The notes under the pieces: generated by a model
What the model saw: only the letters and a program-made list of their open reading frames with translations
Database searches by the model: none
What the model was told of the DNA's origin: nothing
Made by a program: the position numbers and the translations under genes
Part shown: piece after piece, positions 1 to 48,166 of the stretch
Layout of the letters: each line of letters opens with the position of its first letter
Numbering within the stretch: position 1 is the stretch's first letter
Assembly: GCF_001436255.1 (NCBI RefSeq)
Contig: NZ_AZEI01000014.1
Coordinates: 1-48,166, forward strand
From: Lentilactobacillus rapi DSM 19907 = JCM 15042
GTDB lineage: Bacteria; Bacillota; Bacilli; Lactobacillales; Lactobacillaceae
Direction: 5' to 3'
Length of the DNA stretch: 48,166 bases

Positions 1-15
1 GAAAACATAATAAAA

Positions 16-56
16 CCCCTTGAATTAGATTTCTCCAATTCAAGGGGTTCAGTTCA
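16..56 (-). terminator. Intrinsic terminator for the leftmost minus-strand gene
   Basis: An 11-bp perfect inverted repeat (CCCCTTGAATT with its complement) closes a 10-base loop. On the minus strand it is followed by a T-rich tract (TTTTATTATG). It lies about 100 bases past the stop of the gene at 158-649 and probably ends its transcript. Confidence 0.8.
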
Positions 57-79
57 CAAATCAGAATGCATTACTTTTT

Positions 80-122
80 TGACTTAAATTCTGGGATCAA
101 AGCGCTTTTCATCCCGATTGTT
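80..122 (-). repeat. Fragment of family A hairpin repeat
   Basis: The stretch containing TTAAATTCTGGGATCAAAGC matches the outer flank of the family A repeats at 34542-34727 and 47929-48122. The central stem and the other flank are missing, so this is a truncated copy, lying between the terminator at 16-56 and the gene at 158-649. Confidence 0.6.
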
Positions 123-157
123 TCAAAGATAAGAAACGAACCGGCTTGAAGTCCATG

Positions 158-649
158 CTATAATTTTTTCGACTTTTTCATTAAAGCTGGTGACTTCTTT
201 GGTACCGCTGGCTTTTTTGCTGCTGCTTTTTTGGCAGCCGCTGCTTCCTTTCGCCTTCTGGAACGTTCCCTCAGAATGTCTTTGAGCGCATTGATGTCAT
301 CTTCGTGCTGACTTTTCCACTGCTTATACGAGGTGTTCGTATCCGTATCAGTTGGCTTAAGTCCTGTGTCCAACCAAAAGAGTGATTCTGTTAAGCTTGG
401 GAAATTATGCATCCAGAGCGTTTGACCGTTTTCTGAATCGAACGCAACATACGAGCGGGCATGCCGCTGCAAAAATGTATGTTTGCGAATTTTGAACGCT
501 TCACGTTTACGCGTCAACCGATAATCAGGTAAAATGTACTTGCCCTTATTTTTCAGTTGAGGGAAACGTTCATTTATTTGATCTGAGCGGTCCTTTAAGA
601 GGGCGGTTGCCTCCGTTACCGAGATCAATGTGGCTTTAGTTTGGGTCAT
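158..649 (-). CDS. Hypothetical protein with lysine/alanine-rich tail
   Basis: I do not recognise this 163-residue protein. Residues 1-125 are a mixed, probably globular domain with no membrane segment or signal peptide. Residues about 126-163 form a strongly basic Ala/Lys/Pro-rich tail of the AAKKPAVPKK type, reminiscent of histone-like or nucleic-acid-binding tails; binding to nucleic acid is only an inference. The ATG at 649 is preceded by GGGGG at a 9-base spacing. It is transcribed alone and ends at the terminator at 16-56. Confidence 0.75.
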   Translation of the reverse strand: MTQTKATLISVTEATALLKDRSDQINERFPQLKNKGKYILPDYRLTRKREAFKIRKHTFLQRHARSYVAFDSENGQTLWMHNFPSLTESLFWLDTGLKPTDTDTNTSYKQWKSQHEDDINALKDILRERSRRRKEAAAAKKAAAKKPAVPKKSPALMKKSKKL

Positions 650-849
650 AAAATTTTGCCCCCTTTTATAATCTATTTTCGCATAGATTTATCTAATTGG
701 AAAGTAGATAGAAACATTATAATTAATAATTAACAAATTAATCAGCATTTTTATACAGTGTGTCGGCATCGGTCGACTATGTTAACTGCAGCAGACATGG
801 TAAGATTTAAGATTGTGGAGACTAAATTCAAGTAGGAGAACCAATTTAA

Positions 850-1710
850 ATGAAATATTACGCAGTAAGAAAAGGCCGGCAGACTGGGATCTTTACAACC
901 TGGGATGCTGCTGAAAAACAGGTCAAAGGCTATCCAGGCGCCAAATATAAGAGCTTCAAAATAAAATCTGAAGCCGAGCAATTTCTCAATGGCCAATTAT
1001 CGTCAACTTCTCATCAATCTGGCAAACCGGATGTCAAATTTCCGACCGCTGACACAGACGACATTATTCTGTATACGGATGGTGGGGCCAGAAATCACGG
1101 CAACGTGAAGGGCGGCCATGTCAAATCTAATGATAAAGCAGCTTGGGCATACCTGATTGTAACGCCGACCAATCGGTTTTCAGACTCCGGTGGTGAATTT
1201 GGAGCGACGAACAATCGGATGGAAATCATGGCCCTTTATGAAGCCCTTGCCTACCTCAATGCTCATGATCTTCAAGACAGCCACATCCATGCGGTTTTAG
1301 ATTCCAAATACGTCCTAAATGCCATTAACAAAAATTGGCTCAAGGGCTGGCAGCGACGTGGTTGGACGCGTAGTGGGGGACAAAAGCTTGAAAATAAGGA
1401 ATTGTGGCGCTCATTGGCTCAAGAGCTGCGGAACTTTCCGCATTTGTCACTATATTGGACGAAGGGGCATGCGGACAACGAAGGCAACGTATTCGTTGAT
1501 CGGCTGCTAAATGAAACCATGGACAAAATGAAAGCAAAAGCGCCTCAAACTGCCAGTCAGCGACAACCAGTTTCTCAACCGGCTGCCAAGCCCGCTTCAT
1601 CCAAGACGCATGAGACCGATCTTAAACCAAGTCATGATACTGAAAAATCGGTTCAAGACATTGAACACAATTTGAAGCAACTCGGTTTATTTGACGACGA
1701 TGATCAATGA
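850..1710 (+). CDS. rnhA: Ribonuclease HI with N-terminal hybrid-binding domain
   Basis: This enzyme cuts the RNA strand of RNA-DNA hybrids, for example at R-loops and lagging-strand primers. Residues 1-46 (MKYYAVRKGR to EAEQFL) match the RNase H1 hybrid-binding / viroplasmin-type domain. Residues about 70-225 are the catalytic fold with D77 in YTDGGA, E125 in TNNRMEIMA, D151 in LDSKYV, and H207 and D217 in the GHADNEGN...VDRL segment, so the active site is complete. Residues 230-286 are a low-complexity Gln/Pro/Lys tail ending in acidic residues. GGAGA precedes the ATG. The last 7 bases overlap the convergent UPF0316 gene. Confidence 0.95.
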   Translation: MKYYAVRKGRQTGIFTTWDAAEKQVKGYPGAKYKSFKIKSEAEQFLNGQLSSTSHQSGKPDVKFPTADTDDIILYTDGGARNHGNVKGGHVKSNDKAAWAYLIVTPTNRFSDSGGEFGATNNRMEIMALYEALAYLNAHDLQDSHIHAVLDSKYVLNAINKNWLKGWQRRGWTRSGGQKLENKELWRSLAQELRNFPHLSLYWTKGHADNEGNVFVDRLLNETMDKMKAKAPQTASQRQPVSQPAAKPASSKTHETDLKPSHDTEKSVQDIEHNLKQLGLFDDDDQ

Positions 1711-2267
1711 TTTTTATTCACGTGGTGATATCGGCGGTCGACTTCCTTGCTCCAGAAGCCACCTGAAAGTTGAACCGGTTCTTGAACCATGATGAACGCA
1801 TCCGGAGAGAGTTCCTGAATTTGTTCCATCAAGCGGCGGTCAGCTTTCCGTGGGGCCAAAATACTGAGAACCAAGCGGGCGCCGGAACGACCCTGAGCCC
1901 GGCTGACGGTGACGCCATAACCAAGATCTCGCAGGTGTTCGGCCAATTCTTCGTTGTGGGCATGAATTGGATTGGTGGGATCAATTTGGACGGTTACTTC
2001 GAAGTTAACGTAGCCCAAAGCAATCTTATCTTCAATGATGATCCCAATATAAATCCCAACCCCAAATCCAATCGCATAAGCCGCGATGTTTAAGGGACTG
2101 TCAATGTGCTGCAGGGCGATTGCCAAGGCCATTACGTAGACGAATTCCTCAACCACCGCCACAATTGGCGCCAAGTATTGGTGGCCCTTTACAACCAGCA
2201 TCGTTCTAAATGTGTTAATCGAAATGTATAAAGCGTTTAAAATAAAAATTGTGATCGCAAGTTTCAT
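1704..2267 (-). CDS. UPF0316/DUF2179 membrane protein
   Basis: A 187-residue protein with two to three N-terminal membrane segments (residues about 3-90, starting MKLAITIFIL) and a soluble C-terminal DUF2179 domain (about 95-187), as in the UPF0316 family (B. subtilis YebE-like). The family's function is not established; DUF2179 domains may bind small ligands. I chose the ATG at 2267 because GGGAGG lies 10 bases before it and the hydrophobic segment begins at once. An upstream in-frame start would add 14 residues without a binding site. It overlaps rnhA tail to tail by 7 bases. Confidence 0.85.
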   Translation of the reverse strand: MKLAITIFILNALYISINTFRTMLVVKGHQYLAPIVAVVEEFVYVMALAIALQHIDSPLNIAAYAIGFGVGIYIGIIIEDKIALGYVNFEVTVQIDPTNPIHAHNEELAEHLRDLGYGVTVSRAQGRSGARLVLSILAPRKADRRLMEQIQELSPDAFIMVQEPVQLSGGFWSKEVDRRYHHVNKNH

Positions 2268-2379
2268 TGAATTTATTCCTCCCACTGTATTTAGTGAATA
2301 GTGTATCACTTTTGGGTAATATGTTACTTAAATAATGCATTCAAAACCTTAGTAGCAACGTTCGGGCCTCTTGTTAACA

Positions 2380-2408
2380 TTGACAACTATCGTAATTAAC
2401 GGTATTCT
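2380..2408 (+). promoter_or_regulatory. Probable sigma-A promoter of the VOC gene
   Basis: TTGACA (2380-2385) is separated by 17 bases from TATTCT (2403-2408). An extra TATAAT sits at 2417-2422 but has no matching -35 box. Transcription would reach the ATG at 2449 after a short leader. Confidence 0.5.
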
Positions 2409-2448
2409 AAATTTTGTATAATATCTTAAAGTAAGGGTTGCTGACTTA

Positions 2449-2889
2449 ATGAATAATACCAAATTAATTCCATATCTAACCTTTGAAAATACAAAAAGTG
2501 CCCTCGACTATTATCAACGGGTATTTGGTGTCACCGACGTAACCCGTCAGGCACCGACTGAAAAACAAGCGGAAGAGATGTCATTAAACGAAGACGTTAA
2601 CCTCGATGATTTAACATTGCGGGCAAGCTTTAAGATATTGGGGCAAGAAGTTGATTGCGCCGACAGCTTTATGGGCAAGCCGGTGATATCATCACTTATA
2701 TCATTAATGTTGCAAGTCGATTTACACGATTCGGATGCTGCCAATGACTTGGAGGATTTATATAAACAAGTTGTGGCATCGGAGGAAGTCAAGGTCATTG
2801 TCACCTTTGAAAAGAAATCCTCCGGCGATAAGTACGGACAAGTTGTTGATAAATATGGCGTGACTTGGATATTTGAAGGCAAAAAGTAA
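2449..2889 (+). CDS. VOC-family (glyoxalase/PhnB-like) protein
   Basis: A 146-residue single vicinal-oxygen-chelate domain protein. The start, LIPYLTFENTKSALDYYQRVFG, and the end, DKYGQVVDKYGVTWIFEG, are the paired half-site motifs typical of PhnB-like VOC proteins; substrates in this branch are usually unknown. The middle, which holds metal ligands in active glyoxalases, is Asp/Glu-rich and not clearly conserved, so an enzyme role is uncertain. The Shine-Dalgarno (AAGG about 13 bases upstream) is weak. The gene stands alone. Confidence 0.85.
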   Translation: MNNTKLIPYLTFENTKSALDYYQRVFGVTDVTRQAPTEKQAEEMSLNEDVNLDDLTLRASFKILGQEVDCADSFMGKPVISSLISLMLQVDLHDSDAANDLEDLYKQVVASEEVKVIVTFEKKSSGDKYGQVVDKYGVTWIFEGKK

Positions 2890-2921
2890 CTGCCTGATTA
2901 GATCTGAAGGACGCTTAAAAA

Positions 2922-2979
2922 ATAAGGCAGAAGGACCACTGATGGACGATTTTGTTCATTGTTGGTCTTTCTGCCTTAT
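2922..2979. terminator. Long hairpin after the VOC gene
   Basis: ATAAGGCAGAAGGACCA pairs with TGGTCTTTCTGCCTTAT across a 24-base loop. On the plus strand it is followed by only a few T residues (ATATC). On the minus strand it is followed by a TTTTTT tract. It probably ends the VOC transcript and may act in both directions. Confidence 0.6.
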
Positions 2980-3111
2980 ATCATAGGTACTGAGACTTTT
3001 CAGGTGTCTTTTGCCTGCTCAACTGCGAACCAAAAAGTGGTGTTCCCTCACAATCAGGCTTATTATTAATTTATGGCTTTACTTCACCACTTTAGACAGG
3101 AGATGAATCCG

Positions 3112-3786
3112 ATGAGCGAATTTGATAACATCAAAGGCGTTTTGTTCGACCTAAATGGCATCGTGACTGATTCGTGGCGCTACCATAGTAAATCTTGGCG
3201 AGAGGTTGCAGAATTTCTTGGGATCGCCTGGAGTGCTGAGCTTGAAGAAGCGATTAAGGGGCGGGATCGAATTGATTCACTCAATGAGATCTTAAAGGTT
3301 GGCGGTCAACTCGACCAATTTTCTGATGCAGAAAAAGAACGGCTGGCAGATAAAAAGAACGCGATTTATCAAACCATGCTGGACAAAATGAATCCAGGTG
3401 ATATTTTACCGGGAATTCACAATTTTTTGGCTGAACTTAAACAAAATCACTACCAAATGATTATTGCTTCCGCGTCTGCCAATGCCCCAAAAGAAATTAA
3501 AAAACTCGACTTGGAGGACTATTTTCCGCTCATTGTCGATATCACCAAGCTCAAGCATAACAAGCCAGCACCGGATGTTTTTTTAAAGGCAGCTGAAATG
3601 ATTCATCTAAGACCGGAAGAATGTATCGGTATCGATGATGGGGTCGTCGGCGTTGAATCAATTAATGCCGCCCACGTGGTGTCGATCGGCGTTGGTGACC
3701 CGAAGATTCTACACGAGGCAGACATCAATTTTACCTCCACTAAAGAACTGACCCTTGAAAATATTCGTCAGGCTTGGCCTAAGTGA
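3112..3786 (+). CDS. pgmB: Beta-phosphoglucomutase-like HAD phosphatase with altered active site
   Basis: A 224-residue HAD-superfamily protein with the beta-phosphoglucomutase cap (KGRDRIDSL at 49-57). Beta-PGM interconverts beta-glucose 1-phosphate and glucose 6-phosphate. The nucleophile D13 is present, but the partner two residues on, the general acid/base Asp of DLDG, is Asn (N15; codon AAT). The phosphate-binding Lys of the SASKN motif is Ala (A123), and GxED has become GIDD (175-176). K151 is kept. The ATG at 3112 follows AGGAG by 9 bases. No maltose or trehalose phosphorylase is nearby. It may be a divergent paralogue with another substrate. It overlaps the convergent DUF488 gene by 19 bases. 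Confidence 0.8.
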   Translation: MSEFDNIKGVLFDLNGIVTDSWRYHSKSWREVAEFLGIAWSAELEEAIKGRDRIDSLNEILKVGGQLDQFSDAEKERLADKKNAIYQTMLDKMNPGDILPGIHNFLAELKQNHYQMIIASASANAPKEIKKLDLEDYFPLIVDITKLKHNKPAPDVFLKAAEMIHLRPEECIGIDDGVVGVESINAAHVVSIGVGDPKILHEADINFTSTKELTLENIRQAWPK

Positions 3787-4136
3787 TGCTCAAGATATTG
3801 TTTCAAAACGACCGCCTGATTATTTTCACGATCCTTGGCTCCGTATAACAAGATAACGTTGCCGGCTTTGAGCTTGTCGTTGATGAGCTTGATAAAGTCA
3901 GCTGTTTGAGGATTTTGATTAAGTTCTGCCACGTATTTATCTTTGAAGGCCGGGAACTTTTCTGGATCATGGGAAAACCAGGACCGCAGCTCTTTTGAAG
4001 GGGCAATTTCTTTTTCCCACTCATCTAATTTCGCATTGACCTTCGAAATTCCCCGTGGCCATAAGCGGTCAACCAAGATGCGGTAACCAGACATGTCTTG
4101 AGGCTTATCATAAATTCGTTCTAGTTTAAGTTCCAT
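3768..4136 (-). CDS. DUF488 family protein (YeaO-like)
   Basis: A 122-residue soluble protein whose central motif, ILVDRLWPRGISK, is the hallmark of the DUF488/YeaO family, followed by WEKEIAPSKELRSWFSHDPEKF. The C-terminal half ends in LLYGAKDRENNQAVVLKQYL. The molecular function of the family is not established. AAGGAG stands before the ATG. Its 3' end overlaps pgmB by 19 bases in a convergent arrangement. Confidence 0.9.
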   Translation of the reverse strand: MELKLERIYDKPQDMSGYRILVDRLWPRGISKVNAKLDEWEKEIAPSKELRSWFSHDPEKFPAFKDKYVAELNQNPQTADFIKLINDKLKAGNVILLYGAKDRENNQAVVLKQYLEHHLGQA

Positions 4137-4182
4137 TATAGAATCTCCTTGTAGTTATTTTTTATTAAAGGGATGTTTAAAT

Positions 4183-4809
4183 TTGAGTAAATCTGATCCA
4201 TTTTACGCCAGTGCCCCAACTGGTCAACTCACCAAAGCCATTTTGGGGATGCTGCTTACATATGATTCTCCTAAAGGCAGGGTCGGCGGTTGGATTGTCG
4301 AAGCCGAGGCCTACATGGGGCAGCAGGATTCTGCAGCTCATGCGTTTAAAGGCAGGCGAACGGCATCCAACGAACCGCTTTACGGACCGCCGGGCACTGT
4401 TTATATTTATTCGATCCACGGGCGTTACTTGCTGGATGTGGCCGCCCAAGAACAGGACGTGCCCCAAGGGATTTTGATTCGAGCAATCCAACCGACAATT
4501 GGTGAAGATATTATGCTGACCAATCGGGACAAATCCGGGGTCAATTTGACCAATGGACCTGGCAAATTGATGGAGGCGTTTGGGATTGACGATAAGAAAA
4601 TGAACTTCGAAATCTTTGGTGATTGTCAGTTGAATATCGATAAACAAACCCAAAAAATCCCCGCAGCGATTGAAGCATCAAATCGAATTGGGGTTGCTAA
4701 TCAGGGCGATTGGGCGACCAAGCCGCTGAGATATTTTGTTAAAGGCAATCCCTATGTTTCGGGAATTAAAAAACGTGACGTGGACTTAGAAAATTTTGGC
4801 TGGCGTTAG
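4183..4809 (+). CDS. DNA-3-methyladenine glycosylase (AAG/MPG family)
   Basis: A base-excision repair glycosylase that removes alkylated purines. The 208-residue protein carries the family motifs IVEAEAYMGQQDSAAHAF (catalytic Glu and the QDSAAHA segment), the PLYGPPGTVYIY strand, and GILIRAIQP. The start must be a TTG at 4183: AAAGGG lies 9 bases upstream, and the nearby ATG at 4172 runs into a stop after five codons. The stop codon overlaps that of the convergent PgpA-like gene by 4 bases. Confidence 0.92.
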   Translation: MSKSDPFYASAPTGQLTKAILGMLLTYDSPKGRVGGWIVEAEAYMGQQDSAAHAFKGRRTASNEPLYGPPGTVYIYSIHGRYLLDVAAQEQDVPQGILIRAIQPTIGEDIMLTNRDKSGVNLTNGPGKLMEAFGIDDKKMNFEIFGDCQLNIDKQTQKIPAAIEASNRIGVANQGDWATKPLRYFVKGNPYVSGIKKRDVDLENFGWR

Positions 4810-5306
4810 TTATTCCGGTGAGCAATCTTTGCCGAAACTGCGCTGGCGATGGCACCGACAATATCGTCGATAAAGGTATTGGAGGTGCCATCTTTTTCTT
4901 CGTCCAGCTTTTTAACGACGCCGCTCTTATCACGATCAACGTAGCCATAGTTGGTGATCCCAATGGTGCCGTAGATATTGGCGATGTTGAGGGCAATCCC
5001 TTCGTCGACGCCAAAGACACCCGAGTCATTCATGACAATGCTTTCCAAGGGTTCTTTGAGAAGACCCTGGGTTGCCAAACGATCAAGCTCAAGGCCGACC
5101 ATTGCGTTGTTCAGCACTTCTCGCTTATGAAGCACATCCGTGGTGTCTTTCCTGACTTCTTCCATGGAGATGTCAGGGATGTACGTTTTCTGTAGCTTGT
5201 AGGCCATTTTCGAAATATCTTCAGGGGTGACGCCCCGTGATTTTAAAGCATCAATGACAAAATTATATGCGGCGGTGTCTGGAAACTTAAAATCTTTATT
5301 GTTCAT
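4806..5306 (-). CDS. Phosphatidylglycerophosphatase A-like protein (YutG family)
   Basis: A 166-residue protein resembling the soluble PgpA-related proteins of Firmicutes. The motif GVDEGIALNIANIYGTIGITNYGYVD and the C-terminal NTFIDDIVGAIASAVSAKIAH, with acidic metal-ligand-like positions, fit the family. PgpA enzymes dephosphorylate phosphatidylglycerol phosphate, but the activity of this shorter branch is not proven. The ATG at 5306 has AGGAAGGA 8 bases upstream; an in-frame start 21 bases earlier lacks one. Confidence 0.8.
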   Translation of the reverse strand: MNNKDFKFPDTAAYNFVIDALKSRGVTPEDISKMAYKLQKTYIPDISMEEVRKDTTDVLHKREVLNNAMVGLELDRLATQGLLKEPLESIVMNDSGVFGVDEGIALNIANIYGTIGITNYGYVDRDKSGVVKKLDEEKDGTSNTFIDDIVGAIASAVSAKIAHRNN

Positions 5307-5510
5307 GTAATCAGTCCTTCCTCTCACAATTATAAAACAAGTTGGTTATAAAGTATTAATGATAGGATTACAAAAATGGGGATGCCAGCTCACAGGCGAT
5401 ACTGATCATGATTATCCAGGGGACAAGTGAAATGAATGGCTTAATGTTGGAGACAGCAGACAATTGATTACTCCCCAATTTAAGCCACTTATCATTTTAG
5501 TGTTTAATGA

Positions 5511-5548
5511 AAAACCCAACTATTCCGGCTTGGAATGCGTTGGGTTTT
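5511..5548 (-). terminator. Intrinsic terminator after map (possibly two-way)
   Basis: AAAACCCAAC pairs with GTTGGGTTTT, with an inner ATTCC/GGAAT stem. It lies 37 bases past the map stop and gives a T tract on both strands. The hairpin tip (ATTCCGGCTTGGAAT) is the same tip seen in the family A and B repeats. The rest of 5307-5585 shows nothing else I can support. Confidence 0.85.
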
Positions 5549-5585
5549 ATTAATTGGTTGCAACCAGTCGATCGTGATTGTCAGA

Positions 5586-6383
5586 CTAGTTTAGCAAGTA
5601 TTTTTTGTCGATATCTGGATCTTGTGAAGTCAAGATCTTCGGACCATCCTTGGTGATTGCCAAGGTATGTTCATACTGGGCAGATGGGGTGCCATCAGCT
5701 GATACGTAATAAGTCCAATCATCCTTCTTGTCGTAACGGTCCTTGATTTCCCAAGTACCCGTGTTGACCATTGGCTCGATGGTGATGGTCATGCCTTCTT
5801 TAAGACGAAGACCTTGACCTGGGACACCATAAGCCGGAACGTTTGGTGCTTCATGGATTGATGGTTGAATTCCATGGCCGATTAACTCTCGAACGTCACC
5901 CATGTGGTTCTCATCTTCAACGTAAGTCTGGATTGCAGCACCAATGTCACCTAAACGGTTGCCGATGACAGCTTGGTCAATTCCAAGGTAGAGGCCCTTG
6001 CGAGTCACTTCCATTAACTTCTTAATTTCATCTGAAACGTCGCCAACTGCGTAAGTCCAGCAAGAATCACTTTCAAAGCCGTCCTTGTTGACACACATAT
6101 CAACTTTGAGGACATCACCATTCTTGAGCTTTAAGCCCTTACGTGGAATTCCGTGGGCAACTTCTTCGTTAATGGAGATACAAGTGGCAAATTTATAGCC
6201 ATCAAAGCCCATTTCTGAGGGATAAGCATTGTGTTCCTTGATGTAGCGACGGGCGAACAGTTCAATGTCCCAGGTATCCAAACCAGGCTTGATCATCTTA
6301 CGAAGTTCCTTATGAACTCCGGCAAGAACGGCACCTGATTCAGCCATTTTTTCAATTTCACGTGGTGATTTTAATGTAATCAA
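5586..6383 (-). CDS. map: Methionine aminopeptidase, type I
   Basis: Removes the initiator methionine from nascent proteins; a cytoplasmic metalloenzyme. The 265-residue protein has the full dimetal set: D95, D106, H170, E203 and E238, with the auxiliary H77 in EVAHGIP. A hydrophilic insert of about 13 residues (215-228, RYDKKDDWTYY) precedes the last ligand, as in other lactobacilli. The start codon is TTG, with GGAAG 8 bases upstream and no ATG that would fit the conserved N-terminus (ITLKSPREIEKM). It is monocistronic and ends at 5511-5548. Confidence 0.96.
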   Translation of the reverse strand: MITLKSPREIEKMAESGAVLAGVHKELRKMIKPGLDTWDIELFARRYIKEHNAYPSEMGFDGYKFATCISINEEVAHGIPRKGLKLKNGDVLKVDMCVNKDGFESDSCWTYAVGDVSDEIKKLMEVTRKGLYLGIDQAVIGNRLGDIGAAIQTYVEDENHMGDVRELIGHGIQPSIHEAPNVPAYGVPGQGLRLKEGMTITIEPMVNTGTWEIKDRYDKKDDWTYYVSADGTPSAQYEHTLAITKDGPKILTSQDPDIDKKYLLN

Positions 6384-6469
6384 TTACTTTACTTCCTTTT
6401 ATTTTGATTGAAATAACTCATAAAGCCTAATACCTATTAAAACATAAAAAATGGCCAAGCGGCCACTTT

Positions 6470-6640
6470 TTAACTCATCTCGTCGATGATGCCCTTTTGC
6501 AAGGCTTCAAGAATTAATTTAACTTCCGTGATTTTAGAGTCAACCAAGTACTGCATGGTTTCGTCTTTGTCTTTTTTAGCGGAACTCATTTGCTCATTCA
6601 AAAACTGCAGTTGGTCATGAAGATATTCTGTTAGTTTCAT
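6470..6640 (-). CDS. Small 56-residue helical protein
   Basis: An ATG at 6640 with GAGGTGA 5 bases upstream opens 56 codons ending in TAA. The product (starting MKLTEYLHDQ, ending IIDEMS) is charged, Leu/Lys/Glu-rich, has no membrane segment and is probably two amphipathic helices. I do not recognise it. Upstream (6660-6720) is very AT-rich and could hold the promoter. It sits head to tail with map, about 86 bases apart. Confidence 0.7.
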   Translation of the reverse strand: MKLTEYLHDQLQFLNEQMSSAKKDKDETMQYLVDSKITEVKLILEALQKGIIDEMS

Positions 6641-6794
6641 GCTATCACCTCACTGGTTTGGTACTCTTTATATATATTATATATCATTAATGCGTCGTTT
6701 ACATGAAATATATATTAACGCTTTCCAGTTTACATTTGATGGTGAAAAATAACAATTGATTTGTTTTTAAGTTGGAATGGTTCTAAAGTAGAAA

Positions 6795-6910
6795 GTGTGC
6801 GTAACAAAGCGGTTAATAACCGGAACATAAGTCTCCCATAGTGTAAGCCCTGGGCTTTGGGCTTACACTATGGGTGCTTATGTGCAGGTTATTGCTTTGT
6901 GGAGCACTAT
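6795..6910 (+). repeat. Family B hairpin repeat, copy B1
   Basis: ACAAAGC pairs with GCTTTGT, AATAACC with GGTTATT, CATAAG with CTTATG, and the inner arm CCCATAGTGTAAGCCC is a 16-bp perfect match to its partner. The fixed loop bases GCGGTTA, GGAA and TGTGCAG are those of other family B copies. It lies in a 485-base stretch without larger genes. Confidence 0.85.
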
Positions 6911-6943
6911 TCTGCAATGTTGTCTAGAAGTTTTGACAGGTTA

Positions 6944-7045
6944 GTGCTTATGTGCAAACTTTTGCTTTGCGAAGCACCATTCTGCAAGGTTGCCCACAAA
7001 AGCCACCAGCCGTTCACCAGTGGAAGATTCTGCTTGGGGGTATCT
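6944..7045 (+). repeat. Solo right-arm remnants of family B
   Basis: 6944-6993 repeats the right arm of B1 plus its trailing sequence (GTGCTTATGTGCA, TTGCTTTGC, GCACCATTCTGCAA) without a left arm. A third piece at about 7015-7045 (GTGGAAGATTCTGCTTGG) resembles the right arm of copies B7/B9. These look like relics of decayed tandem units. Confidence 0.6.
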
Positions 7046-7125
7046 TCCCGGAAATGATCAATTATTCAGGGCTTCTGCGGAAATTGCACAACTAAAAACT
7101 ACATAAAGAGGGGGAGTGATCCCAC

Positions 7126-7287
7126 ATGGTCCACAATATTTGGTTACGTTGGTTCTTTGTTTGCCTATATTTTGTGATGGGTATTTTGCTTTACATGGGC
7201 ATGAATATGATTGTCATGTATTTGATGGTGATCGGGATGTTTTTGGAAGCGTTGATTAGTGCGGTTGATTATTATGTGAAGAAGTAG
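7126..7287 (+). CDS. Small 53-residue membrane protein
   Basis: An ATG at 7126, preceded by AGAGGGGGAG about 9 bases upstream, opens 53 codons ending TAG. The product (starting MVHNIWLRWFF) is almost entirely hydrophobic and Met-rich, with two membrane helices at about 5-24 and 27-44 and a short basic end. No known family recognised. A strong terminator follows at 7381-7427, which supports a real transcript. Confidence 0.65.
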   Translation: MVHNIWLRWFFVCLYFVMGILLYMGMNMIVMYLMVIGMFLEALISAVDYYVKK

Positions 7288-7380
7288 TGAGTTAGCAGCA
7301 GCTATATTAATACAATTGGTCTAAAGTCATCATACTTACTGATTAATGAATGTTTTTTGATTTTAAATACTAGTAACAAC

Positions 7381-7427
7381 AAGAAGCTCCACAAAGTTGA
7401 CCTGAATCAACTTTGTGGGGCTTCTTT
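7381..7427 (+). terminator. Intrinsic terminator after the 53-residue gene
   Basis: A 20-base stem (AAGAAGCTCCACAAAGTTGA with a near-perfect partner) and a 6-base loop, followed by a short T tract. Confidence 0.85.
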
Positions 7428-7527
7428 AACTGATAAGGAACATGTATCTTGACGCCAAGCGCAAAGGTAGTATACTTGGGCCAAATTTTTAATACTGTGG
7501 ATACATTGTGGCTCAAGAGGTGATAAC

Positions 7528-7773
7528 ATGTCGTGGACATTTCTTATTTCTTGGTTGATTATGTTTTCAATCAACATGGGTGTCAATGGTATTTGGCGAC
7601 CTAATTCATTTCTAAAGACGTTATTAGCCTCTGTGATTGTTTCGGCAATGGTTGCGGGAGCCGGAATCATTTGTTACAGCATGTTTTATCAAGCTCATTA
7701 TTTGGCGGGATCGTTGATAGCTGTGGGGATCGTCTTGGTAGTCGGCGGTTATGTGTGGGCTATGAAAGATTAG
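7528..7773 (+). CDS. Small 81-residue membrane protein
   Basis: Three hydrophobic helices (about 3-22, 29-50 and 56-78) fill this small protein, starting MSWTFLISWL and ending YVWAMKD. No family recognised. AGAGGTGATAAC precedes the ATG, a good Shine-Dalgarno, and a terminator follows at 7791-7838, so it is probably expressed alone. Confidence 0.7.
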   Translation: MSWTFLISWLIMFSINMGVNGIWRPNSFLKTLLASVIVSAMVAGAGIICYSMFYQAHYLAGSLIAVGIVLVVGGYVWAMKD

Positions 7774-7790
7774 TTTCTTGGATGAGACAA

Positions 7791-7838
7791 AATAACGATC
7801 GATCCTTTTTTAGATGGAGGATTGATCGTTATTTTTTT
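7791..7838 (+). terminator. Intrinsic terminator
   Basis: AATAACGATC pairs with GATCGTTATT (with a second ATCC/GGAT segment), followed by TTTTTTT. It ends the 81-residue gene. The 473-base gap from 7774 to 8246 holds this terminator and three family B repeats. Confidence 0.9.
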
Positions 7839-7881
7839 GATTTGTAGTTGGAAGGAGTGGCGTTTCTGGTGCTACACGGAG

Positions 7882-8000
7882 TAGGACAGCTGCGTAAAGC
7901 AGAAGTCTGCACGTAAGCACCTCGAAGAAAAATTCCAAAACCGGGAATTTTCCTCCGAGGAGACTTACGCTCCGACTTCTAACCGCTTTACTCCGCTCAC
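7882..8000 (-). repeat. Family B hairpin repeat, copy B2 (reverse orientation)
   Basis: Starts TAGGACAGCTGCG and ends CCGCTCAC. Paired helices: GTAAAGC/GCTTTAC, AGAAGTC/GACTTCT, GTAAG/CTTAC, and an inner CCTCG...CGAGG arm around an AATTCC tip. It belongs to the GTAAAGC helix type and is followed directly by a TCCAAGC-type copy. Confidence 0.85.
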
Positions 8001-8006
8001 TCATTT

Positions 8007-8125
8007 TAGGACAGCTCCTCCAAGCAGAGATCTGCATGTAAGCACCTCAATCAAAAATTCCAAAAACCGGAATTTCCGTTCGAGGCGACTTACACTCCGA
8101 TCTCTAACCGCTTGGATCCGCTCAC
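8007..8125 (-). repeat. Family B hairpin repeat, copy B3 (reverse orientation)
   Basis: Same frame as B2 but with the outer helix TCCAAGC/GCTTGGA, the middle helix AGAGATC/GATCTCT and GTAAG/CTTAC. The repeat start-to-start distance from B2 is 125 bases. Confidence 0.85.
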
Positions 8126-8137
8126 TAAACGTGCTCA

Positions 8138-8237
8138 ACACATCAGTTTCCTGCACATAACTGAAAATGATCACTGATCGGAAAAAGCACCGATCAATGA
8201 TCATTTACCAGTTATGCTCCGGAAACTACCGATGTGT
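8138..8237 (-). repeat. Family B-like hairpin, copy B4, next to the pepO stop
   Basis: A long palindrome with the family B layout (GTTTCC-TGCAC-ATAAC on one side, GTTATG-CTCC-GGAAAC on the other) but with an unrelated inner stem built on AATGATCA/TGATCATT. It begins 9 bases beyond the pepO stop codon and may act as its 3' end structure, although no long T tract follows. Confidence 0.7.
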
Positions 8238-8246
8238 AGTCGCACT

Positions 8247-10217
8247 CTACCAGATTTTCACCCTATCTTCCGGCTTCAAATACATACCATCACCGGGTTT
8301 AACTTCAAAGGTGGAATAGAAGTCATCCAAATTCTTAACCTGAACATTAGCTCGCAATTCTGCTGGGGCATGGACATCTATATTTAGCAGTAATTGCTTA
8401 TACTGGCTGGTTGCCTTCATTCGCCAGATCTTTGCCCAGTTGATGAAGAAGTCGTACAAGTTGTAATCTTTTTCGTTCTTGGCGGCCTCGTTGGCACAGC
8501 TCAAGCCACCAGCGTCAGCGATATTTTCCGATACCGTCAGCTTACCGTTGACCTTGCCGCCAGCGAATTCAATCCCGTCAAATTCTTTGACCATCTTGTC
8601 GGCCAACTTGGAGAAGTATTCGTGATCTTCCTTGGTCCACCAGTTATTCAAATTACCGAGTTCATCAAACAACGACCCATTGTTATCAAAAGCATGGGAA
8701 ATTTCGTGGGCAATGACCGCGCCAATCCCGCCGTAATTTTGGCTGGACGTTTGCTTCAAACTGTAGAATGGCGCCTGCAAAATAGCCGCTGGGAAAACAA
8801 TAATGTTCTTGAATGGTTCGTAATAGGCGTTCACCGTAGCAGCGCTCATTTCCCATTTGGTTCGATCGACCGGCTTGCCTAATTTGGCAAAGTTATCGGC
8901 CAGGGCGACTTCACCGATCTTAGTCATGTCATCAAATAAAGTCCCACCTTCATTTTCAGGGGTGACTTTAAATTTGTATTCCAACTGATCAATGTGATCC
9001 GGGTAGCCCACTTGAAGCTCCAGCTTTTGGAGCTTTAAAATGGCTTTTTCCCGTGTTGCTTTTCCCAACCAGGTATTTGCTTGCAGGCGATCTTCATAGA
9101 CGCTAATCATATTTTTAACCATGTGTTCAACGTCTGCTTTGGCTTTGGGGCCGAAGTATTTCTTGGCGTAGTAGTCACCGATCGTTTGGCCAAAAGTACC
9201 GGATGCCAAATAGAACGCAGATTTCTTCTGTGGGGTGGCTTCTTTTTTACCAGACAATGCGCGGCTAAAGGTGGAACCAGTCTGGCGGAATTCCTCTGAC
9301 AAATAACCGGCAGCTGAGGTGATCATGTTAACCAGCATCCAATTTTTCATATCGTTGAAGGTGTCATCGTTGGTAATTGTATCCAAAGCCTGATAGTATT
9401 TCGGCTCAGTGACGATCACTTGTTTTGGTGTTTCGTCAAACAAGCCGTCAGCGAGCTTCGTAAAGTCAAAATGCGAGCTCGATTGGGCAAATTTATCAAA
9501 AGCCATCGGGTTGTACATCTTACTGTAATCGGCTGATTCCTCCGCAGATTTTACATGAGGCGCGATGGCGGCATCAAACTTCTTGGCCGATTCAACAATT
9601 TCATCGGCTTCACTGCTACTATAATCGGCCAGGACAAAGAGCTGACTGACCATCTTGGTAAAGATTGGCATCAGTTGTTGATAGGCCGGGTTGTGGTTCT
9701 CATAATAAGTTCGATCAGGAAGAAAGAGGCCGGGGGCACCGGCAAACAGCGCGTTTACTTTGGTGTTCTTCATGTCTGGCTCAACCCCAAAGCCGATTGG
9801 CAGTGGGAAGCCGGCTTTAGTTAAGTCAACTAACTGATTGTTGAGGTCGTCAAAATCAGAGAGGCTTTCAATCTTCTCTAGATAAGGCTTAACGGGGTTA
9901 GCACCATCGGCGTCCCGCTTTTTGAAGTTCCTGGCTAATTCATACAGCTTCAAAAATTCAGCGAAGGGGCCATCATAGGACTTCTTGGTCGCAATAATTT
10001 CGTCAAGGTCACCCATTAACTGCTTATCGATGTTATCGTTCAGATCCATGAAGCCACCGGTTGAAGAATGATCGGCGGGAATTTGAGCCGTCTTTTCCCA
10101 TCTGCCGTTAACGGCCTTGTAAAGGTCATCCTTTAATAATGCAGTGTCGATTGAATCGTCGGTTGGCTGATCAGAATTGCCACCGGTTACTTCGGTTGCG
10201 CGAACAAATTTATCCAA
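8247..10217 (-). CDS. pepO: Neutral endopeptidase, M13 family
   Basis: A zinc endopeptidase of the neprilysin (M13) family that degrades oligopeptides in the cytoplasm of lactic acid bacteria. The 656-residue protein has the zinc site HEISH at 504-508 and the third ligand in ENIADAGG (E564, with D568). The NAYYEPFKNIIVFPAAILQAPFY segment before it is the usual substrate-binding strand. No signal peptide is present. The start is TTG at 10217, with GGAGG 7 bases upstream. It is monocistronic, divergent from the PPK2 gene, and the family B-like hairpin at 8138-8237 follows its stop. Confidence 0.96.
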   Translation of the reverse strand: MDKFVRATEVTGGNSDQPTDDSIDTALLKDDLYKAVNGRWEKTAQIPADHSSTGGFMDLNDNIDKQLMGDLDEIIATKKSYDGPFAEFLKLYELARNFKKRDADGANPVKPYLEKIESLSDFDDLNNQLVDLTKAGFPLPIGFGVEPDMKNTKVNALFAGAPGLFLPDRTYYENHNPAYQQLMPIFTKMVSQLFVLADYSSSEADEIVESAKKFDAAIAPHVKSAEESADYSKMYNPMAFDKFAQSSSHFDFTKLADGLFDETPKQVIVTEPKYYQALDTITNDDTFNDMKNWMLVNMITSAAGYLSEEFRQTGSTFSRALSGKKEATPQKKSAFYLASGTFGQTIGDYYAKKYFGPKAKADVEHMVKNMISVYEDRLQANTWLGKATREKAILKLQKLELQVGYPDHIDQLEYKFKVTPENEGGTLFDDMTKIGEVALADNFAKLGKPVDRTKWEMSAATVNAYYEPFKNIIVFPAAILQAPFYSLKQTSSQNYGGIGAVIAHEISHAFDNNGSLFDELGNLNNWWTKEDHEYFSKLADKMVKEFDGIEFAGGKVNGKLTVSENIADAGGLSCANEAAKNEKDYNLYDFFINWAKIWRMKATSQYKQLLLNIDVHAPAELRANVQVKNLDDFYSTFEVKPGDGMYLKPEDRVKIW

Positions 10218-10393
10218 ACTGATTCCTCCTTTTTTGTAACTCAGACTATGTAACCAGTATACTCAAAACGAGAAGTAAATGTGAGTATCTGAGCCATTCC
10301 GTTTGATTTGTGTTAGATTTAGTTTGTAAGCGAGAAGAATCCTATCTCACAAAACAACTTAAAATATCAATCACAAACTGAGGGGATTACACA

Positions 10394-11290
10394 ATGGATA
10401 ATAAAAAAATCTTTGATCGTGAAAAATCGTTTAGATACACAGGAAAAACGGAATTTAAAATCAATAAAGCGTCAACGGCAGCAGTGGACGAAAAATTGTC
10501 AAAAGACGATATTAAGGCCCGCATCGAAAAAAACATTGAGACTTTGCAAGATTTACAAGGCAAGCTATACGCTCAGACTCACTACGGCGTGCTGGTCATC
10601 ATTCAGGGCATGGATGGCGCTGGCAAGGATAGCATGATTCGCCATATTTTGAGTGGCATTAATCCGCAGGGCTGTGAAGTAACCAGCTTCAAGCAGCCAA
10701 CCAGTATTGAGCTCTCTCATGATTATCTTTGGCGGGTTCATCGCCATGTGCCTGAGCGGGGGATGATCGGTATTTTTAACCGTTCTTATTATGAAGATGT
10801 TTTGGTCAGCCGGGTTCACCCACAGTTAATTGTCGATGCGCATATTGGTGGCATCACCAAATTGAATCAAGTTGACGACAAGTTTTATGAAGATCGGTTC
10901 AAAGATTTCAATTTCTTTGAAGATTACTTAACTCGAAATGGCTTCCTGGTCCTGAAATTCTTCTTACATATGTCTAAGGACGAACAAAAGGACCGTTTCC
11001 GCAGACGAATTGATTTGCCGGATCACAACTGGAAGTTCTCATCGGCGGATATTCGTGAACGTCGTTATTGGGATGATTATCAAAAAGCTTATGAAGACGC
11101 AATTAATCATACATCTAGTAAGAAGAATCCCTGGTATGTGATCCCATCAGACGATAAGTGGTATTCCAGATTATGTGTGTCGGATATTATCGATCAGCGG
11201 ATGAAGGATTTACCGTTGAGTTATCCAGATTTGGATGATGCCGAAAAGCAGAAGCTGGAGGAAGCGTTGGAGGAATTGAAAAACAATTAG
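10394..11290 (+). CDS. ppk2: Polyphosphate kinase 2 family protein
   Basis: A PPK2 enzyme transfers phosphate between polyphosphate and a nucleotide (AMP, ADP or GDP, depending on subclass). The 298-residue protein has a Walker A motif GMDGAGKDS (72-80), a Walker B-like IFNRSYYEDVLV (127-138) and the lid region around RRRIDLPDHNWKFS. Length and order fit single-domain PPK2. AGGGGAT precedes the ATG at 10394. The stop TAG is directly joined to a family B fragment (GTGAGCGGAGTAAAGCGG). Which nucleotide is used cannot be read from sequence alone. Confidence 0.93.
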   Translation: MDNKKIFDREKSFRYTGKTEFKINKASTAAVDEKLSKDDIKARIEKNIETLQDLQGKLYAQTHYGVLVIIQGMDGAGKDSMIRHILSGINPQGCEVTSFKQPTSIELSHDYLWRVHRHVPERGMIGIFNRSYYEDVLVSRVHPQLIVDAHIGGITKLNQVDDKFYEDRFKDFNFFEDYLTRNGFLVLKFFLHMSKDEQKDRFRRRIDLPDHNWKFSSADIRERRYWDDYQKAYEDAINHTSSKKNPWYVIPSDDKWYSRLCVSDIIDQRMKDLPLSYPDLDDAEKQKLEEALEELKNN

Positions 11291-11312
11291 TGAGCGGAGT
11301 AAAGCGGTTTTC
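11290..11312 (+). repeat. Family B fragment (B5) at the ppk2 stop codon
   Basis: GTGAGCGGAGTAAAGCGGTT is the exact left end of a family B repeat, starting with the last base of the ppk2 stop. The rest of the unit is absent. The stretch 11313-11604 holds only two short inverted repeats (ACACTT/AAGTGT near 11460-11490; TTTAGAA/TTCTAAA near 11500-11545) and no gene I can support. Confidence 0.75.
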
Positions 11313-11604
11313 CCATTCAATAAATGATGACGTATCCTCTAATTCGACTTCATTGTAGGCGGAGTAGGGTGGACCAGCGATATCATGATTTTTTCATTTA
11401 TTTTCTGAAAACGGTTAATTTTTTGGATGTTACAAATTCAAAACTGGCAACGTTTACATCGACACTTTCCCTTGAAATCGGGCTCGAAGTGTTTAGAATG
11501 AAAATTGTAAGTGAGATAGGAACATTCATTTACATTTCTAAACCATTTTACGAGTGTTATTGATTTGTACTAAGTTTGTTTATAGAGGGAAAGGAAGCTT
11601 TAGT

Positions 11605-11949
11605 ATGGCAGCTACTACTCAAACAGAATGGAAAGACGTCGTTAACTCAAAAGAGAAATTCCACGAATTCATTACAGATTATTTCAAGAATCACAAGCAA
11701 TTAACTGGTAATTATGATGACGGTTATTACTTCGAGGAATATGGTGTTCGGCTGGATAGTCGAGATGGCCTGGTTGTGACTTTGACGACCGGTTCATTCT
11801 CTGGTCAAGGATTCCCAATAAAGGACCGCGAGAACATTTCAATCGAAGACTTCAGACAGTTACTATTGAACAAGAAGTTTGCCGATAAGAATATGTCGTT
11901 GACCGATGTATTCCACATGGCAGCAGATTTAATTGATACCAAGTTATAA
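11605..11949 (+). CDS. Hypothetical protein, 114 residues
   Basis: A soluble, acidic protein (MAATTQTEWKDVVN... to MAADLIDTKL) without a membrane segment or signal peptide. I do not recognise a family. The ATG at 11605 follows AGGAAG by 7 bases. An in-frame start 51 bases upstream would add a Cys/Tyr-rich stretch with no ribosome site, so I reject it. It is followed by a strong terminator shared with the converging DUF3021 operon. Confidence 0.8.
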   Translation: MAATTQTEWKDVVNSKEKFHEFITDYFKNHKQLTGNYDDGYYFEEYGVRLDSRDGLVVTLTTGSFSGQGFPIKDRENISIEDFRQLLLNKKFADKNMSLTDVFHMAADLIDTKL

Positions 11950-11960
11950 TTATGAAGCGT

Positions 11961-12006
11961 CAATAAAAGACGATCACCGAGAAAATCGATGGTCGTCTTT
12001 TATTGA
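11961..12006. terminator. Two-way terminator between converging genes
   Basis: CAATAAAAGACGA pairs with TCGTCTTTTATTG, with an inner CACCGA/TCGATG stem. T-rich ends are present on both strands. The hairpin includes the stop codon of the DUF3021 gene (12000-12002). Confidence 0.88.
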
Positions 12007-12419
12007 TTTCTTTTTTTCAGGGCGTCGTTGATCCGCTTGAGTTTGGTATAACTACCAATTCTGACTAATGCCCAGGCAATTGCATAAACGACCAAATAAA
12101 AAATGATAATTTCAAGCCAAAAAGTTGGGCTGTGCCAAATAAGCCAGCCATTAACTGCCATCATGATCATGACCAAGATAAAGGTGAACACAAAGTGAAT
12201 GGCAAAAGCGGTCAAAAAGCGAATATTTTCAAATGTAAATAGCCATGAGCATAACCCCACCAAACCGCCCATTAACATAATGCTAGCAATATTCAGTGGT
12301 GTTGGGCTTGAAGCCTGCAGACCGATCATCAGGATAATTAGGTAGATGGCCGAGCCAATTTCGACACCTTCAAAAAAGAATTTTAAGCTCATTTTTAATG
12401 ATTTCATATTAATTCTCAC
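12000..12419 (-). CDS. DUF3021 family membrane protein
   Basis: A 139-residue protein with four membrane helices (about 15-34, 40-58, 68-92 and 100-122) and a basic C-terminus ending LKKRNQ. DUF3021 proteins are typically encoded just after LytTR regulators, as here, where the start overlaps the LytTR stop by 4 bases (GTG at 12419; an ATG at 12407 is the alternative). It may hold the regulator at the membrane or sense the exporter's substrate; this is inference from context. Confidence 0.85.
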   Translation of the reverse strand: MRINMKSLKMSLKFFFEGVEIGSAIYLIILMIGLQASSPTPLNIASIMLMGGLVGLCSWLFTFENIRFLTAFAIHFVFTFILVMIMMAVNGWLIWHSPTFWLEIIIFYLVVYAIAWALVRIGSYTKLKRINDALKKRNQ

Positions 12420-12871
12420 AATCCTAACCGTTGTTCAAGTAATCCGAGGTATTTCCGGCTAACGCTGGTTTTTAAATCTCCAGTTAAAAAAGCCGTCATA
12501 CCACCAGCAAAACTATCTTCCAGTGAAAGCAAATGATCCAAGTTGATGACAGCGTGTTTGGATATTTGAACAAAATTCGGGTTATTCAACTTGGCAACCA
12601 GCGCATACAGCCGGCCTTTTGACTTGATAACCGTTTGCTTGGCGTAGATCAGGAGATCGTTGCCGGTGACATCGATTAAAATAATATCTTGGGGTTTTAG
12701 CAGGACAACATGATCTTCTGATTTAATCGGGATGACGGTTGGCGGCAAGGACTCGTAGCTTTTCAGGTGCGCCAATAAGGCATCAACCTTGGGTGACCGT
12801 TCCTTAGCAGTTACGGTCACGTCGATTTCGTCGTTCTTTAACTGTTCATTTTTTTGAAAGTGAATTTCCAT
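12416..12871 (-). CDS. LytTR-type DNA-binding regulator
   Basis: A 151-residue stand-alone LytTR regulator without a receiver domain. The LytTR domain covers residues about 45-148, with VIPIKSEDHVVLLKPQDIILIDV and the typical VQISKHAVINLDHLLSLE segment. AAGGGA lies 8 bases before the ATG. It is third in an operon ATPase-permease-LytTR-DUF3021 and probably regulates that operon, responding to a peptide or envelope stress. The binding site is not evident to me. Confidence 0.88.
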   Translation of the reverse strand: MEIHFQKNEQLKNDEIDVTVTAKERSPKVDALLAHLKSYESLPPTVIPIKSEDHVVLLKPQDIILIDVTGNDLLIYAKQTVIKSKGRLYALVAKLNNPNFVQISKHAVINLDHLLSLEDSFAGGMTAFLTGDLKTSVSRKYLGLLEQRLGL

Positions 12872-12894
12872 ATAGCGAGTCCCTTAATCCAGAA

Positions 12895-13764
12895 TTATTT
12901 GATGATATCAATCGCGCTTTGCTTCCTCTTAACCAATTCTGTCATGAAAATCAGGAAAATACTACCCCAAAATACGATGAATAAGATTTCTGAAGTGGCA
13001 GTCAGGCTTAACAGGTGCGACCAACTTAATTTGACACCCATTAATTTGTTGAAATTATCTTCGTAAACCGGTGCTTTAAAGGCTGCCTTAATTTTATCAC
13101 CCATTAGGATTTGGCGATAGATGGCGGCAACGTAAGCCGGTGGTGTGAGCTTGATCAAGATTTGGGCAAAATTGGGTAGGGCGCCGATTGGAATGTAAGT
13201 CCCAATTAGGAATCCAGCTGCTGTTCCGATGATCGAATTGAGCCGACTAAACGTGTCTACCTTATGGACAAATTGAGTGATGAGCATATTGAGAATGACG
13301 GCTAAATAGGAACTCAAGAAGGCCACAAGGATGATTGCCGAAAGCTTTGACCAGGGAATCGCTAAGTTGTCAGTGACATTGAAATAGGCCAGCATCATTG
13401 CCAGCATGATGAGTTGCATCATAAAGCCGATGATGCCGGCACTATGCATGTAACTCATTTTAAGTCGAAACGGGGAAATGTCAGTTAAATAAAAATCTTT
13501 GAGGACATTGTGCTCTTCATCTTTCACGAATTGCCCCCATGAAGCCAGCGTAGCAGTTACTGCGGTAATCGCCAGGGTGCCACCAATTAACCACAGATCT
13601 AACAATTGCTTGGCTCCGGGAACTTGAGACCATTCAGCCAGCATACTTTTTTTGATGAAAATCACATAGAGGACAAGTGAAATCATCGCGCCGAGAATCG
13701 AAAAGAAGACGCCCGATTTGTCCCGAAAATAGAGCAGTAAATTTCTTTTACATAATGACAACAT
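12895..13764 (-). CDS. ABC-2 type transporter permease
   Basis: A 289-residue membrane protein with six predicted helices and the ABC-2 fold: N-terminal NLLLYFRDKSGVFFSILGAM, a cytoplasmic segment GQFVKDEEHNVLKDFYLTDI (about 92-112), then four more helices. It forms an exporter with the ATPase encoded one base upstream. ABC-2 exporters move drugs, peptides or envelope precursors; the substrate is unknown. AAGGGAG stands upstream of the ATG, inside the end of the ATPase gene. Confidence 0.9.
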   Translation of the reverse strand: MLSLCKRNLLLYFRDKSGVFFSILGAMISLVLYVIFIKKSMLAEWSQVPGAKQLLDLWLIGGTLAITAVTATLASWGQFVKDEEHNVLKDFYLTDISPFRLKMSYMHSAGIIGFMMQLIMLAMMLAYFNVTDNLAIPWSKLSAIILVAFLSSYLAVILNMLITQFVHKVDTFSRLNSIIGTAAGFLIGTYIPIGALPNFAQILIKLTPPAYVAAIYRQILMGDKIKAAFKAPVYEDNFNKLMGVKLSWSHLLSLTATSEILFIVFWGSIFLIFMTELVKRKQSAIDIIK

Positions 13765-13765
13765 C

Positions 13766-14629
13766 TTAACGCATCTCCCTTCCAGTCAAATTGAGAAAGG
13801 CATCGTCCATCGTACCGGGGCGGTATTCAAACCCACTGAGATCACTGGGGATTTTTGCGAGCAACTCAATTGTGGCCGTCGTACTTGTTGGAAAACAGAC
13901 AATCGCTTCTTTATCCTGAACAAATTTCATGGTGGTGGGGATTTGCTTAATGATTTTTTGTGGATCTGAACTCCGCAAAGTTAATTGATTCTTGGAGTAG
14001 CGTTCCCGAATTGCGGCAGCAGATCCCTCCGCAATGACATTGCCATGATCAATGATATAAACTTCGTCGGCGTGGTCGGCTTCTTCCAGATAATGGGTGG
14101 TTAAAACGACGGTGAGCCCCCGATCTTCCTGCAGGGAATGTAATAAGTTCCAGATGGCCTCTCGGGTTTGGATATCTAACCCAGTAGTCGGTTCGTCTAG
14201 AAATAAAATGTCCGGTTGGTTGATCAACGCGCGGGCAATGTCCACCCGTCGTTTCTGACCGCCTGATAAGCTGCCATATCTTTGCTTGATGAACGGTTTG
14301 AGGCCGATCTTTTCAATCAAGAAATCAAGGTGATCAGCGGTTGCTGGCCGATACATATGGCTGCGGATGACCAGATTTTCATAGGCTGAAAGTTGGTTAT
14401 CGAGGATACTTTGTTGGAAGACCATGCTAATCTTAGTGTTCGCATTAAGGCCAATTGTTCCTGAGGTGGGCTTGAGCAAGCCGGTGAGCATTGACATGGT
14501 GGTTGTTTTTCCAGCTCCATTCGGCCCCAAAATCGCGGTCAGGCTGCCCTCATGAATTGACATGTTGATATGATTAACAGCGACCGTTTCGCCGAATGTT
14601 TTGGTGAGCTCTTTTGTTTGAATAATCAT
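13766..14629 (-). CDS. ABC transporter ATP-binding protein
   Basis: A 287-residue ATPase with Walker A GPNGAGKTT (35-43), signature LSGGQ (122-126), Walker B ILFLDE (142-147) and the switch His in TTHYLEEAD. The C-terminal 70 residues are the extension seen in DrrA/CcmA-like drug or antibiotic exporters. I chose the ATG at 14629: GGGAG is 9 bases upstream, whereas an ATG three codons earlier directly touches the ribosome site. It is the first gene of the four-gene operon running to 12000. Confidence 0.93.
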   Translation of the reverse strand: MIIQTKELTKTFGETVAVNHINMSIHEGSLTAILGPNGAGKTTTMSMLTGLLKPTSGTIGLNANTKISMVFQQSILDNQLSAYENLVIRSHMYRPATADHLDFLIEKIGLKPFIKQRYGSLSGGQKRRVDIARALINQPDILFLDEPTTGLDIQTREAIWNLLHSLQEDRGLTVVLTTHYLEEADHADEVYIIDHGNVIAEGSAAAIRERYSKNQLTLRSSDPQKIIKQIPTTMKFVQDKEAIVCFPTSTTATIELLAKIPSDLSGFEYRPGTMDDAFLNLTGREMR

Positions 14630-14839
14630 CGAGGTCATCTCCCTTACACCGCAAATATTAACAGGTCAACCGATAAAATAGCGCGAAATTTCGTTAAGTG
14701 GTGGCTTTAAGAAGATGAGTGGTTAAAATGGCCCCATGAAATGTGAGAAGGATTAGTATTAACATATAAATGAGGTTCAGTTATAATGAACTTAGCAAAC
14801 ACAAACATATGTTCTATATCAAATTAGGAGGTGGATTTT

Positions 14840-16183
14840 TTGAAGCAGGAATCGTTATTTGCCGGCAGCAGCAAAGCCAATCAACCGCTGGCTTATCGAG
14901 TCCGACCGACGACTTTGGACCAATTTGTTGGCCAAGAGCAATTGGTAGGAAAGGGTAAAGTGCTGCGTGAAATCATCGAAAGCGACCAGCTGCCGTCATT
15001 GATTTTCTGGGGGCCGCCGGGCGTTGGGAAGACAACTTTGGCTGAGATCATTGCCAAGAAGACCCAGGCGAAATTTATTACCTTTAGTGCCGTCACCAGC
15101 GGGATCAAAGAAATTCGTGACATCATGAAGTACGCTGAAGCTAACCGGGAAATGGGCGGCAAGACAGTTGTCTTCGTTGATGAAATCCACCGATTTAATA
15201 AGGCCCAACAGGATGCCTTTTTGCCCTTTGTCGAACGGGGCAGCATCACGCTGATTGGGGCCACGACTGAAAATCCATCGTTTGAAATTAATTCAGCACT
15301 CTTGTCACGGTGTAAGGTGTTCGTCCTCCACGGCCTCAAAGTTGAAGATATTGTGCAGTTGATTCATCAGACCTTGAAGAATCCAGCGGCATTTCCGAAG
15401 CAGGCAATTGAAATTAGCGAGCCGGCCATTAAGACGATCGCTGAATTTGCCAATGGGGATGCCAGGGTTGCCTTGAATACCCTGGAAATGGCCGTTAATA
15501 ACGGTGACAAGACTGGCAACCAAGTTAAGGTGACCGCCGACAGTCTCCATCAATTAATGAATACCAAATCATTTCTGTATGATAAGCATGGCGAAGAACA
15601 TTACAATTTAATTTCTGCGGTTCATAAGTCCATGCGAAATAGTGATCCAGATGCCGCAGTGTATTGGGTATCCAGGATGTTGAGCGGCGGCGAAGACCCG
15701 CTGTATATTGCTCGGCGGCTGGTGCGGTTTGCCAGCGAAGATATTGGGCTGGCTGATACCAATGCGCTCAATGTCGCAATTAACGTCTTTCAAGCCTGCC
15801 AATTTTTGGGGATGCCGGAGTGTAACGTGCATTTGACTGAAGCGGTTATTTATTTGTCCCTGGCACCGAAGTCCAATGCGGTCTATAAAGCCGTCACCAA
15901 AGCCGAAACAGATGTGAAGCATTCAATCAACGAACCAGTGCCCCTGCAATTGCGAAACGCCCCAACTGATTTGATGAGTGAGTTGGGCTATGGCAAGGGT
16001 TATCAATACGCCCATGAGGCCAAAGACAAGTTGACCACGATGCAAACCATGCCGGATTCATTGGTTGGCCAGACTTACTATGAGCCGACTGAGCAAGGAA
16101 ACGAAATTCGCTTCAAGAAACGGTTGGAACAGATTAAGCATTGGGAAAAGGTTCACCGACAAGGAGGAGATAACGATGGCTAA
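14840..16183 (+). CDS. rarA: Replication-associated recombination protein A (AAA+ ATPase)
   Basis: RarA/MgsA acts at stalled replication forks. The 447-residue protein has Walker A GPPGVGKT (58-65), Walker B VFVDEIH (111-117), sensor 1 GATTENPSFE (140-149) and the C-terminal oligomerisation domain (YDKHGEEHYNLISAVHKSMR and PLQLRNAPT). Start is TTG at 14840, 8 bases after AGGAGG; a GTG three codons upstream lies inside the ribosome site and is rejected. The last 8 bases overlap the macrodomain gene, so the two are translated together. Confidence 0.95.
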   Translation: MKQESLFAGSSKANQPLAYRVRPTTLDQFVGQEQLVGKGKVLREIIESDQLPSLIFWGPPGVGKTTLAEIIAKKTQAKFITFSAVTSGIKEIRDIMKYAEANREMGGKTVVFVDEIHRFNKAQQDAFLPFVERGSITLIGATTENPSFEINSALLSRCKVFVLHGLKVEDIVQLIHQTLKNPAAFPKQAIEISEPAIKTIAEFANGDARVALNTLEMAVNNGDKTGNQVKVTADSLHQLMNTKSFLYDKHGEEHYNLISAVHKSMRNSDPDAAVYWVSRMLSGGEDPLYIARRLVRFASEDIGLADTNALNVAINVFQACQFLGMPECNVHLTEAVIYLSLAPKSNAVYKAVTKAETDVKHSINEPVPLQLRNAPTDLMSELGYGKGYQYAHEAKDKLTTMQTMPDSLVGQTYYEPTEQGNEIRFKKRLEQIKHWEKVHRQGGDNDG

Positions 16184-16679
16184 TTTCAAATTAATGAAGG
16201 GCGATATCACCACGATGAAAGTTGATGCGATCGTGAATGCCGCTAACACAGCTTTGTCTGGTGGTGGCGGTGTTGACGGCGCAATTCACAGAGCAGCCGG
16301 GCCGGAGTTGGATGCGGCTTGTCGCAAATTAAATGGCTGTCCAACGGGTGAGGCCAAGGTAACTCCTGGATTTAAACTACCAGCAAAATATGTCATTCAT
16401 ACGCCGGGACCAATTTGGCATGGCGGCAGCCGAAATGAACCGCAATTATTGAGAAATTCATATGTCAATAGTTTGAAACGTGCGGTCGAAAATGACTGTC
16501 AAACGGTCGCATTTCCGTCGATCAGCACTGGCGTCTACGATTATCCCCTAGACCAGGCCGCCAAGATCGCAATTGATGCGATTAAAGAATTTGATGCGCC
16601 ATTGGATGTGACGATGGTTTGTTTTGATAGTGGGACTTATGAGGCTTTTGAGCGTGTACTGATGACAGATCATCAATAA
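16176..16679 (+). CDS. Macrodomain protein (ADP-ribose-binding, YmdB-like)
   Basis: A 167-residue single macrodomain. Motifs: VNAANTALSGGGGVDGAIHRAAG (split over residues 20-42; the Asn and Gly-rich loop bind ADP-ribose) and PSISTGVYDYP (phosphate loop). This class deacetylates O-acetyl-ADP-ribose and removes ADP-ribose from acidic residues. AAGGAGG precedes the ATG at 16176, inside the end of rarA, implying coupled translation. The link with rarA may suggest a role in DNA stress, but that is inference. Confidence 0.92.
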   Translation: MANFKLMKGDITTMKVDAIVNAANTALSGGGGVDGAIHRAAGPELDAACRKLNGCPTGEAKVTPGFKLPAKYVIHTPGPIWHGGSRNEPQLLRNSYVNSLKRAVENDCQTVAFPSISTGVYDYPLDQAAKIAIDAIKEFDAPLDVTMVCFDSGTYEAFERVLMTDHQ

Positions 16680-16712
16680 TACGTCATGAAATTGTGACTA
16701 TGTAAAAAGAAA

Positions 16713-16918
16713 AGATTGGGACCTAGGCGATTTGATCCCAGAATTTAAGTGAAAGCGGCAATGCATTCTGGTTTTGGAATGCATTGCCGCTTTCACTTAA
16801 ATGGCAGGTGTCAGCCGCTTATTGCTCAACACTCTTTTTGTTGTTTCCTAGAAGCAAATAGCTAATCTTTTAGCGTAATTAAGGGCAAGTTCCCGTTGAC
16901 ATTAAATGAGACCCAGAT
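16713..16918 (+). repeat. Family A hairpin repeat, copy A1
   Basis: The conserved left flank (GATTGGGACCTAGGCG, TTTGATCCCAGAA) leads into a perfect 25-bp stem (TTTAAGTGAAAGCGGCAATGC and on) with a TGGTTTTG tip, then the right flank with CAGCCGCTTA and a far end GAGACCC. It fills the 338-base gap between the macrodomain gene and azlC. Downstream, at about 16930-16950, ACACGTTCGTGT is a small palindrome ahead of azlC. Confidence 0.85.
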
Positions 16919-17017
16919 TAGAATTTTATTAATGTATCATGGACACGTTCGTGTGAGGTTAGTCAAAATAATCCAAACGTGGTGCTACATAGATTATGTT
17001 CTAAAGGAGGAACCTGA

Positions 17018-17725
17018 ATGAACAATGAATTAAACGTTCCAAGCGGCGCCAAAGAAACGCTGCCGACTGTTTTTGGTTACATAGGGATTGGGGTTGCCTT
17101 CGGGATTGTTGGCAAGGCAGCCGGACTCAGCCCATTATTAGTGACATTGATGTCAATTATTACATATGCCGGTTCTGCCCAATTTGTGATCGTGAGCATG
17201 CTGGTAACCCATAGTCCGTTGTTGTCAATTGTCTTTTCGGTGTTTCTCGTGAACTCCCGGATGATTTTGATGAGTACGACTTTGGCCCCATATTTCAAGA
17301 AAGAAAGTCTCCTGAAAAATGTGTTGGTGGGAACACTGCTCACTGATGAAAGTTTTGCGTTGGGGATGAACAAGCTTAACTACACGGACAATCACCTGAA
17401 CTTTAGCTGGTTTAATACCGCAAACGTGATCTCATACTTAACTTGGATTGTTTCTTCTCTGGTAGGAGCTGTGTTGGGCAACTTCATCAGTAATCCTGAG
17501 AAGTTTGGTTTGGACTTTGCGTTAGTTGCCATGTTTATTGGGCTGTTGTATTTGCAATTAATTTCCGATAAATCAATCAACTTTAATTTGCAATTGATTG
17601 TCGTTGGATTCGTATTGGTGGCCATTTATTTTGGATTGATTTTCATTCCAAGTAGTTTATTAATTCTGCTGGTGACTTTGGTAGCCTGCACGTTTGGGGT
17701 GGTGATGAAACATGTCTTCTTTTAA
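17018..17725 (+). CDS. azlC: AzlC family branched-chain amino acid exporter subunit
   Basis: A 235-residue membrane protein with about six to seven helices. The N-terminal ETLPTVFGYIGIGVAFGIVGKAAGLSP and the Ser/Gly-rich YAGSAQFVIVSML segments are AzlC hallmarks. Together with AzlD it exports branched-chain amino acids or their analogues. AAAGGAGG is 6 bases before the ATG. Its last 14 bases overlap azlD. Confidence 0.93.
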   Translation: MNNELNVPSGAKETLPTVFGYIGIGVAFGIVGKAAGLSPLLVTLMSIITYAGSAQFVIVSMLVTHSPLLSIVFSVFLVNSRMILMSTTLAPYFKKESLLKNVLVGTLLTDESFALGMNKLNYTDNHLNFSWFNTANVISYLTWIVSSLVGAVLGNFISNPEKFGLDFALVAMFIGLLYLQLISDKSINFNLQLIVVGFVLVAIYFGLIFIPSSLLILLVTLVACTFGVVMKHVFF

Positions 17726-18044
17726 TTTTGTGCTGTTCACGATTATCGGGACGGGTCTGGTGACTTGGCTATCACGGATCTTACCCTTTGTCATCTTGAA
17801 AAAATTCAAATTGTCAGCCGGAGTGGTCGAATTTTTGAGCTTTGTCCCCATTGCGATTATGTCTGCTCTCTGGTTTGAAAATTTATTTGTTCAACATATT
17901 GGTCATTTGCCATCAATTGATTGGGGCAACTTTTTAGCTTCAGCCCCAAGCATCATCAGTGCCGTGATTTGGAAGAACTTGTTGGTCATCGTCATTGTTG
18001 GCGTGATTTCATTGGGATGCCTGCGGTTATTTTTCGGAATGTGA
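17712..18044 (+). CDS. azlD: AzlD family branched-chain amino acid exporter subunit
   Basis: A 110-residue protein with four membrane helices. The start, TIIGTGLVTWLSRILPFVIL, and the central FLSFVPIAIMSALWFEN motif are typical of AzlD, the small partner of AzlC. It overlaps azlC by 14 bases, so translation is probably coupled. It converges with the Nudix gene with a 3-base gap and no room for a terminator. Confidence 0.92.
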   Translation: MSSFNFVLFTIIGTGLVTWLSRILPFVILKKFKLSAGVVEFLSFVPIAIMSALWFENLFVQHIGHLPSIDWGNFLASAPSIISAVIWKNLLVIVIVGVISLGCLRLFFGM

Positions 18045-18047
18045 TTT

Positions 18048-18566
18048 TCATTGATCGTGCCACTCTTTGGCGGCCGTTAATTCACTGGTATAAGGTGCGA
18101 CGCCAAATTGTCGTAGTTGGACCACTGCGTCGTTAAATGAGAATAACTGAACTTGGTTGACTTCGGATTTTTGAATCCGCAGTTGGTCCATTGTTAAATG
18201 AGTTTTCAAAGCAAACCAGTCTTCAATCCAATCACTGTTATAACGACGCACGATGAAGTTCTTTTCAGTAACGTTGATCGTTAGCCCAAGTTCCTCAAAG
18301 ATTTCTCGATGAATTGCTTGCAGGTGATTTTCACCCTTTAAGGCGGATCCACCAGCAGAACAGTCCCATCGATTGGGATAATTCAATTTGGTTGCGGAAC
18401 GTTGTTGTAGGATGATTTTATCTTGATCAGTAAAAATAAATGCACTGACGACAAGATGAAAATAGCCAGTAGGCACGTCTTGGTCGCGTTGCTGCGTTCC
18501 GACGATGTTGAGATCATGATCATATATATCCCAGAGTTCGTATAGATGGTCGCTGGTATTTGTCAT
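18048..18566 (-). CDS. Nudix hydrolase (isopentenyl-diphosphate isomerase-like subfamily)
   Basis: A 172-residue protein with a perfect Nudix box at G73-L95 (G-x5-E-x7-REIFEELGL), which binds the metal and hydrolyses a nucleoside-diphosphate-linked bond. The N-terminal ELWDIYDHDLNIVGTQQRDQDVPTGYFH is shared with the IDI-like Nudix proteins, which are often called isomerases by error. The exact substrate is unknown. The Shine-Dalgarno is modest (AAGG). The gene is monocistronic. Confidence 0.93.
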   Translation of the reverse strand: MTNTSDHLYELWDIYDHDLNIVGTQQRDQDVPTGYFHLVVSAFIFTDQDKIILQQRSATKLNYPNRWDCSAGGSALKGENHLQAIHREIFEELGLTINVTEKNFIVRRYNSDWIEDWFALKTHLTMDQLRIQKSEVNQVQLFSFNDAVVQLRQFGVAPYTSELTAAKEWHDQ

Positions 18567-18627
18567 TTTTTGGGTAGCCTTCTTTATTTAGGGTTGGTTA
18601 TATTGTAATATACTATCTGATTAGGAG

Positions 18628-19101
18628 ATGATTGTTATTCTGCTCAAATTAGAGAAAATGTCTCAATCAGACTTTGATAGATATCGCCAAACTGCGGTTG
18701 TCAATTACGCTAACCAAAAAGTGACAGCTGGGGCGTGGGAAAAGGATACTGCTCAGGCAAATGCCAATCAAGAATTCGAAAAACTGCTCCCGGATGGTTT
18801 ATCGACCCCGGGACATTACCTCTATGAAATTGTGGCGGGCAACACCAAGGTTGGGGTGGTCTGGCTCGCGGAACGCAAGGCCGGTTCTGAAGAGGCCTTT
18901 ATCTATGATATTTCGATTTCGCCAGCGTATCAAAATCAAGGATTCGGAACCAAGGCGCTTCAACTCATCGATGATGAAGCGGAGCATCTGGGTTTCAAAA
19001 AAATTGGCCTGCACGTATTCGGTCAGAATAAGCGGGCCATTCATGTCTACGAGAAGAGTGGCTTTGAAACGACGGACGTTTGGATGTCAAAGAAAATATG
19101 A
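18628..19101 (+). CDS. GNAT family N-acetyltransferase
   Basis: A 157-residue GNAT protein. EAFIYDISISPAYQNQGFGTKALQLIDDEA holds the acetyl-CoA loop (QNQGFG, near residues 102-107), and LGFKKIGLHVFGQNKRAIHVYEKSGFE is the conserved C-terminal half. The start is odd: AGGAG directly touches the ATG at 18628 with no spacing, while the in-frame codon at proper distance (18637, 9 bases) is ATT. A TATACT box at 18609-18614 fits a promoter. Family A repeat A2 begins right after its stop. Confidence 0.88.
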   Translation: MIVILLKLEKMSQSDFDRYRQTAVVNYANQKVTAGAWEKDTAQANANQEFEKLLPDGLSTPGHYLYEIVAGNTKVGVVWLAERKAGSEEAFIYDISISPAYQNQGFGTKALQLIDDEAEHLGFKKIGLHVFGQNKRAIHVYEKSGFETTDVWMSKKI

Positions 19102-19103
19102 TA

Positions 19104-19285
19104 AGACTGGGACAATCGGCGTTTTGATTCCAGAATTTAAGTGAAAGCGGCAGTGCATTCTGATTTTGGAATGCGCTGCCGCTTTTGCTTAAATGGCGGG
19201 GATCAGCCGTTTGGCGCAGCTTTTATCTAGGTAGCTACGGCAATCTAAGTGAATGATCATTGATTGAAAATCAATAGATTTCCCC
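19104..19285 (+). repeat. Family A hairpin repeat, copy A2
   Basis: Same flanks as A3 (AAGACTGGGACAATCGGCG, GGGATCAGCCGTTTGGCGC). The 25-bp stem is close to that of A1, with three departures that are all G-U pairs when read on the plus strand, and one true compensatory change (A-T to G-C). It begins two bases after the GNAT stop codon. Confidence 0.85.
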
Positions 19286-19309
19286 GCCTCGCTTTATTAA
19301 ATGCCCTGA

Positions 19310-19936
19310 TTAGTCACGGTTTCGGCCTGCCTGAAATGATTCCCAACCTTCACTGGCAATGAAGTAAACTAAAATTAATGCGGCGACAGAATCAACCCAC
19401 CACCAGTTAAACAAGGCCGTCAATAGGCCACCAATCAAGACGGTTGCCGCCATGTAAGCGCAGGTGATGTTGCACATGCCATCTTCCACTAACGCGTCTG
19501 AATGTAATGATTTTCCCAGTGATCGTTTCTTTAAAGTCAAGACCGGCATTAAAATGACCGATGCAATCGCGATGGCAATCCCAGAAAAACTGGTGTCCGC
19601 AGCCTGGTGAGCAAACAGATTAAAGAGTGAGACCCCAACCACGTACACTGACAGCAGTAATAGAACGCTACCAACGATTAACGATGATCGGCGTTCCGCG
19701 TTTTCAATTTCGGCTGCTGGTGCGCCGGCGTTTTCTTTTCGCAGCCGCCATATCAAGGTGCTGCCGGAAATGATTTCTAAAAAGCTATCAAGGCCAAAAG
19801 CAATCAGCAGAATTGAACCTGCTTTGAGGCCTGAATAAAAGCCCACCATAAATTCGAAGGCCATCCACGCCGTTGAGAAATATTCGATACGCAGGCTTTT
19901 GGTGACGAGCGATGTTGCTGGTGAGTTACTGGCCAT
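19310..19936 (-). CDS. Cation diffusion facilitator-like transporter
   Basis: A 208-residue protein with five to six membrane helices resembling cation efflux proteins. The second-helix motif is FGLDSFLE (Asp-x3-Glu in place of the usual Asp-x3-Asp). The fifth-helix motif [11 protein letters not shown] lacks the usual His four residues before Asp, so the metal site is atypical. It has no long C-terminal cytoplasmic domain. The ATG at 19936 has GGGGGAAG 4 bases upstream. It overlaps the zinc-sensor gene by 11 bases, which strongly suggests metal export. Ion identity is inferred. Confidence 0.8.
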
Positions 19937-20273
19937 GCTGCTTCCCCCTAATAACGTGATCCGCGTGTTCCAACATTTCATTGATCACATCTAAAATGTG
20001 GGGATCATCTAATTGATAATAGTTTGATTTGCCAACCCGTTTCGCGGACACTAACTGATGCTTCCGTAGCAGGGCCAACTGGTGAGAGACGGCGGATTGT
20101 TCCAGATTCAAGAGTTCGCCTAATTCAGTCACATTTAATTCCTGCTGTTCCAGCACGTTGAGCATTTGCAGCCGGGTGGGATTACTGAGTAACTTAAAAA
20201 TCCGTTCCGATTCGGAGAGATGTTTTAAATCAATCAAGCTTGGTTGAGTCGAAAGATCCGATTCAGTCTTCAT
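19926..20273 (-). CDS. ArsR/SmtB family zinc-type metal sensor (CzrA-like)
   Basis: A 115-residue winged-helix repressor. The recognition helix lies around [20 protein letters not shown] (56-75). The C-terminal helix carries D90-x-H92, ten residues, then H103-x2-H106: exactly the alpha-5 site of SmtB/CzrA zinc/cobalt sensors. No Cys is present, so the alpha-3N cadmium/lead site is absent. The ATG at 20273 follows AAGAAGTG; an ATG six codons upstream lacks a ribosome site. It is co-transcribed with the transporter downstream, and the palindrome at 20289-20310 is its likely operator. Confidence 0.92.
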
Positions 20274-20288
20274 ATATGTCACTTCTTT

Positions 20289-20310
20289 CATATGAAGATC
20301 ATAACATATG
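20289..20310. promoter_or_regulatory. Likely operator of the CzrA-like regulator
   Basis: CATATG-10 bases-CATATG just upstream of the ArsR gene, with a further CATATATG at 20271-20278. ArsR/SmtB operators are AT-rich imperfect palindromes built on ATATGA/TCATAT, and this fits. Self-regulation is inferred. Confidence 0.6.
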
Positions 20311-20430
20311 AACTGGGATTTGCAATCACTTGATTTAAAAATGACGATGGTGGAAGTTGTCCTCGCCCCACTAAAAAAGGTATCATGATAGCAAGTATGG
20401 TCCGCATAATGTTTTTTGGAGGCGATCTTT

Positions 20431-20931
20431 ATCGAGAAAATAACTTGTGCAGCAACCTATGCGATTCATGAAAGTTATATTTTTCCCGCTGACCTCAATA
20501 ATGGCGGGATTCAATTTGGTGGCAAGACGCTGGAAATTTTGGATGCCAATGCTGGCTTGGCAGCGGCTAAATTTATTCCGGCCGACTTAGATTTCGTGAC
20601 GGCTGGTTACGATCACGTTCAGTTTGTCAGCCCAGCCACGCCGGAAGATATCCTGAAATGCACGTCGTATGTGACTGGCGCCGATAAACGATCAGTTGAG
20701 GTGTTCACCAAATTTTCAACGTTTAATAAGCAAACGAGGGCAGTGCGACCGGCGTTCATTGCATTTTGCACCTTAATTGTGATGGCGGATCCTCAGCAAA
20801 TCCAGTTTCCAAAATTAGTGCCTGAAAGTGCCGAAGAGAAATTCATATGTGGGGGATTTCAAGACCGGTTGGCGAGTCGACACACCGAATTGGCAGCTAA
20901 TCAAACGATTCTGAAACATTTATCAAACTAA
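20431..20931 (+). CDS. Acyl-CoA thioesterase (hotdog fold) with apparent ATC start
   Basis: A 166-residue hotdog-fold acyl-CoA hydrolase. [34 protein letters not shown] matches the family start and catalytic Asp region (DLN and LD..AG), and the second half has [16 protein letters not shown]. Such enzymes release fatty acids from CoA. Homologues begin at the position of codon ATC (20431), which lies 8 bases after a perfect GGAGG. The only in-frame standard start, TTG at 20416, lies before and overlaps that GGAGG. Either an ATC start is used or the gene is poorly translated. Confidence 0.8.
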
Positions 20932-21005
20932 CAATCCTTATGCATGTCTAATCATGACCAAAATGGTAAACTAAAGGTGAAAATACCAATTTGGAGGTGT
21001 CGGTT

Positions 21006-21440
21006 ATGTATGAAACAATCTTAGTCCCAGTTGATGGGAGTGAAAATTCCAAGCATGCTGTTGGCGAAGCAGCCACCCTTGCCGCAAAATTTGGGTCAAC
21101 GCTGCAAATTGTGTCGGTGGCCAGTGACCAAAGATATGTTCAATACGGGGTCACTTTAGGCCAAGATGTGATGGAGACATTTCGTGAGCGCGGCGAAGAG
21201 ATTTTGGCTGATGCTAAGCAACAAGCTGAAAAAGCAGATGCCAAGGCAGAAACCCACTTTGTCGTTGGGGTGCCAAAGGTTCAAATTTCAAAAGAATTAC
21301 CAGAAAAATACGGCGCATCCTTGATCGTCATGGGGAAATCGGGTGTCAACGGCATCTCCAGAGCGATTTTAGGCTCAACTACCGCATATGTGGTTCGTCA
21401 TTCTCAAGTAAATGTGATGGTTATTGACCAGCGCGCATAG
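21006..21440 (+). CDS. Universal stress protein (UspA family)
   Basis: A 144-residue Usp domain. MYETILVPVDGSENSKHAV is the typical first strand and loop, and the C-terminal G-x2-G-x9-G-S/T nucleotide motif is present (MGKSGVNGISRAILGST), so it is probably the ATP-binding type. The ATG at 21006 has GGAGGTG 6 bases upstream. It is monocistronic, with a terminator at 21478-21525. Confidence 0.93.
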   Translation: MYETILVPVDGSENSKHAVGEAATLAAKFGSTLQIVSVASDQRYVQYGVTLGQDVMETFRERGEEILADAKQQAEKADAKAETHFVVGVPKVQISKELPEKYGASLIVMGKSGVNGISRAILGSTTAYVVRHSQVNVMVIDQRA

Positions 21441-21477
21441 AAAGAAGCTGGCTTTTAGGATCATTTTCGACAGTGGA

Positions 21478-21525
21478 CGCTGGATTAAATCCTGACTTTT
21501 AGGGTTTGAATCAGCGCCCCTTTTT
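21478..21525 (+). terminator. Intrinsic terminator after the usp gene
   Basis: CGCTGGATTAAATCCT pairs with AGGGTTTGAATCAGCG around a 7-base loop, followed by CCCCTTTTT. Confidence 0.8.
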
Positions 21526-21531
21526 AGAAGT

Positions 21532-21669
21532 GAGCTGTGCTACTCGAAGCCCGGGTTCAGCTCCGATGGCCGGTATTCTCTCAGCTTGGAGAAATCTCCA
21601 CGCACAGGCTGGAAAATCTGGTGGGCGACCAGAAGCTGCAAGCAATTAGTCATTGTTTGCGGTTTTTTT
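21532..21669 (+). ncRNA. Candidate structured RNA with its own terminator
   Basis: This non-coding stretch folds by eye into GAGCTG/CAGCTC (21532-21563), then a closed multi-branch unit CAGCTT/AAGCTG (21582-21638) that contains GGAGA/TCTCC and TCTGGT/ACCAGA stems, then GCAAGCAAT/ATTGTTTGC and TTTTTTT (21638-21669), an intrinsic terminator. It lies between usp and the YibE/F pair. It does not match the riboswitch classes I can recall. It might be a small RNA, a leader, or the 3' part of a longer transcript. Confidence 0.45.
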
Positions 21670-21687
21670 AATATGTAACGATTACCC

Positions 21688-21715
21688 TTTAACTGGTCTT
21701 TTCAAATGTTACAAT
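21688..21715 (+). promoter_or_regulatory. Probable promoter of the YibE/F operon
   Basis: TTTAAC (21688-21693), 16 bases, TACAAT (21710-21715). Transcription would begin near 21722, past the structured RNA and its terminator, leaving a leader of about 17 bases without a clear ribosome site. Confidence 0.5.
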
Positions 21716-21738
21716 AACACTAACTTAATTTTGAAAAG

Positions 21739-22854
21739 ATGGCTGACATGGATAATAAATTAACGAACAAGATGACGTGGGTCCAAGTTTTAATTGCAAT
21801 CGCCTTTTGCTTTTTGACCGCGTTTTTATTTATGCATAATGATGCCTTATATTCCCAGCCGATTTTTGAAGTGACCAAGGTGGAATCAGGCAAGACATCC
21901 AAAATGACGGATGAATTTCAAAATGTCGATCATTATCATGAACAGACGCTTTACGGCAAGATCGTGAATGGCAAATATGCTGGTCATCGGCTGACGATTG
22001 ATAACGCTTATTCAGACTCCCACGCAATGGATCATCATTACATTAAAGGCCAGAAACTGTTTATCACCCTCCATACAAGCCCCAAACTTCACGCAACCGT
22101 TAAAGATTTGAAGCGGGACGCGCCAATTGCCTTTCTGTTTGCCTTGGCAATCAGCTTGTTGTTTATCATTTTGAAATGGAAAGGGGTGACGGTCATCTCC
22201 AGCATCGTCATTAATACCATTCTGTTTTGGATTGCGATCATAATTGATCACAATAATGACGGGGCTGCCGTGATTTTAATCTTTAGCATTCTCGCCGTGA
22301 TTTTCTGCTTCGTCACGTTGTTTTTAGTCATGGGCTGGAGTCGGAAAATGTTGGTGACCCTCTCAGCCGTGTTGGCAGCAACCGCAATTACCATTTTGAT
22401 CACGCTAATGGTCTTTGGTATTACCCATGAAAAGGGCGTTTATTATGAATCGATGCAATATGTAACTCAGCTGCCGAAGCCACTTTTCATCGCTGAAGTT
22501 TTGATTGGGGTCCTTGGTGCCGTCATGGATGAAGCCACTGATATTGTGGCCTCATTGGCGACTTTGAAGACTGAGAAGCCCGAACTTTCTAAAATGCAGT
22601 TGTTCAATTCTGGCCGTCAAATTGGGAAATCGATCATGGGACCGCTGATTAACGTCCTATTCTTCATTTTCATGGCGGAAACATTGCCAATGACGCTGCT
22701 GTATTTGAAAAATGGTAATACATGGCAATATTCATTTTCGATGAACATGTCACTGGGGATGACTTCCAGTCTGATTAGTGGCATTGGAATTGTCTTGACG
22801 GTCATTTTATCAAGCCTATTTGCCGGCTTGTGGATCAAAGGGGATGAACGCTGA
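21739..22854 (+). CDS. YibE/F family membrane protein (first of two)
   Basis: A 371-residue protein: one N-terminal membrane segment (about 14-33), an extracellular domain of about 100 residues with several His (DHYHEQTLYG, SHAMDHHY), then seven helices. MDEATDIVASLATLK in the membrane part is the YibE/F motif. The family is predicted to be transporters; the substrate is unknown. No clear Shine-Dalgarno precedes either ATG (21739 or 21748). The stop TGA shares a base with the ATG of the next gene, so the pair is translated together. Confidence 0.88.
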   Translation: MADMDNKLTNKMTWVQVLIAIAFCFLTAFLFMHNDALYSQPIFEVTKVESGKTSKMTDEFQNVDHYHEQTLYGKIVNGKYAGHRLTIDNAYSDSHAMDHHYIKGQKLFITLHTSPKLHATVKDLKRDAPIAFLFALAISLLFIILKWKGVTVISSIVINTILFWIAIIIDHNNDGAAVILIFSILAVIFCFVTLFLVMGWSRKMLVTLSAVLAATAITILITLMVFGITHEKGVYYESMQYVTQLPKPLFIAEVLIGVLGAVMDEATDIVASLATLKTEKPELSKMQLFNSGRQIGKSIMGPLINVLFFIFMAETLPMTLLYLKNGNTWQYSFSMNMSLGMTSSLISGIGIVLTVILSSLFAGLWIKGDER

Positions 22855-23624
22855 TGGGATCAATTACATGTCTGGGGATCGTTTTGCTCGTCCTAATGAT
22901 GATTGTTGGCGGCAAGCAGGGGATCACTTCATTTCTCAGTATGGTGGTCAATTTTGGAATCCTGTTCTTCTCGATTGTCCTGATTGCTTTTCACACGCCG
23001 CCGATCATTGTGACGATAGTTGCCAGCGTGATTCTGCTGTCCATTACGATCTTCTGGAGCAGCGCTAGCGATAATGCTTCTACGACCGCATTTCAAGCTT
23101 CATGTGTCATCTTGATTCTCCTCATTGCGATCATTATCCCAATTGAGTATTGGGCGCAGGTTGGTGGATTTGGCTTGGAGGACAGCGAGGAATTGGAGGG
23201 CCTGTCGACCTACATTGGAATTGACTTTACCAAGATTGCAATTGCCACAGCTATTTTGAGCTCACTTGGTGCGATTGCTGAAGCCGCGATTGCGATCGCT
23301 TCAGGCCTGGATGAAATTTTGACCCAGCATGATAAAATTCGAAGTGGCGAATTATTTGCTGATGGCGTTTTTATCGGCAAGCAGATTATCGGCACGGCGG
23401 TCAACACCCTGTTCTTTGGCTTCTTCGGTAGTTCCCTGGCGCTGTTCATTTGGTTCTATGGCTTGAACTACTCATTGGGTGAAATCTTGAATGATAAGGT
23501 GTTCGCCGCTGAGCTGATTGCAATTGTGGTGTCGCTGATCGGGGTCGTCCTGACGATTCCAATTACGACTTGGATGATGAGTTTTCGGTTGAAAAAAGTT
23601 CAGGATAAAACGATGAATAAATGA
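22854..23624 (+). CDS. YibE/F family membrane protein (second of two)
   Basis: A 256-residue protein with seven or more helices and the YibE/F signature LSSLGAIAEAAIAIASGLDEI followed by GVFIGKQIIGTAVNTLFFGFFGSSL. It resembles the membrane half of the gene before it, which suggests an old duplication and a two-subunit complex. It starts on the A of the preceding TGA stop (TGATG). A strong terminator follows. Confidence 0.88.
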   Translation: MGSITCLGIVLLVLMMIVGGKQGITSFLSMVVNFGILFFSIVLIAFHTPPIIVTIVASVILLSITIFWSSASDNASTTAFQASCVILILLIAIIIPIEYWAQVGGFGLEDSEELEGLSTYIGIDFTKIAIATAILSSLGAIAEAAIAIASGLDEILTQHDKIRSGELFADGVFIGKQIIGTAVNTLFFGFFGSSLALFIWFYGLNYSLGEILNDKVFAAELIAIVVSLIGVVLTIPITTWMMSFRLKKVQDKTMNK

Positions 23625-23631
23625 TCACACT

Positions 23632-23690
23632 AAAAAAGCACTTCGAAGCCAAAATCCAAGCCGCGGATTTTGATTTCGAAGTGCTTTTTT
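23632..23690 (+). terminator. Strong intrinsic terminator after the YibE/F operon
   Basis: AAAAAAGCACTTCGAA pairs perfectly with TTCGAAGTGCTTTTTT, with an inner CAAAATCC/GGATTTTG stem. It gives T tracts on both strands and so may also serve proA from the other side. Confidence 0.93.
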
Positions 23691-23790
23691 GAGATTTGGA
23701 TTAACTATTTGTCGCAAGTTTTATCAATATAATACGGGAAAGCCAGATTGCATTGATAAATCCTTTGCTGACTAATGTCCATCCTTGAGT

Positions 23791-25035
23791 TTATTTTCTA
23801 ACTTGGCCATTTCCACGGATCACATACTTAGTGGTCGTAAGTTCGGTCAATCCCATTGGGCCCCGTGCATGTAACTTCTGGGTACTGATGCCGATTTCGG
23901 CACCAAATCCAAACTCAAAGCCATCGGTGAATCTGGTCGAAGCATTGACGTAAACGCACGCTGAATCGATTTGGGTCAAGAACGCTTGACCGCTTTGATA
24001 ATTGTCTGAAATGATGACCTCTGAATGGCCAGTGGAATAGGTGTTGATGTGATCAATGGCAGCCTGCTCATCGTCAACGACTTTGATTGCCATGATCAAA
24101 TCATTGTACTCAGTTGACCAGTCTTCATCCGTTGCCGGTTTGATTGAAGGGACAATTGCCCGGCTGCGGTCGTCACCCCGCAACTCAACGCCATGATCCG
24201 CGAGTGCTTGGGCAATGGCTGGCAGCATTTGATCCGCAACGTCTTGATGAATCAGCAATTTTTCAGCTGCGTTACAAACAGAGGGGCGCTGCACCTTGGC
24301 GTTCACGATGATGTCAATGGCCATTTGTTCCTCGGCGTCCTTATCAACGTAGATATGACAGTTGCCGGCCCCAGTTTCGATGACGGGGACAGTTGAATTT
24401 TTGACAACCGCATTGATGAGGCCCGCACCACCACGGGGAATCAACACGTCAACGTATTGGTTGAGATGCATTAAATCATTGGCAGTGGCATGGCTGGTGT
24501 CGTGTAAAATTTGGATTGCATTCTCATCTAGGCCATTTTTCTTAAGGACACCCCGTAAAACGTTGGCAAGGGCGAGATTGCTGTTCAAAGCTTCCTTGCC
24601 CCCTCGAAGAATGACGGCATTGCCACTTTTAAAGGTGAGGGCAGACGCGTCAACGGTGACGTTTGGCCGGGCCTCAAAAATCATGGCAACGACACCTAAT
24701 GGCACGCGCCGCTTTTCGATGAGTAAGCCGGCATCGTTGGTCCAGCCCTTATCAATATTGCCGATTGGATCGGCGAGGGCAGCAACTTGTTGTAAGCCGG
24801 TTGCCATATCTTTGATGCGTTGTTCGGTTAGTTTAAGCCGGTCAGTAAATTTAGCTGGCATGTCGTTGGCATCTTTGACGTCCTTTTGATTTGCGGCCAG
24901 GATGTCGTCGGTGTTTGCAACTAAGGATTCGGCAAACTGATTCAAGATTTGGTTCTTGGTAACGGTATCCAACAAATTCAGTTTATAAGCAGCTGCCTTT
25001 GCGTTTTGACCTATCTGGATTAATTCCTCATTCAT
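23791..25035 (-). CDS. proA: Gamma-glutamyl phosphate reductase
   Basis: Second step of proline synthesis: NADPH reduction of gamma-glutamyl phosphate to glutamate semialdehyde. The 414-residue protein has the aldehyde dehydrogenase-like fold, with VQRPSVCNAAEKLLIH holding the catalytic Cys, preceded by ETGAGNCHIYVD, and ends ELTTTKYVIRGNGQVRK. The ATG at 25035 has GGAG 10 bases upstream; a GTG three codons earlier touches the ribosome site. It overlaps proB by 8 bases, and both are under the T-box at 25866-26066. Confidence 0.96.
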   Translation of the reverse strand: MNEELIQIGQNAKAAAYKLNLLDTVTKNQILNQFAESLVANTDDILAANQKDVKDANDMPAKFTDRLKLTEQRIKDMATGLQQVAALADPIGNIDKGWTNDAGLLIEKRRVPLGVVAMIFEARPNVTVDASALTFKSGNAVILRGGKEALNSNLALANVLRGVLKKNGLDENAIQILHDTSHATANDLMHLNQYVDVLIPRGGAGLINAVVKNSTVPVIETGAGNCHIYVDKDAEEQMAIDIIVNAKVQRPSVCNAAEKLLIHQDVADQMLPAIAQALADHGVELRGDDRSRAIVPSIKPATDEDWSTEYNDLIMAIKVVDDEQAAIDHINTYSTGHSEVIISDNYQSGQAFLTQIDSACVYVNASTRFTDGFEFGFGAEIGISTQKLHARGPMGLTELTTTKYVIRGNGQVRK

Positions 25036-25843
25036 GGGTAACACACTCCTTTGAGAATAGGGTTCCTACGGGTTTACCGGCCAATATATCAAAAATGATC
25101 TGGGGGTCTTTGCCGTTAGCAAGCACCATCTGCCGATTTTCAGCCAACATGCGTTGAGCGGCGAGTAACTTGGTGTGCATGCCACCGGTACCGAAACGAC
25201 TGCCACTGCCGCCGGCAACGGTAAACTCATCATCGGCAACGTTGGAAACTTCACTAATCAAATGCGCATCGGTAAACTTTTTGGGGTTCTGGTCATAAAA
25301 GCCGTCGATGTCTGACAAGACAATCAATAAATCGGCATTCATATGACTGGCAACGATTGCTGACAACTGGTCATTATCACCAAAGGTTGTCCGGTGATCC
25401 AATTCATCGGTTGCCACAGTGTCATTTTCATTGACAACCGGGACAACATTGTCCTTGAGCAAACAATTGAAGGTGTCCATAACGAACTTGTTGCTCTTGG
25501 GATAGTCGAAGATATCGTGGGTGAGCAGGACCTGAGCGATATCTGTCAGGTAATGGTCAAACCGTTGGGTGAATAACGTCATCAATTCCGATTGCCCAAT
25601 CGCTGATAATGCCTGTTGAGCGCCAATTTCTGCTGGCCGCTGCTTGAGATGCATCTTATTAAGACCGACCCCCATCGCGCCAGAGGAAACCAGAATCAAT
25701 TCTTTCCCCTGATTATTGAGGGCACTCAGGGTATAGGCCAACTGGTCAAAGGTTTCTAAATTAATGGCGCCATTTGGATGGATCAAGCTACTGGTTCCAA
25801 CTTTGACGACAATTCGATTTGCGTTAATTTTTCTAGTTCCCAT
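25028..25843 (-). CDS. proB: Glutamate 5-kinase
   Basis: First step of proline synthesis: phosphorylation of glutamate. The 271-residue amino acid kinase domain has VVKVGTSSL (12-20), the feedback and substrate segment NENDTVATDELDHRTTFGDNDQLSA and the GSGSRFGTGGMHTKLLAA motif. The C-terminal PUA domain of the longer E. coli type is absent. The ATG at 25843 has GGTGG upstream; in-frame codons further upstream lie inside the T-box leader and are not translated. Confidence 0.96.
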   Translation of the reverse strand: MGTRKINANRIVVKVGTSSLIHPNGAINLETFDQLAYTLSALNNQGKELILVSSGAMGVGLNKMHLKQRPAEIGAQQALSAIGQSELMTLFTQRFDHYLTDIAQVLLTHDIFDYPKSNKFVMDTFNCLLKDNVVPVVNENDTVATDELDHRTTFGDNDQLSAIVASHMNADLLIVLSDIDGFYDQNPKKFTDAHLISEVSNVADDEFTVAGGSGSRFGTGGMHTKLLAAQRMLAENRQMVLANGKDPQIIFDILAGKPVGTLFSKECVTHE

Positions 25844-25865
25844 TTTTTCACCACCATTTTTGTAT

Positions 25866-26066
25866 AAAAAAAGCCCGCCTTGAATTGAGACACCCATTGC
25901 GGGCGGTACCATTCTCATTCAAAGCTAGGCTTCACACTTTTGATTTTATAACGGAAAGATCCGTATCAGGTTAAGACAAATTATGAAGAAGGTAGGATTC
26001 GTGCACAACGGACACCTTTCAGCTATTGGCATCCTCTCTGAGGGGCACTACTTGGTCTTCTAAAAC
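25866..26066 (-). promoter_or_regulatory. T-box riboswitch of proBA (proline specifier)
   Basis: On the minus strand the leader holds the AGAGAG box (at 26039-26034), a probable specifier CCT for proline within CGAATCCTACC (25996-25994), the T-box core AATGGTACCGCC (about 25913-25902), and a terminator GCCCGC/GCGGGC with TTTTTTT (25904-25866). Uncharged tRNA-Pro would favour the antiterminator and switch on proBA. The core TGGTACC departs a little from the common TGGAACC. The specifier is read by eye. Confidence 0.88.
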
Positions 26067-26072
26067 ACCGTA

Positions 26073-26102
26073 ATCATATCCTAACTGATGCGTAATTGTC
26101 AA
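26073..26102 (-). promoter_or_regulatory. Sigma-A promoter of the proBA T-box transcript
   Basis: On the minus strand TTGACA (26102-26097), 18 bases, TATGAT (26078-26073). Transcription would begin near 26066, just before stem I of the T-box. Confidence 0.75.
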
Positions 26103-26113
26103 CTGATTGGCTG

Positions 26114-27106
26114 TTACTGTTCCAAATTGAGGGCCTTTTCGTAAACCCAGTATTTGGTTGCTCCAGCATCCGATGAGAAACGAATTCGGTACCAATCGTG
26201 ACCATTATCTTTAGTCCCAATGTTATCAATATAGACCTTCTTACCAACTTTCGGCTTGACAGAGGACCATGAGTACTTTTTGACATTCGCCCGAGAATTT
26301 TTCACATGATTGTATAGCCTGTATGAATCGTAGTTATCTCCTAATAACGCTTGTGAATCTGCACTGGCATACGAAACTTGATCATATGATTTTTTCACGC
26401 TCGACGTAATTGCCCCATGAGCTGAGCCGCTGCTTTGAAGGTTATTGTAAGTTGTCTTAACCAATTGGTAGAATTGGGCAAATGTATAACTGGCCCCAAA
26501 GTAAGTTTTCCCCATTGATGCGTAGTAGCTGGTTGGATCGGTATGATTGGTGCCACCGAGATACTTGGAAACGGCGCCGTGTGACCAGACAGTGCCTTTA
26601 CCGTCATAAGCAGCATCATTTGGGGTGAGACCGTACTGGTTCAAAATATAGGCAGTATAGTAGGCTGCATTTGCAATCTCGTGAGCAAATGCTGACTTGC
26701 TGTGAACGCGAACCTGCTCAAATTGGACGTAGCGGGCGTTGGCAGGATAACCGGCTCCCCAAGCCAAGTAATTGGTGTTGGCAATGTTAATGATTCGGCT
26801 GGCATCCACAAAGGTGTGGACAAACGCAGCAGAATAGTTGCGCTTCATATACGCAATTTCGTTATAAATGGTTGAATTTGGGTTTGCGGTTTCGTGAACC
26901 ACAACGCCTTCTGGTTTGTTGTTGCGGTATTTATTTTTGGGAAAGCCACTCCAGATGGACGACGTGATGCTCGAATGGCCAATATTATTGCTGGCGATAT
27001 AGTCGTTGACGCTGCTGGCATGGGCCGGCGTGGTATTAAGTGAAAATAGGCCGAGTGCTGCAAATGACAGCGAGCAAACGGCAGTTAAAATGGTTTGCTT
27101 TTTCAA
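26114..27106 (-). CDS. Secreted N-acetylmuramoyl-L-alanine amidase (Amidase_2) with SH3/GW-like end
   Basis: A 330-residue exported cell-wall hydrolase. Residues 1-30 are a signal peptide with cleavage after AHA. Residues about 60-200 are an Amidase_2 domain with zinc-ligand-type H71 (VVVHETA), H176 (WSHGAVS) and H188 (NHTDP). Residues about 235-330 form an SH3-like or GW-type wall-binding domain (YDSYRLYNHVKNSRANVKKYSW, YWVYEKALNLEQ). It would cut the bond between muramic acid and the stem peptide. The promoter of proBA starts just after its stop; no separate terminator is visible. Confidence 0.92.
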   Translation of the reverse strand: MKKQTILTAVCSLSFAALGLFSLNTTPAHASSVNDYIASNNIGHSSITSSIWSGFPKNKYRNNKPEGVVVHETANPNSTIYNEIAYMKRNYSAAFVHTFVDASRIINIANTNYLAWGAGYPANARYVQFEQVRVHSKSAFAHEIANAAYYTAYILNQYGLTPNDAAYDGKGTVWSHGAVSKYLGGTNHTDPTSYYASMGKTYFGASYTFAQFYQLVKTTYNNLQSSGSAHGAITSSVKKSYDQVSYASADSQALLGDNYDSYRLYNHVKNSRANVKKYSWSSVKPKVGKKVYIDNIGTKDNGHDWYRIRFSSDAGATKYWVYEKALNLEQ

Positions 27107-27255
27107 AGTGATTTCCCCTTCAGAATTGATAATAGTTTGTTACAAGTTGCATTTTTAAAAGTAAAGTTTTAGTTGTTTTTATATATCATATATTTACATA
27201 GTTTAATGCTACGAGTGTTAATATAAACGATTTGGGTGGGTCATTTCAACCAGAC

Positions 27256-27298
27256 AAAAAGCCCGTGAGTCGCGATTTAACGCGTTCCCACGGGCTTT
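27256..27298 (-). terminator. Intrinsic terminator of perR
   Basis: AAAGCCCGTG pairs with CACGGGCTTT, with an inner CGCG/CGCG stem and a T tract on the minus strand. It lies about 115 bases past the perR stop. Apart from it, the gap 27107-27414 shows no gene, only an AT-rich region upstream of the amidase. Confidence 0.88.
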
Positions 27299-27414
27299 AG
27301 CGTCGTTATTGTCAATCATATTAAGAGTTGTTGACAAAATGGGCGAAAACTGATTAAAACATTGATGTACCAGTGTGTTTAGCTTGTAACAATTGCCTGA
27401 ATAAAGCAAACCGG

Positions 27415-27885
27415 TTATTGTTTAGAACCGCTATCTAAGTGAAGTTTGCGTTGACAATCTGGGCAGATACCGGAAACTTCGAGTTGAGTTCCCGTTATTA
27501 GGAAACCAGTCTTTGCCTTGGTCGTTTCTCGGACATGGTTAACGATATCCGGATACTCATCGTCGAAAATATCGATAATTTTTCCACAATTTTCACAGAT
27601 CGCATGATAGTGAGGAAAGCCAAAAAAGTCGTAGCGAATGCCGCCGTCGTTATTTGGTAATTCAATCACCAATCCCTTATCCACTAACAGTTTCAGGGTG
27701 TTATAAATGGTGGCAACACTCAAATTGGGAAGCTTAGATTCAATCCCCTCCCGAATTGTATCGACGGATGGGTGATTGTGGTGAGTGATCAAATAGTCCA
27801 AAATAATTTCTCGCTGTGGTGTGATCCGAACGCCTTGTTCCTTCAGGCGACCAAGTGAGTGATTTAATGTTGAATTAGTGGGCAT
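27415..27885 (-). CDS. perR: Peroxide-responsive Fur-family repressor PerR
   Basis: A 156-residue Fur-family protein. The regulatory metal site is that of PerR rather than Fur or Zur: H38, D86, H92, H94 and D105 (the RYDFFGFPHYH segment), one residue offset from the B. subtilis numbering. The structural zinc site is C97-x2-C100 and C141-x2-C144. Oxidation of the His ligands by peroxide would release it from DNA. A perfect PerR box lies 48-62 bases upstream, so it probably represses itself. Confidence 0.93.
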   Translation of the reverse strand: MPTNSTLNHSLGRLKEQGVRITPQREIILDYLITHHNHPSVDTIREGIESKLPNLSVATIYNTLKLLVDKGLVIELPNNDGGIRYDFFGFPHYHAICENCGKIIDIFDDEYPDIVNHVRETTKAKTGFLITGTQLEVSGICPDCQRKLHLDSGSKQ

Positions 27886-27932
27886 GGTGGGCCTCTTTCA
27901 CACAATGACGTGAAATAGAATCGTTAACTACT

Positions 27933-27947
27933 TTAGAATCATTCTAA
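27933..27947. promoter_or_regulatory. PerR box upstream of perR
   Basis: TTAGAATCATTCTAA is a perfect 7-1-7 palindrome matching the PerR/Fur-family box TTAnAATnATTnTAA. A weaker half-like copy (TAGAATCGTTAA) lies at about 27916-27927. It could also act on the minus-strand gene at 28032, which ends nearby, but perR is the natural target. Confidence 0.85.
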
Positions 27948-28031
27948 TATGTTTTGACGATTTATTCAATCATTATGAAGTTACAAATTGGTTACAAATA
28001 ATAAGCGGTTCAATTGCGACAAGTTGGCTGG

Positions 28032-28523
28032 TTACAGTTGGGTGGTGAATGTTAATGAGGATGCCCGAGAAAAGCCAAGCCCTGCCAAAATCTGAATCAT
28101 CTGATCATCTTTTTGGGCGAGTTCAATCTGCAAGCTTGAGAAATTAAAATGGTCGCTGGCAAATTTCACTGTTCGTTCAATGACTTCCTTCGAAGAATTG
28201 ATTGCTGATTGGTCAATGATGAAGTCGATGTTGCCAACTTGATCGGTGGTTTCAAAGCCAGAGATTGTGATGATTCCAATAAACTGCTGAGAATCGGAGT
28301 TAGTGATTCCCCAAGTCAATTCAGCGCCATTCATCACTTTTTGCATCACCCGGTTGATACTTTTAACTGTATCCAAAATTTGGGTGGGCAGGTGATCGGC
28401 TTTGGTGGTTGAAATTACTGGCTGATTAAAAAGGGCGTCAACTTGTTTAACGGGTGTTTGGGTCAGCCAATCTAACGTGTAGTAGGCGGTTAGAACGGGA
28501 TGAAACTTTTCAAATGAAGTCAT
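28032..28523 (-). CDS. GNAT-like acetyltransferase domain protein
   Basis: A 163-residue protein with a weak GNAT fold: WGITNSDSQQFIGIITISGF strand pair, IDFIIDQSAINSSKEVIERTVKFA where the acetyl-CoA loop would be, and LQIELAQKDDQMIQILAGLGFSRA at the end. The typical Q/R-x2-G-x-G/A loop is not visible, so cofactor binding and activity are doubtful. AAAGGA lies 9 bases before the ATG. It is monocistronic and divergent from the lactonase gene. Confidence 0.7.
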   Translation of the reverse strand: MTSFEKFHPVLTAYYTLDWLTQTPVKQVDALFNQPVISTTKADHLPTQILDTVKSINRVMQKVMNGAELTWGITNSDSQQFIGIITISGFETTDQVGNIDFIIDQSAINSSKEVIERTVKFASDHFNFSSLQIELAQKDDQMIQILAGLGFSRASSLTFTTQL

Positions 28524-28621
28524 GTAAAACGATCCTTTCGTGAAAAAGCTTTCAAAGTATTTTGGTTGCGCTTTATCTGTGGCATAATGAATATATAAAC
28601 TGAATTACTGGAGGTATCATT

Positions 28622-29677
28622 TTGACTGAAACATATTTAATTGGAACCTACACCAGAAGAATCAGTAAAGGTGTTTATCAACTTGAATTGGATCCAGATA
28701 ATCAAAAACTAAAAAATTTGGAATTTGTTGGCAGCGCCATTGATCCCACCTATGTCGCTGAATCGAAGCAAAAACGCATCTATGCGATTACTAAAGTCAG
28801 AGATGACAATAACGGTAATGTCACCGGCGGTTTTTATGAATGGGATGGGACTAACGATAATTATCCACTTGCTCCAATCGCCGGGATTCACGATCAAGAA
28901 ACTTCACCAGCTTATATCGCGGTAGACGATGCCCGAAAATTAGTCTTCACAGCTAACTACCATGCTGGCATTATCAGTACGTATAAAATTGCTGACAATG
29001 GGTCAATTTCTCTGGCTGATCGAATTATGGATAAGGGAACCCTTGGCTTCAGAAAAGAACAGCAGGATGGCCCTCATCCACATTATATCGACTTGACTCC
29101 GGATAATCGGGTGGTTGTCGTTGACCTGGGAATTGACAAGGTCTTTATTTATGACGTAAGTGAGGCTGGTAAGTTGACGCCGGTCAGTGAATTACAGATG
29201 GAGGACGGTTATGGCCCCCGCCATATCACATTCGATGAAAAAAAGCAGGTGGCCTATCTGGTGGGTGAATTGAGCAGTAATATTGCCGTCTTGGATTATG
29301 ATGCCAAGAACGGTCAGCTGTCATTGAGAAATATTTTATCAACCATTCCAGATGACTGGACGGAACATAATGGTGCAGCTGCCGTTAGACAATCCAGCGA
29401 TGGCAAATTTGTGTATGTCTCCAACCGGGGCAATAATACGATCGCCGTATTCAGCTCAGATGAAAAAGGTGACCTGAAATTAATCCAAAGAATCTCAACG
29501 GAAGGCGATTTCCCACGAGATTTCAACTTGAGCGATGACGAGTCATTTGTGATCTGTTTAAATCAAAATTCTGACAATGCCACATTATATGCCAGAGATG
29601 CAGAATCTGGCAAATTAACCATGCTCCAGAAGGACTTCGCGGTACCGGAAGGGGTTAGCGTGCTAAGAAAAAAGTGA
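28622..29677 (+). CDS. Lactonase family seven-bladed beta-propeller (6-phosphogluconolactonase type)
   Basis: A 351-residue propeller of the YbhE/Pgl type, which hydrolyses 6-phosphogluconolactone in the oxidative pentose phosphate route central to heterofermenters. The repeated blade motifs include SPAYIAVDDARKLVFTANYH, GPHPHYIDLTPD, GYGPRHITFDE, and DGKFVYVSNRGNNTIAVF. The start is TTG at 28622, with GGAGG 7-8 bases upstream. The stop codon TGA is part of the first family B repeat (GTGAGCGG), and the four-unit array follows at once. Confidence 0.92.
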   Translation: MTETYLIGTYTRRISKGVYQLELDPDNQKLKNLEFVGSAIDPTYVAESKQKRIYAITKVRDDNNGNVTGGFYEWDGTNDNYPLAPIAGIHDQETSPAYIAVDDARKLVFTANYHAGIISTYKIADNGSISLADRIMDKGTLGFRKEQQDGPHPHYIDLTPDNRVVVVDLGIDKVFIYDVSEAGKLTPVSELQMEDGYGPRHITFDEKKQVAYLVGELSSNIAVLDYDAKNGQLSLRNILSTIPDDWTEHNGAAAVRQSSDGKFVYVSNRGNNTIAVFSSDEKGDLKLIQRISTEGDFPRDFNLSDDESFVICLNQNSDNATLYARDAESGKLTMLQKDFAVPEGVSVLRKK

Positions 29678-29793
29678 GCGGAGTAAAGCGGTTAGAAACT
29701 GGAACTTAAGTCGCCTCAACCAGAAATTCCTGGGTTTGGAATTTGTGGTTGAGGTGCTTAAGTGGAAGTTTCTGCTTTACGCAGCTGTCCTAA
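29674..29793 (+). repeat. Family B hairpin repeat, copy B6 (array unit 1)
   Basis: Helices GTAAAGC/GCTTTAC, AGAAACT/AGTTTCT, TTAAG/CTTAA and CCTCAACC/GGTTGAGG, with tip TTCCTGGGTTTGGAA. Its GTGAGC start contains the lactonase stop codon. It is the first of four tandem units that fill 29674-30171. Confidence 0.92.
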
Positions 29794-29800
29794 GAAAAGA

Positions 29801-29920
29801 GTGAGTGGATCCAAGCGACTAGAAAGCGGAGTGTAAGTGTCCCCGGAGAGAAATTTCCGGTTTTGAAATTTTTCTCCGAGGTCCTTACATGCAGCTTTCT
29901 GCTTGGAGGAGCTGTCCTAA
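29801..29920 (+). repeat. Family B hairpin repeat, copy B7 (array unit 2)
   Basis: Helices TCCAAGC/GCTTGGA, AGAAAGC/GCTTTCT, GTAAG/CTTAC and an inner CCCCGGAGA/TCTCCGAGG with one mismatch. It is the TCCAAGC helix type. Confidence 0.92.
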
Positions 29921-29925
29921 GAAAA

Positions 29926-30045
29926 GTGAGCGGAGTAAAGCGGTTAGAGATCGGAGTGTAAGTCTCCTTGAACGGAAATTCCGATTTTGGGAATTTTTGT
30001 TCGAGGTGCTTACATGCAGATCTCTGCTTTACGCAGCTGTCCTAA
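29926..30045 (+). repeat. Family B hairpin repeat, copy B8 (array unit 3)
   Basis: Helices GTAAAGC/GCTTTAC, AGAGATC/GATCTCT, GTAAG/CTTAC and CCTTGAAC/GTTCGAGG (one G-U). It is back to the GTAAAGC type. Confidence 0.92.
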
Positions 30046-30050
30046 GAAAA

Positions 30051-30171
30051 GTGAGCGGATCCAAGCGGTTAGGAACTGTAGCATAAGTCTCCCCAAGCAG
30101 AAATCCTTGGTTTTGAGGATTTTTGATTGGGGTGCTTATGTGGAAGTTCCTGCTTGGAGGAGCTGTCCTAA
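30051..30171 (+). repeat. Family B hairpin repeat, copy B9 (array unit 4)
   Basis: Helices TCCAAGC/GCTTGGA, AGGAACT/AGTTCCT, ATAAG/CTTAT and CCCCAAGCA/TGATTGGGG with one mismatch. It is the TCCAAGC type again, completing an alternating pattern. Start-to-start distances in the array are 127, 125 and 125 bases. A short AATTCCGGGAGA-type hairpin at about 30223-30255 lies before the next gene. Confidence 0.92.
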
Positions 30172-30275
30172 TCCACGCCGCCAAGCCCGCTAAAACCATT
30201 CCCCAATCCAACATCAACAGACCAATCAAAAAATTCCGAGAGACAACTTCTCCCGGAATTTTTGTATTTAACACA

Positions 30276-31127
30276 TTAATTAACTTTCGTTGAAATAGCT
30301 CCCAAGCCATCAATTTCACTGGTAATAACATCGCCAGATTTCAAGAATACTTGGGGATCCCGGCCAACTCCTGTTCCACTAGGGGTTCCAGTGAAGATGA
30401 GATCACCGGGATACAGCTCAATGACGCCGGAAATATAGGACACAAGTGTCTGAATATCGAAGATCATCTGGTCAATGGTCGCCTGTTGGACGATTTCACC
30501 ATTAACCTTGGTAATGACTTGCTTGGAAACAATGTCATCGGTATCGGCGATTGTGCTTATGTAAGGGCCAACTGGTGAGTAGTGCTTGAATGACTTGCTG
30601 AGATCGAATTGAGTGCCAGCACCGTCAATCGACTGTAGGTGCCGATCGGAAAGGTCTTGGCCGACCATGTAGCCGGCGATCGCATCTTCGGCGTCTTCAC
30701 GGCTAATGTTACGGCCACCGCGGCCAATGACAACCACTAATTCAGTTTCCCAGTCCACGGTATCGCTGCTTAGGTGAATGGCGTTCTGCGGGCCCGCCAA
30801 TGAACTGACAAATTTGTTAAAGACGTTGGGTGCTTTAGGCTTGGCAGTCGCCATTTCTTTCATATGATCAAGATAATTGAAGCCGATTGCTGGAATTTGA
30901 CGGGGATGTTGAACGGGTAACTCAAACTGAGATGGATCAAGTGCTTTGGAATCATCGTTGTTAATGATTTTTTCGTCACTGACATCAATCAGAACTTTGG
31001 ATACGAATCCCTGCCAATCGTTTAAAATGTCGTCGATTGAGTTGTAGCCATCAACTGGGACTCCCCAGAATTGATTATTTTGGAGAGCCACCAATGTTGG
31101 CTTATCTTCATACATTGCTAATTTCAA
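30276..31127 (-). CDS. Fumarylacetoacetate hydrolase (FAH) family protein
   Basis: A 283-residue FAH-family hydrolase or decarboxylase. The C-terminal domain (about 80-283) has AIGFNYLDHMKEM, the metal-ligand region VDWETELVVVIGRGGRNI and VGQDLSDRHLQ, and the end motif GDLIFTGTPSGTGVGRDP. Members act on acylpyruvates or related 2-oxo acids, and the substrate cannot be told. The start is TTG at 31127 with AGGAGGGG 5 bases upstream; the open frame further upstream has no ribosome site. It follows the helicase gene on the same strand with a gap of about 100 bases. Confidence 0.9.
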   Translation of the reverse strand: MKLAMYEDKPTLVALQNNQFWGVPVDGYNSIDDILNDWQGFVSKVLIDVSDEKIINNDDSKALDPSQFELPVQHPRQIPAIGFNYLDHMKEMATAKPKAPNVFNKFVSSLAGPQNAIHLSSDTVDWETELVVVIGRGGRNISREDAEDAIAGYMVGQDLSDRHLQSIDGAGTQFDLSKSFKHYSPVGPYISTIADTDDIVSKQVITKVNGEIVQQATIDQMIFDIQTLVSYISGVIELYPGDLIFTGTPSGTGVGRDPQVFLKSGDVITSEIDGLGAISTKVN

Positions 31128-31228
31128 TATAACCCCTCCTGGCATAGTCCAATTACAAATAGCGATATTAGTATACACCCAATTGTGAATGGGAACCAGA
31201 GTGAGTGTGTCCAGAAAGCGACTCATTC

Positions 31229-33589
31229 TCAAACATTGCCATTCTTCCAAAATTGTCCCAATAAATGATTCAGCTGACGGTCATTATTGGAAACTTGAAT
31301 ATTTTGCCAGTTCTGAGGAAAAATTTGGCGATAACGGGTTTGGTTAAATCGCCGATCCATCAACACGATCACGCCTTTGTCGTCGTCAGTGCGAATGACC
31401 CGGCCAGCGGCTTGGCTGACGTTGTTAAATCCCGGAAGTTGGTAGGCAAATGAAAATCCCTGACCGTTCAGTTGATCAAAATAATCCCTAATCAAGTCGG
31501 ATTCTTCATTGATGCCAGGTAAACCCACGCTCACGATACCGACACCAATTAACGCGTCGTATTTCAAGTCGATTCCTTCAGAAAAAATCCCACCAAGAAG
31601 GGCAAACCCGACTTTGGTTTGACCATCGGGAGTGCGAAATTCATCCAGAAATTCTTGTCGGGCGGCGTTATCCATATCAGGGCGTTGATTGACAACGGTC
31701 ACGTCCGGATAGCGCTCCACAAAGCGGTTGAGGACTAAGTTCATATAAGTGTTGGAAGGAAAAAAGACCATGTAATGGCCAGTTTTTGCCGAAATCATGG
31801 TAAAAATAGTCTCACAAATTGGCTCGATACTATTTTGCCGGTTGGCGTAGAGGGTGTTGATGTTATTGGCAATAATGACCTGTGAATTTTTTTGTGGAAA
31901 TGAGGAATTGGAAATCATACACAAACTCTCTGCTTCATTTCCCAGAACTTGTTGATAATAGTTAATTGGGCTGAGAGTTGCTGAAAAGAGAATCGCTGCC
32001 CGCCCTAAGTCCAAGCTTTCCTTGAGGTGCTCGCTGGGATCCAGGCAAAACTGACGGAAAATGATGCGGTCACCGTTGACGATTATTCTGGTACGGTACG
32101 TTTCGTCATAAAATTGCACCATCAAATAATAACTGCGGCAGGCAAAGTAATAATCCACCACCGCATCAACCGTGTCACTCGGCGGTTGAGTGGCTAACCA
32201 TTGATGAGTAATTTCAATCAAATCACCGAGAGTACTGTTGAAATTCGTTAGTGGTTCAAGCTGGGCAAGCTGGTGATCAACGGTTGCTGCAGCATCCTTG
32301 CTGTAACGTTTGAATGAGCGCTTCAGTGATTTGAGCTTGCTAATTAATTTGGCGTTCGCAGCTTTTTTATGTGATAACCGCTTGATTAAGGGGTCAATCG
32401 GGGTTGACTCCAAGGTGGCTGAGTACATTTCTCTTGATCGTTGGACCAGGTTATGGACTTCATCGATCAGAAAACAGTTGTCTTTATCCGGAACCGAAAA
32501 GAATCGCTGTAAGTGGACCTGGGGATCGAACAGGTAGTTATAATCGCAGATGATCACATCGCAAAATAAGCTGACATCCAGTGAATATTCAAACGGGTCA
32601 ACCTTGTGTTTTTCCGCATATTTTTGAATCGTTTCTTTGGTGATTTGATTCTCGTTTTGGATGAGGTCTTTAATGGCGGGGCGGACTCGATCATAGTAGC
32701 CCACCATGTAAGGATTTTCTTCGGGGACAACGTCCTTTTCTGCCGGGAAGGTGATCTTGTCTTTGGCCGTGAGGGTGATGCTTTTGAGGGTTAGTCCTTT
32801 TTTACTCATGATTGAAATGGTATTTTCTGCAACGTGGCGCGTGCTTTGCTTGGCGGTGAAATAGAAGACCCGCCTAATCAATTCCTCACCCATTGATTTA
32901 ATGGCTGGAAAGAGGGTTGAAATGGTCTTACCCGTTCCAGTCGGTGCTTCAACAAATAAGTGCTTTTCCAGCATGATCGCCTTATAGACATTGGTTGCGA
33001 GTTGATGTTGGCCGGGACGGTAGTTGGCAAATGGGAATTTGAGTTGCTTAGCTGAGGAAATTCGGCGCTCGTCAAGTTCACGGCGCAGCTTGAGCCACTC
33101 CTTGTATTCGGTGATGAGGTCTGCAAAAAATTGATTGGCCTCATCTTTGGTGATTGTTTGTTGCTTGGTGGTGATGATTTCATCCGGGGTTTGCACGTAC
33201 GTCAATTGCATGGTGAGCGACGCCAGATCTTGATCTTGAAGGACGATATAGGCGTACACTTTCACTTGTCCCCAATAAAGATCGAGGGTGGCCTGCGGGA
33301 TCGCTGTGTATTCCAGATCGGACGTTTTGATTTCTTCAATCAAGATCTGGTCGTCCTGGGTATCGATCCCATCCGCTCGGCCGTTGATGACATACTCATC
33401 GTCTTGATAATCAAATGAAGTTTTCAAGGCGACTTCTGGGGTGTAGGTGCTTGGTCGACTACGCTGAATTTTTCGGTGAATCCGACTGCCTTCCTGAGGG
33501 GTGTTTTCACTGCTGATGACAGGGCTCAGGTCGCCGGTTCGCAGTAAAAATTCAACCAGCTCGCGAATGCCAATTTGATGAACAGTCAT
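31229..33589 (-). CDS. DinG/XPD-like helicase fused to a PD-(D/E)XK nuclease, lacking the Fe-S cysteines
   Basis: A 786-residue superfamily 2 helicase. Residues about 1-170 are a Cas4/RecB-like PD-(D/E)XK domain (GRADGI at 70-75, IEEIKTSD at 84-91). Walker A is EAPTGTGKT (214-222), the DEAH-like box is DEVH (376-379), and the helicase C-terminal domain runs to AAGRVIRTDDDKG. In relatives with the segment LTAKDKICF...NPEYCEFANGYYDR and KHKVCPFEFSLD, four Cys hold a 4Fe-4S cluster. Here they are T280, V287, N292 and D331, so no cluster can form. The ATG has AGGAG at a 7-base spacing. A repair role is inferred. Confidence 0.9.
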   Translation of the reverse strand: MTVHQIGIRELVEFLLRTGDLSPVISSENTPQEGSRIHRKIQRSRPSTYTPEVALKTSFDYQDDEYVINGRADGIDTQDDQILIEEIKTSDLEYTAIPQATLDLYWGQVKVYAYIVLQDQDLASLTMQLTYVQTPDEIITTKQQTITKDEANQFFADLITEYKEWLKLRRELDERRISSAKQLKFPFANYRPGQHQLATNVYKAIMLEKHLFVEAPTGTGKTISTLFPAIKSMGEELIRRVFYFTAKQSTRHVAENTISIMSKKGLTLKSITLTAKDKITFPAEKDVVPEENPYMVGYYDRVRPAIKDLIQNENQITKETIQKYAEKHKVDPFEYSLDVSLFCDVIICDYNYLFDPQVHLQRFFSVPDKDNCFLIDEVHNLVQRSREMYSATLESTPIDPLIKRLSHKKAANAKLISKLKSLKRSFKRYSKDAAATVDHQLAQLEPLTNFNSTLGDLIEITHQWLATQPPSDTVDAVVDYYFACRSYYLMVQFYDETYRTRIIVNGDRIIFRQFCLDPSEHLKESLDLGRAAILFSATLSPINYYQQVLGNEAESLCMISNSSFPQKNSQVIIANNINTLYANRQNSIEPICETIFTMISAKTGHYMVFFPSNTYMNLVLNRFVERYPDVTVVNQRPDMDNAARQEFLDEFRTPDGQTKVGFALLGGIFSEGIDLKYDALIGVGIVSVGLPGINEESDLIRDYFDQLNGQGFSFAYQLPGFNNVSQAAGRVIRTDDDKGVIVLMDRRFNQTRYRQIFPQNWQNIQVSNNDRQLNHLLGQFWKNGNV

Positions 33590-33716
33590 GTTGCCACTCC
33601 TTTCGATTTTTCACTGCTCTACATTATACAATAGCTGAACGAACTAAAAACACTATACAGTCGAAATTTGACGTTATACAATTAAAACATTGAATTCAAC
33701 GAAATGGGAGGCAGCG

Positions 33717-34310
33717 ATGGAACTGCAATTTGGTCAATTATTGAAAACTAAACACGCCCGGTACTTTGCCTTGGGAACAGTTGTGACCAATAATCCACAG
33801 CTTATTTTGGATAATGTTAATTATATTGGCAAAAAGGATTTTGTGATCCATATCAAATTTGGCGCCGGGATTACCCGAAAGGCACAACTATTGGTAAAGG
33901 TGAATGGCCATGAGCTGCCAGCCTATCTGGATAAAACGGATCTCGAAGGCTTCAAAGCGGCTGTCTTGAATCACGAGATTGACTTATTGAATGTCGATGC
34001 TGACCAACTTAGCGATTTTCACTTAGTTGAAGAATTGGAGATTGAAGATCCTAAGGACGAGAAGATCGCTTACGTGGCCAGTATTCGAGAAAATACCATT
34101 CAGTTGGTTGAGGCCTATTTGAAAGATTTACAGGCTAAAATTGATAAGCTATCACAGCGGAAAGCCAATCACTATTTTTCCAGCAAGGCTCATTATGAAC
34201 AGGTGAAAGATTTCTTATTATCGGTGACTCCGTATATGGATCTGCGCTTAACTGACAATCAGGTTCGTCAAGATGAATGGCGGCTAAAATTGAAGTTGGG
34301 AGGCCAGTAA
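33717..34310 (+). CDS. Hypothetical protein, 197 residues
   Basis: A soluble protein with no family I recognise. The N-terminal 110 residues are beta-rich (MELQFGQLLKTKHARYFALG, FVIHIKFGAGITRKAQLLVKV). Residues about 130-175 look like a coiled coil (VEAYLKDLQAKIDKLSQRKA). The ATG at 33717 follows GGGAGG by 7 bases; the frame is open 27 bases further upstream without a ribosome site. It is divergent from the helicase and one base apart from the next small gene, so the two form an operon. Confidence 0.8.
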   Translation: MELQFGQLLKTKHARYFALGTVVTNNPQLILDNVNYIGKKDFVIHIKFGAGITRKAQLLVKVNGHELPAYLDKTDLEGFKAAVLNHEIDLLNVDADQLSDFHLVEELEIEDPKDEKIAYVASIRENTIQLVEAYLKDLQAKIDKLSQRKANHYFSSKAHYEQVKDFLLSVTPYMDLRLTDNQVRQDEWRLKLKLGGQ

Positions 34311-34311
34311 A

Positions 34312-34536
34312 TTGATGAATGAAAAAAAGCTGCAGGCAATTGTGACCGCATTTGCCAAGTATCAGATTGCCATTGAAACAAAGGGGATGATCCTGACTAA
34401 GATTAATGGTCATGCGGTCACTTTTGACGCAACCAAATACATGCAGGACCAGTTGATTGAATTGATTTGTAAGGTGATGGCTAACCAATTGATTGCTGAA
34501 GTGTGGCAGAATGAGCGGACAACTCCGGGGGTATAA
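34312..34536 (+). CDS. Hypothetical protein, 73-74 residues
   Basis: A small soluble protein (about MNEKKLQAIVTAFAKYQIAI to NERTTPGV), unrecognised. Its start is either TTG at 34312 or ATG at 34315; GGGAGG inside the end of the preceding gene lies 9 or 12 bases upstream, favouring TTG. Close linkage suggests it works with the 197-residue protein. Family A repeat A3 follows its stop within 6 bases. Confidence 0.72.
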   Translation: MMNEKKLQAIVTAFAKYQIAIETKGMILTKINGHAVTFDATKYMQDQLIELICKVMANQLIAEVWQNERTTPGV

Positions 34537-34541
34537 CAAAA

Positions 34542-34727
34542 GAGACTGAGACAATAGGCGTTTTGATCCCAGAATTTAACGAAAAGAACCAATTATTCCT
34601 GATTTTGGAATAGTTGGTTCTTTTCGTTAAATTCTGGGATCAGCCGTTTGGCGCAGCTTTTATCCAAGTGGCTACAGTGATCCAAACGAATAATGACTGA
34701 TTGGAAATTAATATATGTCTCAACCTC
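34542..34727 (+). repeat. Family A hairpin repeat, copy A3 (most complete)
   Basis: A full unit with near-perfect 12-base terminal inverted repeats (GAGACTGAGACA and TGTCTCAACCTC; 10 of 12 match). It holds the left flank GGCGTTTTGATCCCAGAA, a 25-bp stem TTTAACGAAAAGAACC..., tip TGATTTT, and the right flank GGGATCAGCCGTTTGGCGC. The single stem departure is a G-U pair on the plus strand. The stem sequence is quite different from A1/A2 while the flanks are the same. Confidence 0.9.
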
Positions 34728-34773
34728 TTCAATTTAGATTCAACTGTACCCTGTCTTAGACTTGTTTTAATGT

Positions 34774-35763
34774 TTAGAATCGGCCGTTATCCAAGGCACC
34801 GACAAACTGATCGTAAGCATCCTGTTCGTTGGTTTCCTCAACTTCAGCGTCACTCAAGTCATTTGCATGAAGAGCAGCTTCATCGATATCAACGGTGTGA
34901 GTGAAGGTGGCGTTACCAATCAAATCGATGGTGTAGTCGCCATCGTTATTATGAACCCGGGTCTTGACCATGCCGCCCGGATTATAAACGGTGATGGTCT
35001 TTTCAAATTCAGCCATCCCGGGCTTGTTCAAGCAAAAGGCCAAACTAGCGGCTGACATCCCGGTTCCGCAGGCGTTGGTCATGCCAACCCCGCGTTCAAA
35101 AGTTTGAACAAAGAGGGTGTTTGGCCCTTCGACTTCCGCGAAACTGACGTTCACACCATCTGGGAAATACTTGTTCTTGTGATTGAGCATGGAACCTAAT
35201 ACTCTCAGGCCATCAGGCTTCATCGTTTTGAAGTTGCCAAAGCCAATCAAATGGGGATTTGGAACTGCTAAGGCCGTAAAATGAACGCCAACGCCAAATT
35301 CAGGAATTGGTTGGTCAATGATTTTGTCCACGCCAAAGTTATCAAATGGCAGGGATTCCTTGTTAAAAGAAACGGGTGAAATTTCAACACTAAAGGTTGG
35401 TACACCAGCCGCGAGGTCAGCTTCTTTATGAACAGCGAGGTCACTATCCTGGGTCTGAACCTTGAATTCATCCTTGCCATATTTTTCTGACAAATAGCGG
35501 GAAACGGTTCTCAAGCCATTGCCACACATTGAAGCGATACTGCCATCCGTGTTGATGACTTCCATGCTGCCAAGCGCACCATCATGATCTGAACTGTCGA
35601 TCACTAATAAGCCATCGGCACCATTCAGAAGGCCGGCTTTTTCATCCGTGATGTGTTTTGCCAGGTCAACTCGTTCCTGATCGGAAAGCTTATTTTTTAA
35701 TTGCGTTTGATCAAGAATGAAAAATTGGTTTTGGGATCCGTGGACTTTTAATAACTGCACCAT
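34774..35763 (-). CDS. dapF: Diaminopimelate epimerase
   Basis: Converts LL-diaminopimelate to the meso form, the eighth step of lysine synthesis. The 329-residue protein has both catalytic Cys, C80 in MCGNG and C232 in ACGTGMSA. It is longer than the usual 270-285 residues because of inserts and an acidic C-terminal tail of about 30 residues (LSDAEVEETNEQDAYDQFVG). The start is the second of two adjacent ATGs (35763), 8 bases after GGAGG. It follows lysC by 31 bases on the same strand. Confidence 0.94.
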   Translation of the reverse strand: MVQLLKVHGSQNQFFILDQTQLKNKLSDQERVDLAKHITDEKAGLLNGADGLLVIDSSDHDGALGSMEVINTDGSIASMCGNGLRTVSRYLSEKYGKDEFKVQTQDSDLAVHKEADLAAGVPTFSVEISPVSFNKESLPFDNFGVDKIIDQPIPEFGVGVHFTALAVPNPHLIGFGNFKTMKPDGLRVLGSMLNHKNKYFPDGVNVSFAEVEGPNTLFVQTFERGVGMTNACGTGMSAASLAFCLNKPGMAEFEKTITVYNPGGMVKTRVHNNDGDYTIDLIGNATFTHTVDIDEAALHANDLSDAEVEETNEQDAYDQFVGALDNGRF

Positions 35764-35794
35764 CATGTGTTCCTCCAATTATGAAACTGATTTG

Positions 35795-37165
35795 TTAAAC
35801 CTTTAATTTCGCATTACTAAAGAAATGCTGATAAATATATTTGACAGCATCATCGGCATCCGATTCGCGAGTCCCCAACATGATTGAAATTCGGGATGCA
35901 CCTTGGTTAATCATGTGGACAGCGATGCCATGTTCAGCGAGGGGACGAATAATGTTCTCAATAGTACCAATTTTAGCACGCATTCCCTCACCGACAACCA
36001 TAATGATCGCATAATCGTCAATCCATTCCAAAGTATCAGGATTGAGCGTCTTCTGAATGTCGTTGCACATCTTGTGGATGGTGTCGGTATCCAGCTGATT
36101 ACGGTCGAAAATAATGGTGAGGTCATCAATTCCGGAAGGCATATGTTCGTATGATACGCCATACTTGTATAAAATGTTCAAAATTTTAAGCGTAAACCCA
36201 ACCTGTTTGTTCAGCAAGTAACGATGCAGGTAGAGAGCCGCAAAGCGATTTGAACCGGCAATCCCGGTTACCGGTCGGGTGGGGGTGACATCTTTTTCAG
36301 GGACAATCAGCGTTCCCGGCAGGTCAGGGTTGTTGGTGTTTTTGACATTGATTGGAACTTGACCCTGGATAGCTGGAATGATGGCCTCGTCATTGAACAC
36401 CGAAAAGCCGGCATAAGAGAGTTCTCGCATTTCGCGGAAAGTCATCTTGGTGATTGGCAGTGGATGATCAACGATCTTAGGATTAGCAGCAAAAATGGCA
36501 TCGACATCGGTGAAGTTCTCATATAGAGAAGCATTCAGACCGCGGGCAAGAATTGAACCGGTAATATCAGAGCCACCACGGGCAAAGGTTGCGATATAAC
36601 CATTTTTAGTAAAGCCGAAGAATCCAGGAAAGACGAGCTTTTCGTCACCCACTTTAATTTTTTTAAGGTTATCATAGGTTTCTTCCAGCACAGACGCCTG
36701 GTTCGGATCATCACTGAGTAAAATACCGGCTTCCTTAGGGTCAACAAAACGGGCTTTGGTTCCAGATTGAGTGAGACAGGCCGCAAAAAGTTCGGCATTT
36801 AATCGCTCACCATGAGCTTTAAAAGCCGCCATCAAATAATCATCATTTGGATAAGATTGTTTTGGCAGCGACTCTAATTTGGCCTTGATGTCAGCTAATA
36901 CAGCTTCGGGAACATTGAATCCCTGGCCAATTTCTTCATAACGAGTGAAAATATCGGCAACGTATTTTGGATCGGTGTCGCCCGTCAAAGTGGCGTTAGC
37001 ATACTTGATGAGCAGGTCGGTCACTTTGATGTCACCAGCAAAACGTTTGCCGGGTGCAGAAGTAACCACAACCTTGCGATCTAGATCGGCTTGCACAATC
37101 TGAACGACTTTTTCAACGTGGGCGGCGTCCGCAAGAGAACTGCCCCCAAACTTGACAACTTTCAT
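35795..37165 (-). CDS. lysC: Aspartate kinase
   Basis: First step of the aspartate family: phosphorylation of aspartate. The 456-residue protein has KFGGSSL (5-11), the FARGGSDITGSILARGL motif and two C-terminal ACT domains (about 300-375 and 380-450), so it is feedback-regulated by an amino acid. It resembles the class III (YclM-like) monofunctional enzymes. The ATG at 37165 has GGGAGTGG 6 bases upstream. It heads the dapF operon and has its own promoter at 37227-37254 with no riboswitch in its short leader. Confidence 0.95.
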   Translation of the reverse strand: MKVVKFGGSSLADAAHVEKVVQIVQADLDRKVVVTSAPGKRFAGDIKVTDLLIKYANATLTGDTDPKYVADIFTRYEEIGQGFNVPEAVLADIKAKLESLPKQSYPNDDYLMAAFKAHGERLNAELFAACLTQSGTKARFVDPKEAGILLSDDPNQASVLEETYDNLKKIKVGDEKLVFPGFFGFTKNGYIATFARGGSDITGSILARGLNASLYENFTDVDAIFAANPKIVDHPLPITKMTFREMRELSYAGFSVFNDEAIIPAIQGQVPINVKNTNNPDLPGTLIVPEKDVTPTRPVTGIAGSNRFAALYLHRYLLNKQVGFTLKILNILYKYGVSYEHMPSGIDDLTIIFDRNQLDTDTIHKMCNDIQKTLNPDTLEWIDDYAIIMVVGEGMRAKIGTIENIIRPLAEHGIAVHMINQGASRISIMLGTRESDADDAVKYIYQHFFSNAKLKV

Positions 37166-37226
37166 TAATTTCCACTCCCTGGATGTTCCCATTAATTAAC
37201 AATTCGATTAGAAATCGTTAAAACGA

Positions 37227-37254
37227 ATTCTAGCATTTTTGAATGAATTTGCAA
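37227..37254 (-). promoter_or_regulatory. Probable promoter of lysC-dapF
   Basis: On the minus strand TTGCAA (37254-37249), 16 bases, TAGAAT (37232-37227). The leader is about 55 bases and includes an inverted repeat AATTCG/CGAATT (37201-37229), possibly regulatory. The -35 box lies 2 bases from the end of repeat B12. Confidence 0.6.
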
Positions 37255-37256
37255 GA

Positions 37257-37376
37257 GTGAGTGTAACAAAGCGGTTAATAACCGGAGCAGAAGTCGGCTC
37301 AACCGTGAGTTCCTGGCTTTGGAACTGACGGTTGAGTTGCTTCTGTGTAGGTTGTTGCTTTGTGGAACTGTCCTAA
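37257..37376 (+). repeat. Family B hairpin repeat, copy B12
   Basis: Helices ACAAAGC/GCTTTGT, AATAACC/GGTTGTT and GCTCAACCGT/ACGGTTGAGT, with tip GTTCCTGGCTTTGGAAC. It lies between the lysC promoter and copy B13. Confidence 0.88.
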
Positions 37377-37381
37377 AGTAA

Positions 37382-37502
37382 GTGAGTGTAGCAAAGCGGT
37401 TAGAAGTTGGTACATAAGCGGCCTCGTTCAAGAATCCACGGGCTTGGGATTTTTGAACGAGGCCGCTTATGTGCAGACTTCTGCTCTGCGGAACGATCTT
37501 AA
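37382..37502 (+). repeat. Family B hairpin repeat, copy B13
   Basis: Helices GCAAAGC/GCTCTGC (one mismatch), AGAAGT/ACTTCT, CATAAGCGGCCTCGTTCAA with a fully matching partner TTGAACGAGGCCGCTTATG, and tip ATCCACGGGCTTGGGAT. It is the most nearly perfect long inner stem of the family. Confidence 0.88.
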
Positions 37503-37581
37503 TCTGTGTTGCCTAGAAAAATTAAATTCTGCAAATTGATATCCTTTGCCATGGCAATTTTGCATAAATTTCCATAAACAG

Positions 37582-37610
37582 TTGACACTTTATGAGAAAC
37601 ATTATAGAAT
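37582..37610 (+). promoter_or_regulatory. Consensus sigma-A promoter of the lysine riboswitch transcript
   Basis: TTGACA (37582-37587), exactly 17 bases, TAGAAT (37605-37610). Transcription would start near 37617, a few bases before the aptamer. Confidence 0.85.
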
Positions 37611-37624
37611 TATGTCAATTAAAT

Positions 37625-37793
37625 CATTAGAGGTTGCGACCAACATCAGTAACCAGTGGAGTTCCTACTTGGACTTTGAAGCTGGCAAAAGGGGCGGTTG
37701 CCGAAGCACCAAGGGAGGTAGCCTTTGGCGCGCTGGGACTTAGCTTAAGAGGCTTTGGACTGTCGCCATGGTACGCCGTGGCGGGGCGCTAAC
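37625..37793 (+). promoter_or_regulatory. Lysine riboswitch (L box) aptamer
   Basis: The conserved L-box elements appear in order: AGAGGTTGCGACC (37629-37641), CAGTAACC (37648-37655), AAAAGGGGCGGTTGCCGAAGC (the GGGG...GCCGAAG core, 37688-37708), GCTGGGACT (37732-37740) and GGACTGTC (37757-37764), closed by TTAG/CTAA at the ends. With the terminator at 37835-37876 it would stop transcription toward lysA when lysine is plentiful. Confidence 0.93.
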
Positions 37794-37834
37794 GACAATT
37801 GATAAAGAATATTATTGCGACTATAAAATTCTGA

Positions 37835-37876
37835 GTCTCTTTGTTTGGCAAGCGCTGAATGAAGGGACGTTTTTTT
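37835..37876 (+). terminator. Terminator of the lysine riboswitch
   Basis: GTCTCTTT pairs with GAAGGGAC (some G-U pairs) around an 18-base loop, followed by G and seven T. It sits about 40 bases past the aptamer, as expected for a transcription-attenuating L box. Confidence 0.8.
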
Positions 37877-37879
37877 GTG

Positions 37880-38003
37880 GAGAGTGTGAAACCAAGCGGT
37901 TAGGAATCGCAGCATAAGACGCCTTTAGGAGAAATTCCTGGGCTTGGAATTTTTCCTAAAGGTGCTTATGCGGAGATTCCTGCTTGGTGGAACACATTTC
38001 ACC
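37880..38003 (+). repeat. Family B hairpin repeat, copy B14, inside the lysA leader
   Basis: Helices ACCAAGC/GCTTGGT, AGGAATC/GATTCCT, GCATAAG/CTTATGC and GCCTTTAGGA/TCCTAAAGGT, with tip ATTCCTGGGCTTGGAAT. It starts 4 bases after the riboswitch terminator, so any anti-terminated lysA transcript must carry this fold. Confidence 0.88.
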
Positions 38004-38084
38004 TATGATGCCAAGTAGAAAGGTGCCTACGTGCAGATCACTGCTTGTTGGAACACATTTCATCTCTGTTGCCAAGCAGAAGGC
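38004..38084 (+). repeat. Duplicated right-arm remnant of family B
   Basis: GGTGCCTACGTGCAGATCACT, GCTTGTTGGAACACATTTCAT and TTGCCAAGCAGAAGGCG repeat the right half and trailer of B14 (37958-38020) with a few changes and no left half. From there to lysA (38085-38218) only a short ATGGATG/CATCCAT inverted repeat is seen. Confidence 0.65.
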
Positions 38085-38218
38085 GTTTATGGATGATCTT
38101 CTACCCAACGGAGTAATGGCATCCATAACAAAGTGCATGCCTACGTGTCGTATATGAATTAGAAACATTGAATCAAAATTAACAGTCCATCAACTACAAA
38201 CATTCGGAGGAACCCAAC

Positions 38219-39526
38219 ATGAGTAATCAGCTCGATCAGTTATCAGTCAATCAATCAGGCCATCTAGAAATCGGCGGTGTCGACAGCCTTGATTTGGTCA
38301 AACAATATAAAACGCCACTGGTTGTCTATGATGTTAAGGCAATTAGAGATCAGATTCATCATTTCCAAAAGGTCTTTAATGATAACGGAGTTGATTATGC
38401 CGTCAGTTATGCCAGCAAAGCTTTTGCCTGCATCGCTATGTTTCAACTGGTAAATCAAGAAAATGCGCACATCGATGTTGTTTCTGGTGGTGAGTTGTAC
38501 ACCGCAATTAAAGCAGGCTTTCCAATGGATCATGTCAGTTTTCACGGCAATGACAAATCAGTTGATGAGTTGGAAATGGCTGTTGATCACCAAATTGGGG
38601 TCATCATCTTGGATAACTTCCATGAAATTGACTTATTGAAGCAGATTCTAGAGGAAAAAGACGCCAGCATCAATGTGATGTTACGGGTGACGCCCGGAAT
38701 TTCCGCTCATACCCATGAATATGATCAAACCGGCCAGGTAGATAGTAAATTTGGTTTTGACCTTCAAAGTGGCCAGGCCAGAAAAGCATTGGACTTAGTG
38801 CTGGCAGACAAACGGATGAACATGCTTGGCATTCATTGCCACATTGGTTCCCAGATCTTTGAAGTCAAGGGCTTTGAAATGGCCGCCACTAAATTGATCG
38901 ATACGTTAGGTCAATGGCATCAAGAAGTTGGGTACGAAGCCAAAGTGGTCAACGTCGGCGGTGGCTTTGGGATTCGCTACACTGAAGAAGACGATCCAAT
39001 TGCCCCTGAGATGTTCGTGGACGCGATTGTCAAGGCAATCAAGAAACGAGTTGGTGAACTATCCTTACCAATGCCAGCCGTTTGGATCGAACCCGGTCGT
39101 TCAATTGCCGGCCCGGCAGGCTATAATCTGTACACAGTTGGCAGCCGCAAAGACGTTCCCGGGATTCGTTCTTATGTGACGGTAGATGGTGGTATGGGCG
39201 ACAACATTCGTCCCGCCCTATACCAAGCCAAGTATGAAGCAGTCCTTGCCAACAATCCCAAGGCACCAATGAAAGAAACGGTTCGGGTTGCCGGCAAGTA
39301 TTGCGAATCAGGCGACATCTTGATCCAAAAGCAGGCTTTACCGGCAACTAAGCCGGGAGACGTGCTGGCGATGCTGGCAACTGGGGCTTACGGCTACGCA
39401 ATGGCATCAAACTATAATCGTAATCCAAGGCCGGCTGTGGTATTTGTCGAAAATGGCAAATCCCAGTTAGCAATTAAACGAGAAACATTTGCAGATTTAG
39501 TATCACTCGATCAACCATTACAATAG
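38219..39526 (+). CDS. lysA: Diaminopimelate decarboxylase
   Basis: Last step of lysine synthesis: decarboxylation of meso-diaminopimelate by PLP. The 435-residue fold-type III enzyme has the PLP lysine K67 in YASKAFACIAM, the GIHCHIGSQI strand, the Gly-rich NVGGGFGIRY phosphate loop and the dimer-interface Cys in YCESGDIL. CGGAGG is 8 bases before the ATG. It is the first gene of the seven-gene operon behind the lysine riboswitch. Confidence 0.97.
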   Translation: MSNQLDQLSVNQSGHLEIGGVDSLDLVKQYKTPLVVYDVKAIRDQIHHFQKVFNDNGVDYAVSYASKAFACIAMFQLVNQENAHIDVVSGGELYTAIKAGFPMDHVSFHGNDKSVDELEMAVDHQIGVIILDNFHEIDLLKQILEEKDASINVMLRVTPGISAHTHEYDQTGQVDSKFGFDLQSGQARKALDLVLADKRMNMLGIHCHIGSQIFEVKGFEMAATKLIDTLGQWHQEVGYEAKVVNVGGGFGIRYTEEDDPIAPEMFVDAIVKAIKKRVGELSLPMPAVWIEPGRSIAGPAGYNLYTVGSRKDVPGIRSYVTVDGGMGDNIRPALYQAKYEAVLANNPKAPMKETVRVAGKYCESGDILIQKQALPATKPGDVLAMLATGAYGYAMASNYNRNPRPAVVFVENGKSQLAIKRETFADLVSLDQPLQ

Positions 39527-39550
39527 GAAATAATTCGAAGGAGAATCATA

Positions 39551-40261
39551 ATGGAACAATTAAGCGCACGAGAAATCATCGATTTTATTGGTAATGCTGA
39601 GAAGAAGACGCCCGTCAAGGTCTATCTCAAGGGATCAATCAAGGACATCAAATTTCCAAAAACGATCAAGGCCTTCGCGGAAAAGCACACGGCTACCTTG
39701 TTTGGTGATTGGAAAGACGTCAAACATTTCTTGAAGAAAAACAAATCAGCAATCGATGACTATGAAATCGAAGCAAATTCCAGAAATTCCGCTGTTCCAT
39801 TATTAGATGTTAAAGATATTAATGCCCGGATTGAACCAGGTGCGATTATCCGGGATCACGTCACTATCGGCAATAACGCTGTTGTGATGATGGGCGCCAT
39901 TATCAATATCGGCGCGGAAATTGGCGATGACAGCATGATCGACATGGGCGTTGTCATGGGTGGCCGAGCTATTGTTGGGAAACATTCGCATATCGGTGCC
40001 GGCGCAGTGCTTGCCGGGGTGGTTGAACCCGCCTCGGCAACACCAGTCCAAATCGACGATAATGTGTTGATTGGCGCTAACGCAGTTGTCATTGAAGGCG
40101 TCCACGTTGGTGAAGGCGCAGTGGTTGCTGCGGGCGCAATTGTAACCAAAGACGTTGCTCCCCGCACAGTCGTTGCCGGTGTCCCTGCCCGTAAAATCAA
40201 AGATGTTGACGATAAGACAACATCTGAAACGGGTTTGGAAGACGATTTAAGAAAGCTGTGA
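39551..40261 (+). CDS. dapH: Tetrahydrodipicolinate N-acetyltransferase
   Basis: Acetylates tetrahydrodipicolinate from acetyl-CoA, opening the N-acetyl branch to diaminopimelate. The 236-residue protein has a small N-terminal domain (1-85) and a left-handed beta-helix of hexapeptide repeats (about 90-205, e.g. [20 protein letters not shown] and [16 protein letters not shown]). Its N-terminus is that of DapH (acetyl) and not the succinyl-type DapD. GAAGGAGA precedes the ATG. The next gene starts 4 bases after its stop. Confidence 0.96.
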
Positions 40262-40265
40262 TTAA

Positions 40266-41417
40266 ATGGCTCAACTTACTCAGGAAGCATTAATTGATAT
40301 TCGTCGCCATTTGCATGAACATCCAGAGTTGGCAATGCACGAGTTTACCACTCACGATTACCTGCTGGCGACGATTAAAAAGTTCAATCAACAGTATATC
40401 GAAATTAGAGAAGTTAAATCCTTACCGACTGCTTTGCTGGTTTATGTGAACGGCAGCGATCCTCAGCGGACAATCGGTTATCGAACTGATATCGATGCCC
40501 TGCCGGTGACCGAGGCTACGGGATTACCGTTTGCCTCCAAAAATCCCGGTGTGATGCATGCTTGTGGGCACGACATTCACATGACGGTGGCCCTTGGGGT
40601 TCTTAACTACTTCACGGAACATCAGCCAAAAGACAACATGATCTTCTTTTTCCAACCCGCTGAAGAAAGTGAAAATGGCGGTAAGGTTGCCTATGAATTA
40701 GGCGTATTTGAAGGAAAATGGCGGCCAGACGAATTTTATGGTTTGCATGACAATCCTGATTTACCGGCTGGAGCGATTGGCTGTCGGATGGGAACATTGT
40801 TTGCCGGAACCACTGAAGTGAATGTTGATCTGATCGGTAAAAGTGGGCACGCGGCTTATCCGCAAGATGCTAACGATATGGTGGTTGCGGCAGCCCAGTT
40901 CATTAACCAAGTGCAGACAATTGTTTCCAGAAGCGTTAATCCAATTGAAGGTGGCGTGATCACCTTTGGCAAATTGGACGCCGGCACCATCCGAAATGTG
41001 ATTGCCGGTCAAGCCCGAATCGAAGGAACGATCCGCGGGCTCACCCAGAAGATGATCGAGCACATTGTCGACCGACTGCAGCAAGTTGCTGATGGGGTTG
41101 CCACTAGTTATGGTGCCAAGGTAGATATCCAATTTAATCAAGGTGGCTATTTACCAGTCGAGAATAACGACGAATTAACCAGACGTTTCATAGCATTTGC
41201 TAAACAGGACGCGAAAACAGAGTTCGTTGAAACAGAACCGGCCATGACCGGCGAAGATTTTGGCTATCTGCTTTCGAAGATCCCGGGTACCATGTTTTGG
41301 CTGGGAGTCGATGATGACTCTCAACTGCATTCAGCGACCTTGAACCCGAAGGAGTCGTCAATTCCAAAGGGCGTTGGGTCAATTATCAGATTCTTGAATT
41401 ACAGGATGAATGAGTAA
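40266..41417 (+). CDS. dapL: N-acetyldiaminopimelate deacetylase (M20 family)
   Basis: Removes the acetyl group from N-acetyl-LL-diaminopimelate. The 383-residue M20 amidohydrolase has RRHLHEHPELAMHEF (13-27), the metal site HACGHDIHM (98-106, with C100 and H102) and PAEE (131-134) holding the catalytic Glu. The gene order dapH-dapL fits the acetylase pathway. AAAGCTGTGATTAA precedes the ATG, a weak site, so translation may depend on dapH. Confidence 0.95.
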   Translation: MAQLTQEALIDIRRHLHEHPELAMHEFTTHDYLLATIKKFNQQYIEIREVKSLPTALLVYVNGSDPQRTIGYRTDIDALPVTEATGLPFASKNPGVMHACGHDIHMTVALGVLNYFTEHQPKDNMIFFFQPAEESENGGKVAYELGVFEGKWRPDEFYGLHDNPDLPAGAIGCRMGTLFAGTTEVNVDLIGKSGHAAYPQDANDMVVAAAQFINQVQTIVSRSVNPIEGGVITFGKLDAGTIRNVIAGQARIEGTIRGLTQKMIEHIVDRLQQVADGVATSYGAKVDIQFNQGGYLPVENNDELTRRFIAFAKQDAKTEFVETEPAMTGEDFGYLLSKIPGTMFWLGVDDDSQLHSATLNPKESSIPKGVGSIIRFLNYRMNE

Positions 41418-41457
41418 TCGATGAAGATCACAGTCAATTAAGAAAGTAGGGGTTCTT

Positions 41458-42363
41458 ATGATTAATGCAGATATTATGACAGCAATTATCACGCCATTTG
41501 GGGACGATGGGACAATCAACTTTGATGCCCTCGAACGACTCACCAACCATTGTATTGAAACTGGCAGTAAAGGATTTGTCATTGGTGGCACTACTGGCGA
41601 GACGCCAACTTTGAGCCATGATGAAAAAATCGAACTCTATACCCGATTTGCCAAGATTGTGGATGGTAGAGGAACGATCATCGCTGGAACGGGAAGTAAC
41701 AATACCCGCCAAACGACTGAGTTTACCGCTGAAGTCAGCCAGATCCCCGGTATTGATTACGCTCTGGTAGTTGTGCCATACTATAACAAGCCGAACCAAC
41801 GGGGAATGGTGGCGCATTTTACAACGGTTGCAGCTCAATCTGCTGTTCCGATTATCATGTACAATATTCCTGGCCGAACTGGCGTGACAATGACAACCGA
41901 TACCATCGTGGCCTTGTCCTCGAACCCAAACATTGCAGGTGTTAAGCAGTGTGGGTCAATGGCAGACTTGGAGTACTTGGTTCAAAACGTTGCCCAAGGA
42001 TTTAACGTTTATACGGGCGAAGATGCCCAGGCATTATTCGCTAAAACAGTGGGTGCCAACGGGGTCATTTCCGTTGCCAGTCATATCTATGGTAACGAAA
42101 TGCGTGAAATGTACGATGATTTGGCTGCCGGAAACGTTGACGCAGCGGGCAAACTGATGCGTGACCTTACCCCTAAAATGGCGGCATTGTTCATGTACCC
42201 ATCACCATCTCCAGTTAAGGCTGTGTTAAACGCCAACGGGTATGGCGTCGGTGATTGCCGCTTGCCGATTCTTTCGTTGAACGACGAGGAAGAGGCCAAA
42301 TTGGCAGCTGCCCTTGGGGTTGCCCAATTGTCAGACATTCCGTTTGATAAAGCACGGGTTTAA
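41458..42363 (+). CDS. dapA: 4-hydroxy-tetrahydrodipicolinate synthase
   Basis: Condenses aspartate semialdehyde with pyruvate, the first step committed to lysine. The 301-residue aldolase has the Schiff-base lysine K163 in AGVKQC, Y135 in MYNIPGRTG and the [11 protein letters not shown] loop (43-53). GTAGGGG lies upstream of the ATG. It is the fourth gene of the operon by position in the riboswitch unit. Confidence 0.97.
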
Positions 42364-42397
42364 ATTGAAAAATAATGATTAAAAAGGAGTTTTTCCG

Positions 42398-43171
42398 ATG
42401 ATCAAAGTTCTAGTAGCTGGATTTACGGGTTCAATGGGTCAAAAGACGGTTCAAATGGTTAATGATACTGACGATTTTGAGCTGGTTGGCGCCTATAGTC
42501 CCGAAATTGATATGAACCATCTGCAGGGGATGGGCTTGAGTGACAATGTGAAAGTCTTCAGTCAATTAGATGATATTCAAACTGATGCGGATGTCTGGAT
42601 CGACTTTACGGTTCCAGCGGCTGCATTTGAGAATACCAAATTTGCGATTGAACATGGCATTCATCCAGTTGTTGGAACTTCAGGTCTGAGTGAAGACCAA
42701 GTTAAGACGTTACAGAAGCTTGCAGCTGAGAAACAGGTCGGCGGCATGATTGCGCCAAACTTTGGGATTTCTGCAGTGTTGTTGATGAAATTTGCTAAGG
42801 AAGCTGCGAAGTACATGCCGGATGCTGAAATCATTGAAATGCATCACGAAGACAAATTGGATGCCCCATCAGGAACGGCACTCTCCACTGCTCAAATGAT
42901 CAGTGAAGTCCGTGGTGACAAGCCAGCACCAGCATCAGAGGAAACGTTAAAAGGTGTTCGTGGCGGTGACTATCATGGCATCAAGATCCATTCGGTTCGA
43001 CTGCCAGGTTACGTTGCCCATGAGCAAGTGCTTTTCGGCAGCAAAGGCGAGGCCTTAACCATTAGACAGGACTCGTTTGACCGCGGTTCGTTTATGAGCG
43101 GGGTTAAAATCGCGGTTCCATTTGCGGCCAAGGCGACGGAGCTCATTTTCGGATTGGAAAACATTTTATAG
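42398..43171 (+). CDS. dapB: 4-hydroxy-tetrahydrodipicolinate reductase
   Basis: Reduces the DapA product to tetrahydrodipicolinate with NAD(P)H. The 257-residue protein has the Rossmann loop VAGFTGSMGQ (6-15) and the active-site segment MHHEDKLDAPSGTAL. AAAGGAG is 9 bases before the ATG. A 34-base gap separates it from dapA, with no terminator. Confidence 0.97.
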   Translation: MIKVLVAGFTGSMGQKTVQMVNDTDDFELVGAYSPEIDMNHLQGMGLSDNVKVFSQLDDIQTDADVWIDFTVPAAAFENTKFAIEHGIHPVVGTSGLSEDQVKTLQKLAAEKQVGGMIAPNFGISAVLLMKFAKEAAKYMPDAEIIEMHHEDKLDAPSGTALSTAQMISEVRGDKPAPASEETLKGVRGGDYHGIKIHSVRLPGYVAHEQVLFGSKGEALTIRQDSFDRGSFMSGVKIAVPFAAKATELIFGLENIL

Positions 43172-43213
43172 CAACAACAGAGTTAAAATAGATATCAACA
43201 ACGGGAGGATAAA

Positions 43214-44401
43214 ATGCCACAGTTAGATAGCAAAATTTCAGGGATTGTTAACAAGAACGTTGCGTCAGTTGCCCCTTCAGGAATTCGAGAATTTGATCAA
43301 GAGATTTCATCAGTTCCTGGAATCGTGAAATTGACGATTGGTGAACCGGACTTCGACGTGCCGGAACATGCCAAACAAGCCGCGATTGAAAGTATCAAGG
43401 AGAACAAATCACATTATTCAGCCCAAAAGGGAATTATTGAATTGCGCGAAGGTATCAGCAATTATCTTCAAAAACGGACTGGCGTTTATTATGATCCTAA
43501 ATCAGAAGTAATCGTCACGGTTGGGGCAACAGAGGCAATTTACTCAGCCCTAACCACGATTTTGAACCCTGGCGATAAGGTGATTGTGCCAACCCCAGCA
43601 TTTGCATTGTATTTCCCAATTATCAAAGTCGCTGGCGCAGAATTGATTACAATTGATACTTCTGACGATGGTTTTGTCCTAACCCCTGAGAAACTGCAGG
43701 CAGCTCTCGATGAGAATGGCGATCAGGTTAAAGCAATTATTTTAAATTATCCAACTAACCCAACCGGCGTTGAATATTCTGAAGCCCAATTAAAGGCGTT
43801 GGCAGACATTATTTCGCAGCACAAGATGTATGTTTTGGCCGATGAAATCTATTGTGAACTAACTTATGGGGTTGAGCATCACTCAATTGCCAGCATGATT
43901 CCTGAGCAAACGATTTTGATCAACGGCTTGTCCAAGTCCCATGCGATGACCGGATATCGGATCGGTTATTTAGCCGCTCCCAAGGACTTTATTACCAATG
44001 CTTCCAAGATGCATGCATTTGTTGTCACCGCCCCTTCCAATCCCGCTCAATATGCGGCTGCGGAAGCTTTGAAAAATGGCTTGGATGATCCAATTCCAAT
44101 GCGGGCTACTTATGAGAAGCGCCGGGACTACATCGCGGATCGATTGAAGCAAATGGGGATGCAAATTGCCTTTCCTCAAGGCGCATTTTACATCTTTGCC
44201 AAAATTCCTGGTACAATAAACGAAACCTCAGTGGAATTTGCGACAAAATTAGCAAAGGAAGCTAAGGTTGGCGTGACTCCAGGTTCAGCATTTGGCCCCG
44301 GAGGTGAAGGTTGGATTCGGATGTCATATGCAGCCGCTGATGAAGATATCAAGTTGGCAATGGATCGCATGAATCAATATTTGTTAGAATTAGCTGAATA
44401 G
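43214..44401 (+). CDS. patA: Aminotransferase, probably N-acetyl-LL-diaminopimelate aminotransferase
   Basis: A 395-residue fold-type I PLP enzyme with K241 in NGLSKSHAMTGYRIGY, D210 in LADEIYCEL and the NYPTNPTGVEYS motif. Its place between dapB and asd, and the need for an N-acetyl-amino-ketopimelate aminotransferase in the acetylase branch, support that role; related enzymes also act on aromatic amino acids. GGGAGG is 6 bases before the ATG. The stop TAG is shared with the start of family B repeat B10 (TAGGACAGC). Confidence 0.9.
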   Translation: MPQLDSKISGIVNKNVASVAPSGIREFDQEISSVPGIVKLTIGEPDFDVPEHAKQAAIESIKENKSHYSAQKGIIELREGISNYLQKRTGVYYDPKSEVIVTVGATEAIYSALTTILNPGDKVIVPTPAFALYFPIIKVAGAELITIDTSDDGFVLTPEKLQAALDENGDQVKAIILNYPTNPTGVEYSEAQLKALADIISQHKMYVLADEIYCELTYGVEHHSIASMIPEQTILINGLSKSHAMTGYRIGYLAAPKDFITNASKMHAFVVTAPSNPAQYAAAEALKNGLDDPIPMRATYEKRRDYIADRLKQMGMQIAFPQGAFYIFAKIPGTINETSVEFATKLAKEAKVGVTPGSAFGPGGEGWIRMSYAAADEDIKLAMDRMNQYLLELAE

Positions 44402-44517
44402 GACAGCTGCGCAAAGCAGAAAGTTGCGCATAAGCACCTCAAACCAAAATTCCAAGATCGGGAATTTCAGTTTGAGGAGACTTATGCTCCGCTTTCTAAC
44501 CGCTTTGCTCCGCTCAC
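44399..44517 (-). repeat. Family B hairpin repeat, copy B10 (reverse orientation)
   Basis: Helices GCAAAGC/GCTTTGC, AGAAAG/CTTTCT, CATAAG/CTTATG and CCTCAAAC/GTTTGAGG, with tip ATTCCAAGATCGGGAAT. Its TAG start is the patA stop codon. It sits inside the lysine operon. Confidence 0.92.
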
Positions 44518-44522
44518 TATAT

Positions 44523-44641
44523 TAGGACAGCTGCGCCGGGCAGAAACTTGCACATAAGCACCTTCCGCCAAAATTCCAAAAGCGGGAATTTCCGCTGAAG
44601 GAGACTTATGTTCCAGTTTCTAAGCGCCCGGCTCCGCTCAC
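44523..44641 (-). repeat. Family B hairpin repeat, copy B11 (reverse orientation)
   Basis: Helices GCCGGGC/GCCCGGC, AGAAACT/AGTTTCT, CATAAG/CTTATG and CCTTCCGC with a partner GCTGAAGG (one mismatch). The outer helix has several changes on both arms compared with B10, all pairing. It ends 7 bases before the asd ribosome site (AAGGAG). Confidence 0.92.
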
Positions 44642-44661
44642 TACAGAAAAGGAGTTTTATG

Positions 44662-45741
44662 ATGAAAGAGTTTAACGTTGCAATTTTAGGTGCTACTGGT
44701 GCTGTTGGAACTCGGATGATCCAGCAGTTGGAACAATCAACCATTCCGGTGAAGAGTGTTAAGTTACTGGCTTCATCACGTTCCGCAGGTAAGGTGCTTC
44801 AATTTAAAGGTCAAGATGTGACCGTCGAAGAGACCACCCCAGATTCATTCAATGGGATTGATTTGGTGCTGTCTTCAGCAGGTGGCTCAACCTCTAAGAA
44901 GTTCCTGCCAGAAGCTGTTAAACGTGGTGCTGTGTGCGTTGACAACACCAGTGCTTTCCGAATGGAAAAAGAAGTGCCATTGGTCATTCCTGAAGTTAAC
45001 GAAAAAGCTCTATACAATCATCGCGGGATTATCTCAAACCCTAACTGTTCAACTATTCAGATGGTGGTTTGTTTGGAACCCATCTATAAGAAATTTGGCT
45101 TGAAGCAAGTCATCGTTTCAACTTATCAAGCCGTTTCCGGTGCGGGTCAATCTGCCCTTAATGAGTTGATGGAAGAATCTCAACAAGTCTTGAACGGCGA
45201 ACCAACTGATCCAAAGATTTTGCCAACTAAGGGTGATAAAAAGCATTACCAAATGGCCTTTAACCTCTTACCTCAAATTGATGTCTTCGAACAAGATGGC
45301 TATTACACTCACGAAGAGTGGAAGATGATCCATGAAACTAAGAAGATCATGTTGGACGACATGGATGCCAAGGACATTAAGGTAACTGCAACTTGTGTCC
45401 GAGTGCCAATCCGAATTGCTCATGGCGAGACGGTTTACTTTGAAGTTGCCGACAAGAGTGCAACGACTGATCAAATTAAAGACGCTTTGGATGGTGCTGA
45501 TGGCGTTGTCTTACAAGATGACACGGCTCACCAAATTTATCCACAATCCATTAACGCTGAAGGCAAACGGGAAACGTTTGTTGGCCGGGTTCGTCCTGAT
45601 TATGAAAACGAGGGTGCCTTCAATATGTGGGTTGTTTCCGACAACTTGTTAAAAGGTGCTGCGTGGAACGCTGTTCAGATTGCTGAACGATTAGTTGCTG
45701 ATGATCTGGTAAGAGTACCGGATAATCCGTACTTGGGATAG
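44662..45741 (+). CDS. asd: Aspartate-semialdehyde dehydrogenase
   Basis: Reduces aspartyl phosphate to aspartate semialdehyde, the branch point for lysine, threonine and methionine. The 359-residue protein has [13 protein letters not shown] (7-19), the catalytic C129 in [10 protein letters not shown], and the [12 protein letters not shown] region. The ATG at 44662 lies 7 bases after AAGGAG; another ATG directly before it has only 4 bases. It is the last gene of the riboswitch operon, separated from patA by two family B repeats. Its stop TAG joins repeat B15. Confidence 0.97.
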
Positions 45742-45858
45742 TGAGCGACTAGCAACGGGTGATGCGGTGTGTAAGGTCGAAATGATTAAAATCCTGGTCT
45801 TGGATTTAAATCATTTCGACCTTACACGTTAGCATCAGTTGCGTCGGAGCTGTCCTAA
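45741..45858 (+). repeat. Family B-like hairpin repeat, copy B15, at the asd stop codon
   Basis: Keeps the family ends (GTGAGCG and GGAGCTGTCCTAA) and tip (AATCCTGGTCTTGGATT) but has new helices: GCAAC/GTTGC, TGATGC/GCATCA, and a long GTGTAAGGTCGAAATGATT arm with an almost perfect partner. It begins with the G of the asd stop TAG. Confidence 0.85.
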
Positions 45859-45905
45859 TCTACAGAGAAGAGAAACACGATTCACACATAATTCAAAAAT
45901 TAACA

Positions 45906-45942
45906 AAAGGCTGACCATTTTTCGAATTGGTCGGTCTTTTTT
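45906..45942 (+). terminator. Intrinsic terminator of the lysine operon
   Basis: GGCTGACCA pairs with TGGTCGGTC around a short AT loop, followed by TTTTTT. It follows asd and repeat B15 and probably ends the lysA-asd transcript. Confidence 0.8.
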
Positions 45943-46019
45943 ACATAAAAAAGCAAAACCCAAAAATGAATGTTCCGGTCTCGCCAATTGGCGGTCAAAA
46001 TAGTGATTGAATTTTTTAG

Positions 46020-46057
46020 ATACGACATATTTTGGTATCTTACACTATATGTCGTAT
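46020..46057. repeat. Perfect 11-bp inverted repeat next to the antitoxin remnant
   Basis: ATACGACATAT and ATATGTCGTAT flank a 16-base spacer, 31 bases beyond the end of the antitoxin gene. There is no T tract, so it is more likely a protein site or relic than a terminator. Confidence 0.6.
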
Positions 46058-46087
46058 ATGAAAGAAACCATCAGAATAGCAAAATGA

Positions 46088-46322
46088 CTAAACAAAGCCA
46101 ATGATTAACTTTTTGTTGGCCGCATGGGCAATTTTTTCCATGTTTTTCATGGTGATATTACCGTTACCAGTTTCCCAACGCGCAATCGTTGGTTGAGGAA
46201 CCCCGATTCGGTCCGCCAATTGCTGTTGCGTAATCAAATTGTTGGTCGTAGTATGCAATCTGCTTTTCCAAGCCGGGACGTTTCTTCGTAAACTTTTTAA
46301 TTAAATCATCAGTCTGGGTCAT
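46088..46322 (-). pseudogene. Frameshifted HTH antitoxin (XRE/HigA-like)
   Basis: From the ATG at 46322 (AGGAGG 8 bases upstream) the frame encodes 28 residues, MTQTDDLIKKF to AYYDQQ, the normal start of this antitoxin family. The helix-turn-helix and C-terminus (LITQQQLADRIGVPQPTIARW, then ending KKLIIGFV) continue in another frame to a TAG at 46088. The span is 235 bases, not a multiple of three. About 15 residues that normally lie between the two parts also seem missing, so a small deletion probably caused the shift. Confidence 0.85.
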
Positions 46323-46644
46323 GATACTTCCTCCTTCTGTTGCGTGCTTTCTTTAGTTCAGACTGGGGTGTCTTTTGAGATTTTTTGATAAACGTTGTTA
46401 CTATAACATTGTTGTGGTCAACCGTTTTAAAATAAATTGAACGGCTTATCCCATGGCTTAGATGAATTCTAATCTCGTAAAGATTTGATTCAAGCTTTTT
46501 AATCATTTGATAGCTCATAGCAGTTACAATGTCGATCGTTTCAAGCTTCTTGAGTCTAGATAAAATAAGTGAAACATCCTCATTCGAAAGTTTATCTAAA
46601 AACTTCGTGAATTCTTGGTAGTTATAGTATTGGAATTTTAACAG
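46309..46644 (-). CDS. RelE/HigB-like (Gp49 type) toxin without a standard start codon
   Basis: The open frame encodes 111 residues from a CTG at 46644. SNLYEIRIHLSHGISRSIYF and VIVTTFIKKSQKTPQSELKKA are the conserved toxin motifs; such toxins cut mRNA on the ribosome. There is no ATG, GTG or TTG before codon 43 (ATG at 46518), although AAGGAG lies just upstream of the CTG at only 3 bases. Expression of the full toxin is therefore doubtful. It overlaps the antitoxin gene by 14 bases in the usual toxin-first order. Confidence 0.75.
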   Translation of the reverse strand: MLKFQYYNYQEFTKFLDKLSNEDVSLILSRLKKLETIDIVTAMSYQMIKKLESNLYEIRIHLSHGISRSIYFKTVDHNNVIVTTFIKKSQKTPQSELKKARNRRRKYHDPD

Positions 46645-46771
46645 TTTCTCCTTAGCTGCCTTTTATATCATATATGTTATGAAAGGGGTTGTCGATATAT
46701 TTGGTCTCTGGGTGTACCTAATACAATGGGCTCTTTCACACATTTTGATCACCTAATACTATAAATACGAA

Positions 46772-46857
46772 AATAATGCCAAATAGTTTTTTACGAGGCA
46801 TTATTTATAAAAAAGCCACATAAGACAAACTGCCAAGAATATGCAGTTTGTCTTATG
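46772..46857. repeat. Two neighbouring hairpins in the gap before the phosphoesterase gene
   Basis: AATAATGCC/GGCATTATT (46772-46805) is followed by a perfect 15-bp stem CATAAGACAAACTGC with a 9-base loop (46819-46857). On the minus strand the second is followed by a TTTTTT tract, so it would end leftward transcription, yet no minus-strand gene lies to its right within the window. The gap 46645-46972 otherwise shows no gene. Confidence 0.6.
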
Positions 46858-46972
46858 CGGGTCGAGATTGTTACGTAAAAGGATTGCAATGGATGGTGTC
46901 TCTTCTGAAAGATAAAAAAACTTTAAATTGAGATACAATAAAGAAAAGCGGCAATTAAAGGATGGTGGACTT

Positions 46973-47821
46973 ATGCGGATTGGGTTTGTGTCAGACCTCC
47001 ATATCGATTTTAATCGCCAGTATGATTTTTGCGATATCTTGGCCAAACTGGTACAAGATGAACAGCTGGATCGACTGGTTATCATGGGCGATTCTGCTAA
47101 TGGGCGGCAACGTAATTTGAACTTTTATACTCGTTTAACTCAGAAATTACCAATTCCATTTAACACGTTGATTGGTAATCATGATTTATATGTAAGTCAT
47201 CCTCGAAGGCGTCGTGTTGACAGTATTCAACGTGAGTCACGGCAAACATATTTTCAGTTGGACAATTTATCGACCGCTTTAACGCGGCATCCAATTTTGA
47301 CCATTCACTGGGCAATCACCGGGATCAATGGCTGGTATGATTACACTTTTGCCAAGAATTTCAAAGCACAAAGGGGTCCTGAGTATGCGGATAATTTTGT
47401 GGCCAAACACGTCTGGCCGGATCAGATGTATATTAATGGCAATCAAATCGACTATCAACGTGATCGCAACTGGGTCACCCGGCAAATATTCGCCTGGCAG
47501 CACCAAATTAATCAATTGCAGCTCGGTTCCCGGAAACTTTTAGTGGCCAGCCACATGCTCCCAACTAAGCGGCTTGCTCGGCAAATGCCGATTCCGTTTT
47601 ACGATCGGTTTATGTATCAATTAGGGAGTGAAAGATATCGGAAATTATTTGAACAAAACCACGTTAGCATATCAATTAGTGGTCATTCCCATATGCCGAC
47701 CAAAGTTGACTATAATGGTATCCAGTACCGGAACATTTCCCTCGGGTATGACTTCCAGTGGCAAAATGCTGGGGATGCGTTGAGTGAGTTAAAACGATTA
47801 ATGTTTATTTTGGAGGATTAA
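46973..47821 (+). CDS. Calcineurin-like metallophosphoesterase
   Basis: A 282-residue protein with the metallophosphoesterase motifs in order: SDLHIDF (7-13, D8 and H10), GDSANGR (39-45, D40), GNHDLY (68-73, N69 and H70), the ASHMLPTK segment and SGHSHMPT near residue 240. It is probably a cytoplasmic phosphodiesterase; the substrate is unknown. The ATG at 46973 has AAAGGATGGTGG upstream; an upstream in-frame ATG has no ribosome site. GGAGG at its very end serves the next small gene. Confidence 0.9.
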   Translation: MRIGFVSDLHIDFNRQYDFCDILAKLVQDEQLDRLVIMGDSANGRQRNLNFYTRLTQKLPIPFNTLIGNHDLYVSHPRRRRVDSIQRESRQTYFQLDNLSTALTRHPILTIHWAITGINGWYDYTFAKNFKAQRGPEYADNFVAKHVWPDQMYINGNQIDYQRDRNWVTRQIFAWQHQINQLQLGSRKLLVASHMLPTKRLARQMPIPFYDRFMYQLGSERYRKLFEQNHVSISISGHSHMPTKVDYNGIQYRNISLGYDFQWQNAGDALSELKRLMFILED

Positions 47822-47824
47822 GTG

Positions 47825-47908
47825 ATGAAGCAAATTGAGACTTGGTGTTGTGATTTGGCATTCTTTTTGGCCCGGTATTTGCATGTCCACAGAGAGAAGC
47901 ATTATTAG
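47825..47908 (+). CDS. Possible 27-residue protein coupled to the phosphoesterase
   Basis: An ATG 3 bases after the phosphoesterase stop, with a perfect GGAGG 8 bases upstream that lies inside that gene, opens 27 codons. The product (MKQIETWCCDLAFFLARYL... ending EKHY) has one short hydrophobic stretch and a basic, His-rich end. No family recognised. The ribosome site and coupling make translation likely; a function is not shown. Confidence 0.5.
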   Translation: MKQIETWCCDLAFFLARYLHVHREKHY

Positions 47909-47928
47909 ATAGCTAGCTTGAGATATTA

Positions 47929-48122
47929 GAGACTGGGACAAATATTAATTTCCACTCAGTACTTATTCATTTGGATCGCTGTCGCCACTTGGATAAAAGC
48001 GGCGATAAACGGCTGGTCCCGGCCATTTAACGAATAAGACCAACTATTCCTGCATCCAAAAATCAGGAATAATTGGTCTTATTCGTTAAATTCTGGGATC
48101 AAAACGCCTATCCTATAGAAAG
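47929..48122 (-). repeat. Family A hairpin repeat, copy A4 (reverse orientation)
   Basis: Starts GAGACTGGGACA, the reverse complement of the family A right end, and runs through AAACGGCTGGTCCCGG, a stem TTTAACGAATAAGACC... and the flank TTCTGGGATCAAAACGCC. The stem sequence differs from A3 at matched positions on both arms. The single imperfect pair becomes G-U when read in the family's forward direction. The far end has decayed. Nothing else is seen to the window edge. Confidence 0.88.
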
Positions 48123-48166
48123 TCAAACTTACTATTTCAAAAAATGAGTGTACACTAAACAGTAAC

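Follow-up and report, generated by a model that had tools for sequence, protein, structure and literature searches.

A 119-nt hairpin repeat of Lactobacillaceae resembles a little-described type of miniature mobile DNA

The window analyzed here, the whole 48,166-nt stretch of Lentilactobacillus rapi DSM 19907 = JCM 15042, carries copies of a hairpin repeat that is probably a non-coding, non-autonomous mobile palindrome family of Lactobacillaceae. Each unit is about 119–121 nt long and would be handled as a single-stranded hairpin and mobilized in trans. Based on sequence comparison, the probability of this reading is put at about 0.58. The fold, the strand asymmetry, the sharp ends and the turnover of the units are jointly explained by a mobile palindrome handled in this way. 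If this is true, 21 of the 40 sampled genera of Lactobacillaceae, food and gut bacteria, harbor an unnamed mobile palindrome that docks at the edges of genes, which would be a test bed for the copying and swapping of hairpin DNA without a known transposase. Hairpins before Shine–Dalgarno sequences (SDs) or after stop codons could then differ between close relatives, and they may alter gene expression.

The array at 29674–30170 consists of four tandem hairpin units of 119–120 nt, located between a lactonase-like gene (28622–29677, plus strand) and a fumarylacetoacetate-hydrolase-like gene (30276–31250, minus strand). All four are on the plus strand, at 29674–29792 (129.5 bits), 29801–29919 (121.1 bits), 29926–30044 (126.4 bits) and 30051–30170 (123.5 bits). 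The scores are from R1, a 119-position covariance model trained on 12 copies in the window, which it scores at 109–132 bits. The outer helix is GTAAAGC/GCTTTAC in the first and third units, and TCCAAGC/GCTTGGA in the second and fourth. The GTGAG end of the first unit shares bases with the TGA that terminates the lactonase-like gene (Pfam Lactonase).

The other strong units on the plus strand are a single one at 6795–6912 (117.4 bits), a pair at 37257–37375 (123.2 bits) and 37382–37501 (109 bits), and one at 37882–38000 (120.2 bits). The last is directly 3′ of a T-run by eye; a lysine riboswitch (37620–37799, plus strand, 75.4 bits), the T-run, the unit and a PLP decarboxylase gene at 38219 (Pfam) follow one another. 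On the minus strand, two strong units are seen at 8007–8125 (the first, or 5′, unit; 127.4 bits) and 7882–8000 (the second of this two-unit array; 132.4 bits), and two more at 44399–44517 (129.5 bits) and 44523–44641 (125.1 bits). The unit at 44399 is common to the window and the sister species, while the one at 44523, adjoining by eye the SD of a semialdehyde dehydrogenase gene, is extra relative to the sister species (124-nt difference). A diverged unit at 45741–45857 (plus strand, 58.7 bits) completes with its first base the TAG stop of the gene at 44608–45741, and a weak partial copy (44.1 bits, model positions 14–103) is at 16726–16816 on the plus strand. A diverged type II unit with approximate limits of 8126–8247 (minus strand) lies at the stop of the gene at 8247–10217 (minus strand) and is absent from that site in the sister species, a difference of 122 nt; R1 gives no match to it at E ≤ 1. 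The sequence-only reading had listed 14 near-full copies. Twelve of them are strong, including the one placed at 37880, which is real with R1 limits of 37882–38000; the copy at 45741 is diverged, and the one at 8138 is below the reach of R1 at E ≤ 1, yet corresponds to the 122-nt unit.

The alignment of the 12 copies bears out the layout proposed for them and refines the loops and the bulge. From the base, an AGC/GCU helix is followed by a 3×3 loop GGA/GCA (or GGA/GGA), a 7-bp helix, a GGUU bulge, another 7-bp helix, a second 3×3 loop, a long inner stem and the tip. Both sides are changed at 29 of the 42 aligned pairs (14.2 ± 2.2 in shuffles), and 97.4% of the cells are paired, compared with 80.9 ± 1.0% in shuffles and 34.7–45.4% in slid controls. 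A tree-aware covariation test, run with an R-scape-like custom script rather than R-scape itself and with 60 null alignments, used 130 of the 206 deduplicated units that came from 319 intact units in five genomes (G000, which is the genome of the window, G011, G094, G018 and G273). Thirteen of the 6670 column pairs are significant at E < 0.05, and all 13, read by hand, fall in the nested helices of the hairpin. The covariation of the arms around fixed loops, seen at first in the letters alone, is thus significant when the tree is taken into account. Part of it may stem from whole-unit exchange between loci, not from point-by-point compensation. For two units folded singly, the stated strand is 6.8 and 7.6 s.d. 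below shuffles and the complement 5.1 and 9.7 s.d. below; because the complements also fold well, folding energy alone cannot name the strand.

The Rfam search of the window returns the lysine riboswitch only. The hairpin unit matches no family above the gathering cut-off, in agreement with the initial failure to recognize it, and cmscan of 29600–30250 at E ≤ 5 gives three miRNA-family hits of 17–21 bits, far below their cut-offs. No name for this hairpin family was found in the open-access literature, as judged by titles and the beginnings of abstracts.

The own genome contains at least 150 R1 matches. In a sample of 845 kb from it (the window and 40 stretches), 251 matches are found at E ≤ 1e-6, antisense echoes included, and the best 150 of these 251 yield 147 non-overlapping units. 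On contig C12 (534 kb; L069–L076), eight 20-kb samples across the first 440 kb contain three R1 matches at E ≤ 1e-6, scoring 48.9, 58.2 and 84.1 bits; the remaining sampled contigs are denser. An overlap with a called ORF of at least 90 codons, possibly a spurious one, is seen for 14 of 88 clusters. R1 matches are present in 22 of 60 relatives, the own genome being counted among the 60, and in none of the 23 among them that belong to other families of the order. The covariance-model search suggested for Lactobacillaceae shows a widespread family, with 96 of 301 genomes matched at E ≤ 1e-8, from 21 of 40 genera. Four different unit queries match 9, 12, 60 and 15 plasmid records, and one unit query has no match among 50,697 phage records. 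In L. paracasei and L. rhamnosus plasmids (H155, H167–H171), similar hairpins lie beneath a lacT annotation.

The same unit is found at unrelated sites with sharp ends, as expected of a non-autonomous mobile repeat. Among 268 intact units, there are 39 non-neighbor pairs within the same genome at 95% identity or above, and their identity extends only 0–2 nt beyond the unit in 36 of these pairs for the 5′ side and in 26 for the 3′ side. The A-rich spacer at anti-SD sites (A 68%, versus 32% at other sites) had suggested that the leader belongs to the unit; this was rejected, as near-identical units elsewhere share no leader.

In arrays, the spacer matches the 5′ flank for at least 4 nt in 20 of 51 cases (permutation mean 5.6, maximum 13), and in the own genome alone in 12 of 26 (mean 2.9, maximum 9). 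No such match to the 5′ flank is found for the true 3′ tails of 25 arrays (p = 0.54). When all 67 arrays are taken, the tails do match it (p = 0.006), but this set includes tails running into another unit. Plain target-site duplication is rejected, since spacers match the 5′ flank but the true tails do not. The arrays are also polar. Of 175 clusters, 39 have remnants within 150 nt on the 3′ side and 11 on the 5′ side, and in 43 of 65 arrays the first unit scores higher than the last (p = 0.012). Under the mobile reading, new units would enter mostly at the gene-proximal end and old ones would decay at the far end. Downstream (3′) of type II units, runs of shortened units without much of the 5′ arm are seen, for example at L058 18456–18693 and L052 3687–3805, and a 1.95-Mb sample has 37 3′ halves without a partner, compared with 18 such 5′ halves. 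A parent transposon with split ends was sought in the 1.95 Mb; five pairs of half-units are no more than 6 kb apart, and none was recognized as a parent.

Comparison of the own genome with its close relative G011, the sister species (95% DNA identity at one gene), reveals turnover; a protein of the window also has a 96% identical relative in Lentilactobacillus dabitei. At 39 clusters anchored on both sides, the number of units is equal at 21 and unequal at 18, and the differences come in steps of about 124 nt. Eight of the 39 have no unit found in G011, and for three of these none is found by this approach in the own genome either. Of 11 orthologous sites with a single unit, six carry units only 53–82% identical between flanks that are 89–97% identical, and five carry units that are 91–99% identical. 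The site of the unit at 6795 is occupied in G011 by a different, apparently partly chimeric unit (75% identity, flanks 95–97% identical). At L061 19613, the two units agree at their terminal bases but have unrelated interiors. Among 25 aligned differences between the two genomes, several absences are remnants or deletions through short repeats, and a clean, never-occupied site is not seen for any type I or II unit, implying that founding insertions are old or rare. The site of 29674 was considered as an empty site in G011 and rejected, since by eye a type II-like remnant is present there.

Occupied and unoccupied versions of one site are found on plasmids, in the gap between the PTS IIB and IIC genes, with a difference of about 119 nt. 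Among six plasmids the gap is 32–33 nt in two, 150–152 nt with one unit in three, and 43 nt with an 11-nt remnant in the sixth. The exact junction is uncertain, as plasmids lacking a unit share only about 81–83% identity with an occupied one. Two occupied plasmids are identical at 331/331 and 368/369 positions of the flanks, with only 123/151 in the gap. The unit in the copY–copA gap of lactobacillus and Pediococcus plasmids (L230, L236–L239) is conserved in all five aligned, which speaks against fast turnover everywhere. Listeria plasmids cover the same 801-base copper-operon query at 98.8–98.9%.

The apparent exchange of units could instead reflect differential loss from ancestral multi-unit arrays. 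This is possible, though on the unlikely side, and it is compatible with a mobile palindrome. Unit-sized differences are common, and the chimeric look of the G011 unit at the 6795 site would fit. The PTS plasmids, with near-identical flanks and one unit each, would however require that a recently formed array lost units twice, independently. The site L061 19613, where only the ends are kept, also argues against loss, although an array whose units share their ends could yield the same pattern.

The 5′ end of the units docks at the boundaries of genes, immediately after a stop codon, immediately outside an antisense SD or, by eye, immediately after the T-run of a terminator. Type I units start with GTGAG, and type II units with GAGTG or GTGTG. 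Of the 79 type I and II clusters, 12 with a missing or overlapping neighbor were dropped, and docking of the other 67 was compared with random placement in the same gaps; the gene calls come from a simple ORF script and are wrong for some of the starts. For type I, the 5′ end is 18–26 nt from a divergent start in 13 of 39 clusters (1.05 expected) and no more than 6 nt past a stop in 9 of 39 (0.71 expected). For type II, the corresponding counts are 0 of 28 near divergent starts and 13 of 28 past a stop (0.78 expected for the latter). The four matching counts for the 3′ side are 1, 0, 0 and 1 (0.6–1.1 expected), that is, no docking. Considering the best-scoring loci only, 21 of 30 in G018 and G273 are within 10 nt after a co-directional stop (at least two pairs come from one array), and in G094, by eye, a T-run adjoins 9 of 30 and an anti-SD 8 of 30. 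Plasmid copies in a copper operon, in a PTS operon and alongside an alpha-glucosidase gene are 21–23 nt from the start codon by hand count.

No single sequence target behind the docking to stops, SDs and T-runs can be named, and a mobile palindrome by itself does not explain why all three are chosen alike. Two ideas can be put forward: such places may truly be targeted, or the 5′ spacer may be eroded from one side as far as a boundary that is under selection. Twenty genes have units on both sides. Judged by their first 50 residues, several are presumably metabolic, and no shared recombinase is seen among them by inspection of these residues.

A third type of unit is represented in the window by two diverged copies on the plus strand, at 34544–34661 (60.2 bits, terminator-like) and 19105–19224 (55.8 bits, 4 nt 3′ of a stop codon), and elsewhere by L050 8880, L088 9856 and L080 16228. 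These units begin with GACTGGGACA or similar, and TGTCCCAGCC or similar, often with T-rich sequence, is seen downstream by eye. Type III units may be terminators built on the same kind of hairpin. The T-run of an intrinsic terminator does not typically follow the type I hairpins inspected, whose 3′ tails are, by eye, mostly A-rich or mixed.

The stems are asymmetric between strands. In an alignment fitted to the model, the 147 units have 475 G-U and 50 A-C cells. Four pairs are rich in wobbles (in 44 to 124 of the 147 units), and without them 141 G-U and 47 A-C cells are left by subtraction. Units antisense to both neighbors have 163 G-U versus 22 A-C cells (39 versus 20 without the four pairs), and those sense to both neighbors 73 versus 4 (25 versus 3). 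As G-U exceeds A-C in both settings, the constraint appears to act on one strand in its single-stranded form. Symmetry would be expected if the units functioned only as double-stranded DNA. The asymmetry itself could come from RNA or from single-stranded DNA.

The units might accordingly be a structured RNA acting in the transcripts of neighboring genes, as a 3′ UTR stabilizer, an attenuator or a processed small RNA. The strong covariation, the wobbles common on one strand, the sense docking at stop codons and (by eye) T-runs, and the unit between the lysine riboswitch and the decarboxylase gene are in line with this. Outside the common wobbles, moreover, G-U to A-C is 25 to 3 and 31 to 7 in sense settings versus 39 to 20 and 56 to 26 in antisense ones, and this larger excess leans towards some RNA constraint. 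Nevertheless, 42 of 88 clusters are oriented against their 5′ neighbor gene, and in 22 of the 88 the orientation is antisense to the genes on either side, where the asymmetry is still there; no Rfam family is matched. A cis-acting role in mRNA does not account for the mixed orientation to genes, and a structured RNA as the whole explanation is improbable. Gene context favors DNA; the stronger G-U excess in sense settings does not. The sequence-only reading had offered both a conserved RNA fold and a hairpin DNA handled as a single strand. The latter fits better, since gene orientation is mixed and docking, dispersal and turnover are traits of mobile elements.

Palindromic DNA is prone to hairpin-templated correction. 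A selfish or neutral palindrome could keep its arms alike by such repair (template switching) and not by selection on the fold, and short-repeat deletions are indeed seen near the base of the hairpin. Templated repair predicts matched arms, but not the fixed loops, the GGUU bulge, the positions of wobbles or the excess of G-U over A-C, and is quite improbable as the main cause. It is very improbable that the units are DNA landmarks for a chromosome-organizing protein or gyrase (BIME-like) spread through ordinary recombination: many copies, mostly between called genes, and their scarcity across part of contig C12 would suit such a role, but it gives no reason for one-end docking or unit turnover, and units are present on plasmids.

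Returning to the mobile palindrome, each unit is a long hairpin with two purine-rich 3×3 internal loops and the GGUU bulge. An enzyme supplied in trans would recognize the single-stranded hairpin, with the loops and the bulge as possible handles, and would move or exchange hairpin units. No mobilizing gene was found. More tentatively, the units may represent a distinct class of mobile hairpin cassette: a 119-nt unit recognized as a single strand, with one end docked at boundaries of transcription or translation, building polar arrays by gene-proximal insertion that copies the adjoining 4–8 nt, and, at fixed sites, swapped as complete units by an enzyme that is not yet described and does not depend on Y1.

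Among known repeats, REP/BIME elements with RAYT (TnpA_REP) transposases are alike in being short palindromes between genes, present in many copies that stand singly or in groups, and REPs are hypothesized to be miniature transposons that tyrosine transposases move in trans, according to PMC3733652. REPs are 20–40 nt long and, in the same source, have a foot tag GTAG or CGTC; the units here match over their full length of 119 nt, and the tag is not seen in the unit flanks inspected. In the rows inspected, units begin with A-GTGAG, GAGTG or GTGTG with varied flanks. The Y1 transposase (PF01797) is matched in 7 of 24 genomes of the genus. Eight of 13 Lentilactobacillus genomes with at least 30 R1 matches have no match to it, so that a tyrosine (Y1) nuclease, the usual enzyme for such single-strand handling, seems not to be required. 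G011 has only pieces of 33–39 aa at contig starts. The own genome has one Y1 transposase gene, L009 (G000:C22 near 109952), and the divergent gene beside it looks TnpB-like by eye, which we take to be the IS605-type layout. An IS605-type Y1 transposase as the mobilizer was rejected, as its presence is uneven across copy-bearing genomes.

ERIC/IRU, RUP, Correia/NEMIS and YPAL share with the units a similar length (roughly 100–170 bp), the lack of transposase genes and, in several cases, folding into long stem-loops, and their parent is usually unknown, according to PMC2229807. Compared by description, they differ in their feature of a TA target and termini, which is not found here. The dinucleotide before the first G of 88 first units is AA in 45, TA in 25, GA in 11, CA in 6 and GC in 1, and the AA:TA ratio is like the background; a TA target is thus rejected, while 111 of 147 units end in TA. 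The units here also form arrays, with one end docked at stops, anti-SDs and T-runs, and we know of no such docking for ERIC or RUP. BOX elements of Streptococcus are modular intergenic hairpins with variable numbers of units; compared by description only, they differ in that every unit here is a complete hairpin. Integron attC sites are imperfect hairpins that adjoin gene ends and are recognized folded as a single strand, whereas the hairpin described here docks at anti-SD sites as well and forms arrays without cassettes.
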